In this document: piece by piece, positions 1 through 39,075 of the stretch
Layout of the letters: each line of letters begins with the position of its first letter
Numbering within the stretch: position 1 is the first letter of the stretch
From: a virus
Length of the DNA: 39,075 nt
Strand: one strand, 5' to 3'
IMG/VR virus record: IMGVR_UViG_3300044712_001007
Coordinates: 1-39,075 of that record
The notes under the pieces: generated by a model
The model's input: the letters and a program-made list of their open reading frames with translations, nothing else
What the model was told of the DNA's origin: nothing
Database searches by the model: none
Made by a program: the position numbers and the translations under genes

Positions 1-22
1 AAAGTTATCGACCACCGAATTT
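1..22. repeat. Left copy of 22-bp terminal redundancy
   Basis: Bases 1-22 are identical to 39054-39075. Because a single open reading frame crosses the join without a shift, this is most simply the overlap left when a circular or circularly permuted genome is opened, not a functional terminal repeat. Confidence 0.9.
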
Positions 23-3000
23 TGAATTCGGCAGCGTAACTTTTAAAAATCCGCTAGTACTCGAATATAAATCCACCGGGCGGGGCGGATGGAAAACGGA
101 TTTACAGGAGCAATACGGCGGAAAAACGGGCGCGAAATTGTCACAGGCTGTTATGAAAGACGGCTATGATGGTATTATTACCGTTGATTCGAAAACCGGA
201 GAAGTACAAGAAATAGTTAACCTCCGGGGCGTAAAATCGTCAAATAGGGAATACATGGCGGACAGCGTACCGCAGGGCAGCCCCGCGCAGGACATTCCCA
301 GCGGTGTGCAAGTGCCGGATACGGTTACCCGGCGTAACATTGTTGACAAAATAAACGAACTATTCACGAAGGTTTCCACCGGCCGCCTGGGCAAGCGCGG
401 TGTTCTAGGTTGGTTCGACCGGAATTCCGATGTGATACGTACAAAGGACTATGCCCATTTCAGGGCGATCATGCACGAAATAGGCCATTACCTGGACAAA
501 GGCCTGAATCTGCGTAGCGAAACCGCTTTTGATAATGAACTAATCAGCGCGGTAGATCGGCGCTTTGGCAAGGCATATAACAAGCTTACCCACGAAGGAA
601 AGCGCGGGGAGGGTATTGCTGAATTTATACACGACTATTTTACTCAACCTACCAGGGCGCAGCAGGAATTCCCCGGGTATTATCATGCCTTTGAAACACG
701 CCTGGCGCAGGAGCCGCAAATCAAAGGCAAGATAAACACGGTTAAGAAGATGCTCAATACATGGTACAATCAGGCCGCGCAGGAGCGCGTTAAAGGCGCT
801 ATTTCCTTTGGGGATGACCGTACCGGCGTACAAAAGGCGATTGACGTAGCCAAGGACCCGGCAGGCACGGCTAAGGCGATTGTGGACAAGGGCCGTACCG
901 CTTTTGAAGCGGGGTATGACAATCTGGTCGACCAGCTGGCGCCGCTTGACCGGATGATGCGAAAAATTGAAGAAATTACCGGCGAGAAGATCCCCCTGGC
1001 ACAGGACGTTTTTAAACAGGCCTGGCTGACCAGGGGATGGGCAGGCAAAGCCCAGACGCTGATCGAGCATGGGCTGCCTGAAAAGGGCGTACCGGCGTTG
1101 CAGAAAATTATCCAATCCGTAGAGAAGGACATAAAAGGGTTTATGTCCTATGTGGTGGCCCGCCGGGAAATGGATGCCTATAACCTTGAGCTGAGAACCG
1201 GGGTTGAATACCAACACGCTATGAGTAAGGCAGACGCTGCCCGTACTGTGGTGGCGGGATGGAAAAACCCTGCCTGGGTGAAAGCCCAGCGGGAGCTGGT
1301 CACATATCAGAACCACCTGCTGGATCTCCTGGTTGACGCCGGTATCATGAGTCGTACATCCGTGGACGCCATGAAGCAAAAATGGCCGAATTACGCGCCG
1401 TTTTTCCGGGAATTCAATGAGTCGGGAATTGAGAACCTTTTCGGCAGCCGCGGCTTCGGGAATGTATCCGACCCAATCAAATCATTTACGGGAAGCACCA
1501 GGGACATAATCAACCCGATGGAATCAATTATTAAGAACACTTACCACTTCATAAACCTGGCCGAACGAAACAAGGTCGGCAGGCTGTTTGTTGACCTGGC
1601 GGAAAAACCAGGCCTGGGGACGATCATCGAGAAGGTGACCGGCGGGGCGTCAACGAAGGACAGCACCTTCTCCGTTTGGAACAATGGCCGGAAGGAATCT
1701 TACAATACTACGCCGGAACTGTACAGGGCAATTATGCTGCTGGATAAAGAAGCCGCAGCGGGATTGATAAAAATCCTCGCCGTTCCCGCGGGCTGGCTGC
1801 GGGCCGGCGCAGTGCTTTCGCCTGAATTTATCGTGCGTAACCCCGTGCGTGACGCATGGTCAGCGTTCATCTATTCACGGTATGGATTCATTCCCGGGAT
1901 TGACACCCTTAAAGGCCTAATGCACCTGCTGAAAAAAGATGATCTGTACTGGGAATACATGAATAGCGGAGCTGCGCATTCTGCTATGGTCAGCCTTGAT
2001 CGGGATTACCTGTCGCAGAGTATACAGCGGGTAATGTCTAAAACAGCTACCGAAAAGGCCATTAGCGTTATCAATCCGAAAACATACCTGGACATTCTCC
2101 GGGCATTCTCAGAAGCCACGGAAATGTCCACGCGCCTCGGTGCTTATGAAAATGCGCGGACGGGCTATAGTGGAGTGCTGAATCGTGTGTTCGGCAATAA
2201 ACGCACCCCGACAGGTATCGAGGAGGCCGCCCTGGGCGCTCGTGATATAACACTAGATTTCAGCCGAAAAGGTAACACGGGTCTGTTCGGTAAACACACA
2301 AATAGATACGTAGCCTTTTGGAATGCGACAATTCAAGGCGTCGATAAAATGGTTAGGTCGCACATTGAAAACCCAATAGGGACAGCCACAAAATCCCTTA
2401 TGTCTATCACTCTCCCGTCTATTGTGCTGTATTATATGAATCGCGATGATCCGCGTTACCAGGAGCTACTGCAATGGCAGAAAGACTTGTTTTGGATTAT
2501 ACCAACTAAAAACACGCTTATTAAAATTCCGAAACCGTTTGAAGCTGGTATTTTATATGGAACATCCGTAGAACGCATGCTACAGTGGGTAGATAAAAAA
2601 GATCCGAACGCATTCAAGGGTTTTGGAAAAACGATAAAGGATTCTCTGTTCCCAAGCTGGATACCTACCGCTATGCTGCCTGTCCTGGAATGGACTTCGA
2701 ACTATTCCTGGTTTTTGGACCGTGATATTGTTTCCCAGACCCAGGCGAAACTGCCGCCGAAGCTCCAGTATGGTCCTAATACGTCAGCGATCGGCAAGGC
2801 CGTAGGAAATGCCTTCAACGTTTCACCGGCCAAGGTGGACAATAGTATTCGAGGATATACGGGCGGCCTGGGCGGTTTGGCCATGACAACTTCTGACCTG
2901 TTAGCCGGTGAATTTGAAAAACGTCCTGCCATGCGGGCATCGGAATACCCGGGGATAAGGGCTTTCACTGCTACACCGTATAAGAGCAGCCAGTCGGTGC

Positions 3001-3266
3001 AGGATTTTTATGACCGGCTGCATAACCAGGAGCAGCTTTTTAACGAATTAAAACAAACAAATGTGAAACCAGAGGGCTTTGATCCTTCCGAGTATCAGCG
3101 CCTGAAAACAGTTGAAAATCTCATGACATCGGTACGCCAGCAAGAAAAGGCCATTATGGCCAGCACCAAAATGAGCAGCGAAGAAAAACGAAACCGCCTG
3201 GATCAGCTAAAGCTGATGGCGGTTAATTATGCCCGTATTGGACTGATGAAGCAGCAAATAAAATAA
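1..3266 (+). CDS. Giant polyvalent virion protein, C-terminal part (begins at 37268)
   Basis: Continuation of the gene starting at 37268; the codon frame begins at base 3. Full-protein residues ~560-680 resemble the ART-PolyVal ADP-ribosyltransferase region, ending KDGYDGIITVD...EIVNL. Residues ~745-830 carry AIMHEIGHYLD (His754, Glu755, His758) and EGIAEFIHDYF, the HExxH plus downstream Glu pattern of a zinc metallopeptidase-like domain common in phage polyvalent proteins. Residues ~1190-1260 (VRNPVRDAWSAFIYSRYGF) resemble the LPD38 domain, followed by a long helical tail rich in charged residues up to the C terminus. A possible internal TTG start near 138 has no ribosome site and is not needed. 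The protein probably rides in the capsid and is ejected into the cell, acting on wall and host proteins. The HExxH motif is certain; ART and LPD38 assignments are by recalled family resemblance. Confidence 0.85.
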   Translation, partial: SYRPPNFEFGSVTFKNPLVLEYKSTGRGGWKTDLQEQYGGKTGAKLSQAVMKDGYDGIITVDSKTGEVQEIVNLRGVKSSNREYMADSVPQGSPAQDIPSGVQVPDTVTRRNIVDKINELFTKVSTGRLGKRGVLGWFDRNSDVIRTKDYAHFRAIMHEIGHYLDKGLNLRSETAFDNELISAVDRRFGKAYNKLTHEGKRGEGIAEFIHDYFTQPTRAQQEFPGYYHAFETRLAQEPQIKGKINTVKKMLNTWYNQAAQERVKGAISFGDDRTGVQKAIDVAKDPAGTAKAIVDKGRTAFEAGYDNLVDQLAPLDRMMRKIEEITGEKIPLAQDVFKQAWLTRGWAGKAQTLIEHGLPEKGVPALQKIIQSVEKDIKGFMSYVVARREMDAYNLELRTGVEYQHAMSKADAARTVVAGWKNPAWVKAQRELVTYQNHLLDLLVDAGIMSRTSVDAMKQKWPNYAPFFREFNESGIENLFGSRGFGNVSDPIKSFTGSTRDIINPMESIIKNTYHFINLAERNKVGRLFVDLAEKPGLGTIIEKVTGGASTKDSTFSVWNNGRKESYNTTPELYRAIMLLDKEAAAGLIKILAVPAGWLRAGAVLSPEFIVRNPVRDAWSAFIYSRYGFIPGIDTLKGLMHLLKKDDLYWEYMNSGAAHSAMVSLDRDYLSQSIQRVMSKTATEKAISVINPKTYLDILRAFSEATEMSTRLGAYENARTGYSGVLNRVFGNKRTPTGIEEAALGARDITLDFSRKGNTGLFGKHTNRYVAFWNATIQGVDKMVRSHIENPIGTATKSLMSITLPSIVLYYMNRDDPRYQELLQWQKDLFWIIPTKNTLIKIPKPFEAGILYGTSVERMLQWVDKKDPNAFKGFGKTIKDSLFPSWIPTAMLPVLEWTSNYSWFLDRDIVSQTQAKLPPKLQYGPNTSAIGKAVGNAFNVSPAKVDNSIRGYTGGLGGLAMTTSDLLAGEFEKRPAMRASEYPGIRAFTATPYKSSQSVQDFYDRLHNQEQLFNELKQTNVKPEGFDPSEYQRLKTVENLMTSVRQQEKAIMASTKMSSEEKRNRLDQLKLMAVNYARIGLMKQQIK

Positions 3267-3267
3267 G

Positions 3268-3483
3268 TTACCTTGCTTTTCGTTCCTTGTAATCTTTCCA
3301 AAACGCGTGCCCTATATAAAGAACGATGAAGAGGGGGAATGCGTAAATGACTAGGGTAAAATAGGCCTCAAAAAACGCGCATGCGGCGATTAGTGCAATG
3401 ATGATCAAAGGGAGTGTTGCCCAAAGAATGACCGCGCCGATGGCGGCGCCGATAAGTTCTCCTAAAAACTTCAAAACCTTCAT
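3268..3483 (-). CDS. Small two-TM membrane protein, antisense to late genes
   Basis: A 71-aa protein starting MKVLKFLGELIG; ATG at 3483 is preceded (minus strand) by AGTGAGGTG at 8-nt spacing. An upstream in-frame extension to 3537 lacks a ribosome site. About residues 9-34 and 38-58 are strongly hydrophobic, followed by the basic tail KDYKERKAR: an inner-membrane protein with two membrane segments. It ends 1 nt from the end of the polyvalent gene (convergent) and is divergent from the holin gene. A lone gene with its own likely promoter on the opposite strand of a late operon is typical of a moron expressed in the lysogen, for example superinfection exclusion. No family is recognised, so function is open. 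Confidence 0.65.
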   Translation of the reverse strand: MKVLKFLGELIGAAIGAVILWATLPLIIIALIAACAFFEAYFTLVIYAFPLFIVLYIGHAFWKDYKERKAR

Positions 3484-3502
3484 AAGAAAACACCTCACTT
3501 TT

Positions 3503-3508
3503 ATTATA
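3503..3508 (-). promoter_or_regulatory. Candidate -10 box for the minus-strand membrane gene
   Basis: On the minus strand the sequence reads TATAAT about 20 nt before the 3483 start codon. No good -35 sits at 17 nt; TTGATG lies 23 nt upstream. A weak or activator-dependent promoter is inferred. Confidence 0.35.
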
Positions 3509-3574
3509 TCCCAAAGAGGATGTGTTTTCTGCATCAAAATAGGTCGAATACGGCGTAATTGGGGGGGGTGCGTG

Positions 3575-3898
3575 ATGTTGGAACCAGCTCAAGCGATACC
3601 GCTAATGGTGCAAAACCCGAATCTGGTCGGGTTTATTTTGTTTGTAATCTGCTTTTTGCCGCTACTCGCCTACGTTATCAAGAAAGCGGAAAGTCAAGCA
3701 ACACGTCACCAGGACTTCACAAATCGGGTTATGGATGAGGCCAAGGTAAGAGAGGACCGCATGGCAACCATAATAAACGAGTCGTTTCCACGACAAACGG
3801 AGGTGTTGAATACTATAAATACATCTTTGGTCGTGCTTAATCAAACGGTTTGCGATGTGAAAGGGCGAATTGAAAAGGGGGAAAAAAGAGTTGGCTAA
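3575..3898 (+). CDS. Holin-like protein (BhlA/UviB-type topology)
   Basis: A 107-aa protein starting MLEPAQAIPLMVQ. GTG at 3572 immediately precedes the ATG at 3575 and could also serve; a G-run (GGGGGGGGTG) lies just upstream. One membrane segment at about residues 18-34 (LVGFILFVICFLPLLAYVI) is followed by a charged amphipathic helix (KVREDRMATIINES...). This is the topology of BhlA/UviB-type holins, which form membrane lesions to release endolysin. Its stop overlaps the TTG start of the amidase gene, implying coupled translation. The family call rests on topology and position, not on a diagnostic motif. Confidence 0.65.
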   Translation: MLEPAQAIPLMVQNPNLVGFILFVICFLPLLAYVIKKAESQATRHQDFTNRVMDEAKVREDRMATIINESFPRQTEVLNTINTSLVVLNQTVCDVKGRIEKGEKRVG

Positions 3899-4463
3899 AA
3901 AGGTCGTTTGTATTGACCCGGGACACGGCGGCTCCGATCCGGGGGCCTGTGGGAATGGGTTGCGGGAATGTGACGTTTCGTTAATCGTAAGTAAGAAAGT
4001 CCGCGATTATCTCCATGCCGCGGGGCATGTGGTTGGCATAACCCGGGAAAGGGACGTTGACGTAGCGTTTCCCAATGCGTCGGCCAGCAGGGAGCTGCAG
4101 GCCCGGTGCGATGTATCGAATAATTTTGAGGCCGATGTGTTTGTTTCCATCCACTGTAACGCCTTCGACTGTGACCAGGTGCTGGGGACGGAAACGTTTT
4201 TCTGTGCCGGCAGCGTTCGCGGGGAAGAACTGGCCGGCTGCATTCAGGCGCAGCTGATCGGCAGCATGGGGACGGTGGACCGGGGCATAAAATCTAATCC
4301 CCTTTACGTCACCGAGCATACGGATGCGGTGGCCGCCCTGGTGGAACTGGCTTTTATTTCGAACGCCGCCGATGCGGCCAAGCTTGCAGATCCGCATTGG
4401 CAGGATGAGTTTGCCCGGGCCGTGGCCCGGGGAGTAACTGACTATTTCTTAAAGGAGGCTTAA
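3891..4463 (+). CDS. Endolysin: N-acetylmuramoyl-L-alanine amidase (Amidase_3)
   Basis: 190 aa from TTG at 3891, overlapping the end of the holin gene by 8 nt, with AAAAGGGGG upstream; an upstream TTG at 3870 would add seven residues. The N terminus VVCIDPGHGGSDPG is the canonical Amidase_3 opening. Predicted zinc ligands are His12 (DPGHGG), Glu26 (GLRECD) and His88 (SIHCN); the catalytic Glu152 lies in VELAFISN. The enzyme cleaves the bond between N-acetylmuramic acid and L-alanine in peptidoglycan. The length is that of a bare catalytic domain with no wall-binding domain, as expected if the wall is thin and lies under an outer membrane. No signal peptide is seen, so export through the holin is likely. 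Confidence 0.92.
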   Translation: MAKKVVCIDPGHGGSDPGACGNGLRECDVSLIVSKKVRDYLHAAGHVVGITRERDVDVAFPNASASRELQARCDVSNNFEADVFVSIHCNAFDCDQVLGTETFFCAGSVRGEELAGCIQAQLIGSMGTVDRGIKSNPLYVTEHTDAVAALVELAFISNAADAAKLADPHWQDEFARAVARGVTDYFLKEA

Positions 4464-4464
4464 T

Positions 4465-4662
4465 ATGGTTATCCGTGCGGTGGCAAAAGTGGGCATTGGC
4501 GCAGCCGTACAAGCCGTAAAGGAGGGCGGAGAAGTAAGCCGGTGCGCCTGGGTTGACGGCAGGGTCATCAACCGGGATAATATCTCCCAATGGACACCGA
4601 CGTTCGAGGACGTCATGGCCGTTGATTGGGAGATTTTACAGAGAGGGGAGGGTGTTGCATGA
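4465..4662 (+). CDS. Short Tad2/DUF2829-like protein
   Basis: 65 aa, ATG after a near-perfect TTAAAGGAGG. The pattern is AVQAVKEGGEVSRCAW near residues 14-29 and W-x-PTFEDVMAVDWEIL at the C terminus. These match the two ends of DUF2829, the family of the Thoeris anti-defence protein Tad2 (alternating Ala/Lys-Gly-x-x-V-x-R-x-x-W, then D-x-x-A-x-DWE). Typical members are about 85-100 aa, so the central part is shortened here. Tad2 proteins sequester a cyclic ADP-ribose signal; whether this short form still binds a nucleotide is unknown. It lies between the amidase and small membrane genes and overlaps the next gene by ATGA. Confidence 0.6.
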   Translation: MVIRAVAKVGIGAAVQAVKEGGEVSRCAWVDGRVINRDNISQWTPTFEDVMAVDWEILQRGEGVA

Positions 4663-4808
4663 ATGATTTTGATAAAGTAAAACGCGAGACTAAGCGCGTT
4701 GCCGGTCAAGCCAACGAATTTGAGTTTAAGCCGGTGCACGTCGTTATTGTCGTTATCGTCGTGGGGCTTGCCATTTATGGCGGTCTTAAAGTAGCGGGGG
4801 TGCTGTAA
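4659..4808 (+). CDS. 49-aa single-TM protein of the lysis cassette
   Basis: ATG at 4659 overlaps the upstream stop (ATGA) and follows GAGGGGAGGG. The first ~30 residues are charged (MNDFDKVKRETKR...), and residues ~30-48 (HVVIVVIVVGLAIYGGLKVA) form one membrane segment ending at the C terminus. This resembles an antiholin or accessory membrane protein; no family is recognised. It sits directly before the Rz-like gene at 4809. Confidence 0.65.
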   Translation: MNDFDKVKRETKRVAGQANEFEFKPVHVVIVVIVVGLAIYGGLKVAGVL

Positions 4809-5318
4809 GTGTATTCCAAATATTACGCATGGGCTGTCTTGTTCGGTTTGTTGGCCGGGCTTGCGGTCTGGTACTGGCAGAGCAGGCCGCCTGACACGGT
4901 TATCATGCAGCCGGCGGAGGTGCAGGACGTAGGAAAACTACAGAAGGAGCTTGACATATCTAAGATGGAAGCGGTCGAGCTAAAGAAACAAATTGCGGTC
5001 GTATCTTCCATGCCTCCGGTCGCGACTTACTACGTTCCGGCCAAAACAACTCAGCAAGCGGCTGCAGCTATTGAAAAGCAGATTAAAGAGGATAAAGTAC
5101 CCGTGGAATTGCCTCCGGCCGACAAAACGATTGTCACGCCGCAGGAGCAGAAAGTCGATGTGTACCGCATCACTCTGGATAAGCCGCGTGGCATAGGCAT
5201 TTACGCTTCAACGGAAAGCATAGGCGCCATGGCCCAATATAAGCATATTACCGTATTCGGCGGGCCAAAGTATGACGGAGGCTATGAGGTGGGCGCCGGT
5301 TATATGGCAAGGTGGTAA
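4809..5318 (+). CDS. Membrane-anchored, Rz/spanin-like lysis protein
   Basis: 169 aa from a GTG immediately after the previous stop, with GGGGGTG upstream. Residues 6-24 (AWAVLFGLLAGLAVWYW) form an N-terminal signal anchor. A helical coiled-coil-like region follows (residues ~40-65, KLQKELDISKMEAVELKKQI), then a Pro-rich linker and a strand-rich C-terminal domain ending GYMARW. An inner-membrane anchor plus periplasmic coiled coil at the end of a holin-endolysin cassette is the plan of Rz-type i-spanins, which help breach an outer membrane. No lipoprotein partner was found inside or after it. The alternative is an unrelated anchored virion or lysis accessory protein. Confidence 0.55.
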   Translation: MYSKYYAWAVLFGLLAGLAVWYWQSRPPDTVIMQPAEVQDVGKLQKELDISKMEAVELKKQIAVVSSMPPVATYYVPAKTTQQAAAAIEKQIKEDKVPVELPPADKTIVTPQEQKVDVYRITLDKPRGIGIYASTESIGAMAQYKHITVFGGPKYDGGYEVGAGYMARW

Positions 5319-5362
5319 CGGGGGTGGAGAAATCCATCCCTTTTTTATTTTTGAGTCAGAAA

Positions 5363-5385
5363 AACCGTTGCCCAAACCGTTGCCA
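5363..5385 (+). repeat. Left integrase arm-type repeat
   Basis: A 23-bp sequence identical to 5581-5603, containing AACCGTTGCC twice in tandem (12-bp period). Position and duplication flanking the attP core suggest an integrase arm-binding site. Confidence 0.75.
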
Positions 5386-5482
5386 AACATACGGTTTAAT
5401 CAGTGTTGTTTAGATGTAACTCAATTACACATATTAATGAAGGAAAGTGATTTAAGTATACATAACATCACCTAGTCACTCT

Positions 5483-5527
5483 TTCGTAATGAACGGGCCG
5501 CAGGTTCGAGTCCTGTTATCGGCTCCA
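5483..5527 (+). other. attP: attP core: 3' half of a tRNA-Thr(CGU) gene
   Basis: The sequence reads as tRNA positions ~32-76: anticodon loop TTCGTAA (anticodon CGT), 3' anticodon strand TGAAC, variable loop GGGCC, T arm GCAGG-TTCGAGT-CCTGT, 3' acceptor strand TATCGGC, discriminator T and CCA. The 5' half is absent, so it is not a complete tRNA gene. This is the classic tyrosine-integrase arrangement in which the phage carries the 3' end of the target tRNA and restores it on integration. The exact crossover limits cannot be seen from this molecule alone. Confidence 0.85.
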
Positions 5528-5540
5528 AAAAACCCAGTGT

Positions 5541-5574
5541 AATCAACGGTTCGCGGAAACGTGGGCCGTTGATT
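5541..5574. repeat. Inverted repeat beside attP core
   Basis: AATCAACGG (5541-5549) pairs perfectly with CCGTTGATT (5566-5574), loop 16 nt. There is no U-tract, so a factor-binding or recombination-accessory site is as likely as a terminator. The CCGTTG element also matches the arm repeats. Confidence 0.5.
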
Positions 5575-5580
5575 ATTTGC

Positions 5581-5603
5581 AACCGTTGCCCAAACCGTTG
5601 CCA
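5581..5603 (+). repeat. Right integrase arm-type repeat
   Basis: Identical 23-bp copy of 5363-5385 in the same orientation, on the other side of the attP core and next to the integrase gene end. Confidence 0.75.
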
Positions 5604-5678
5604 GAGTGTGCCCAAAAAAGAACAATGCACATAAAAGTACACTGGACGCAATACAAAACGATGTATGGTAATGTAGGG

Positions 5679-6929
5679 CTATTTGGTAAATTTTTTCTCT
5701 AATTCTTTGAGCGATTCCCGGCGTTCAGTAGGGATAAAGTGGAAGTATGTGTTATAGGTCATAACTATAGAGCTATGCCCCAGGCGCTTGGAAACGTAGC
5801 TTATTTCTTCGCCGGCGGCCAGCAGGTGGCTGGCGTGGTTGTGCCGGAGAGAATGAAACCCAAAACGGGTTATGCCGATTTCCTTACAGAAATCCGGGAA
5901 CCAGGAGGAAATGCTGTCCGGGTGCATTTCTTGTCCATCATCACGGCAAAAAATCAGATTCTGCTTTTTAACATCGTATACCTTGGCTGCAAGCCCTTCT
6001 TTCTTTTCTTCGAGCTTCCGAATAATTTCATCCTGGTACGCTTTAACCTGGTGCAAAACATCGAGCACGCTGTCAACGACTTCGATTTTGCGCCTTTTTT
6101 TATTTGCGCCCCTTTTGGGGTTTTTAAGATCCTTGATCTCGTATCCCTTTTCTTTAGTGTGCACCAGGGCCTTTTTTACGAAGATGGTTTTATCCTCAAA
6201 GTTAATATTGTTCCAGGACAGGGCCAGCAGCTCCCCTCTGCGCAGACCGGTGTGAAGAGCGACATAGACCAGGGGGAAATACTTCTTGTGCCTTGCTTCG
6301 GCATGTTCTAACAGAGCTCTAATTTCGTCGTCGGTGAATACCTTGACCAGGCCCTCATCTTCATCAAAATCGGTTTCCGGCTCCGGGAGGTCTACCAGAT
6401 CTGCCGGATTCTCTTTTATTAACTTGTCCTTGATGGCATCTTCCAGGATGCGGTGTATAACCCTATGATGGTATAAAACCGTCTCCATGCCCACTTCACG
6501 GCGCACAGGCTTTTCTTGCTCCGCCTTGGAGTATACTTTTAAACTGCCGTCTATTAAGATGCGCTCATAAAAGCCGTTAAGATGGTGACGGGTTAGGGAG
6601 GATACTTTTATACTACCTATCCAGGGCACGATCCGGAGATTAATGCATTGCTTGTACCGTTGAAAAGTGGTCGAAGCCAATTTCTTGGCCGGCGTGGTTA
6701 ACAGCCATCGCTCAAAATACTCTTTGACCGTCGTCTGTGATGGACGGAGATAAGTACCGTTTTCCAGCTCTCCCAGGATTATTTTCATTTCACTTTCAGC
6801 CACAGTTATATCATCGGTTTTAACCGACTTAGCCCAGCGCCTGCGTTTATTGGTGGTTGGGTCTATACCTTCATCGATGACGATGGTATAACTGTCGTCG
6901 TATCGTTTCTCTATGTGGGCCTTGACCAT
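5679..6929 (-). CDS. int: Tyrosine-recombinase integrase
   Basis: 416 aa; ATG at 6929 preceded on the minus strand by GGAAAGGAG. Order: arm-binding AP2-like N-terminal region (residues 1-60), SAM-like core-binding domain (~65-170) and catalytic domain (~195-400). Catalytic residues visible are Arg230 (HTGLRRGELL), His359/Arg362 (HSLRHNH), His385 (RLGHSS) and the nucleophile Tyr395 (TYNTYFHF); a beta-hairpin lysine lies near residue 273. It joins attP to the tRNA-Thr target and, with an excisionase, reverses this. It ends next to attP. Length and motif order are typical for Firmicute temperate phages. Confidence 0.96.
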   Translation of the reverse strand: MVKAHIEKRYDDSYTIVIDEGIDPTTNKRRRWAKSVKTDDITVAESEMKIILGELENGTYLRPSQTTVKEYFERWLLTTPAKKLASTTFQRYKQCINLRIVPWIGSIKVSSLTRHHLNGFYERILIDGSLKVYSKAEQEKPVRREVGMETVLYHHRVIHRILEDAIKDKLIKENPADLVDLPEPETDFDEDEGLVKVFTDDEIRALLEHAEARHKKYFPLVYVALHTGLRRGELLALSWNNINFEDKTIFVKKALVHTKEKGYEIKDLKNPKRGANKKRRKIEVVDSVLDVLHQVKAYQDEIIRKLEEKKEGLAAKVYDVKKQNLIFCRDDGQEMHPDSISSWFPDFCKEIGITRFGFHSLRHNHASHLLAAGEEISYVSKRLGHSSIVMTYNTYFHFIPTERRESLKELEKKFTK

Positions 6930-6946
6930 GGGCGGGAGCTCCTTTC

Positions 6947-7243
6947 CTAATTTTTACGATCGCAGGAATTAAACGCATGAAGAACGAAATAAGCTCCCGC
7001 AAAACATGCTGTGATAAAAACGTATTCGATAAGAAGTCTGCTCAGATCGATGCTGGATACAAGCATTTTTTGCCCGAAGAAATTTAAAAACATTTGAGAA
7101 TCAAACAAAGGTGAATACGCTCCCGTAAAATTAAATTTAGTACCTGCCATTTGACTACATACATTCCAAGGGGGGTAAAAAGACGCAGCGGCTATTGAGA
7201 ATAAATACAAAGCTATTATAATGTTACGAGCGGTATTGGACAT
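6947..7243 (-). CDS. Two-TM membrane protein of the lysogeny operon
   Basis: 98 aa beginning MSNTARNIIIALYLFSIAAASFYPPW; ATG at 7243 follows AAAGGAGATGGGGAA on the minus strand. A longer in-frame extension to 7318 overlaps the upstream gene and lacks a ribosome site. Membrane segments lie at about residues 6-23 and 70-90. The gene lies between the coiled-coil gene and int, so is probably expressed in the lysogen. Function not recognised; superinfection exclusion is one possibility, from context only. Confidence 0.7.
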   Translation of the reverse strand: MSNTARNIIIALYLFSIAAASFYPPWNVCSQMAGTKFNFTGAYSPLFDSQMFLNFFGQKMLVSSIDLSRLLIEYVFITACFAGAYFVLHAFNSCDRKN

Positions 7244-7268
7244 TTCCCCATCTCCTTTCCTAACATCA

Positions 7269-7523
7269 TTAACTTTCCGCGCTCTGTGCACGCATAATAT
7301 AATTTGCAATATAGTCAACAGACGTTTTAATGGAATGTTGATCCTTTTTGATGTCGCGCGCTACTTCAGTAAAATATTTTGACAATGAAAAAATGGATTC
7401 AACTTTAAATAACATTTCTCTTTCGGTTACTTCCAAATTGCCGACACGGGTTTCAAGTCCGTCCGTGCGGTTTTCTACGGAGGCCAATCGGGTTTCGATA
7501 GCTTTGATTCGTTCATTATCCAT
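7269..7523 (-). CDS. Small coiled-coil protein
   Basis: 84 aa; ATG at 7523 after AAGGTGGTG on the minus strand. Residues ~5-40 (IKAIETRLASVENRTDGLETRVGNLEVTE, given here only as its heptad pattern of I/L/V every third or fourth residue) form a coiled coil. The rest is helical and charged. There are no catalytic motifs. It lies upstream of the membrane gene and int in the same direction. Function unknown. Confidence 0.7.
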   Translation of the reverse strand: MDNERIKAIETRLASVENRTDGLETRVGNLEVTEREMLFKVESIFSLSKYFTEVARDIKKDQHSIKTSVDYIANYIMRAQSAES

Positions 7524-7772
7524 AACTGCTACACCACCTTATGTTAAATTGCTGTCCCTGAGACTAAAAAAAAGGACTGGAAGCTTTTCGACAAATTTTT
7601 CCAAAATATAACCGTAAAGATTGTTGATATACATAGATTCATACTAAAGTCCTGGGCGTATTACTGTAGGTTTTTGTCGAACGTAAGACATATTTTATGG
7701 GAGGATTTTGCTTTTAATTATCTAATTAATTATGGCATCGATGAACGTACGTTGCTGCCAAGGGGGGATTTG

Positions 7773-7916
7773 ATGGATGACGGAAATCCAGAAGAAATTA
7801 GATGGATAATTTATGATTGGGACGGAATTTGGGAGTATTTTAAAAGCAGGAACGGTGTTTATTACGTAGACCCAAAATATGAACAGAAGTTTAAAAAGGA
7901 ACACAGGGTGCTATAG
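7773..7916 (+). CDS. Small hypothetical protein, opposite to lysogeny genes
   Basis: 47 aa (MDDGNPEEIRWIIYDWDG...) if translation starts at ATG 7773, which has AAGGGGGG at 5-nt spacing. The frame is open upstream to TTG 7674 (80 aa) but no ribosome site precedes that start. It is acidic and aromatic-rich (WIIYDWDGIWEYF). A strong hairpin terminator directly follows. It is a plus-strand gene sandwiched between minus-strand lysogeny genes; function unknown. Confidence 0.5.
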   Translation: MDDGNPEEIRWIIYDWDGIWEYFKSRNGVYYVDPKYEQKFKKEHRVL

Positions 7917-7935
7917 CCCTGTGTTTTTTATTTTT
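7900..7935. terminator. Bidirectional rho-independent terminator
   Basis: AACACAGGG and CCCTGTGTT form a 9-bp stem around an 8-nt loop, followed on the plus strand by a long T-rich tract and on the minus strand by CCTTTTT. It ends the small plus-strand gene and lies just beyond the repressor stop at 7928. Confidence 0.8.
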
Positions 7936-8296
7936 CTTCACCTTCTAAAAGCTCAATAAACTTACGTAGTTTTTCCGGTGATATTTTCTTGTCTGCTGCA
8001 TCCTCCGCAACTTTGTAGTGTTCGCCGTATTTTACAAGTTTTTCCCTTAATATTAGGTCGTCCGTGGCCTGACCGGGGGTTTTTAGATAGCCTGCAATTA
8101 TCATTAGATTTTCGTGCGTAGTGTTCAGTGCCGGTGCAAGTTTTTCCAATGTTTCCGGACTTGGTGTTTGAACATCGTTTTTTATTCTGGATAAAGTCGC
8201 AACAGTAATACCAGTATCTCGGTAAAGCTCTCCGAGACTAGCATACCCTGCCTTTGTCCACATCTCTTCTAATATTGTGCCAATACTCTTGCCCAT
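7928..8296 (-). CDS. Xre-family repressor (CI-like)
   Basis: 122 aa from ATG 8296 (MGKSIGTILEEMW), preceded by GAGGTG at about 9 nt; a GTG four codons earlier overlaps the ribosome site. An HTH_3-type domain occupies residues ~5-65 (LYRDTGITVATLSRIKNDVQTPSPETLEKLAPALN). The C-terminal ~50 residues are charged and helical, probably for oligomerisation; no LexA-like Ser/Lys protease is present. It faces a Cro-like gene across a region with four similar operators and is the likely lysogeny repressor. Because it lacks an autocleavage domain, induction may need an antirepressor or another signal. Confidence 0.85.
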   Translation of the reverse strand: MGKSIGTILEEMWTKAGYASLGELYRDTGITVATLSRIKNDVQTPSPETLEKLAPALNTTHENLMIIAGYLKTPGQATDDLILREKLVKYGEHYKVAEDAADKKISPEKLRKFIELLEGEEK

Positions 8297-8322
8297 AATA
8301 CATAACACCTCATGATGATTAT

Positions 8323-8328
8323 ATTATA
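8323..8328 (-). promoter_or_regulatory. Leftward promoter -10 for repressor
   Basis: The minus strand shows TATAAT about 25 nt before the repressor start, without a good -35. Operators at 8333-8346 and 8349-8362 lie in the -35/spacer region, suggesting autoregulation. Confidence 0.55.
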
Positions 8329-8379
8329 AATCTTACGAATACGAAATATTACGAGAACGAAAATATTTTTTAAAAAACA

Positions 8380-8409
8380 TTGCGTAAACGTAATAGATAA
8401 TGGTATAAT
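8380..8409 (+). promoter_or_regulatory. Rightward early promoter (PR-like)
   Basis: TTGCGT at 8380-8385, 18-nt spacer, and TATAAT at 8404-8409 with an extended TGG just before it. One operator covers the -35 and another starts 4 nt past the -10. It drives the Cro-like gene and the early operon. Confidence 0.75.
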
Positions 8410-8445
8410 AAATTACGAGTACGTAACGAAGGCAGAGGTGATAAG

Positions 8446-8712
8446 ATGTCGGTTAAACTAAATGTGAAAAAATTCAATGAGCTTCAACAAGAAAAAGGAT
8501 GGAGCGATTTAAAAACAGCAGAAGAAATGGAAATTTCTCCAATTCAAATATGGAGAGCCAGGTTGCCGGATGATGATCCTAGGCACAATGACCCTGGGAA
8601 AGAATTTATATCTGGAGCATTACTGGCTTTTGAAGTAAAGTTCGAAGATATATTTTTTTTAAGCGAATCGTTACGATCTCGTAATGAAGAAAAACGAAAG
8701 AAAGGAGCGTAA
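8446..8712 (+). CDS. Cro-like helix-turn-helix regulator
   Basis: 88 aa; ATG after GCAGAGGTGATAAG. It has the pattern KKFNELQQEKGWSDLKTAEEMEISPIQIWRARL with the turn near residues 20-40, a small Xre-type DNA-binding domain without extra domains. First gene of the rightward operon, divergent from the repressor; probably binds the same operators to block repressor synthesis. The HTH is somewhat degenerate, so the Cro label rests partly on position. Confidence 0.75.
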   Translation: MSVKLNVKKFNELQQEKGWSDLKTAEEMEISPIQIWRARLPDDDPRHNDPGKEFISGALLAFEVKFEDIFFLSESLRSRNEEKRKKGA

Positions 8713-8716
8713 TCTA

Positions 8717-8917
8717 TTGGGCTTTACCGAGGAACATCTTCAGCAGATTAACGCGAAACGAGTGCAGATCGCCCAGGAAGTGGTTGATATCTTAATCAAG
8801 TATGGCCTTAGTAACGAAGAGGCCGGAAGAATCCTAGACGGGGCAAAGGTACTATTCGGTAACTTGGTGGTAACGCCGGAACTGTACAAGCCTCTCGGAA
8901 AGGAGGTGAAAAATTGA
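8717..8917 (+). CDS. Small helical protein of the early operon
   Basis: 66 aa from TTG 8717 (GFTEEHLQQINAKRV...), preceded by GAAAGGAG at 9 nt. An ATG at 8684 would give 77 aa but overlaps the previous gene and has no ribosome site. Predicted mostly helical; no motif recognised. Its stop overlaps the next TTG start by 4 nt, so the two are probably coupled. Confidence 0.65.
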   Translation: MGFTEEHLQQINAKRVQIAQEVVDILIKYGLSNEEAGRILDGAKVLFGNLVVTPELYKPLGKEVKN

Positions 8918-9210
8918 ACTGCCAATGCGGATATGTCATGCCAGGAAATGCGAAATTTTGTCCGGAGTGCGGACAAGCAGCGCCAAAGCCTGAAGCTGTC
9001 CAGGAAAAAGAAGATGAGATACTTACCGTTTTGGATGTGATGAAACTGCTGAAAATTTCTCGCAATAAACTCTACGAAATGGTCCGTAATAATGAAATCC
9101 CTTGGTTTCCGATAGGCAGCGACAAACGGTTCATTCGTGCAGACATACTGGCTTTCGCTCGAAACCAGTATAGCGAAAAATTCAAGGATAAATTTCACGA
9201 AGCAGGTTAA
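8914..9210 (+). CDS. Zinc-ribbon plus excisionase-type HTH protein
   Basis: 98 aa from TTG 8914 with AAAGGAGGTG upstream. Residues 3-19 form a zinc ribbon (CQCG...CPECG). Residues ~37-90 match the HTH_17/MerR-like excisionase domain: TVLDVMKLLKISRNKLYEMVRNNEIP, then RFIRADILAF. Such domains bend DNA at attP for excision or act as small regulators. A zinc ribbon fused ahead of it is unusual for a classical Xis. It is the best excisionase candidate here. Confidence 0.7.
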   Translation: MNCQCGYVMPGNAKFCPECGQAAPKPEAVQEKEDEILTVLDVMKLLKISRNKLYEMVRNNEIPWFPIGSDKRFIRADILAFARNQYSEKFKDKFHEAG

Positions 9211-9223
9211 GGAGGCGATAATA

Positions 9224-9433
9224 ATGCGGTGTGCAAACTGCGGAAAAGAATTTCGTCCCTATGAACGCAGAACCTGGGCGGTGCTGCCCGGTGGAGAAAT
9301 CCTGGTGCCAGTATGCAGAGAAGATCGTAGCTGCCAGCGCCGCCGGTGGAGCCATAGCGGCGGGCAAACCTCCAACAGGATGCAAAAGGTTCGGGAAATT
9401 GCCCGCAGGTACGTTTTGAAAGGGGTGAGCTGA
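9224..9433 (+). CDS. Small Cys-containing basic protein
   Basis: 69 aa from ATG 9224, preceded by TTAAGGAGGCGATAAT. It starts MRCANCGKEF, with further Cys in VCREDRSC: a four-cysteine zinc-binding knuckle. The C-terminal half is Arg-rich, suggesting nucleic-acid contact. Function unknown. Confidence 0.7.
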   Translation: MRCANCGKEFRPYERRTWAVLPGGEILVPVCREDRSCQRRRWSHSGGQTSNRMQKVREIARRYVLKGVS

Positions 9434-9550
9434 TTGACGCGCAAACAGGCGGATGTGGTTGAGTTCGTTGTGAGCTGGCTATTTGTTGGACTAGCCGTAA
9501 TCTATATGTCCTGGCATACTGTTGCCGCTTACTGCGATGGACGCATTTAG
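9434..9550 (+). CDS. 38-aa single-TM peptide
   Basis: TTG at 9434, directly after the previous stop, with AAAGGGGTGAGC upstream. It reads MTRKQADVVEFVV and then one hydrophobic segment at residues ~12-32 (VVSWLFVGLAVIYMSWHTV). Small membrane peptides of this kind are frequent in early phage operons; function unknown. Confidence 0.55.
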   Translation: MTRKQADVVEFVVSWLFVGLAVIYMSWHTVAAYCDGRI

Positions 9551-9649
9551 AAAAAGGCAGCCCGTCCCTTTGGGGAAAGGACAGGCCGGACTCGGGGGTG
9601 ATGTGTAAAGAATTATCCTATTTGCGTTTTATTTTATCCAAAAAGGAGG

Positions 9650-10201
9650 GTGGAAACAACGTTCAAAACGGCACGAAAAGCTAAACGATTAAGTCAAATT
9701 GAAGCGCATTTTAAAACAGGAATAGCCCTAAAACGACTGCAGCGGATCGAAAACGGGGACGAACTACCCCAGTGCGGCGAAGTAAAGCTGTTTGACCAGG
9801 CATATGGATGCAACGGGATGCTGGTCCTGCAATACTGCGGAACCATTTGTCCGGACGGGAAATATGCGGGCCTGGAATTTGAGAACATCAGTCCACAATC
9901 GGCCGGGATAAAACTGATAACCAGCCTGGCCAGCATAGAGAAGCTGCTGCCGGAAATAGCCCATACGGTATGTGAGGTAGTTGACTCAATCAAGCCCGCA
10001 AACAAGGAAAGATATGGGGCGATATGCTCCCAGCTCAGCCAGCTGCGGCGTTGCATCATGGCGATTGAAGTTCTGATGGTAAAAGAAAGACTCCCGCTGC
10101 CGCGAGAGTTGAAAGATGTTAAGGCATTTGCTGTCAATCTAAAGAAAAAACCGCCGGTAGAAGCGGTTAAGGAAAATACTCTATCACAATTTTATCAATA
10201 G
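9650..10201 (+). CDS. Xre-like regulator with long helical C terminus
   Basis: 183 aa from GTG 9650. The N terminus (TARKAKRLSQIEAHFKTGIALKRLQRIENGDELP) is an HTH_3-like DNA-binding domain; residues ~90-160 are helical with a Cys-containing YCGTICPDGKY insertion before them. The start is odd: the GGAGG ends immediately before the GTG, too close for initiation, while an in-frame ACG at 9659 has ideal spacing. Early-operon position suggests control of later early genes. Confidence 0.75.
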   Translation: METTFKTARKAKRLSQIEAHFKTGIALKRLQRIENGDELPQCGEVKLFDQAYGCNGMLVLQYCGTICPDGKYAGLEFENISPQSAGIKLITSLASIEKLLPEIAHTVCEVVDSIKPANKERYGAICSQLSQLRRCIMAIEVLMVKERLPLPRELKDVKAFAVNLKKKPPVEAVKENTLSQFYQ

Positions 10202-10217
10202 AAAGGAGATACGTCAA

Positions 10218-10484
10218 TTGTCTAATCTAGACCGGTTTTCTCATCCCATGTCCTGGGAGTTTGAGTCGGTGCCCGAAGAGGGTTACTACGTTGACCCGTC
10301 CGAGCACGATCCGGATCCTCTGGAGGAATATCAGGATGCTCATAACGATTCGTTTAAATTATGTCCCAAGTGTAGGCAGGAGCTATTAATCGGTGAAACA
10401 CCATCAACGGCGGTGGAATATCATGAGCAAACCTATTACGCGGGCGGATCCGATTTCCTATATTGCCCGAAAGGATGTGTTTGA
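10218..10484 (+). CDS. Small acidic protein with CPKC/CPKGC zinc motif
   Basis: 88 aa from TTG 10218 after GAAAGGAGAT. The first half is acidic (VPEEGYYVDPSEHDPDPLEEY). The second half has CPKC and CPKGC separated by ~35 residues, a probable zinc ribbon. It is 0 nt from the next gene. Function not recognised. Confidence 0.7.
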   Translation: MSNLDRFSHPMSWEFESVPEEGYYVDPSEHDPDPLEEYQDAHNDSFKLCPKCRQELLIGETPSTAVEYHEQTYYAGGSDFLYCPKGCV

Positions 10485-11432
10485 ATGGAATTACAGGTAT
10501 TAACACACGTTCAGGAGTTCAGTTGGAACTTCGATGAAATCAAAACCAATGTGGCCGGCTTTGCGGAAAAATATCACGGCCTGGTTGTTACCGAAGAAAC
10601 CCTTCCGGATATGGAAAAGGCACAGAAGGAAATCGCTTCGGTTCGCGTTAAAATCGATGATTTTCGCAAGGAAATCAAAAAGCGCATGAATGAACCTTAT
10701 GAAAAATTTGAAACCCAAATCAAGGAACTTCAGGCGCTTATCGAGGCGGCGGAGACTCCGTTAAAAACGCAGATCCAGCACTATGAGGATATACGTGTCG
10801 TCAAGCGTGAAAACGAAATCAGGGAATACGCAAAAGAACGGGCAGAGGTTAAGGGCCTGCGGGAAGAAAGATTTGCTCAGTTTATAATCCTACCGGAATG
10901 GACCAGGCGATCAACCAAAGATACTACTTATCGCAAGGAAGTCAACAAAGCCATTGACCTGCTGATTGAGCAACAGAAAAATGCCGATGAAGCCGCTTTG
11001 CTCCGGAAACAGAAAAACGATTTAATCCAGCGCATGTGTGAAGTCTATTCGCGGGGACTTAAAACGCCGGTTACTCCGGAAGATGTGGCTCATGTAACAC
11101 ACGATGCAGCGCTGCCGGACATTCCGGAAATTGTGATGGCGGAATGTGATAAGCGCAGGGAAGTAGAAAACAAGGCCGCCATTGACTCTTGCGATACTAA
11201 TCCGGATGTTGGGCCATCACTGCCGCCGGTGTCGGTATTGCCATTACCGCCGATAAACCCGGCACTGGGTGGACCGCCCATACATCAGGACGTGTACGAT
11301 GTAGATCTAAGGCTGCCGGGGATAACAATTGCGCAGGCTAATGAAATTCTAGCATTTTTCGCCTCGCGCAATATAACTTACCAGGTGCTCCGGCAGACGA
11401 CAGCAGGAGGTGAGTTGTCTGATGTCTCCTGA
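10485..11432 (+). CDS. DUF1351-family protein
   Basis: 315 aa. Residues ~20-130 form a long charged coiled coil (MEKAQKEIASVRVKIDDFRKEIKKRMNEP and following), typical of DUF1351 proteins that sit upstream of recombination genes in Firmicute phages. Residues ~225-270 are a Pro-rich linker, and the last ~45 residues form a small folded end (GITIAQANEILAFFASRNI). It is followed by ERF and SSB, so a role with the annealing recombinase is likely but unproven. Confidence 0.75.
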   Translation: MELQVLTHVQEFSWNFDEIKTNVAGFAEKYHGLVVTEETLPDMEKAQKEIASVRVKIDDFRKEIKKRMNEPYEKFETQIKELQALIEAAETPLKTQIQHYEDIRVVKRENEIREYAKERAEVKGLREERFAQFIILPEWTRRSTKDTTYRKEVNKAIDLLIEQQKNADEAALLRKQKNDLIQRMCEVYSRGLKTPVTPEDVAHVTHDAALPDIPEIVMAECDKRREVENKAAIDSCDTNPDVGPSLPPVSVLPLPPINPALGGPPIHQDVYDVDLRLPGITIAQANEILAFFASRNITYQVLRQTTAGGELSDVS

Positions 11433-12096
11433 TATTCAGATGCTTCCGAAGTTTTCAGGAAAAACGATTATTTCCAAACTTTTCGAGCTGATGGGTAAAA
11501 TCACCTATATCCAAAAGGACGAAGAGAACAAGGAACAAAAGTACAAGTACCTCAGCTATGAAGCTGTTTCAGAGAAAATACAGGCCGCGCTGATTGAGTT
11601 AAAACTCATTGCCCTGCCGGAATTTGAAACCGTATCGGAAAAAGAGTATGCCACGGCCAAAGGTGCTCTTTGGAAATATATCCGTATGAAGTTGGTACTG
11701 CAAATCGTTGATGTAGAAACCGGAGAATTTTGTATCGCCGTTGGGGAAGGCAGCGGCGTGGATCCGGGAGACAAGGCTGTAGCCAAAGCCCAAACTATGG
11801 CCATGAAAAACCTTTGGTGCAAGCTTCTTAACGTCCCAATCGGTACGGATCCGGAAGCGGATCCGGCGACTGATCAACAGATATTTTCCCGGGTTTTAAG
11901 TTATGGGCTCCCCGCTTATGAGCAACATATCATGTGGTACTGGAACCAGGCAGGGTGGGATCTGCAGCAATTACCAGGATGGATACAAGCCCGGTTCAGC
12001 CGAACCCCGGATCAACTAACCCAGGAAGAGTGTTACCAAATCATGAACGAATTCGCGAGCTATGCTCAGCACAAACAAGGAGGACAAACTCAATGA
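11422..12096 (+). CDS. erf: ERF-family single-strand annealing protein
   Basis: 224 aa from ATG 11422, with GCAGGAGGTG upstream; a GTG at 11410 is too close to that site. ERF features are KITYIQKDEENKEQKYKYLSYEAVSEKIQ, ALIELKLIALPEF, and GEGSGVDPGDKAVAKAQTMAMKNLWCKLLNVPIG, the conserved core. It anneals complementary single strands in phage recombination and genome circularisation. DUF1351-ERF-SSB order is standard. Overlaps ssb by ATGA. Confidence 0.88.
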   Translation: MSPDIQMLPKFSGKTIISKLFELMGKITYIQKDEENKEQKYKYLSYEAVSEKIQAALIELKLIALPEFETVSEKEYATAKGALWKYIRMKLVLQIVDVETGEFCIAVGEGSGVDPGDKAVAKAQTMAMKNLWCKLLNVPIGTDPEADPATDQQIFSRVLSYGLPAYEQHIMWYWNQAGWDLQQLPGWIQARFSRTPDQLTQEECYQIMNEFASYAQHKQGGQTQ

Positions 12097-12719
12097 TTTT
12101 TGGGACTATTTCAGGAAGGCTTACTGCCGATCCGCAAGTGAAACAAGGACAAAATTCTACGTTTACCACGTTTTCTATCGCCGTCAATCACAGCAATGAT
12201 CAGGTAACCTTTGTAGATTGTACCGCCAACGGCAAGACCGGCGAATTCATTGCACAACGGTTTAAAAAAGGCAATGTATTTTCCGGACCCGCTGAATTAA
12301 GGATGCGGGAATACGAAAGTAATGGTCAAAAACGTCAATCTCTTAGTGCTACAGTGTCAATGATTGACTGGCAGGCATCCCAGCCAACGCCGCAGGAACA
12401 AAACCAAGCGCCGACGCAAGGCTATCCGCCGCAACCAGGCTATGGAGCGCCGCCTGTCGGTTACGGTGCACCGTCGCAGTACGGCCAGCCTCCTCAGAAT
12501 GGGGGAGCTCCGCAGTACGGTAATGTTAATCAGCCTCCCTACAATGGACAGCCTCCCGCGGGGAATTACGGTGCACAGCCGGCAGCCGGAGCAGTTTATC
12601 CCTTCCCGCCCCAAGGTCAGCCTAATACTGGCTATCAGAATCAACCGCCTCAAGGTCAGCCTAACAACGGATATCAGCCGCCGCCACAGGGACAGCCTGC
12701 CCGCGCCGTACCGTACTAA
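12093..12719 (+). CDS. ssb: Single-stranded DNA-binding protein with long P/G/Q-rich tail
   Basis: 208 aa from ATG 12093 (MIFGTISGRLTADPQVKQG), overlapping the ERF stop, with CAAGGAGGAC upstream. The OB fold covers residues ~1-95 (TFVDCTANGKTGEFIAQRFKKGN, SATVSMIDW). Residues ~100-208 are a disordered tail rich in Pro, Gln, Gly, Tyr with repeated PPQGQPN-like units. The tail ends ARAVPY and lacks the acidic DDDIPF tip that normally recruits partners. It coats ssDNA during replication and annealing. Confidence 0.9.
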   Translation: MIFGTISGRLTADPQVKQGQNSTFTTFSIAVNHSNDQVTFVDCTANGKTGEFIAQRFKKGNVFSGPAELRMREYESNGQKRQSLSATVSMIDWQASQPTPQEQNQAPTQGYPPQPGYGAPPVGYGAPSQYGQPPQNGGAPQYGNVNQPPYNGQPPAGNYGAQPAAGAVYPFPPQGQPNTGYQNQPPQGQPNNGYQPPPQGQPARAVPY

Positions 12720-12725
12720 AAATCA

Positions 12726-12766
12726 ATATAGCCCGTCTGGTTATTCCCTGGACGGGCTATATCTTT
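12726..12766. terminator. Strong hairpin after ssb
   Basis: ATATAGCCCGTC (12726-12737) pairs perfectly with GACGGGCTATAT (12751-12762), a 12-bp stem with 13-nt loop, then a short CTTT. The T-tract is poor, so partial termination or mRNA protection is likely; the helicase ribosome site follows directly. Confidence 0.65.
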
Positions 12767-12785
12767 CCCAGGGAGGTAGTTAATC

Positions 12786-14216
12786 TTGTTCGAGCTTAGA
12801 CCATATCAAGAATTGCTTATAGACGGCAGCCGTCTCGAATTTCAGAACGGCAAGAATCGAACCTGTATTGTAGCTCCGTGCGGATCCGGCAAAACAGTGA
12901 TAATGGCATGGATGAGTTCAAAAGCCCGGTTAAACGGTGCCCGGACCATGTTCGTAGTACACAGGCAGGAACTAATCGATCAGTCCTCGGCAACCTTTGC
13001 TGCGTTGGGTGTGCCGCACGGGATTATCGCAGCCAAGTATCCGATAACACCTAATGAAACAATTCAAATCGGCAGCATACAGACCATCATCAGACGCCTG
13101 GACCGGATCAAGGAACCAAACATTATTATCCTGGACGAAGCACACCATGCTACAGCTGCTACGTGGCGCAAGCTGCTGGAAGCCTATCCGGAGGCCCTGG
13201 TCGTAGGACTAACAGCCACACCTGAGCGAATGGGCGGCCGGGGACTGGGAGACATCTTTGAATCATTGATCATGGGTCCTACAGTCAAAGACCTTATATC
13301 TCTTGGTAACTTATCACCGTTTAAATACTACGCACCACCGATAAAGGCAGACCTGGCGGATCTGAAAGTGGTTAAATACGGCGACTACGATCAAAAAGAA
13401 GTAGCCATGCGGATGGACAAGTCGGAAATTATCGGGGATCTGATTACCCAGTATAAACGGCTTGCTCCGGATGCCCGGGCGGTATGTTACTGCTCCAGCC
13501 TGGCTCATAGCCAACACACTGCCGAAATGTTTAGGCAAGCCGGAGTGTCGGCGCTGCATATAGACGGAGAGACGCACGATGTGGCCAGGAAAGCTGCTAT
13601 AAAAGATTTTAAGAATGGAGATATCAAGATCCTGTGCAATGTGGACCTGATCAGCGAGGGGTTTGATGTACCGGCCATGGAGGCCGTTATCCTGGCCAGG
13701 CCAACACATTCCCTGACGCTGTATATTCAGCAGGCGATGAGGGCAATGAGGCCGGATAAGGACAATCCGAACAAAGTATCTGTGATAATTGACCATGTAG
13801 GGAACCTATACCGGCATGGGCTGCCCGACGAAGACCGGGAATGGAGCTTGGAATCGAAAAAGAAAAAAACCGAAAAAAAAGAGTTTCCTATGAAGATCTG
13901 CCCGAAATGTTTCGGCGCCCACCGTCCGGCTCCGGTATGTCCGTACTGCCAGCATGTATATCCGCCCGCAGCAGGGAAAGCGGAACCGGAGCAGCGCGCC
14001 GGCGAGCTGGCCGAAGTTATTGAACTTGAAAAACGGCAGCGCAAAGAAGAGGTCCGGAAAGCCCGGAACGTGGTCACATTGGAGCAGATCGCCATACAGA
14101 GGGGATATTCCCCGCATTGGGTTAGGAAGATGTGTGAAGTTAAAAATATACCGTTTGGGGGAGTGAGTAACGGTGATGCCGGGAGAATTTATGCAAAAAA
14201 TGAGCTTACCATATGA
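12786..14216 (+). CDS. SF2 DEAH-type helicase with zinc-binding tail
   Basis: 476 aa from TTG 12786 after CAGGGAGGTAG. Motifs: Q-like FELRPYQ, Walker A APCGSGKT (30-37), DEAH (117-120), LTATPER (142-148), motif V region ILCNVDLISEGFDVPAM and motif VI QQAMRAMRP. A zinc-binding pair, CPKC and CPYC (~375-395), and a C-terminal helix-turn-helix-like piece (TLEQIAIQRGYSPHWVRKM) follow. It resembles the ComF/RAD25-like helicases of Firmicute phage replication modules, unwinding DNA with ATP. Neighbour to SSB and VRR-NUC. Confidence 0.92.
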   Translation: MFELRPYQELLIDGSRLEFQNGKNRTCIVAPCGSGKTVIMAWMSSKARLNGARTMFVVHRQELIDQSSATFAALGVPHGIIAAKYPITPNETIQIGSIQTIIRRLDRIKEPNIIILDEAHHATAATWRKLLEAYPEALVVGLTATPERMGGRGLGDIFESLIMGPTVKDLISLGNLSPFKYYAPPIKADLADLKVVKYGDYDQKEVAMRMDKSEIIGDLITQYKRLAPDARAVCYCSSLAHSQHTAEMFRQAGVSALHIDGETHDVARKAAIKDFKNGDIKILCNVDLISEGFDVPAMEAVILARPTHSLTLYIQQAMRAMRPDKDNPNKVSVIIDHVGNLYRHGLPDEDREWSLESKKKKTEKKEFPMKICPKCFGAHRPAPVCPYCQHVYPPAAGKAEPEQRAGELAEVIELEKRQRKEEVRKARNVVTLEQIAIQRGYSPHWVRKMCEVKNIPFGGVSNGDAGRIYAKNELTI

Positions 14217-15201
14217 GGCAAAAGTCAACCATGCCATAATCAGGGCTCGAGAGTTTTACCAAGAACTTAACGGAGATGTTGTCTGTAGCGTTGGCGGACT
14301 CGACAGTATTACACTATTAATTCTTTTACGGGCAGAAGTAGCCAAAGATATCCCCGGCGTGAGCGTTTCATCGCTGGAGGATAGAAGCATTCAACAAATT
14401 CATCAAACTTTTGATAACTTTGATATATTAAAGCCTCTGAAAACCAAGGTTCAGGTAATTAAAGACCATGGCTATCCCGTTTTATCAAAAGAAAAAGCCG
14501 GTAAGATCCAGATGCTTCAGAATCCGACTGAAAAGAACGCAATAGTCCGTCATGCGATTATGACTGGCGAAACTGGCAAATATGGCGGTTTCAGGACTAA
14601 AGAAACAGGTTCCCGGATGAGATTACCACAAAAATGGCTTAATTTATTTGGCGGCCCCGAAAATGAGAAATACGGCACCAATTATCAGGCGGCTCCATTT
14701 AAGGTATCTCCCGATTGCTGCTATTACATGAAAGAGCGGCCCTGTGATCTTTACATGAAAGAAACTGGGCGAAAGCCTTTTATGGGCTTAATGGCCAGTG
14801 AAGGAGGTCAGCGACGGTTTGCTCTTTTCAAACATGGTTGTAACTACTATGGGAAAACAGTAGTTCGCTCTTGCCCATTTGCTATATTTAACCGTCAAGA
14901 TCTGCTTCAACTGGCACTTGACCTAAAGGTGCCCGTGCCAGCCATTTATGGGACTATCGAACGGAAAGCGGACGGAACACTTTACACGACTCGGGCACAG
15001 CGAACCGGCTGCAGTATGTGTGGCTTTGGGATTCATTTTGAAAAGCGGCCTCACAGGTTTGATCGACTCCGAGAAGATAACCCCAAGGAATGGCGATTCT
15101 GGATGTATGACATGGGATGGGGTAAGGTATTGGACTATATAGGTGTAAAGTGGGAAAACGAAGTAAACGAAGAAGCCGACTTATTTAGCCAGGCAGTGTA
15201 A
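14176..15201 (+). CDS. PP-loop ATPase, PAPS-reductase/DndC-like family
   Basis: 341 aa from ATG 14176; ATG 14191 has better ribosome-site spacing (GGGAG). The PP-loop is VCSVGGLDSITLL near residues 37-50, the SGGxDS-type ATP-pyrophosphatase signature with Val in place of the usual spacing residue. Cysteines in PDCCYYMKERPC, VVRSCPF and GCSMCGFG could bind an Fe-S cluster, as in PAPS reductases and DndC. A role in sulfur chemistry or nucleic-acid modification is possible; no dnd partners are seen. It overlaps the helicase gene and precedes a nuclease. Confidence 0.82.
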   Translation: MPGEFMQKMSLPYEAKVNHAIIRAREFYQELNGDVVCSVGGLDSITLLILLRAEVAKDIPGVSVSSLEDRSIQQIHQTFDNFDILKPLKTKVQVIKDHGYPVLSKEKAGKIQMLQNPTEKNAIVRHAIMTGETGKYGGFRTKETGSRMRLPQKWLNLFGGPENEKYGTNYQAAPFKVSPDCCYYMKERPCDLYMKETGRKPFMGLMASEGGQRRFALFKHGCNYYGKTVVRSCPFAIFNRQDLLQLALDLKVPVPAIYGTIERKADGTLYTTRAQRTGCSMCGFGIHFEKRPHRFDRLREDNPKEWRFWMYDMGWGKVLDYIGVKWENEVNEEADLFSQAV

Positions 15202-15227
15202 TTGATCTTTTTTGTGGGGGTGGGGAG

Positions 15228-15581
15228 TTGCAAGAACATGACATACAAAATGCTATCAGAATTGCGATTTCAGAGAATTACCTGGGGACTTGTTTTCGCG
15301 TAAATGTGGGGCAAGCATGGATCGGGGACAGAATAGAGCGCCATTCGGATGGATCAGTTACGATTTACAATGCTCGGCCTTTTAAAACCGGACTTCCCGA
15401 AGGTTTTAGTGATTTATTTGTCGTCCTTCATGGTGGACTAGCTGCTTTTTTGGAAGTGAAATCGGAGAAGGGCAGATCATCGCCAAACCAGTTACATTTT
15501 ATTACTCATATGCAGCAATTAGGTGCCAAGGCAGGTGTTGTGCGGTCAGTGAGTGACGCGCTGAAACTATTACGGAGTTGA
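15228..15581 (+). CDS. VRR-NUC-type nuclease
   Basis: 117 aa from TTG 15228 with GGGGTGGGGAG upstream. The PD-(D/E)xK pattern is PEGFSDLFVV (Asp62) then AAFLEVKSEKGR (Glu76, Lys78), followed by PNQLHFITHMQQLGAKAGVVRS, the stand-alone VRR-NUC fold found beside phage helicases. Likely a structure-specific endonuclease for replication or recombination intermediates. Confidence 0.9.
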   Translation: MQEHDIQNAIRIAISENYLGTCFRVNVGQAWIGDRIERHSDGSVTIYNARPFKTGLPEGFSDLFVVLHGGLAAFLEVKSEKGRSSPNQLHFITHMQQLGAKAGVVRSVSDALKLLRS

Positions 15582-15586
15582 CGCCA

Positions 15587-18547
15587 ATGGATGCAACGGA
15601 GTTCCTAAAAACAATATTCGAATATGCGGAAACCGGCTACACCTATTTATTTACGCTTCCGAACCAGCGAAGCTACAGCCTGCCGGTCACGGATCTGGAC
15701 GGCATACCGGCGATCATCGGTGCCAATATGCAGCAAAACATTTATTTTTCCCCGGGTATAAGCAATAAAAATAGTGATGCGCGCTGCGGCATCGATGACA
15801 TTGTCGGGATCACAGCTCTGTGGGTTGATATTGATATCTTTGACGCCGCGGCTCATGCCAAGGATAACCTGCCCCGGTCAGTAGAAGAAGCCATGGCTAT
15901 CCTGCCGGATCTGTCACCGTCCATAATCCTTCACAGCGGCTTTGGATTGCACTGCTGGTGGATTTTGAAAGAGGCCTGGTACTTTGATACTCCGGAGGAA
16001 AAGCAACAGGCTCAGCAGCTGCTCACAAACTTACAGTTGTACATCAGACAGCGGGCGGCGGAGCATGGCTGGCATTTGGATAATACATCAAACCTGGACC
16101 GGGTGATGCGCGTCCCTGGGACGTTAAACCATAAACATCAGCAGCCGGTATGGGCGCAGGTTATTGAACATTCAGAAGCCAGGTATAACCCTTCAGATAT
16201 TCAGGAAGTAATTCCGGAAAGGATAGACAGCGCCACAGCAAAACCCCGCCAGTCTGCCTTTGAGCGCAGGCCTACGGACGGACCGGCCGCCTATATGTTG
16301 CAGAATTGTATATTTATGCAGCATGTACAGATGGATGCTAAAGCCGTCTCTTACGGAGAATGGCTTGCAGCTCTTACGAATATTGTCCGGGCTACGGACG
16401 GAATCCAGGCAGCTCACGCGGTTTCGGCCATGGACCCGAACCGGTATAAACAAAAGGACTGTGACAAAAAAATTGATGAATGCCTGCTGCAGATGAATCC
16501 GCAGAACTGCCAATATATTCAGCAGCAGTTAGGTTTCCGGGGATGTCCGCCAGGTGGCTGCGGTATGGCAGCTCCCTGCGGGTGGTCCCTGGGAACATTA
16601 CCGCAGGCCCGGGCTCTGGTACGTTCCATTACAGTACCAAGTCCGGAAACAGTCTATCAGCCACAGGTACTTGGAGCCCTGGCCATACTCGAGAAGGAAG
16701 CGCCGGCGGAATATGATGTATTTTTTCAGAAGCTTTCCGGGCTCGTAAATAAAAATACTTTCCGAAAGGAACTGGCCAAACATAAGCGGGAGAAATCCGG
16801 CTTTACCGTCATCGATGGCGGAGGGCAACCATCGCAGCCGCCAGGTGATGGCCGGTGGTTGTCTCAGGCGGTGCCGGATGTCCCCTTGAATCTTAAATTG
16901 CCGGAATCAGGCTCGAATTATTCATCCTGGGTATTTAACCAATCAGGCATAAAACTCCGTAAAGTTACCGATCGAGGAGAATCGTACAGCGAAGCAGCTT
17001 ATGCGCCGGTAGTTATCAGTGAACGTATTTACAACATCGACAGCGGTAAAGAAAAAGCCCGGGTGGAGTTTAAAACGCATCGCGGGAAATGGCGCAGCGT
17101 AGTGCTGCCGAAATCAACTATTTTTGACGCCAAACAGATCATGTGCCTGGCCGATTCAGGCCTAACCCTAAACTCCGAAATGGCCAAAACCCTTACAAAA
17201 TGGTTGTCAGCCCTCGAGGCAGCTAACGCACAGATTATTCCGGAACGGGACGGCGTGGCAAAGCTTGGATGGAGAAACCACGAGGCGGAATTTATCCTGC
17301 CGGGGATCGATACGAAGTACACGCTAGATGTGGGGGATCCGGCATCGGAAACCGTTGTAGCCGGTTTCGGCATCGCGGGAGAATTCACCATATGGATGGA
17401 TGCCATGCGGCGACTTAGGACACGCAACAAGGCCCGGTTTATCATGGCTGCGGCATTTGCGGCACCACTTCTCAAGATTGTTGGCCAACGCACATTCCTG
17501 GTCCATAACTGGGGCGATACGGCGGACGGTAAAACAGCGGCCCTGTATGCGGCATTATCCGCGTGGGGAGATCCGGAGCAGCTGAAGCAAACATTTAACC
17601 AGACATCCACCTTCGTAGAGCGATCGGCGGAATTGTTCACGGACTTACCCTTGGGCATCAATGAATATGAAGTGCTTACCGAGCGTAAGAAAGGCGAAGT
17701 GGATCCCATTATCTATATGATCGGCGAAGGCAAGGGACGCGGTCGGGCCCGGAAGGAAGGCCTGCAGAAGACTGCCCAGTGGCGGACCATCGCCATCATG
17801 AACGGGGAGCAGCCTATCATCCGGAACAACAGCCGCGGCGGAGTAATAACCCGGGTGCTGGAGATCCAGGGCGGACCACTGGCCGACGATAAGAATTTTG
17901 CTTCAGATCTATACCGGATTACCGCCAGGCACCACGGCCACGCCGGCAAGCTGTATATTGAACACTTGCTGCAGTTTGATCATGAGGAGCTGCGGGATAT
18001 CTACCACAAAACACGGTATGCGCTGCGGGAGAAATACCCGGACAAAATCGAAGCACACCTGGACGCCATAGCCTGTATTGCCCTGGCTGATTTTCTGGTC
18101 AGTATGTGGATATTTAACCAGGACAAGGAAAGTGCGGGCCGTGATGCCATTACCATGGCGGACGGGATCCTGGCGGAGCTCATAGCCCGGACTGAGGCCG
18201 ACGAAGCGGAGCGCGCCTGGGCATGGCTGCAGGACTGGATCGCATCGAATGAAAATCGGTTTATGAAGCAATTCAGGGATCATAAAAGCGGGATCCCTGT
18301 TGTGGGGTATGTTGAAAACGAATTTATCTACATCATTAAAACGGAATTATCCAACGCCATGAAATCGGAAGGATACTCACCGGAAAAAACATTCCGGAGT
18401 TGGGCGGATCAAGATCGGATCCCTTGCAGTTCCTTAGGCGAAAAACGAACATTCGGCGTTAGGGGCAGAAGTATTAATGGTGTTAGGCCATATGTGATCC
18501 CTGTAAAAATCGTTGATGATGGAACGTTATTTAATGGCGAAGGTTAG
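15587..18547 (+). CDS. Primase-helicase (AEP-like plus DUF927)
   Basis: 986 aa from ATG 15587 (GGAG at 9 nt); a TTG at 15578 overlaps the nuclease stop. The N-terminal AEP/RepB-type primase shows WVDIDIF (~80), HSGFGLHCWWIL (~116) and DRVMRVPGTLNHK (~170). A Cys-rich middle (GCPPGGCGMAAPCGW, ~325-340) could bind metal. The C-terminal half is a DUF927-type helicase with variant Walker A WGDTADGKTAAL (~640-652), GINEYEV and a later VRGRS region. It is likely the main replication initiator-primase-helicase. The presumed origin iterons begin at its stop codon. Confidence 0.9.
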   Translation: MDATEFLKTIFEYAETGYTYLFTLPNQRSYSLPVTDLDGIPAIIGANMQQNIYFSPGISNKNSDARCGIDDIVGITALWVDIDIFDAAAHAKDNLPRSVEEAMAILPDLSPSIILHSGFGLHCWWILKEAWYFDTPEEKQQAQQLLTNLQLYIRQRAAEHGWHLDNTSNLDRVMRVPGTLNHKHQQPVWAQVIEHSEARYNPSDIQEVIPERIDSATAKPRQSAFERRPTDGPAAYMLQNCIFMQHVQMDAKAVSYGEWLAALTNIVRATDGIQAAHAVSAMDPNRYKQKDCDKKIDECLLQMNPQNCQYIQQQLGFRGCPPGGCGMAAPCGWSLGTLPQARALVRSITVPSPETVYQPQVLGALAILEKEAPAEYDVFFQKLSGLVNKNTFRKELAKHKREKSGFTVIDGGGQPSQPPGDGRWLSQAVPDVPLNLKLPESGSNYSSWVFNQSGIKLRKVTDRGESYSEAAYAPVVISERIYNIDSGKEKARVEFKTHRGKWRSVVLPKSTIFDAKQIMCLADSGLTLNSEMAKTLTKWLSALEAANAQIIPERDGVAKLGWRNHEAEFILPGIDTKYTLDVGDPASETVVAGFGIAGEFTIWMDAMRRLRTRNKARFIMAAAFAAPLLKIVGQRTFLVHNWGDTADGKTAALYAALSAWGDPEQLKQTFNQTSTFVERSAELFTDLPLGINEYEVLTERKKGEVDPIIYMIGEGKGRGRARKEGLQKTAQWRTIAIMNGEQPIIRNNSRGGVITRVLEIQGGPLADDKNFASDLYRITARHHGHAGKLYIEHLLQFDHEELRDIYHKTRYALREKYPDKIEAHLDAIACIALADFLVSMWIFNQDKESAGRDAITMADGILAELIARTEADEAERAWAWLQDWIASNENRFMKQFRDHKSGIPVVGYVENEFIYIIKTELSNAMKSEGYSPEKTFRSWADQDRIPCSSLGEKRTFGVRGRSINGVRPYVIPVKIVDDGTLFNGEG

Positions 18548-18667
18548 ACAAGTTAGACAAGGTTAGACAATGGTTAGACAGGCTTAAACCCTTGATAATA
18601 CTGGATATATAATAGTTGTCTAACTTGTCTAACTTTATAATACAGTTTCTAATAGAAAAAGGTATAC

Positions 18668-18690
18668 CCACCCTAATTACACTAGGGTGG
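18668..18690. repeat. Hairpin inside the iteron region
   Basis: CCACCCTA (18668-18675) pairs with TAGGGTGG (18683-18690), loop ATTACAC. It lies midway between the two iteron halves and could be a primase landing hairpin or a single-strand initiation site; no T-tract, so not a terminator. Confidence 0.55.
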
Positions 18691-18757
18691 TAGGTACATT
18701 AAAATATTGTGTTTTTTGGTTAGACAAGTTAGGAAGTTAGACAAACGCCGTTCAAAC

Positions 18758-18780
18758 CCTTATAGAATAAGGATTTTATT
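18758..18780 (+). terminator. Small hairpin with T-rich tail
   Basis: CCTTAT-AGA-ATAAGG followed by ATTTTATTT. The stem is short, so it is a weak terminator at best; it may instead mark an easily melted segment of the origin. Confidence 0.35.
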
Positions 18781-18833
18781 TGTCTAACCATTGTCTAACC
18801 TAAGACTAACTTCATGAAAGGAGTGAAATTATC

Positions 18834-19526
18834 TTGGAACTTTACGACCACGTACAAATCGCAAAACATATGTCTGAAGCGGCCGCAATCCTATACGGTC
18901 CACAGGAACGTCAATATATTGACGGGTATGCGGAAAAAGATCTAGTCGGCTCAGGACTTTGGTATTTGCTGTTTAACGAGGCGCATAGCGTTGATCCGAA
19001 GCTGGCCGGGATACTTGAGAAAATGCGTGACATGGGAACGCTTTTAGAACCGAATGAGGAATTCGGATATGTATTACGACCAGTTATTGATCCGAATACC
19101 TTCGGTGGATGGGCAACTCAATATGAATACGATAACTACAAAAAATGCCTGGAGCCTCATACAAAAACACTGATATGGGCACTTGGTAAAATCGCCGGTA
19201 AAACTACTACGCTAGATGGATTTAATCCAGCTCTTAAACCCAGTGACGACCCAAGACCTGATTTAAACGAAGATACATTTGAATGGTGTCAGCTACTATA
19301 TATGGCTTATGGCGTAAGTTGGCATCTGTATGAAGTGTTACGGTTTTTCAGGAGCCAAGGAACGCGGTTGACCCGGGATTTATTCCATGGATATGTAATG
19401 ATACCGCAGATCGGAGCTTCTGGTCATGTATGGCCAAACGAAAAGATGTATAAGGATATGCGCGATAAGTGGCTAAAGCCGTATGAACGTGAAATTGTTG
19501 ATTTGTTGAAACGATTGGCTATATGA
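18834..19526 (+). CDS. Hypothetical protein after the origin
   Basis: 230 aa from TTG 18834 with GAAAGGAGTGAAATT upstream. It is soluble and aromatic-rich (SGLWYLLFNEAH, FEWCQLLYMAYGVSWHLYEVLRFF), with no recognised motif. Being directly downstream of the iterons, it may take part in replication, but this is only context. It overlaps the next gene by 4 nt. Confidence 0.65.
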   Translation: MELYDHVQIAKHMSEAAAILYGPQERQYIDGYAEKDLVGSGLWYLLFNEAHSVDPKLAGILEKMRDMGTLLEPNEEFGYVLRPVIDPNTFGGWATQYEYDNYKKCLEPHTKTLIWALGKIAGKTTTLDGFNPALKPSDDPRPDLNEDTFEWCQLLYMAYGVSWHLYEVLRFFRSQGTRLTRDLFHGYVMIPQIGASGHVWPNEKMYKDMRDKWLKPYEREIVDLLKRLAI

Positions 19527-19762
19527 TACTCACTGTTCATTGGTATGCCTTAACACTTTGTATACTCAATCCCAATTTTACACCGGAAGCTGCATTTAAT
19601 TATTTCGAGCATGACAGGCCAATGAAACGCAAGGATATCACGGTTCAGGACGTTGCAGATATGGTGAAGATGAGGGAAACAATGACGTATGAACAAATTG
19701 GGAAAATATATGGCGTAAGTAAACACGTAATATTTAAGAGAGTTAAAAGAATTAAACAGTAA
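19523..19762 (+). CDS. Small HTH protein (sigma-70 region 4-like)
   Basis: 79 aa from ATG 19523, overlapping the upstream stop. The C-terminal part MVKMRETMTYEQIGKIYGVSKHVIFKRVKRIKQ has the region-4/Trp-repressor type helix-turn-helix (TYEQIGKIYGVSKHVIFKRV). Without sigma region 2 it cannot be a full sigma factor; a late-gene activator of the ArpU kind is possible. Confidence 0.6.
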   Translation: MILTVHWYALTLCILNPNFTPEAAFNYFEHDRPMKRKDITVQDVADMVKMRETMTYEQIGKIYGVSKHVIFKRVKRIKQ

Positions 19763-19809
19763 TCGTTATCTATTGTTATTTACCCGCGTGTATGAGGAGG
19801 AGGAAGATC

Positions 19810-19920
19810 ATGTTTGCATTAGGTTTGGTTTATGGGTTATGGCTCGGAGCGATAGTAGGATATATAATAGCAATTCTTATGGTGAACGCGAAGGAGGCGG
19901 ACAGACGTGTCACAAGATAA
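19810..19920 (+). CDS. 36-aa single-TM peptide
   Basis: ATG 19810 follows GAGGAGGAGGAAGATC. It reads MFALGLVYGLWLGAIVGYII and on to MVNAKEADRR: one membrane segment with a charged C-tail. It overlaps the next gene by 14 nt, whose ribosome site (AAGGAGGCGG) lies inside it. Function unknown. Confidence 0.6.
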   Translation: MFALGLVYGLWLGAIVGYIIAILMVNAKEADRRVTR

Positions 19921-20386
19921 AAAATATCCACACGGCCCAGTCTTATGTTTGCGAAACGGGGTTTATGATCACAAAGAATGTTTACCTTGTCGAATGCGTG
20001 ATTATTGCTCCCCACACTGGGCGGAAGAAGAGATACAAAAGATCAAGGACAGCGGACAAAGGACACATTTCAGTACAGGCGCTGTGCGTGATATGCACGA
20101 AGGGAAAGGTCGTTATGACCTTCTTCCTTGGGCGGCTATAAACGAATTAGCCTTGCATTGTGAGCAAGGTGCAAAGAAATACGGGGAGCACAACGTTAAT
20201 AAAGGCATCCCGATTCATAGCCTGATTGACAGCGGTATTCGGCATCTGTCGAAATATTTGCAGGGTATGACGGATGAACCACATTTGCGGGCCGCGCTTT
20301 GGAATATCGCCTGGGCCATGCAGATGGAGGTACAACATCCTGAAATGCAAGATATCCCGACTCGAGGAAACGAAGAACACGTTTGA
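19907..20386 (+). CDS. dATP/dGTP diphosphohydrolase-like protein (DUF5664)
   Basis: 159 aa from GTG 19907 with GAAGGAGGCGG upstream. Residues 13-35 hold a Cys cluster (CLRNGVYDHKECLPCRMRDYC). The DUF5664/MazG-like part follows: GKGRYDLLPWAAINELALHCEQGAKKYGEHN (in segments), GIPIHSLIDSGIRHL, and HLRAALWNIAWAM. The helical bundle hydrolyses nucleotides in this family, perhaps adjusting dNTP pools. The N-terminal Cys extension is unusual and may be a metal site. Confidence 0.8.
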   Translation: MSQDKKYPHGPVLCLRNGVYDHKECLPCRMRDYCSPHWAEEEIQKIKDSGQRTHFSTGAVRDMHEGKGRYDLLPWAAINELALHCEQGAKKYGEHNVNKGIPIHSLIDSGIRHLSKYLQGMTDEPHLRAALWNIAWAMQMEVQHPEMQDIPTRGNEEHV

Positions 20387-20396
20387 GGAGGTTACA

Positions 20397-20528
20397 ATGC
20401 AAGAATATAAATGCGAACAATGCGGAGAAGCCTGTTTTAGCGCCGCAGAACAGAAAATCTGCGGGAAATGCGGTGGCAAGCTGATAAAGGTTATACCACC
20501 TAACCGTAATGAATGGCCTAGCTGGTAG
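20397..20528 (+). CDS. 43-aa zinc ribbon
   Basis: ATG 20397 after TTTGAGGAGG. Four Cys form CEQCGEACF...KICGKCGGKL, a stand-alone zinc ribbon ending PNRNEWPSW. Common as a small accessory protein in phages; role unknown. Confidence 0.7.
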   Translation: MQEYKCEQCGEACFSAAEQKICGKCGGKLIKVIPPNRNEWPSW

Positions 20529-20546
20529 GCGGAGTGAACCTCCGCC
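20528..20546 (+). repeat. GC-rich hairpin after the zinc-ribbon gene
   Basis: GGCGGAG (20528-20534) pairs with CTCCGCC (20540-20546), loop TGAAC. No T-tract; it could slow transcription or protect mRNA. Confidence 0.4.
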
Positions 20547-20565
20547 GTTGATGGGAGGGGTGTGT

Positions 20566-20850
20566 ATGGATACCACGGTAATTTTGAAATCAGTAAATTG
20601 TAATATCTGTGATACGGAAATGGTTCCTGATAACATAAAGAAGCCGTCATTTTGGCAATGCCCGATTTGTACAAGCGAATTCTGGCCACACGTTGAAGTA
20701 CTGAAGCCTACGCCTACTATCTCTAATACGTTGGTGAAAGCGAAAAGCAGAAAAAGCGGCAGCCATTCATCCCGAAGAAAAAGTTCTGGTGAACGCATGA
20801 AAAGGCCTACAACCCAGACATTAAACCAGCGATTATACCTCCAAACATGA
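20566..20850 (+). CDS. Zinc-ribbon protein with possible frame disruption
   Basis: 94 aa from ATG 20566 with ATGGGAGGGG upstream. The first 50 residues are coding-like: CNICDTEM and QCPICTSEF form a zinc ribbon. After about residue 55 the sequence becomes Ser/Arg-rich (KSRKSGSHSSRRKSSGER), unlike the first half. The -1 frame there reads EKQKKRQPFIPKKKFW and then stops. A frameshift or recoding near 20735-20755 is therefore possible. Confidence 0.5.
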   Translation: MDTTVILKSVNCNICDTEMVPDNIKKPSFWQCPICTSEFWPHVEVLKPTPTISNTLVKAKSRKSGSHSSRRKSSGERMKRPTTQTLNQRLYLQT

Positions 20851-20915
20851 CGTTGACGGATTTGACAAAAGGTGATATTGTAGAAAATGGAAAACAGACT
20901 CTATACGGAGAAATA

Positions 20916-20949
20916 CGGCGCGGGCTTAGTCCCTGCGCCGTTTCTTATT
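20916..20949 (+). terminator. Rho-independent terminator before the late genes
   Basis: CGGCGCGGG pairs with CCCTGCGCCG (one bulged T) around CTTAGT, then TTTCTTATT. First of three hairpins separating the early and packaging modules. Confidence 0.75.
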
Positions 20950-20961
20950 GCTATTTTCTAT

Positions 20962-20990
20962 GCCGGGTTTCGCTACCCCGGCTATTTTGA
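20962..20990 (+). terminator. Second hairpin of the cluster
   Basis: GCCGGG and CCCGGC form a 6-bp stem with 9-nt loop, then TATTTTG. A weak second terminator. Confidence 0.5.
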
Positions 20991-20991
20991 T

Positions 20992-21024
20992 GCCCGGCCC
21001 GTTTTACTCCTTTCCGGGCCGGGC
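20992..21024. repeat. Perfect 10-bp GC hairpin upstream of terS
   Basis: GCCCGGCCCG (20992-21001) pairs perfectly with CGGGCCGGGC (21015-21024), loop 13 nt, no T-tract. Its place just before the terminase genes makes a packaging-related site possible, but a terminator relic is simpler. Confidence 0.5.
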
Positions 21025-21050
21025 GTACATATTCCCATTGGAGGCGTATC

Positions 21051-21155
21051 ATGGGTAAAAGCACAAAGTCAATACCGACGCATACCGCCCTTGTCCATCC
21101 GCCGGTGCAGCCGGCTCCGCGCAAGGGCAGCAAGATAACAGGCGTACTGAAATAG
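21051..21155 (+). CDS. 34-aa basic peptide upstream of terS
   Basis: ATG 21051 after ATTGGAGGCG. It reads MGKSTKSIPTHTALV and on with Pro-rich and Lys/Arg residues (PAPRKGSKIT). Short basic peptides at this location occur in other phages; function unknown and reality uncertain. Confidence 0.45.
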   Translation: MGKSTKSIPTHTALVHPPVQPAPRKGSKITGVLK

Positions 21156-21191
21156 ATTATATGATCCTCCGGGAGGTGGTGACAGGTGTAA

Positions 21192-21965
21192 ATGGCTAAG
21201 CAATATGAATTAGCCGAGCGTGATTATATCCTCGGCATGTCATATAAAGGGATTGCCGCAAAGTATAATGTTTCTGTTGAGACGGTGAGATCCTGGAAAA
21301 AGCGGCACGGATGGGAACGCGATAAACCAGTCCGGAAAACCGCACCCAGTGCACCCCAAAATAAAAAAGGGTGCACCCCTATAAAAGATGTGTGGCAAGA
21401 ACTTGAAGAAAGGCTGACCGATAAGGAGCAGCTTTTCTGTTATCACTTCATCCGGACGCGCAATGCAACGCAGGCAGCACTCGTGTCGGGCTACTCTCAA
21501 AACAAAGCCTGTGCCCAGGTCCAAGGCAGCCGGTTAATGCAGCGCCCGCGGGTTAAACAGGAAATCGATAGACTACGGGAGATATTTAGGCATGATCTAC
21601 AGATTGAGGCTATGGACGTGCTGCAGCAGTATGTGAATATTGCCTTTGCTGACATCGGTGATCTCCTTGAATTCAATACTTGTTCGGTAAAGCTGAATGA
21701 TTCTAAACTGTTGGATACGTCAATCATTTCCGAAGTAAAAGAGGGCAAAGAGGGTGTCAGTGTCAAACTGCACGACAAAATGAAAGCCCTGGAGAAACTG
21801 GAACTGTATTTCGATTTGCTGCCGGATAATTTCAAACGCCGGATCGAGGAAGAGAAGCTGAAACTGGAACATAAGAAAGTCGAAAACGCGAACCTGCAGC
21901 CCGCTGGCAATATCAATGTTGTGTTCAATATGCCGCGGCCGCCCAGGGGGAATCCGGATGTCTAA
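21192..21965 (+). CDS. terS: Terminase small subunit
   Basis: 257 aa; ATG 21192 directly follows an in-frame stop, with AGGTG just upstream. An N-terminal HTH (YILGMSYKGIAAKYNVSVETVRSWKKRHGW) is followed by the Terminase_2 core: LTDKEQLFCYHFI, NATQAALVSGYSQN, RLMQRPRVKQEIDRLR. It recognises phage DNA for packaging and hands it to TerL. It overlaps terL by 8 nt. Confidence 0.93.
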   Translation: MAKQYELAERDYILGMSYKGIAAKYNVSVETVRSWKKRHGWERDKPVRKTAPSAPQNKKGCTPIKDVWQELEERLTDKEQLFCYHFIRTRNATQAALVSGYSQNKACAQVQGSRLMQRPRVKQEIDRLREIFRHDLQIEAMDVLQQYVNIAFADIGDLLEFNTCSVKLNDSKLLDTSIISEVKEGKEGVSVKLHDKMKALEKLELYFDLLPDNFKRRIEEEKLKLEHKKVENANLQPAGNINVVFNMPRPPRGNPDV

Positions 21966-23358
21966 CATTGTGATTCCGAGAATTGATATAAGCATCCCTT
22001 ATGATCCTAATCCTAAGCAGTGGATCTTCCATGCCATAGAAGCGGAAGAGGCCGTTTATGGAGGCGCTAAAGGTGGCGGCAAGTCCAAGGCGTTGGTGAT
22101 GGATGCCACGGCATACGGGTTTGAATTCCCGGGCGCCGTAATAGGATTATTCCGCGAAAGCTATCCTAACCTGGAAGCTAACCTGATCCGAGAGTTTAAG
22201 AAGAGCATTCCTAAGGAATTGTATAGATACAACGAATCAAAGCACATGGCAACATTGATAAATGGCAGCCTGGTGCTTTTTCGATACGTAAAAAATGAAA
22301 AGGACGCCGAGACATACCAAGGCCAGGAATTTGATTATATCGGCGTAGATGAGCTGACCAAACACACAAAGCGAACTATCCAGCTGCTGTTATCATGCTT
22401 ACGGTCCGCCAAAGGTTTCCCCCCGTGTTTTCGTGGCAGCTGTAACCCTGGCGGGCGTGGTCACGGCCATGTGAAGCAGGATTATGTTTTAGCCACTGAA
22501 TATGGTAAAAAGATTGTTATTGATCCGGTAACGGGGAACAGACGCGCTTTTATCCCCGCCCAAGTGTATGATAACCATGTCCTGATGAAGTTTGACCCTG
22601 CGTATGCCAGGCGCTTAGAGAATCTTCCCGAGCAGGAGCGTAAAGCTTTCCTGGAAGGCAATTGGGATGTGTTTATTGGTCAGGTGTTCAGCGAGTGGAA
22701 TCACGATATCCATGTAATTGAGCCTTTTGAAATACCCCGGGAATGGATCCGCTTCAGGGCCATGGACTGGGGTTTTGCTAAGCCATACAGTATCCACTGG
22801 TATGCCGTTGATTATGATGGCAATATATACGTGTATCGCGAGTTATACGGCATGAAGGAAGGGCAAGCCGATGTAGGCACAGAGGAAGATCCGACGCAGG
22901 TTGCCAAGAAGGTTTTAAAAGCGGAAGCGGGCGAGGATATCACCTACGGTATTGCCGATCCCGCCTGCTGGCAAGATGATAAGCGGATCAAGTGGGCCAA
23001 CGGCGGAGAGACGGTGGCGGAGACTTTCGCGAATGAAGGTGTATTTTGGAACCCGGCGGATAACAGCCGCCTGCAGGGTAAGATGCAAGTTCATAAGCGG
23101 CTGCGCGGCGCGGGTAAAGGCAAGCCCGCTATTAAAGTGTTTAGTAACTGCGTACACCTAATTAGGACGCTTCCGGAGCTTTGTTACGATGAAAACAAGC
23201 CTGAGGACGTTGACACTGATATGGAAGACCATGCCTACGATGAGCTGCGTTATGCGCTCATGAGTAGACCATACAAGCCGGAACACGAGAAAGAACAGCC
23301 AAAAGAAGATTACGGCCAGCGCCGACGCAAGCAAACAGTTACGGGCTGGAGTGCATAG
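21958..23358 (+). CDS. terL: Terminase large subunit
   Basis: 466 aa from ATG 21958, with GGGGGAATCC upstream. ATPase: Walker A YGGAKGGGKS (34-43), Walker B DYIGVDELT with Asp131/Glu132. Nuclease: MDWGF (Asp270), ADPAC (Asp334) and DMEDHAYDELRYAL (Asp424/Asp428), the three acidic sites of RNase-H-like terminase nucleases. It translocates and cuts DNA at the portal. Terminase_6-type length. Confidence 0.95.
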   Translation: MSNIVIPRIDISIPYDPNPKQWIFHAIEAEEAVYGGAKGGGKSKALVMDATAYGFEFPGAVIGLFRESYPNLEANLIREFKKSIPKELYRYNESKHMATLINGSLVLFRYVKNEKDAETYQGQEFDYIGVDELTKHTKRTIQLLLSCLRSAKGFPPCFRGSCNPGGRGHGHVKQDYVLATEYGKKIVIDPVTGNRRAFIPAQVYDNHVLMKFDPAYARRLENLPEQERKAFLEGNWDVFIGQVFSEWNHDIHVIEPFEIPREWIRFRAMDWGFAKPYSIHWYAVDYDGNIYVYRELYGMKEGQADVGTEEDPTQVAKKVLKAEAGEDITYGIADPACWQDDKRIKWANGGETVAETFANEGVFWNPADNSRLQGKMQVHKRLRGAGKGKPAIKVFSNCVHLIRTLPELCYDENKPEDVDTDMEDHAYDELRYALMSRPYKPEHEKEQPKEDYGQRRRKQTVTGWSA

Positions 23359-23370
23359 GAGGGGTGTGGA

Positions 23371-25203
23371 TTGGCACAAGCAATGCCGCATAGCGAAGCG
23401 CGCAGCCTCTTCCGCCTGGGCGTGGACAAACGCCGCAGGTGGGAAGAGAACGCAATTGAAGATTATAAGTTCCGCGCCGGTGAACAGTGGACGGATGCGG
23501 ACATAGCGAAACTGACAGCCGAAGGGCGCCCTCCCGTGACGATCAATATCACGAAGGCGTATACTTCGCTGCTTAGTGGTTATCAGCGCCTTAACCGGTA
23601 CGATCCGAAATTCCTTCCGCGCACCAGGGAGGATTTAAGCCGCGCAAAACTCAGGGAAGCAGTTAATAAATTTGTGCTTGATACCGCCGAATATGACATG
23701 GAAGAAGCCACGGCTTTTCTGCATACGATTACCGGCGGCATAGGCGTATTAGATGTTGGATACCGGGCGCAGCCGGACAGCCTGGACGGTGATATTTACA
23801 TCGAGGCAGGCAGTCCTTTCGATTATTATCCGGATCCTGACAGCAGAAAAGCGGACTGGTCCGATGCCCGTTGGGTGGCAAAGGCCTGGTGGATAGACAA
23901 AAATACGCTGATGCAAACGTATTCCGAGCAGGCAAGCGATATCGAAACCGCTTTCATAGAATACGATCTGGACGAAACCCTTGGCAGCAATTTGTCGATG
24001 TACGGGCCTGTATGGTATGACAAGCAGTCGAATAAGGTCCGTATCGTTGAATTCTGGTATAAGGTGTTTGGCAGCCAAACCTATTATAAGTTGAATAATG
24101 GCCAGGTAATCAAAAAGGAGCAGGCGGATAACAACGCGCTGCTCTATGTTGTTTCCTCCGCCACGGTGCCCAGCGAAACTATCCGAGTAAAGGTCATGAT
24201 GGGGAATCTGGAGCTGGAGGACAAGCCTTCACCGTATGAACACGGTATGATTCCGTTTATTCCCGTCGTATGCGATTCGCTGCAAGAGTGCGAGGCGATC
24301 CCCGCGGGCATCGTGCGGGACATGAAGGATCTGCAGCGGTCCATAAATAAGCAGCACAGCCAGCAGCTCCACATGATCAACACCAACGCCGGGAAACAAT
24401 GGCTCGTTAATCAAGGGGATAAGGTTGCGCAAAATGATATCCGGGAAAACGGTGCGCGGCCTAACGGAATGATCCGGCATAACGGGAATCCTCCTGTAAA
24501 AGTTGAATCTCCGTCCATCGACGTGGGCCTGGTCCAAATCGAGCAGCAGAACATGAATTATGTCGAGGCTGTTACCGGCATCAATAAAGCCATGATGGGG
24601 ATGCCATCGCCAACGGCCCAAAGTGGCCGGGCCAAGGAGATCGACCAAAAACAGGCCATTACCAATGTGATCCCGCTGTTTGACAACCTGAGATCTGCCA
24701 AAAAGAAACTTATCAAGATGCTATGGGGCACGAAGAACAAGCGCGGCCTGATTCCGCAGTATTATCGCGATGAACGCGTGATCCGGATCGTGGGCGAGGA
24801 TGGCCAGGACGATTTCGTTAAGATCAATCAGCAGGTGACCGTACAAACCATGTACGGTGTCATCCATCAGATCATGAACGATATCAGCATTGGTGACTAC
24901 GATATCATCATCACTGATACCCCGGCCACAGCAACGCAGCGCCAGTCGCAGTTTTGGGCGCTGGTGGATGCCGCACAGAAACTTGGTATCCCGGGCGATA
25001 TGATCTTCGATATCCTGCTGGATGCCAGCGATCTGCCGCAGCGTGAACAGATCAAACAGCGTTACATGGAACGGCAGCAAATGGCCATGCAGAAGGCACA
25101 GGCAGCACAAGCAGCAGTCGCCGGAGGTGCGGGCCCTCCGCCTGAAGCAATGACCCAGCCAAATAGGCCAATGACACGCGGACAAATGGCCGCGGCGATG
25201 TAA
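23371..25203 (+). CDS. Portal protein (P22-like)
   Basis: 610 aa from TTG 23371 after GGAGGGGTG. Conserved P22/podovirus portal features: EDYKFRAGEQWTDADI, GRPPVTINITKAYTSLLSGYQR, SPFDYYPDPDSRKADWSDARW, PFIPVVCDSLQECEAIPAGIVRDMKDLQRSINKQHS (as separate blocks), AVTGINKAMMGMP. The C terminus is a helical Gln/Met/Ala-rich barrel-like region. It forms the dodecameric DNA channel of the capsid. Confidence 0.92.
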   Translation: MAQAMPHSEARSLFRLGVDKRRRWEENAIEDYKFRAGEQWTDADIAKLTAEGRPPVTINITKAYTSLLSGYQRLNRYDPKFLPRTREDLSRAKLREAVNKFVLDTAEYDMEEATAFLHTITGGIGVLDVGYRAQPDSLDGDIYIEAGSPFDYYPDPDSRKADWSDARWVAKAWWIDKNTLMQTYSEQASDIETAFIEYDLDETLGSNLSMYGPVWYDKQSNKVRIVEFWYKVFGSQTYYKLNNGQVIKKEQADNNALLYVVSSATVPSETIRVKVMMGNLELEDKPSPYEHGMIPFIPVVCDSLQECEAIPAGIVRDMKDLQRSINKQHSQQLHMINTNAGKQWLVNQGDKVAQNDIRENGARPNGMIRHNGNPPVKVESPSIDVGLVQIEQQNMNYVEAVTGINKAMMGMPSPTAQSGRAKEIDQKQAITNVIPLFDNLRSAKKKLIKMLWGTKNKRGLIPQYYRDERVIRIVGEDGQDDFVKINQQVTVQTMYGVIHQIMNDISIGDYDIIITDTPATATQRQSQFWALVDAAQKLGIPGDMIFDILLDASDLPQREQIKQRYMERQQMAMQKAQAAQAAVAGGAGPPPEAMTQPNRPMTRGQMAAAM

Positions 25204-25216
25204 GGAGGTAGGATTC

Positions 25217-26089
25217 ATGTTAAAATTTTCAGAGATACAAAATGTGACAGGCGATCAAAAAACAGTCTCGCCTGTTGATCCGTTGCCATGCTATGAGCCT
25301 GATTCGTCCGCAAACGGTAATATCACAACGCAAAACCTGAACGCAACGGGTGCGGCAACTGCTGGAAGCGCAGTTGTGTTAGCCAGTTTACAGGGGATGG
25401 CAAGCGGAATCGTAAATGTATCAGGCACGTATACGGCTGTAAACGGGTTAAACCTACAAGGTACAATTGACGAAGTTAACTGGATCACTTTGAATAGCAG
25501 TTTGGTAAACGAGACCACAGGAGCAACTGTATTAGCCATTCCCAGTGGAGCCACGGGGGCATGGGCATTCGATGCTGGCGTATATAAGTCAATGCGTATA
25601 GTTGCTATTGGTGCGGTCACAGGCACAGCAGTTGTTACCATGCGGGCAGGTGCGGGAACAGGTGTTGTAGCTCTAAGTACTCCTATCCCCGCAGGGGGAA
25701 ATTCAATTGGCAATGTTTTTACAAAAGAGTTCTTTCAGCCTTATACTGACTCGTTAACACCATTAGCCGGTAACGCAACATACACAGGTACTTCCCGTCA
25801 ATGCAGCATGTCGGGTGTGCCCTCCAATAAATTTCGTGTAGGTGTTTATGCAGATCAAGCAGGGACGTTATATATCCAGGTATCACCTAATGGTACAGAC
25901 TGGTATGATGCGAAGTTTAAGAGTGATGCGGGGACATGGGTGGTGTCGTTAGCTGTTAGTGCTACCACATTTGCGTGGGCAGAATTACCCCTTTGTTTAC
26001 CGTATGTTCGAGTAAAATATACCAATGGAGCCACCATACAAACTATATTTAAACTATATTCGGCATTACTAGGTGTGGGTGCGGCATAA
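25217..26089 (+). CDS. Probable capsid decoration or fibre protein
   Basis: 290 aa; ATG after TAAGGAGGTAGG. Strand-rich, Gly/Thr/Ala-rich, with two similar lobes: GTYTAVNGLNLQGTIDEVNW...MRIVAIGAVTGTAVVTM and GTLYIQVSPNGTDWYD...YVRVKYTNGATIQTIF. Each lobe has the pattern of a beta-sandwich with a DxxxW turn. Position between portal and scaffold suggests a head-surface protein. Family not recognised. Confidence 0.65.
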   Translation: MLKFSEIQNVTGDQKTVSPVDPLPCYEPDSSANGNITTQNLNATGAATAGSAVVLASLQGMASGIVNVSGTYTAVNGLNLQGTIDEVNWITLNSSLVNETTGATVLAIPSGATGAWAFDAGVYKSMRIVAIGAVTGTAVVTMRAGAGTGVVALSTPIPAGGNSIGNVFTKEFFQPYTDSLTPLAGNATYTGTSRQCSMSGVPSNKFRVGVYADQAGTLYIQVSPNGTDWYDAKFKSDAGTWVVSLAVSATTFAWAELPLCLPYVRVKYTNGATIQTIFKLYSALLGVGAA

Positions 26090-26100
26090 AGGAGGGTGAC

Positions 26101-26277
26101 ATGAACGAATCTATCGCTTATATAACCTGCTCTTTCTGCGGAGGTGAATTCCAGGCGTTAAACACTGACGGTACAGACAGCGATAATGAGGCATTGTCAG
26201 CAATGATGCAAAACCATTGGTCTAAATGTACATCAGGCAATCCCTATACCGACCCTAATGGAGCATATGAATCATGA
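26101..26277 (+). CDS. 58-aa zinc-finger-like protein
   Basis: ATG 26101 after AAAGGAGGGTGAC. CSFCGGEF near residue 10 and NHWSKC near residue 39 give a C2-HC zinc-finger-like pattern. It overlaps the next gene by ATGA. Function unknown. Confidence 0.65.
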   Translation: MNESIAYITCSFCGGEFQALNTDGTDSDNEALSAMMQNHWSKCTSGNPYTDPNGAYES

Positions 26278-26399
26278 CCTGCACAGCAAAGTCCTGTATC
26301 GCTGACGGCACGCTCTGTCAGTTTTATTTTAGATGCCGCAGGAGGGGAGGTGATGTTATGAGTTACCCGCCTACATATGACGGGCATAAACCTGGTTGA
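26274..26399 (+). CDS. 41-aa Cys-rich peptide
   Basis: ATG 26274 overlaps the upstream stop. Four Cys in MTCTAKSCIADGTLCQFYFRC suggest a metal or disulfide knot. Its C-terminal codons run over a degenerate copy of the intergenic leader repeat (26366-26390), so the true protein may be shorter or the ORF fortuitous. Confidence 0.45.
   Translation: MTCTAKSCIADGTLCQFYFRCRRRGGDVMSYPPTYDGHKPG
26366..26390 (+). repeat. Leader repeat, degenerate copy D
   Basis: TATGACGGGCATAAACCTGG matches TATAACGGGCGTAAACAAGG after copy A at 16 of 20 positions. It lies within the end of the 41-aa Cys-rich ORF. Confidence 0.55.
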
Positions 26400-26400
26400 C

Positions 26401-26433
26401 TAAAGCGGCTGTCTGAGGATGGTCGCTTTATTT
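26401..26433 (+). terminator. Weak hairpin after the Cys-rich peptide
   Basis: TAAAGCG and CGCTTTA form a 7-bp stem with a long (~16-nt) loop, followed by TTTA. Possible attenuator between expression units. Confidence 0.35.
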
Positions 26434-26466
26434 ATACTCAAAATTTAAACGGGAGGTAATATTTTT

Positions 26467-26718
26467 ATGGATAATTGGAATCACAGAAGTCAGGGCATGA
26501 GGTGCCGTACCTGCATATTTTTCGTTAAAAAGCATCAAGAGGCAGCTAAAACCTCAAAAACCATGGTTAGTTGCGCTGATCCGGCAGGATATGACGTTCC
26601 TGCTCTTCGCGGAGAATTGGGCCGCTGCCGCAGGCACGCTCCAACTATGAACGGATTCCCCGCAGTATTCTGTAAAGATTGGTGTGGCGATCACAAACTT
26701 GACGAAAACAAAATTTAG
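26467..26718 (+). CDS. Small Cys-rich protein of the structural module
   Basis: 83 aa; ATG after ACGGGAGGTAATATTTTT. Cysteines in CRTCIFF, SCADP, GRCRRHAP and FCKDWCGDH form a metal-binding pattern (Fe-S or zinc) known in small phage proteins of unknown role. Confidence 0.7.
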   Translation: MDNWNHRSQGMRCRTCIFFVKKHQEAAKTSKTMVSCADPAGYDVPALRGELGRCRRHAPTMNGFPAVFCKDWCGDHKLDENKI

Positions 26719-26739
26719 CGCCGCCGGCTATAACGGGCG
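26718..26739 (+). repeat. Intergenic leader repeat, copy A
   Basis: A 22-bp sequence identical to 27267-27288, located just before a ribosome site. Contains CGCC...CTATAACG-GGCG, which can fold as a small hairpin. Confidence 0.8.
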
Positions 26740-26759
26740 TAAACAAGGAGGATTAACCT

Positions 26760-27248
26760 ATGTCAAACATTATCCGGGCAGATTGTCCCAGTAAGTTTTT
26801 ACCTATCTTACCCTTTGACGCTGATATTATCGACAAAACCGCAGACAATCAGAATGTGACCATCGAATTTGAGGATAACGATATCCAGCCGCAGGACGGC
26901 CTGCGGATCTGCGCCGATCTTCACGGCCCCAACATGATGGCGCTGCTGGTATTCAACGGTACGCGGAATCTGAAAAGTTATCCGCTGGCCCGCCAGATTG
27001 AAAATGATCCCGATAAGAAGGGCCAGCCCACATACGTGCTCGGTATGGACTATCAGGACCTGAAGCAGCCCCGGAAGATCAACGCGCCTGTAAGGAAGGA
27101 ACCCATAGCCGCCGTAAAGCCTACAGGTGGGAATAAAAGACCCACCGGCGCGGCCGCAATAGCTGCTGCCGCGAAAGCCGCCAAAGCAGCAAGCCAGGAC
27201 ACCGGCGGCAGTAAAGAAAATACTGAGGGAACTAGCGACGCTGAATAA
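26760..27248 (+). CDS. Hypothetical structural-module protein
   Basis: 162 aa; ATG after CAAGGAGGATTAACCT. Folded N-terminal ~105 residues, then a disordered Lys/Ala tail (AAAIAAAAKAAKAASQDT) and an acidic end. Not recognised; a head-assembly factor or minor virion protein is plausible by position. Its last codons form half of the following terminator. Confidence 0.7.
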   Translation: MSNIIRADCPSKFLPILPFDADIIDKTADNQNVTIEFEDNDIQPQDGLRICADLHGPNMMALLVFNGTRNLKSYPLARQIENDPDKKGQPTYVLGMDYQDLKQPRKINAPVRKEPIAAVKPTGGNKRPTGAAAIAAAAKAAKAASQDTGGSKENTEGTSDAE

Positions 27249-27262
27249 CCAGCGTCGTTTTT
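27236..27262 (+). terminator. Rho-independent terminator overlapping a gene end
   Basis: CGACGCTG (27236-27243) pairs with CAGCGTCG (27250-27257), loop AATAAC containing the stop codon, then TTTTT. The stem starts inside the 26760-27248 gene. Confidence 0.8.
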
Positions 27263-27266
27263 CTAT

Positions 27267-27288
27267 GCGCCGCCGGCTATAACGGGCG
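27267..27288 (+). repeat. Intergenic leader repeat, copy B
   Basis: Identical to 26718-26739, directly followed by AGGAGG and the start of the 27301 gene. Confidence 0.8.
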
Positions 27289-27300
27289 AGGAGGACACTG

Positions 27301-27600
27301 ATGGGAATAGGAAAAGGTATCAGACAATGCGCCGTAGCCGCTTTCAAGTATGAACATGCCACGGCTGAGATATTAGCCCAGGCGCTGGCCGTGCTGCCGA
27401 AGGATGCGGGAATCATTACTATCCGGGATAACCCGAAAGAACATCGATTCGAATTCCTTTTTGGCAGCAGCGAATTCCCGGAATCCATGGTAAGTAAAAA
27501 ACGCCTGGACTTTCCGATGATCAAATTCACTATTGAAAACGGTCAGTTTGCCGGCTACGACATCCCTGGGACGCCGCCAACTCGGGCGAAAATACAGTGA
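27301..27600 (+). CDS. Hypothetical structural-module protein
   Basis: 99 aa; ATG after CGAGGAGGACACTG. Helix (AVAAFKYEHATAEILAQALAVL) then strands (IITIRDNPKEHRFEFLFG, MIKFTIENGQFAGYDI). A small alpha/beta protein of unknown function, between head genes. Confidence 0.7.
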   Translation: MGIGKGIRQCAVAAFKYEHATAEILAQALAVLPKDAGIITIRDNPKEHRFEFLFGSSEFPESMVSKKRLDFPMIKFTIENGQFAGYDIPGTPPTRAKIQ

Positions 27601-27617
27601 CGCCGACTATATGGGCG
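27601..27617 (+). repeat. Intergenic leader repeat, diverged copy C
   Basis: CGCCGACTATATGGGCG keeps the CGCC/GGCG arms and central CTATA; it precedes GATGGAGG and the scaffold gene. Confidence 0.65.
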
Positions 27618-27630
27618 ATGGAGGCTATCA

Positions 27631-28713
27631 ATGGAAAATAGCGATAAAAACTCTTTTACCCAGGAGCAACTTGATGCCCTGGGTGTTTCCCCGGAAGTAG
27701 CTGCTCAGTTTAAAGCAGAAATCGAGGCAGAACTGAAACCGTCTGCCGCTGATCCTGTAACGCCGCCTGCTTCTGGTAACGATGACCCCGGTAAAATAAC
27801 TGATCCCAATACCCCGCCTGCTGTTGTACCTGCAGCGCCATCACCCGCGGCTCCACCGGCGACGCCGGCCGTGACGGGCGTAGAAGTCGAGAGCGATGAC
27901 GATCTGTCCAAGCAGTACCCGGGCGGGAATGTTCCCATTGCGGCGCTTATGGCTGAGCGCAAGAAGCGGCAAGAATTGGAGAAAAAATTACAGGGCGTAC
28001 CCGCTGCGCCGCCTGCAGCACCGCTTACACAGCAGCCAGCCGCGCCGATTGTGCAGCAGCCTGTTGTTCAACCCGCAGCGCCTCCGGTTCCCGCGACTGT
28101 GCCCAAACTCGATAACAAGCGCCTGGTACAGGAAGCAATTAATGTTTGGGAACAGAACAATCCCGGCCAGGTATTTGATCCTGTCAACCCACTTCATATG
28201 ACGGAGGTTATCGAATACAAAAACGAAATCAAATCCGCCTATGATAACTGGCAGAAGCAGGAACAGCAAAACCAGGCACAGGCCCAGCAAAGGCAAGATC
28301 TGCAGCAGCGTTTCATAGCCGAAAAAAGCCGCTTTGAAGCGGTGTGCGGGGATCAGTTCCAGGCCATTGACCAATACGCGGAGCAGCTACTGAAAAACGA
28401 TCCGAGGGAACAGATGTATGTTATAGGTTCCCTGCAGCAGGGCAACCTGCAGCCGCTGATTGATTTTTATAATCAGGCTGCGCAAAAATACCGGGAGTCG
28501 ATTGCTCCCAAACCCAATATCAAAACCGAAGCCGATAAGATTGATGAAATTAACGCTTTACCGCGTTCCAATATGCTGCCCACAGGCGAAAAAGGAAAAA
28601 CCCGCACCAAAGCGGATGTCGAAAAAATGATTGACGACGGCAGCTGGGCAAAACTGCCCCTGGCAGAGCGCGAAGCGATCCTTGATCAAGTCGGGGGAGG
28701 TGCGATTAACTAA
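27631..28713 (+). CDS. Scaffold protein
   Basis: 360 aa; ATG after GATGGAGGCTATCA. Acidic, with long Pro/Ala/Gln-rich low-complexity stretches (~38-80 and ~118-160), a charged helix (AALMAERKKRQELEKKL) and a helical Gln-rich second half. This composition, size and place directly before the major capsid gene are typical of podovirus scaffolds. The C-terminal MIDDGSWAKLPLAEREAIL block is a common ending of such proteins. Confidence 0.8.
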   Translation: MENSDKNSFTQEQLDALGVSPEVAAQFKAEIEAELKPSAADPVTPPASGNDDPGKITDPNTPPAVVPAAPSPAAPPATPAVTGVEVESDDDLSKQYPGGNVPIAALMAERKKRQELEKKLQGVPAAPPAAPLTQQPAAPIVQQPVVQPAAPPVPATVPKLDNKRLVQEAINVWEQNNPGQVFDPVNPLHMTEVIEYKNEIKSAYDNWQKQEQQNQAQAQQRQDLQQRFIAEKSRFEAVCGDQFQAIDQYAEQLLKNDPREQMYVIGSLQQGNLQPLIDFYNQAAQKYRESIAPKPNIKTEADKIDEINALPRSNMLPTGEKGKTRTKADVEKMIDDGSWAKLPLAEREAILDQVGGGAIN

Positions 28714-28735
28714 TACACGATTGGAGTGATATGCA

Positions 28736-29725
28736 ATGGCAGTAGGCGAATTTGCCATTACCGCTAATTTAACTCAGAAGCTGTGGGCTTCCGAAGCTTT
28801 TATAGCCGCTGAAATTGAGTCGTTTTTCGCGTCGAATGGGTTTATCGGCAACACGCCGAATAGCATCATTTACCGCAAAACCGACCTGACCAAACAAAAA
28901 GGCGACTCCATTACCTTCGGTCAGCTCGACAAGTTGAATCCGGCCACTTATATCCAGGGCGATAGTACCCTGCGGGGTAATGAAACCCAGGTAGTCCCCA
29001 ACGATTGCGCCGTGACGGTTGATCAATACCGGCACGGTATTTTATTGGCCGGGAAAATGAATGAGCAGAAATCTGCGATCAACATGCGCAAGGGCGCCAG
29101 GGAGTTGCTCAAAATCTGGCTGGCCGAATTCCGCGACTACCGGTATTTCACCGCGCTGTGCGCTGATGTCACCAGCGGACGGCAAACCCTTTGCAGCGCC
29201 GACCATGCCACGGAAGGAACGCTGGACTCTACTGACGTTGTAACCTTGGCATATCTGCGCAAGGTGAAGCGGGCAGCCCAAAACGCCAGCCCAAAGATTA
29301 AGCCCATTAAGTACAAAGGTAAAAACCATTTTGTCATCGTTCTTCACACCAACCAGTTCCGCGATCTGAAAGCGGATACGGAATTCGCATCCATCTTTCA
29401 AAATGCGGCTCCCAAAGATTACGACAATCCACTGTTCACCGGCGCGGAATTTGTGCACGACGGCCTGATAATCTACGAGCATGAGAATATTCGCGTCACT
29501 ACAACCGGCGCAGCCAGTGCTAAAGTCGGTCATGGCCTGCTGCTCGGTCAATCCGCTTTGATTGAGGGTATTGCTAAGGAAGCCATTTGGGAAGAAGACG
29601 ACACCATCGACTATAAAAACAAAGTCGGCTTCTGTACCGGTACGATCCACGGCGTGAAGCGTACCCTGTTCAACAGTAAAGAGTGGGGCGTCTGGAAGAT
29701 TCTTTCGTCCTGTGCGGATGATTAG
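28736..29725 (+). CDS. Major capsid protein, N4-gp56 family
   Basis: 329 aa; ATG after TTGGAGTGATATGCA. N4-gp56-type features: N-terminal QKLWASEAF, KGDSITFGQLDKLN, TQVVPNDCAVTVDQYRHGI, GARELLKIWLAEFRDYRYFTAL, and FVIVLHTNQFRDLKAD. HK97-like fold expected; builds the icosahedral shell. Preceded by scaffold. Confidence 0.9.
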   Translation: MAVGEFAITANLTQKLWASEAFIAAEIESFFASNGFIGNTPNSIIYRKTDLTKQKGDSITFGQLDKLNPATYIQGDSTLRGNETQVVPNDCAVTVDQYRHGILLAGKMNEQKSAINMRKGARELLKIWLAEFRDYRYFTALCADVTSGRQTLCSADHATEGTLDSTDVVTLAYLRKVKRAAQNASPKIKPIKYKGKNHFVIVLHTNQFRDLKADTEFASIFQNAAPKDYDNPLFTGAEFVHDGLIIYEHENIRVTTTGAASAKVGHGLLLGQSALIEGIAKEAIWEEDDTIDYKNKVGFCTGTIHGVKRTLFNSKEWGVWKILSSCADD

Positions 29726-29737
29726 GAGGTATGACGG

Positions 29738-30226
29738 ATGGCAGGAGTAACTAACGGCAGTAAAATTGAAGACCTGCGCACCTACTTGGCTGGACTCGGT
29801 AATAACGGGTATAACGCTTTCCAGACGTTGATGAAAGCCCTCTCGGGTGATTTCGTGTTAAAGGTTACCCCGGCAACGGCCACGCCGGCCCCGACTGCAG
29901 CGGCATGGACACAAGCTGCCGTTGTTACGCTTGAAACCGCCGACGGTGAAGTCCATGAATGGTATAACGGGCCTGTAACGCTGGCCATTGCCGACACGTC
30001 AACGGCAGGGACCGCCAGTATTACGCCAGCTGCCGGTGCCCACAACATGACGAATGGCCAACTTGCCGTAACTATTGCAGGTGATGCAGCTGCATGGCTG
30101 GCTACTGAAACGGTGACATTGACGGCCAGTATGGCCGATCAGGACGCCAGTGGCGATACCGATAAAAACTTGTTTGGTAAAGCCGTTGCAGACAAAACCT
30201 GCGTATTAACGTTTACTGCACCTTAG
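29738..30226 (+). CDS. Probable head decoration (Ig-like) protein
   Basis: 162 aa; ATG after TTAGGAGGTATGACGG. After a ~40-residue helical start, it is a Thr/Ala-rich strand protein with Ig-like pattern (GEVHEWYNGPVTLAI...GTASITPAAG...GQLAVTIAG). Directly after the capsid gene, so a capsid-surface role is likely. Confidence 0.65.
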   Translation: MAGVTNGSKIEDLRTYLAGLGNNGYNAFQTLMKALSGDFVLKVTPATATPAPTAAAWTQAAVVTLETADGEVHEWYNGPVTLAIADTSTAGTASITPAAGAHNMTNGQLAVTIAGDAAAWLATETVTLTASMADQDASGDTDKNLFGKAVADKTCVLTFTAP

Positions 30227-30244
30227 ATAAGCTAAAAACCAGAA

Positions 30245-30278
30245 AACGAGGCCGGGTATGTTCCGGCCTCGTTATTTA
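30245..30278 (+). terminator. Rho-independent terminator after capsid genes
   Basis: AACGAGGCCGG (30245-30255) pairs perfectly with CCGGCCTCGTT (30263-30273), 7-nt loop, then ATTTAAT. Probably trims read-through from highly expressed head genes into tail genes. Confidence 0.75.
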
Positions 30279-30295
30279 ATAAGGCGGTGAAGATT

Positions 30296-30901
30296 ATGGG
30301 AGCTGTTAACGGAATCATTTCTGCCGCGAGATACAAAATCGTTGATACTCTGAGTAAAAATTTTACCGATACGGAGCTTTTAGTATACGTGAACGAGGGG
30401 AACCGGCTGCTGAGAAAAACGGTGGCCCTGCTTAACCCTAATCTGGTTATCACCAAAGAAACGAAAAATACGACAGCAAGTCAGGATTATGTGACTACGG
30501 CCAAAACTATCCTGCATCTTCCTGACGGCTGCGTTCGCATAGACGGCGATCCAATCTATTTAATTAACCCCGAAGATATTCATGATCTGTCCGAAACCGG
30601 GCAACCAAAATATTACTGGCAGGAAGGGTTCACGACTGTTACCCTCTGGCCGGTGCCGGATAAAGTCTATTCGGTTAGCATCCGTTATGTTGAATCGGCC
30701 ACGGCGTTGATTGCCGGTGGGAATACGATCTGGCCGGCGGAGTATGACGACATTATTCAGGAGTATATGGTCATCCGCGCCGGCACAAGGGATGGGGCCA
30801 TAACGGACGTCGAACAACAGTTTTTAAAATGGTTCATCGATCAAATTACTCCCTTTGTGTGTCTGGCAACACCGGCGGGTGGTGCTGAGTCGTATTGGTA
30901 G
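30296..30901 (+). CDS. Head-tail adaptor (tail tubular A-like)
   Basis: 201 aa from ATG 30296 (AAGGCGGTGA upstream); GTG 30287 is an alternative too close to it. Helical N terminus (SKNFTDTELLVYVNEGNRLLRKTVA), strand-rich middle (LHLPDGCVRIDGDPIYLINPEDI in parts) and YDDIIQEYMVIRAGTRD: the T7 gp11 / P22 gp4-like connector pattern. It joins portal to nozzle. Confidence 0.75.
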   Translation: MGAVNGIISAARYKIVDTLSKNFTDTELLVYVNEGNRLLRKTVALLNPNLVITKETKNTTASQDYVTTAKTILHLPDGCVRIDGDPIYLINPEDIHDLSETGQPKYYWQEGFTTVTLWPVPDKVYSVSIRYVESATALIAGGNTIWPAEYDDIIQEYMVIRAGTRDGAITDVEQQFLKWFIDQITPFVCLATPAGGAESYW

Positions 30902-30909
30902 GTGGTATT

Positions 30910-31521
30910 ATGCAGCACCATGAAATGATAATCCAAAAAATGAAAAACGCCCCTAAAATTAGGGACGATGATAATAAAGAATATCGCGCTTCATCTACCA
31001 AGAAAGTAGAAGATGAGGCTGGCGACTTACAGTCACAGGTTGATGCTTTAGAAGCGGCGTTGGAGGAACATAGAACAGACAGTCCTGTTGACCATCCCGA
31101 AAAATCTGTAACAGAAGTTAAACTTGCAGATAATGCCGCTAGTGACAGGGTTATAGGCCAGAGAACGGTAGACCAAACTGCAGTACCAAGCGGTAACGCT
31201 GGGGCATTGACTAATCTGCTGTCCTGGATAGTCAACCGCATAAAAGCGATTACCGGGAACGTGAACTGGACTACCGACCCCGTTGTCAATCTGGTCACAA
31301 CAAAAGCCCACATTGATGACAAAGATAACCCTCACGAAACCACGGCCATACAAGTGCCGTATGATAATACGACTAGCTTGCTAACCGCTGAAAATGTTCA
31401 AGCGGCTGTTGATGAAATTGTGGTCAATTATCCGAAGGATGTAAGATTTCGTAAAAATGGCAGTAATTTGGAGGCATCGCTTGACGGTGGAACAACATGG
31501 AAAGTTGTAACGCTGACATAA
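30910..31521 (+). CDS. Tail-fibre-repeat protein
   Basis: 203 aa; ATG after TAGGTGGTATT. N-terminal charged coiled coil (~35-60). It contains KAHIDDKDNPHETTAIQVPY and a TAENVQAAVDEI follow-on, the phage tail-fibre repeat motif (HxxxxxNPHxxT). The C-terminal strand segment (FRKNGSNLEASLDGGTTWK) resembles fibre tips. Sits between adaptor and nozzle. Confidence 0.7.
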   Translation: MQHHEMIIQKMKNAPKIRDDDNKEYRASSTKKVEDEAGDLQSQVDALEAALEEHRTDSPVDHPEKSVTEVKLADNAASDRVIGQRTVDQTAVPSGNAGALTNLLSWIVNRIKAITGNVNWTTDPVVNLVTTKAHIDDKDNPHETTAIQVPYDNTTSLLTAENVQAAVDEIVVNYPKDVRFRKNGSNLEASLDGGTTWKVVTLT

Positions 31522-31533
31522 GGAGGCGGGATA

Positions 31534-32970
31534 ATGCGGCGGTCATCGAAATATCCGAATGAAGAACCTTTGGAATATAGAGATTGGCGCGGCGGTGTAA
31601 ACCTCATAGACCCGCCGCGTTTGATTGCTGAAAACGAATTGGTTAATGGTATGAACGTTGAAATAGATGCGGAAACCGGACGGCTGCAGTCCAGGCCACG
31701 CCTTGGTGCGCCTGTTGCCACGCTGCCCGATCCTGTTCGTAAAGTCTGGATACATCCTAAAGGGCATGTGTTGGCTGCGGCCGGGAAGAAGTTATATTAT
31801 GTGTTTCCCGCATATTCCGGATCATCATACCGGGAGCTGGGAGGTTTGTCCGGCGTAAGGTTGCCGAATTTTTGGGATTGGGATGAAAAGATATTCGCGG
31901 TATCAGGCGGGAAACTGCAATACCTTGACGGTACGTTGAAAACCATCCTGAAATCACCGGACTGTGATATGGTTCACAGCAGATTCGGTAGAATAGTGGT
32001 TTCCAAGGCGGGACAAGATGATATTCCTTATTCCAGTATTGGGGATGCAACCAGCGATGAAGCCTGGGTAGAGAATAGCAATAATGCACTCCAGGCACAG
32101 AAATTAGAGGTAGCATATAAGGAGTCCGGCGACATATTGACCGTGGTTCCTTTGTTGACGGACCTTGTGGTATTCCGTACATTTGGCATTTACAGGGTGA
32201 CATCTGAGTTTCCTGATTGGCTGGTGCATAAGATTACCACAGATACTACGGCGGTAAATAGCGAATGTGCTGTAGAGTTAGCCAATACCGCGGCATTTCT
32301 TAGCGAAAAAGGGTTGAAAATACTTGCTGGTGTGCAGGAATACCCAAACATTAAGCAACAGGATATTGCCGTGAAAGTCAATGAATGGCTATCGAAAAGG
32401 ATAGACCCGGGCACGGCATGGGTAAAGCACTTAAAAAACCGTAAACAGTTAATCATCAAGCCAAGGGAAAGTAATTGGGTGCTTGTATATCATTATCAGT
32501 ATGATGCGGCGACTACGTGGAAGTTCAGCTCGCCGATCAGTGATATCGTTGAATGGAAAAACGGAGTGCTCGCCGCACAAGGGAATAACCTCTTTTACCT
32601 GGACCGTTATCATACCACGGACAACGGTAGTACCGTTACGGCAACGGTGCTGATGAAGCAGTATAAAGGGTTTAATGATTTCTTAGTTAAACGGTTAGCC
32701 TTGGGGCTTGAAAACAAACGTCCGGGGACGTTGACCTTCTCTGTATCCGGCGTGGAATTCGAGTTTGCCCTGGGTAATAATTGGGACTTAATCCACGGAG
32801 ATACATCACTGATTTACGGCGATTCAGCGTTGGTTTGGCAGGACACCTTAGAAGATGTGGATCAAAGAAATGTTGTACGGAAAAATTTCCTTCAGTTGGG
32901 CATTACCTGTTCAACTGATTTTGTTTTGGATAGCATCAGATTGGAAAAGGTGGTGGTAGGAAATGGCTAA
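31534..32970 (+). CDS. Tail nozzle (tail tubular B-like, beta-propeller)
   Basis: 478 aa; ATG after AAGGAGGCGGGATA. N terminus YRDWRGGVNLIDPPRLIAENE is the typical entry of podovirus nozzle proteins. Then repeated strand units with Trp/Tyr (KVWIHPKGHVLAAAGKKLYYV, DWDEKIFAVSGGKLQYL, SSWxLVYHY-like) suggest a beta-propeller. It forms the distal tail tube as in T7 gp12/P22 gp10. Overlaps the tailspike start by 8 nt. Confidence 0.8.
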   Translation: MRRSSKYPNEEPLEYRDWRGGVNLIDPPRLIAENELVNGMNVEIDAETGRLQSRPRLGAPVATLPDPVRKVWIHPKGHVLAAAGKKLYYVFPAYSGSSYRELGGLSGVRLPNFWDWDEKIFAVSGGKLQYLDGTLKTILKSPDCDMVHSRFGRIVVSKAGQDDIPYSSIGDATSDEAWVENSNNALQAQKLEVAYKESGDILTVVPLLTDLVVFRTFGIYRVTSEFPDWLVHKITTDTTAVNSECAVELANTAAFLSEKGLKILAGVQEYPNIKQQDIAVKVNEWLSKRIDPGTAWVKHLKNRKQLIIKPRESNWVLVYHYQYDAATTWKFSSPISDIVEWKNGVLAAQGNNLFYLDRYHTTDNGSTVTATVLMKQYKGFNDFLVKRLALGLENKRPGTLTFSVSGVEFEFALGNNWDLIHGDTSLIYGDSALVWQDTLEDVDQRNVVRKNFLQLGITCSTDFVLDSIRLEKVVVGNG

Positions 32971-34966
32971 CTGGGGTAGTGGCGTTAATCGGATTGATAC
33001 TACGGTAACAGGTGACGGCAAGGAGAGCGCATTCAATAAAGCGGTTCCCGATATAGACAATCTATATGGGCATGCGAACGATCTGCGTAAATGGCGATCA
33101 GGTACTACCGAGCCGCTGGATATCATTGAAAAAGAGTTTTGGTACAAGGAATCAGACTACGGGTTGTATCGACGCGGGGCTGATGCAAGCGCACTTGCCA
33201 TATTAAACATTATCATGCGCGGGCCTATTGTCGATGTGACCTATCATCCTGGAGTTGTTGGCGACGGAGAGAATGATGATACGGCGGGAATACAAGCGGT
33301 TATCAACGACAACCCCGGTAGAACCATCTATTTCCCGTTACCTTCGGCACACTATTATATAAAAAATAAAATCACCGTACCATTTAGCGGCAAAGGTGTC
33401 CATTTGTTATTTGCCGGCGGGAATAGATTTGATGAATCGGCTATTGTACAGATTGACGATTCATGGCCTGCCGGTCAACCTATTTTTAACTTGTCATCAG
33501 GGACAATTGTAGAAAATCTCACTGTTTATCATAAAGGAACTTCAAAACTCACCGGAACAGGGTTAGAAATCGGCAATACTGCGGCTGGCAGTCCTCAAAC
33601 GGTTCATATTCTAAATTGCATATTTTATAAAATTGATACAGCTATCGTTTATGGTGGGCGGTCTTATTACAATAAAATTGATAATGTTCAGGCCATGCAA
33701 TGTAACAATGGTATTGTATTTGATATGACATATGGCACCGCTTTGGGGAGTTTAACTGTTAGCGGTTTTCGTGCTTGGCAATGTAATGAGAAAAGTGTCT
33801 GGGCAAAATCGTCTATAGCCGGGACCGGCAATCAAATAGAATTTAATAACTGCATTTTTGAGCAAACGCCATACCACATTTACAGTGAGGCCGGCACAAT
33901 GACTTACAACAAATGTTACATCGGTGACGGTAGTATTACGCCGGTTTATATTAATGGGGGCATTGTCATTATTGACGGGCGTAATACCGAGACTGCTCAT
34001 GGCGGCGGTTCAACCGATTTTATGCCTTTCGACACCGGAGTACCTACTTATGGGGTGCGAGCCATCTCCGGCAAAATACGCTTGAAAGACCTTACTCTAA
34101 GACACAATATTCACGGTTCGGACGGAGTAGTCAGTATAGAGGGAGTCCCTACACTTTTCATAGGCGCTGATGTGCTTTCGGAAGGCGGCATCGTCGAAAC
34201 GGATAATGTAAAATATGATGGTTTTTACGCGCCAAAAATCAACTTAAACGCTAACAACAGATGCGAAGAAGTAGCGAATTACATAATTAACGGCATGTTT
34301 ATGAACGAAGCTATAATTGACGCTACGATCGTAAAAACGAATCTCGGCCATACAGTCCTAGGCGATAACGGCCTATGCGGAAAAACAATAAAACTGACCG
34401 CCCTGGCCGCTGCCTATGCGTCTGTTGATTTTTATTACCATGCGCCGCATCTCGTTGGTAAAATAGCCTATCTAGGTGCTTACCTGGGAGACGTATCTTC
34501 GACGACAACCTATGTACCTGCGTTCTATCCGCTGGCGGGCGAATTTTCGACGGATGTCGATTGGGACGTATACCAAAAATACGGAAACGTGGTATTGGAT
34601 GCTTCGTCCTATCTGCAGCCGATGTCCGGGAAGAGTGGGTATGTGTCGAAATTCCATGCTCCCATTCTGATTTCCAAGCCTTTCGGCAAGATCAGGTTTA
34701 GGTTGTTTAATCCTGCCGCAGTAGGGCAAAACATTGACATTGCCGGAGTATATCTTACTGATGAGATCCACGCGGGAAAAATAGCGAGGTTTAAAGATGT
34801 AGCAAATATTATTCTCGGCACAGCCGCACCCACTGCCGGGACTTGGGTAGCGGGAGAATATAAAGTGCTTAACATTGCTCCGGCGGCAGGCGGGTATGAA
34901 GGCTGGACATGCACAACGTCCGGCACTCCGGGGACGTGGAAGGGCTATGGTGCTATACAAGCGTAA
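32963..34966 (+). CDS. Tailspike with beta-helix (pectate-lyase-like) domain
   Basis: 667 aa; ATG after AAGGTGGTGG. The N-terminal ~75 residues are a virion-binding segment (KWRSGTTEPLDIIEKEFWYKESDYGLYRRG). VGDGENDDTAGIQAVIND starts a Pectate_lyase_3-type right-handed beta-helix with Asn-rich rungs to ~residue 400; a jelly-roll-like part and a C-terminal GTWVAGEYKVLN...GYEGWTC fibre-end domain follow. It likely binds and may cleave a surface polysaccharide, setting host range. Confidence 0.85.
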   Translation: MANWGSGVNRIDTTVTGDGKESAFNKAVPDIDNLYGHANDLRKWRSGTTEPLDIIEKEFWYKESDYGLYRRGADASALAILNIIMRGPIVDVTYHPGVVGDGENDDTAGIQAVINDNPGRTIYFPLPSAHYYIKNKITVPFSGKGVHLLFAGGNRFDESAIVQIDDSWPAGQPIFNLSSGTIVENLTVYHKGTSKLTGTGLEIGNTAAGSPQTVHILNCIFYKIDTAIVYGGRSYYNKIDNVQAMQCNNGIVFDMTYGTALGSLTVSGFRAWQCNEKSVWAKSSIAGTGNQIEFNNCIFEQTPYHIYSEAGTMTYNKCYIGDGSITPVYINGGIVIIDGRNTETAHGGGSTDFMPFDTGVPTYGVRAISGKIRLKDLTLRHNIHGSDGVVSIEGVPTLFIGADVLSEGGIVETDNVKYDGFYAPKINLNANNRCEEVANYIINGMFMNEAIIDATIVKTNLGHTVLGDNGLCGKTIKLTALAAAYASVDFYYHAPHLVGKIAYLGAYLGDVSSTTTYVPAFYPLAGEFSTDVDWDVYQKYGNVVLDASSYLQPMSGKSGYVSKFHAPILISKPFGKIRFRLFNPAAVGQNIDIAGVYLTDEIHAGKIARFKDVANIILGTAAPTAGTWVAGEYKVLNIAPAAGGYEGWTCTTSGTPGTWKGYGAIQA

Positions 34967-34981
34967 GGAGGTTGGTATTCT

Positions 34982-35263
34982 ATGGCATTAGCGCAAACAC
35001 TAAATCTGACAAACGGGCTTACGGTGATAAACGCGTACATTCGGATTGACACGGTATGCGGTAGTAAGGACAGCTTAACGATTTCGGTTAATTCGTACGC
35101 ATCTCAGGCGGCATTCCAAAACGGCACAGGGTATATCGAACAGAAGTTTTATAATTTTACACCTTCGGTATCAGACAACGCGGCAAATTTCATCAAACAA
35201 GGCTATGCGCATTTAAAATCATTGGCTGAATATTCGAGTGCGGTTGATATGCTTGAAACTTAA
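34982..35263 (+). CDS. Small conserved tail-module protein
   Basis: 93 aa; ATG after TAAGGAGGTTGGTATTCT. Pattern INAYIRIDTVCGSKDSLTIS...YIEQKFYNFTPSV...FIKQGYAHLKSLAEY resembles short proteins seen near tail genes in many phages, function undefined. Confidence 0.7.
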   Translation: MALAQTLNLTNGLTVINAYIRIDTVCGSKDSLTISVNSYASQAAFQNGTGYIEQKFYNFTPSVSDNAANFIKQGYAHLKSLAEYSSAVDMLET

Positions 35264-35264
35264 A

Positions 35265-35576
35265 ATGCTGGCCGGATGGATACGGTTATTTGAGCGCAAA
35301 ACCGGGCAGCAATTTAAGCCGGAGCCAACAGATGAATGCGTGATTAATCAACACGGGTTCTTTTTTTATGCCGTCGATCCCCCGTATATGCTGATAAAAG
35401 GTGTGTGCGGCAACGGGAAGTATTGGGAGTCCTTTAGTGATACGCTGTGCGTCGGTCTGGGGCTGACGGAAAAGCGCATGATTTCCAGCCGTTCCCGCAA
35501 GGCATGGGAGCGTAAAGGGTGGGAGTTTGTGCGTGAAACACCCGCGGGAAATTTATTTAGGAAGGTGGTGCGATAA
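35265..35576 (+). CDS. T7 gp13-like (acetyltransferase-fold) protein
   Basis: 103 aa if started at ATG 35265, one base past the upstream stop (TAAaATG), suggesting translational re-initiation; a GTG at 35238 is an alternative and neither has a strong ribosome site. The C-terminal RSRKAWERKGWEFVRETPAGN resembles the GNAT-like fold of T7 gp13 relatives. Catalytic activity is doubtful. Confidence 0.6.
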   Translation: MLAGWIRLFERKTGQQFKPEPTDECVINQHGFFFYAVDPPYMLIKGVCGNGKYWESFSDTLCVGLGLTEKRMISSRSRKAWERKGWEFVRETPAGNLFRKVVR

Positions 35577-36223
35577 TGGGATTTGTTAAAGATTTATTGT
35601 TTGGGAAGAAGCCGTCGGTATCGTATCCCAACCCGGCTAACCAGATTGAGCCGGAACCAGATTATGAGGCGGAGCTGCGGAAAATATTAACGGGCAATGC
35701 CGGTGATGCGTTAAATTACGGCAATCAATATCAAACTATGAATTTTGGGTTGTTGAGTTCGCTGCCGAAATTACTTGGTAAAACTGCGATGTCATACGAT
35801 AACTTAATGGCCGGTCATCTACCAACCGAATTTCAGACAAACTTTGAAAACGGTATTCGCTCAGGCGTACAAACCACCGTTGGAAATATCGCAAACAACC
35901 TTGTTAACCGGGGTGTTGGCTTAAACGGTACGTCGTTCACCAACAACCTCAACAGTGTTAATCAGGCCGTGGCGGATGCTTCAGCGAAGAACTTTAGCGG
36001 CAATATCGGGCTATTAAGCGGCATCGCGGGCCAGGGCTTAGACAGCTATATGAATGCGGCCAATACGATGGGGAACGCAGTAAATAACACTTATCAGTAC
36101 CCGTATAACCTGTATAGTCTATGGCGGCAGTCCAGGTATAATAATCGGGCGGAGCCAGTTGTAGACCAAGGTTCGCCCGGATTGTTTGGTTCATGGCTAG
36201 CGGGTGGCGCGCCTACTTTTTAA
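35576..36223 (+). CDS. Internal virion/injection protein
   Basis: 215 aa; ATG 35576 overlaps the previous stop region, with GAAGGTGGTG upstream. Gly/Asn/Ala-rich, strongly amphipathic helices (TTVGNIANNLVNRGVGLNGTS and similar), resembling T7 gp14-type ejected proteins. Placement before the next two large virion genes supports this. Confidence 0.65.
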   Translation: MGFVKDLLFGKKPSVSYPNPANQIEPEPDYEAELRKILTGNAGDALNYGNQYQTMNFGLLSSLPKLLGKTAMSYDNLMAGHLPTEFQTNFENGIRSGVQTTVGNIANNLVNRGVGLNGTSFTNNLNSVNQAVADASAKNFSGNIGLLSGIAGQGLDSYMNAANTMGNAVNNTYQYPYNLYSLWRQSRYNNRAEPVVDQGSPGLFGSWLAGGAPTF

Positions 36224-36241
36224 CGATAGGAGGTGTCGTAA

Positions 36242-37258
36242 TTGGCGATATATCTAAAAGACCAGCGATGGGATGCACTTAGTCAAGGAATAATGTCCTA
36301 TTTGCAGCAACGGAAAGAAAATGAACGGAATACTGCCCTGGCTGATTTTATGGCCAAGCAGTGGGAGCAGCAAAACAGCGTTCCCGATGCGATTCAACCG
36401 AACGCGCAGCCTGCGGGTTTGTCGGCGCAAATTGACGATTTGTTCAGCAAGCAAAAACAGGATCCCTTTGATTCCATTGGCCAGTTCACTTTTACCCCTA
36501 ATCAGCGGGACAGCCAGGGCTATCAGTCCATGAATCCTTATGCGAATCTTGGTCCGTTGATTAAAAAAGGCATACCAGTGAACACTTTACTATCTTTGGC
36601 GCAACATTCCGATCAGGAGCGCAAAACGAAAGCGGATAAGATTATTACCCAGGAAAAAATCAAGAACGCCGTTTTACGTTTAGGCCAGGCGAAAACCCCC
36701 CAGGAAGCGGCGGGTATTGCCATGGAAAGCGGTATCGATCCCAAATGGGCATCCATGATGGTGCCGGAGAGGTCCAAATACAGTATGGTCAACACGCAAA
36801 ACGGTACTTTACTGTTAGTCGATCAAAACGGGAATGTCCGAAACGTCGGCAATTTTGCCAAGCCGGAGAAGCCGGAAAGCCCGTTTAAATCCGGAAACGG
36901 GATGATTTTCGACAGCCGGTCAGGGCAGGTAGTGTATACTAAGCCCACTACGGATAAATCCGCTGCGCAACAGACTTCCGAATTTAAAGCGTTAGCCGTA
37001 GCGCATAACCAGTGGATGAAGAATAATGCTATGAAGATTATGAGCGGAGAAATAACGGAAGAAAATTCTCCGTATTGGGGCCGGATGGTAGCACATTTGG
37101 AAGGTGGTCAGGCCTCCGGGCAGCAAACCCAGCAGGTGGACAATTCCCTCCCAGCCCAGTACATCAGGCAAGCAAAAGCCGAAGGAAAAACCAAGGACGA
37201 AATAATAAACAATCTCCACAGTAAAGGTATTACGGAATACGACAGCTATGTTTGGTAA
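36242..37258 (+). CDS. Internal virion protein, helical
   Basis: 338 aa from TTG 36242 after GATAGGAGGTGTCG. N-terminal helix (WDALSQGIMSYLQQRKENER), Gln-rich linkers, a middle strand block (SMVNTQNGTLLLVDQNGNVRNV), and a C-terminal helical module (YIRQAKAEGKTKDEIINNLHSKGI). Likely ejected with the polyvalent protein. Family not recognised. Confidence 0.65.
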   Translation: MAIYLKDQRWDALSQGIMSYLQQRKENERNTALADFMAKQWEQQNSVPDAIQPNAQPAGLSAQIDDLFSKQKQDPFDSIGQFTFTPNQRDSQGYQSMNPYANLGPLIKKGIPVNTLLSLAQHSDQERKTKADKIITQEKIKNAVLRLGQAKTPQEAAGIAMESGIDPKWASMMVPERSKYSMVNTQNGTLLLVDQNGNVRNVGNFAKPEKPESPFKSGNGMIFDSRSGQVVYTKPTTDKSAAQQTSEFKALAVAHNQWMKNNAMKIMSGEITEENSPYWGRMVAHLEGGQASGQQTQQVDNSLPAQYIRQAKAEGKTKDEIINNLHSKGITEYDSYVW

Positions 37259-37267
37259 AGGGGTGGT

Positions 37268-39075
37268 ATGATGCCGAGTGCAGACGATTTATTTAACCAA
37301 ATACAACCGCGATCAGCACAGGCGCTATTTGACGCCATTCCCGATCAAAACAGCGCTGCCGGTAACACCGGCGATTGGTGGGGCAAAACAAAACAGGTGG
37401 CTGCCGGACTTGTTCCCGGCGGTTATTTTTTAACCGAACCTGGGCGAAAATTCGTTTCCGATGCCGCGGCCGCCGTGGGTGATTATGTAGTTGGAGCGTA
37501 CCAGGGCGGAAAAGAAATGATGCGCACTGAGCAGGATGCCAGAAATATGATGGACAGGGACGGAAACTTACTCCCGGGATATACGCAGGAACAGTTAGAA
37601 GCTGCTTTAGGACAGCAAGATAAGGCGCTTACTGCTTTTACTGCTGAAACCCTTGAACCTACCGCCATGATCGCAGGGGCCGCCGTCATGCCTAAAGCAG
37701 CAATCCCCGCCATGATTGGGGAGCAAGCGTTAGAGGGATATCGAAGCGTCGAGGGTACGCCGCTACAAAAAGCCGGTAACGCAATTAGGCAGGCGACTTA
37801 TGGTCCGTTGGTGGATATCGCAAACGATCCCGAAGTCAAGGAAAGATTCGAAGCAAATCCTGCACGGATGGCGACAAATACCACGTTAGCCGGGTTGCAA
37901 GTCCTTTACCCCGTGGAACGGGCGGTAGCTGGGGCAAAAGGCGCTAAAAGGTGGGGCGATTCGAAAACAACGGAGCTTAACCGTGAATTATCCGAGCCCT
38001 GGGAGCCGTTTCAGACACATGAGAACGTAGGCACACGGGATCCGGGAGCGCAGGAGGTAAACGTCGATTTCTTTAACGATGGGCGGAATACCATGACGGC
38101 GGATCCGCGCCGGGGGACGCGAGTAAATCAGCAGGAAGAAGTCCCTATTACCTTTGATGAACAGGGCAGGCCTGACAGTATCACATTAGATGGTGTCCAG
38201 TATGTAAGAAAAAACCCATCCGGAGAATTCGGTAATGTATTTTCTGATAAAACAGCGGATCAGATTTTTAACGAAATTCCGGAGCGGACGCAAAATAGAA
38301 AATCTGTACAGTCACAGGTAAATTTATCCGATTGGTTAACCGGATCCACTGAGGGTTTAGAGACTACCTTTGTTGACCGGCTTGCAAAGTTAGCCCAGGA
38401 CAAAGGGGAACCCCTAGGAGTGACTTCTGGGTTTAGATCAATCGAAGAACAACAGGCACTATGGGAAGCATCCGATAAATCCGGAAAATGGGTAGCAGAG
38501 CCGGGGAAAAGCCGTCATAACGTTGGTTTTGCTGTTGATACTGATTTGGTACGCAACATGTCCAATGAGGATTTGGCACCGTATGGCTTGTATAAGCCCA
38601 TGGATTACGAGCCCTGGCATGTGGAGCCGATAGAAACAAAAGGACGCAGCACGGCGGAATTAGGAGGAACGAAGCTTAATGAATCCTCCCCTAGACGCAT
38701 TGAAGCTGAAGAATCCGCGCCGATGGGAGAGGTTATCGATCTGGATCAGCGGCGGCAGGAAGCCTGGAATGCGGGAGATCTAAACGCTGTTGCAGACACA
38801 TTCCCCGACTCTCCGTTAGTTGCTAACGCCTTGCGTGAGCGTGCTGCGGGAATGGATAACGAAGCATTAATAGATAACCGTTCATCTGAACAAGGTGGGC
38901 GGTTTTCTACTGGCCAGGAAACGACGATTCCATATTACAAGAATCTCGAAAAATCTCCCAATATGCGAAAGCAGGGTGATCCTTATGCCCAAGGTATCGA
39001 GCCAAAAGGTGAATACATTGGGCATGATTCCATTTCCGACCGGCGAAGCAATGAAAGTTATCGACCACCGAATTT
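37268..39075 (+). CDS. Giant polyvalent virion protein, N-terminal part (continues at base 1)
   Basis: This reading frame has no stop before the right edge and continues in frame at base 1, ending at 3266; full length about 1,683 aa. It starts at ATG ATG after GGGGTGGT, 9 nt after the preceding stop. The first ~250 residues contain Ala/Gly-rich, possibly membrane-interacting stretches. Around residues 370-455 is an M15-type D,D-/L,D-peptidase domain: TSGFRS, then SRHNVGFAVD (His417, Asp424) and EPWHVE (Glu448, His451), the zinc and catalytic pattern of VanY-like enzymes. It probably cuts peptidoglycan cross-links during DNA entry. Next comes a segment that runs across the junction into a probable ADP-ribosyltransferase fold. 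It is the last gene of the virion block, where T7-like phages encode large ejected internal proteins. The M15 call is strong; the virion role is inferred from position and size. Confidence 0.85.
   Translation, partial: MMPSADDLFNQIQPRSAQALFDAIPDQNSAAGNTGDWWGKTKQVAAGLVPGGYFLTEPGRKFVSDAAAAVGDYVVGAYQGGKEMMRTEQDARNMMDRDGNLLPGYTQEQLEAALGQQDKALTAFTAETLEPTAMIAGAAVMPKAAIPAMIGEQALEGYRSVEGTPLQKAGNAIRQATYGPLVDIANDPEVKERFEANPARMATNTTLAGLQVLYPVERAVAGAKGAKRWGDSKTTELNRELSEPWEPFQTHENVGTRDPGAQEVNVDFFNDGRNTMTADPRRGTRVNQQEEVPITFDEQGRPDSITLDGVQYVRKNPSGEFGNVFSDKTADQIFNEIPERTQNRKSVQSQVNLSDWLTGSTEGLETTFVDRLAKLAQDKGEPLGVTSGFRSIEEQQALWEASDKSGKWVAEPGKSRHNVGFAVDTDLVRNMSNEDLAPYGLYKPMDYEPWHVEPIETKGRSTAELGGTKLNESSPRRIEAEESAPMGEVIDLDQRRQEAWNAGDLNAVADTFPDSPLVANALRERAAGMDNEALIDNRSSEQGGRFSTGQETTIPYYKNLEKSPNMRKQGDPYAQGIEPKGEYIGHDSISDRRSNESYRPPN
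39054..39075. repeat. Right copy of 22-bp terminal redundancy
   Basis: Identical to bases 1-22. Removing one copy gives a 39,053-bp circle in which the polyvalent gene is intact. Confidence 0.9.

Follow-up and report, generated by a model that had tools for sequence, protein, structure and literature searches.

The stretch of DNA analysed here (the window, 39,075 bp) comprises a whole virus record, whose first and last 22 bp are identical (positions 1-22 and 39054-39075). Because of these identical ends, the record is probably circular, with a length of 39,053 bp once closed, and the ORFs at its two ends then join in a single frame of 1,686 codons. Terminase subunits are encoded at 21192-23358, followed by a row of long ORFs, and since these subunits are present we regard the window as a phage and not as a PICI satellite. 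An integrase gene (5679-6929, minus strand) lies beside an attP-like region (5363-5603) in which the 23-bp sequence AACCGTTGCCCAAACCGTTGCCA is directly repeated, at 5363 and 5581. Between the two copies, at about 5499-5527, the DNA resembles the 3′ end of a tRNA gene (GCAGGTTCGAGTCCTGTTATCGGCTCCA), which suggests that the phage integrates into a tRNA gene. Within the replication module, a gene for a 342-aa phosphoadenosine phosphosulfate reductase-like protein (14173-15201) sits between those for a DNA helicase and a VRR-NUC nuclease.

The feature under study is a cluster of short repeats at the end of the gene encoding a 989-aa primase-helicase, hereafter Rep (Table 1). A sequence-only reading had described nine exact copies and one near-exact copy of a 9-mer within 257 bp, ordered as four forward, two reverse, a hairpin, two forward and two reverse. 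The copies of GTTAGACAA, which span 18543-18799, bear out both the count and the block order. The same reading had placed the start of the cluster on the stop codon of the primase-helicase gene, and indeed the putative origin lies directly 3′ of rep, its first iteron overlapping the TAG at 18545-18547. Few if any copies had been expected elsewhere, and the nine exact copies are the only ones in the 39,075-bp record. When one mismatch was allowed, 16 matches were found in the record versus 6.5 expected, a number reached by none of 100 shuffled sequences. The copies form two sets flanking an AT-rich segment, and if both degenerate copies are included, set 2 would total six sites, the same as set 1. 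The hairpin between the sets was considered as a conserved element and rejected, as it is not general among relatives. GC skew, a check suggested by the sequence-only reading, showed no switch at 18.5 kb in this genome and is uninformative as evidence, and a DNA-level search of the phages collection with the origin region returned no match.

Table 1. Features of the rep gene and of the repeat region that follows it (window coordinates)
Feature	Position	Strand or copies	Remarks
rep, 989-aa primase-helicase initiator, TTG start	15578..18547	+	Pfam, PHROG, profile, fold
HTH_56 winged helix, putative iteron-binding domain	18200..18499	+	Pfam; predicted helices/wing; covariation
R964 codon	18467-18469	+	within HTH_56
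Iteron set 1, GTTAGACAA x4 (+), x2 (-)	18543..18633	(+) 18543, 18552, 18562, 18573; (-) 18616, 18625	exact, except one mismatch at 18573
Conserved core, spacer of set 1, ATATCCAGTATTATCAAGGGTTT	18586..18608	-	second-best matrix match in window
AT-rich segment between sets, putative melting region	18634..18718		71% AT vs 52% in the genome
Hairpin CCACCCTAATTACACTAGGGTGG, 8-bp stem, inside AT-rich segment	18668..18690		not kept in most relatives
Iteron set 2, GTTAGACAA x2 (+), x2 (-)	18719..18799	(+) 18719, 18736; (-) 18780, 18791	all exact
Degenerate iteron GTTAGGAAG, set 2	18728..18736	+	3 mismatches
Conserved core, spacer of set 2, AAACCCTTATAGAATAAGGATTT	18754..18776	+	third-best matrix match in window
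Degenerate iteron GTTAGTCTT, set 2	18802..18810	-	3 mismatches

Rep itself combines several recognizable parts. It matches PHROG 8841 (DNA primase/helicase) at 3e-123, with a DUF927 AAA+ helicase at aa 454-734 (Pfam, 6e-49) and a C-terminal HTH_56 domain, the "Cch helix turn helix", at aa 875-974 (Pfam, 7e-11). The N-terminal third resembles phage and plasmid primases: aa 41-210 match the primase family PHROG 2478, and a P4-family primase encoded on a Parageobacillus plasmid can be aligned with aa 6-319 (2e-32). A profile built from eight homologues found the PDB entries 8tch (SaPIbov1 Rep, 5e-60) and 5dgk (SCCmec Cch, 6e-34), and the same two entries were the best fold matches of an AlphaFold2 model of aa 440-989, made from a 28-sequence alignment (pLDDT 85.6). 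A single-sequence structure of the N-terminal 440 aa reached a pLDDT of 41 and was unusable. Judged by sequence and predicted fold, Rep of the window is thus homologous to SaPIbov1 Rep and SCCmec Cch; against the NCBIfam Cch1 model (NF047345) it scored 38.6 bits, far below the cut-off of 700.

Given this homology, we compared the locus with the known systems. In SaPIs and PICIs, iterons start directly 3′ of rep, two sets flank an AT-rich region, and recognition is assigned to the C-terminal domain of Rep (PMC7581432, PMC6092414). The window shows the same features, i.e., a C-terminal DNA-binding domain, iterons 3′ of rep and two sets around AT-rich DNA, and the likeness to SaPIbov1 extends to the Rep profile and fold matches, the SaPI origin being compared by its description in the literature. 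Unlike a PICI, the window is a complete genome of a temperate phage (about 39 kb) that encodes a terminase and structural proteins of its own. Its primase-like region precedes the helicase in one protein, whereas in PICIs a fusion of pri and rep is seen in some cases only. Moreover, the window's sites converge on a conserved core within each set, which we did not find described. Cch and Cch2 of SCCmec likewise join a DUF927 AAA+ helicase to a C-terminal DNA-binding domain, and this domain, when isolated, binds repeats downstream of the gene (eLife 2020). Cch2 differs from the window in that its origin has three short iterons, packed into 23 bp, and its primase, CCPol-MP, is a separate protein. 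Theta iteron plasmids (RepA/pi) and lambda ori (O) also place short initiator sites beside an AT-rich region. Their initiators are non-helicase proteins that bring in a DnaB-type helicase of the host, whereas the initiator of the window is itself an AAA+ helicase; we found no sequence relation between them, and the replication-region proteins scanned gave no match to the RepA, pi or O families.

Closer counterparts were found in two phages, Thermoanaerobacterium phage THSA-485A and Faecalibacterium phage FP_Epona. Both encode a DUF927 plus HTH_56 protein, about 33-35% identical to Rep of the window over the helicase part, and both carry two mirrored sets of iterons directly after this gene. 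They differ from the window in their iterons, GGTAACCGA and TAGGTGAAAC, and in the N-terminal part of the protein, which does not align and in THSA-485A is annotated with a CHC2 zinc finger. The stretches inspected in these two phages carry no origin annotation.

To survey the family, we collected Rep homologues with their downstream DNA from viral contigs and phage records, with subset alignments A2 and A3; a search of the viral_contigs collection with the window Rep alone returned no relatives. Over-represented 8-mers were then sought de novo in a region that starts 60 nt upstream of the rep stop and ends 450 nt downstream of it. Significant repeats (p <= 0.02) directly follow rep in 68 of 90 loci, and five or more iteron copies were present after rep in 61 of the 90, versus 5 of 1,209 control stretches from the same loci, two of these five (L100 and L103) being displaced arrays. 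No significant iteron was detected directly after rep in the remaining 22 relatives. Five loci (L091, L100, L102, L103 and L106) have their array displaced downstream of rep by about 1.6-2.7 kb, and in others no array was found.

The iteron words differ among loci (GTTAGACA, GGTAACCG, AGGTGAAA, AGGCGTAA, GTGGGAAC, GTTGTAAG and others), as does the orientation of sites, and a recurrent plan is evident: a convergent group of sites is followed, 76-123 bp away from start to start, by a second convergent group. Within a set of the relatives, the convergent arms are 40-66 bp apart, and set 1 holds six sites in 18 of 32 loci. In the relatives, the DNA between the sets has an AT content of 72%, compared with 59% for the set spacers and 54% for the end of rep. 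A pair of mirrored iteron sets is common in the DUF927/HTH_56 helicase family, and the view of the sequence-only reading that the bidirectional layout is uncommon is not supported. Searching for pairs of GTTAGACAA elsewhere (22 viral and 16 genome contigs) gave mostly stretches without a Rep homologue, at least within the part fetched; these pairs, for example inverted repeats of Bacteroides, look coincidental or unrelated and were set aside. In three loci (L013, L027 and L044), by contrast, the array adjoins a gene for a Rep homologue. One of them, L013, holds two GTTAGACA clusters (1-210 and 11360-11650) about 11.5 kb apart, one of them beside the Rep C-terminus; the second cluster is possibly a second origin or a copy.

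This conservation bears on the idea that the repeats are of another kind altogether, i.e., integrase or att-like arm sites, a CRISPR-like array or chance repeats. Integrase arm sites do include short repeats in both orientations, and repeats of that type are present at 5363-5603 of this phage. Yet the integrase and the attP-like region are 13 kb away, the GTTAGACAA copies mostly lie 9-11 bp apart without any spacer-array structure, their number is far above chance, and arrays are kept beside rep. Already contradicted by position and by family-wide conservation, this explanation is hardly credible.

The spacers between the convergent arms contain a further conserved element. TCAAGG/CCTTGA is enriched there (17 occurrences vs 1.0 in shuffles), and a dyad AAANCC...GGNTTT is present in 16 of 62 spacers versus 0.15 in shuffles, with no enrichment in the DNA between the sets. 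Because these core patterns were picked after inspecting the spacers, a core matrix was trained without the window. With this matrix, 53 of 62 spacers scored at p <= 0.02 versus shuffles, most of them having been in the training set, and the two origin spacers of the window, which were outside it, scored 17.1 and 15.9, the second- and third-best matches in the window. The best (5530-5552, AAACCCAGTGTAATCAACGGTTC, score 18.9) lies directly after the tRNA-like stretch and may be due to chance. Among 22 related phage records, the core consensus occurs nine times at <=3 mismatches, and the positions that were compared with locus ranges all fall in the origin. Two loci carry two near-identical cores, 165 bp apart in L103 and 161 bp apart in L100, so that the two iteron sets look like an old duplication. 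Candidate roles for the core are a contact with the helicase ring or a priming site.

The arrangement was also found on plasmids. The circular, 13-kb plasmid pSJEF4-2-2 of Geobacillus stearothermophilus has TGTCACAACG iterons directly after its DUF927 gene, in two groups around a very AT-rich stretch and with core-like spacers (AAAACCTTGATATATCAACGTTT). It differs from the window in having a separate CHC2 primase gene and a first group all in one orientation (set 1 has direct repeats on either side). Because no small plasmid can do without an origin, this array supports an origin function. A Eubacterium plasmid of 40 kb is organized similarly, its repeat word being AGTTCCC.

In order to relate the iteron word to the protein, we compared iteron similarity with HTH_56 identity across 45 dereplicated loci. 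The two are correlated (rho 0.52), and when identity of the helicase core was controlled for, a partial correlation of 0.25 remained (permutation p = 0.002), while the reverse comparison, core identity with HTH_56 controlled for, gave -0.07. Iterons thus covary with HTH_56 beyond the helicase core. Mutual information was then run over all Rep columns versus the iteron positions. Most of the top pairs were ancestry outliers at iteron position 3, and the HTH share of the top 40 pairs was not raised (0.125 vs 0.146). Inside HTH_56, only the pair of iteron position 10 and residue 964 stood out: in the register TAGGTGTAA followed by C or G, R or K at residue 964 goes with C as the last base, and W or Y with G (24 C with R, 2 C with K, 23 G with W, 1 G with Y and 2 A with W). 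On the helicase-core tree, residue and base undergo five changes each, always together, with three of these events on well-supported branches; as there are fewer than six independent pairs, a sign test cannot reach significance. Outside this analysis, L065, L091, L048, L122 and L126-L128 fit the rule, L102 and L103 pair F with G, and L075, with W and C, is the one clear exception. The window obeys the rule, with R964 and an iteron ending in ...TCTAAC, and in the AlphaFold2 model this residue (525 of the model) lies between the strands after the last HTH helix, i.e., in the wing. The pair was the top of many tested, and a contact between residue 964 and this iteron base is to be read as a strong candidate, short of proof.

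The covariation also bears on what binds the repeats. The sequence-only reading had named either the primase-helicase or the 230-aa product of the next gene as the possible binder, and the evidence favors the former, as HTH_56 covaries with the iteron and the 230-aa protein has no family match. One could still suppose that the 230-aa product or a host protein is the initiator and that the primase-helicase is recruited second, given that the 230-aa gene is directly downstream and of unknown family. This is improbable: the 230-aa protein has no relatives in viral_contigs and no match to a DNA-binding family, whereas the array follows rep in many loci and covaries with the HTH_56 domain of Rep. 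A similarly small chance attaches to an operator array, in which a transcriptional regulator, for example a phage repressor or Rep acting on its own expression, would bind the repeats and control the 230-aa gene and the genes downstream. The repeats are indeed intergenic, 5′ of the next gene and overlapped by promoter-like hexamers, and initiators bound to iterons often autoregulate. However, the repeats come after rep, not before it, and adjoin it in many relatives, the iteron tracks the HTH_56 of Rep, the promoter-like matches are at about shuffle level (3 vs 1.6, sd 1.4), and a comparable array is present on a small plasmid that encodes a DUF927 Rep.

Taken together, these computations establish the family and fold of Rep, the number and placement of the iterons, the AT content, the two-set plan and the covariation. 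The proposal of the sequence-only reading that this is an origin is supported by the Rep family, by position, conservation and covariation, and by the plasmid with a similar arrangement. We consider it very probable that a temperate phage starts its replication here, at an origin of the SaPI-Rep/Cch type with Rep loaded on two sets of sites.

By analogy with the work on SaPI and Cch, from which we infer binding, stoichiometry, melting site and direction, initiation at this origin would proceed as follows. Rep would act as the initiator and as a self-loading AAA+ helicase joined to its own primase. The C-terminal winged helix of Rep (HTH_56) would recognize GTTAGACAA, and Rep would assemble on the two sets, one of six clear sites and the other of four clear and two degenerate ones, probably as two hexamers, one on each set. 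The AT-rich segment between the sets would then melt, the two helicases could load as a pair, presumably for bidirectional replication, and the fused N-terminal primase domain would start DNA synthesis.

The pri-rep-ori organization was described by the PICI authors as exclusive to PICIs, yet the two-set rep-ori organization occurs in complete phages and on a plasmid. In the present data it occurs on a small plasmid and in dozens of phage contigs, which keep the plan but differ in the iteron word. This provides a sequence rule for locating origins in phages with DUF927 helicases, a conserved core element and a candidate specificity contact that involves one residue and can be tested. A broader proposal, which we hold to be evenly balanced, is that of a widespread DUF927/HTH_56 replicon family of phages and plasmids with exchangeable addresses, in which a conserved chassis (two sets of about six sites, cores and a melting region) is retained and the iteron word is rewritten together with HTH_56, residue 964 specifying one base (R/K for C, an aromatic residue for G). 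If this is true, replicon specificity would be predictable from sequence, and there would be a hint as to how phages, satellites and plasmids that share a cell evade or make use of one another's initiators.
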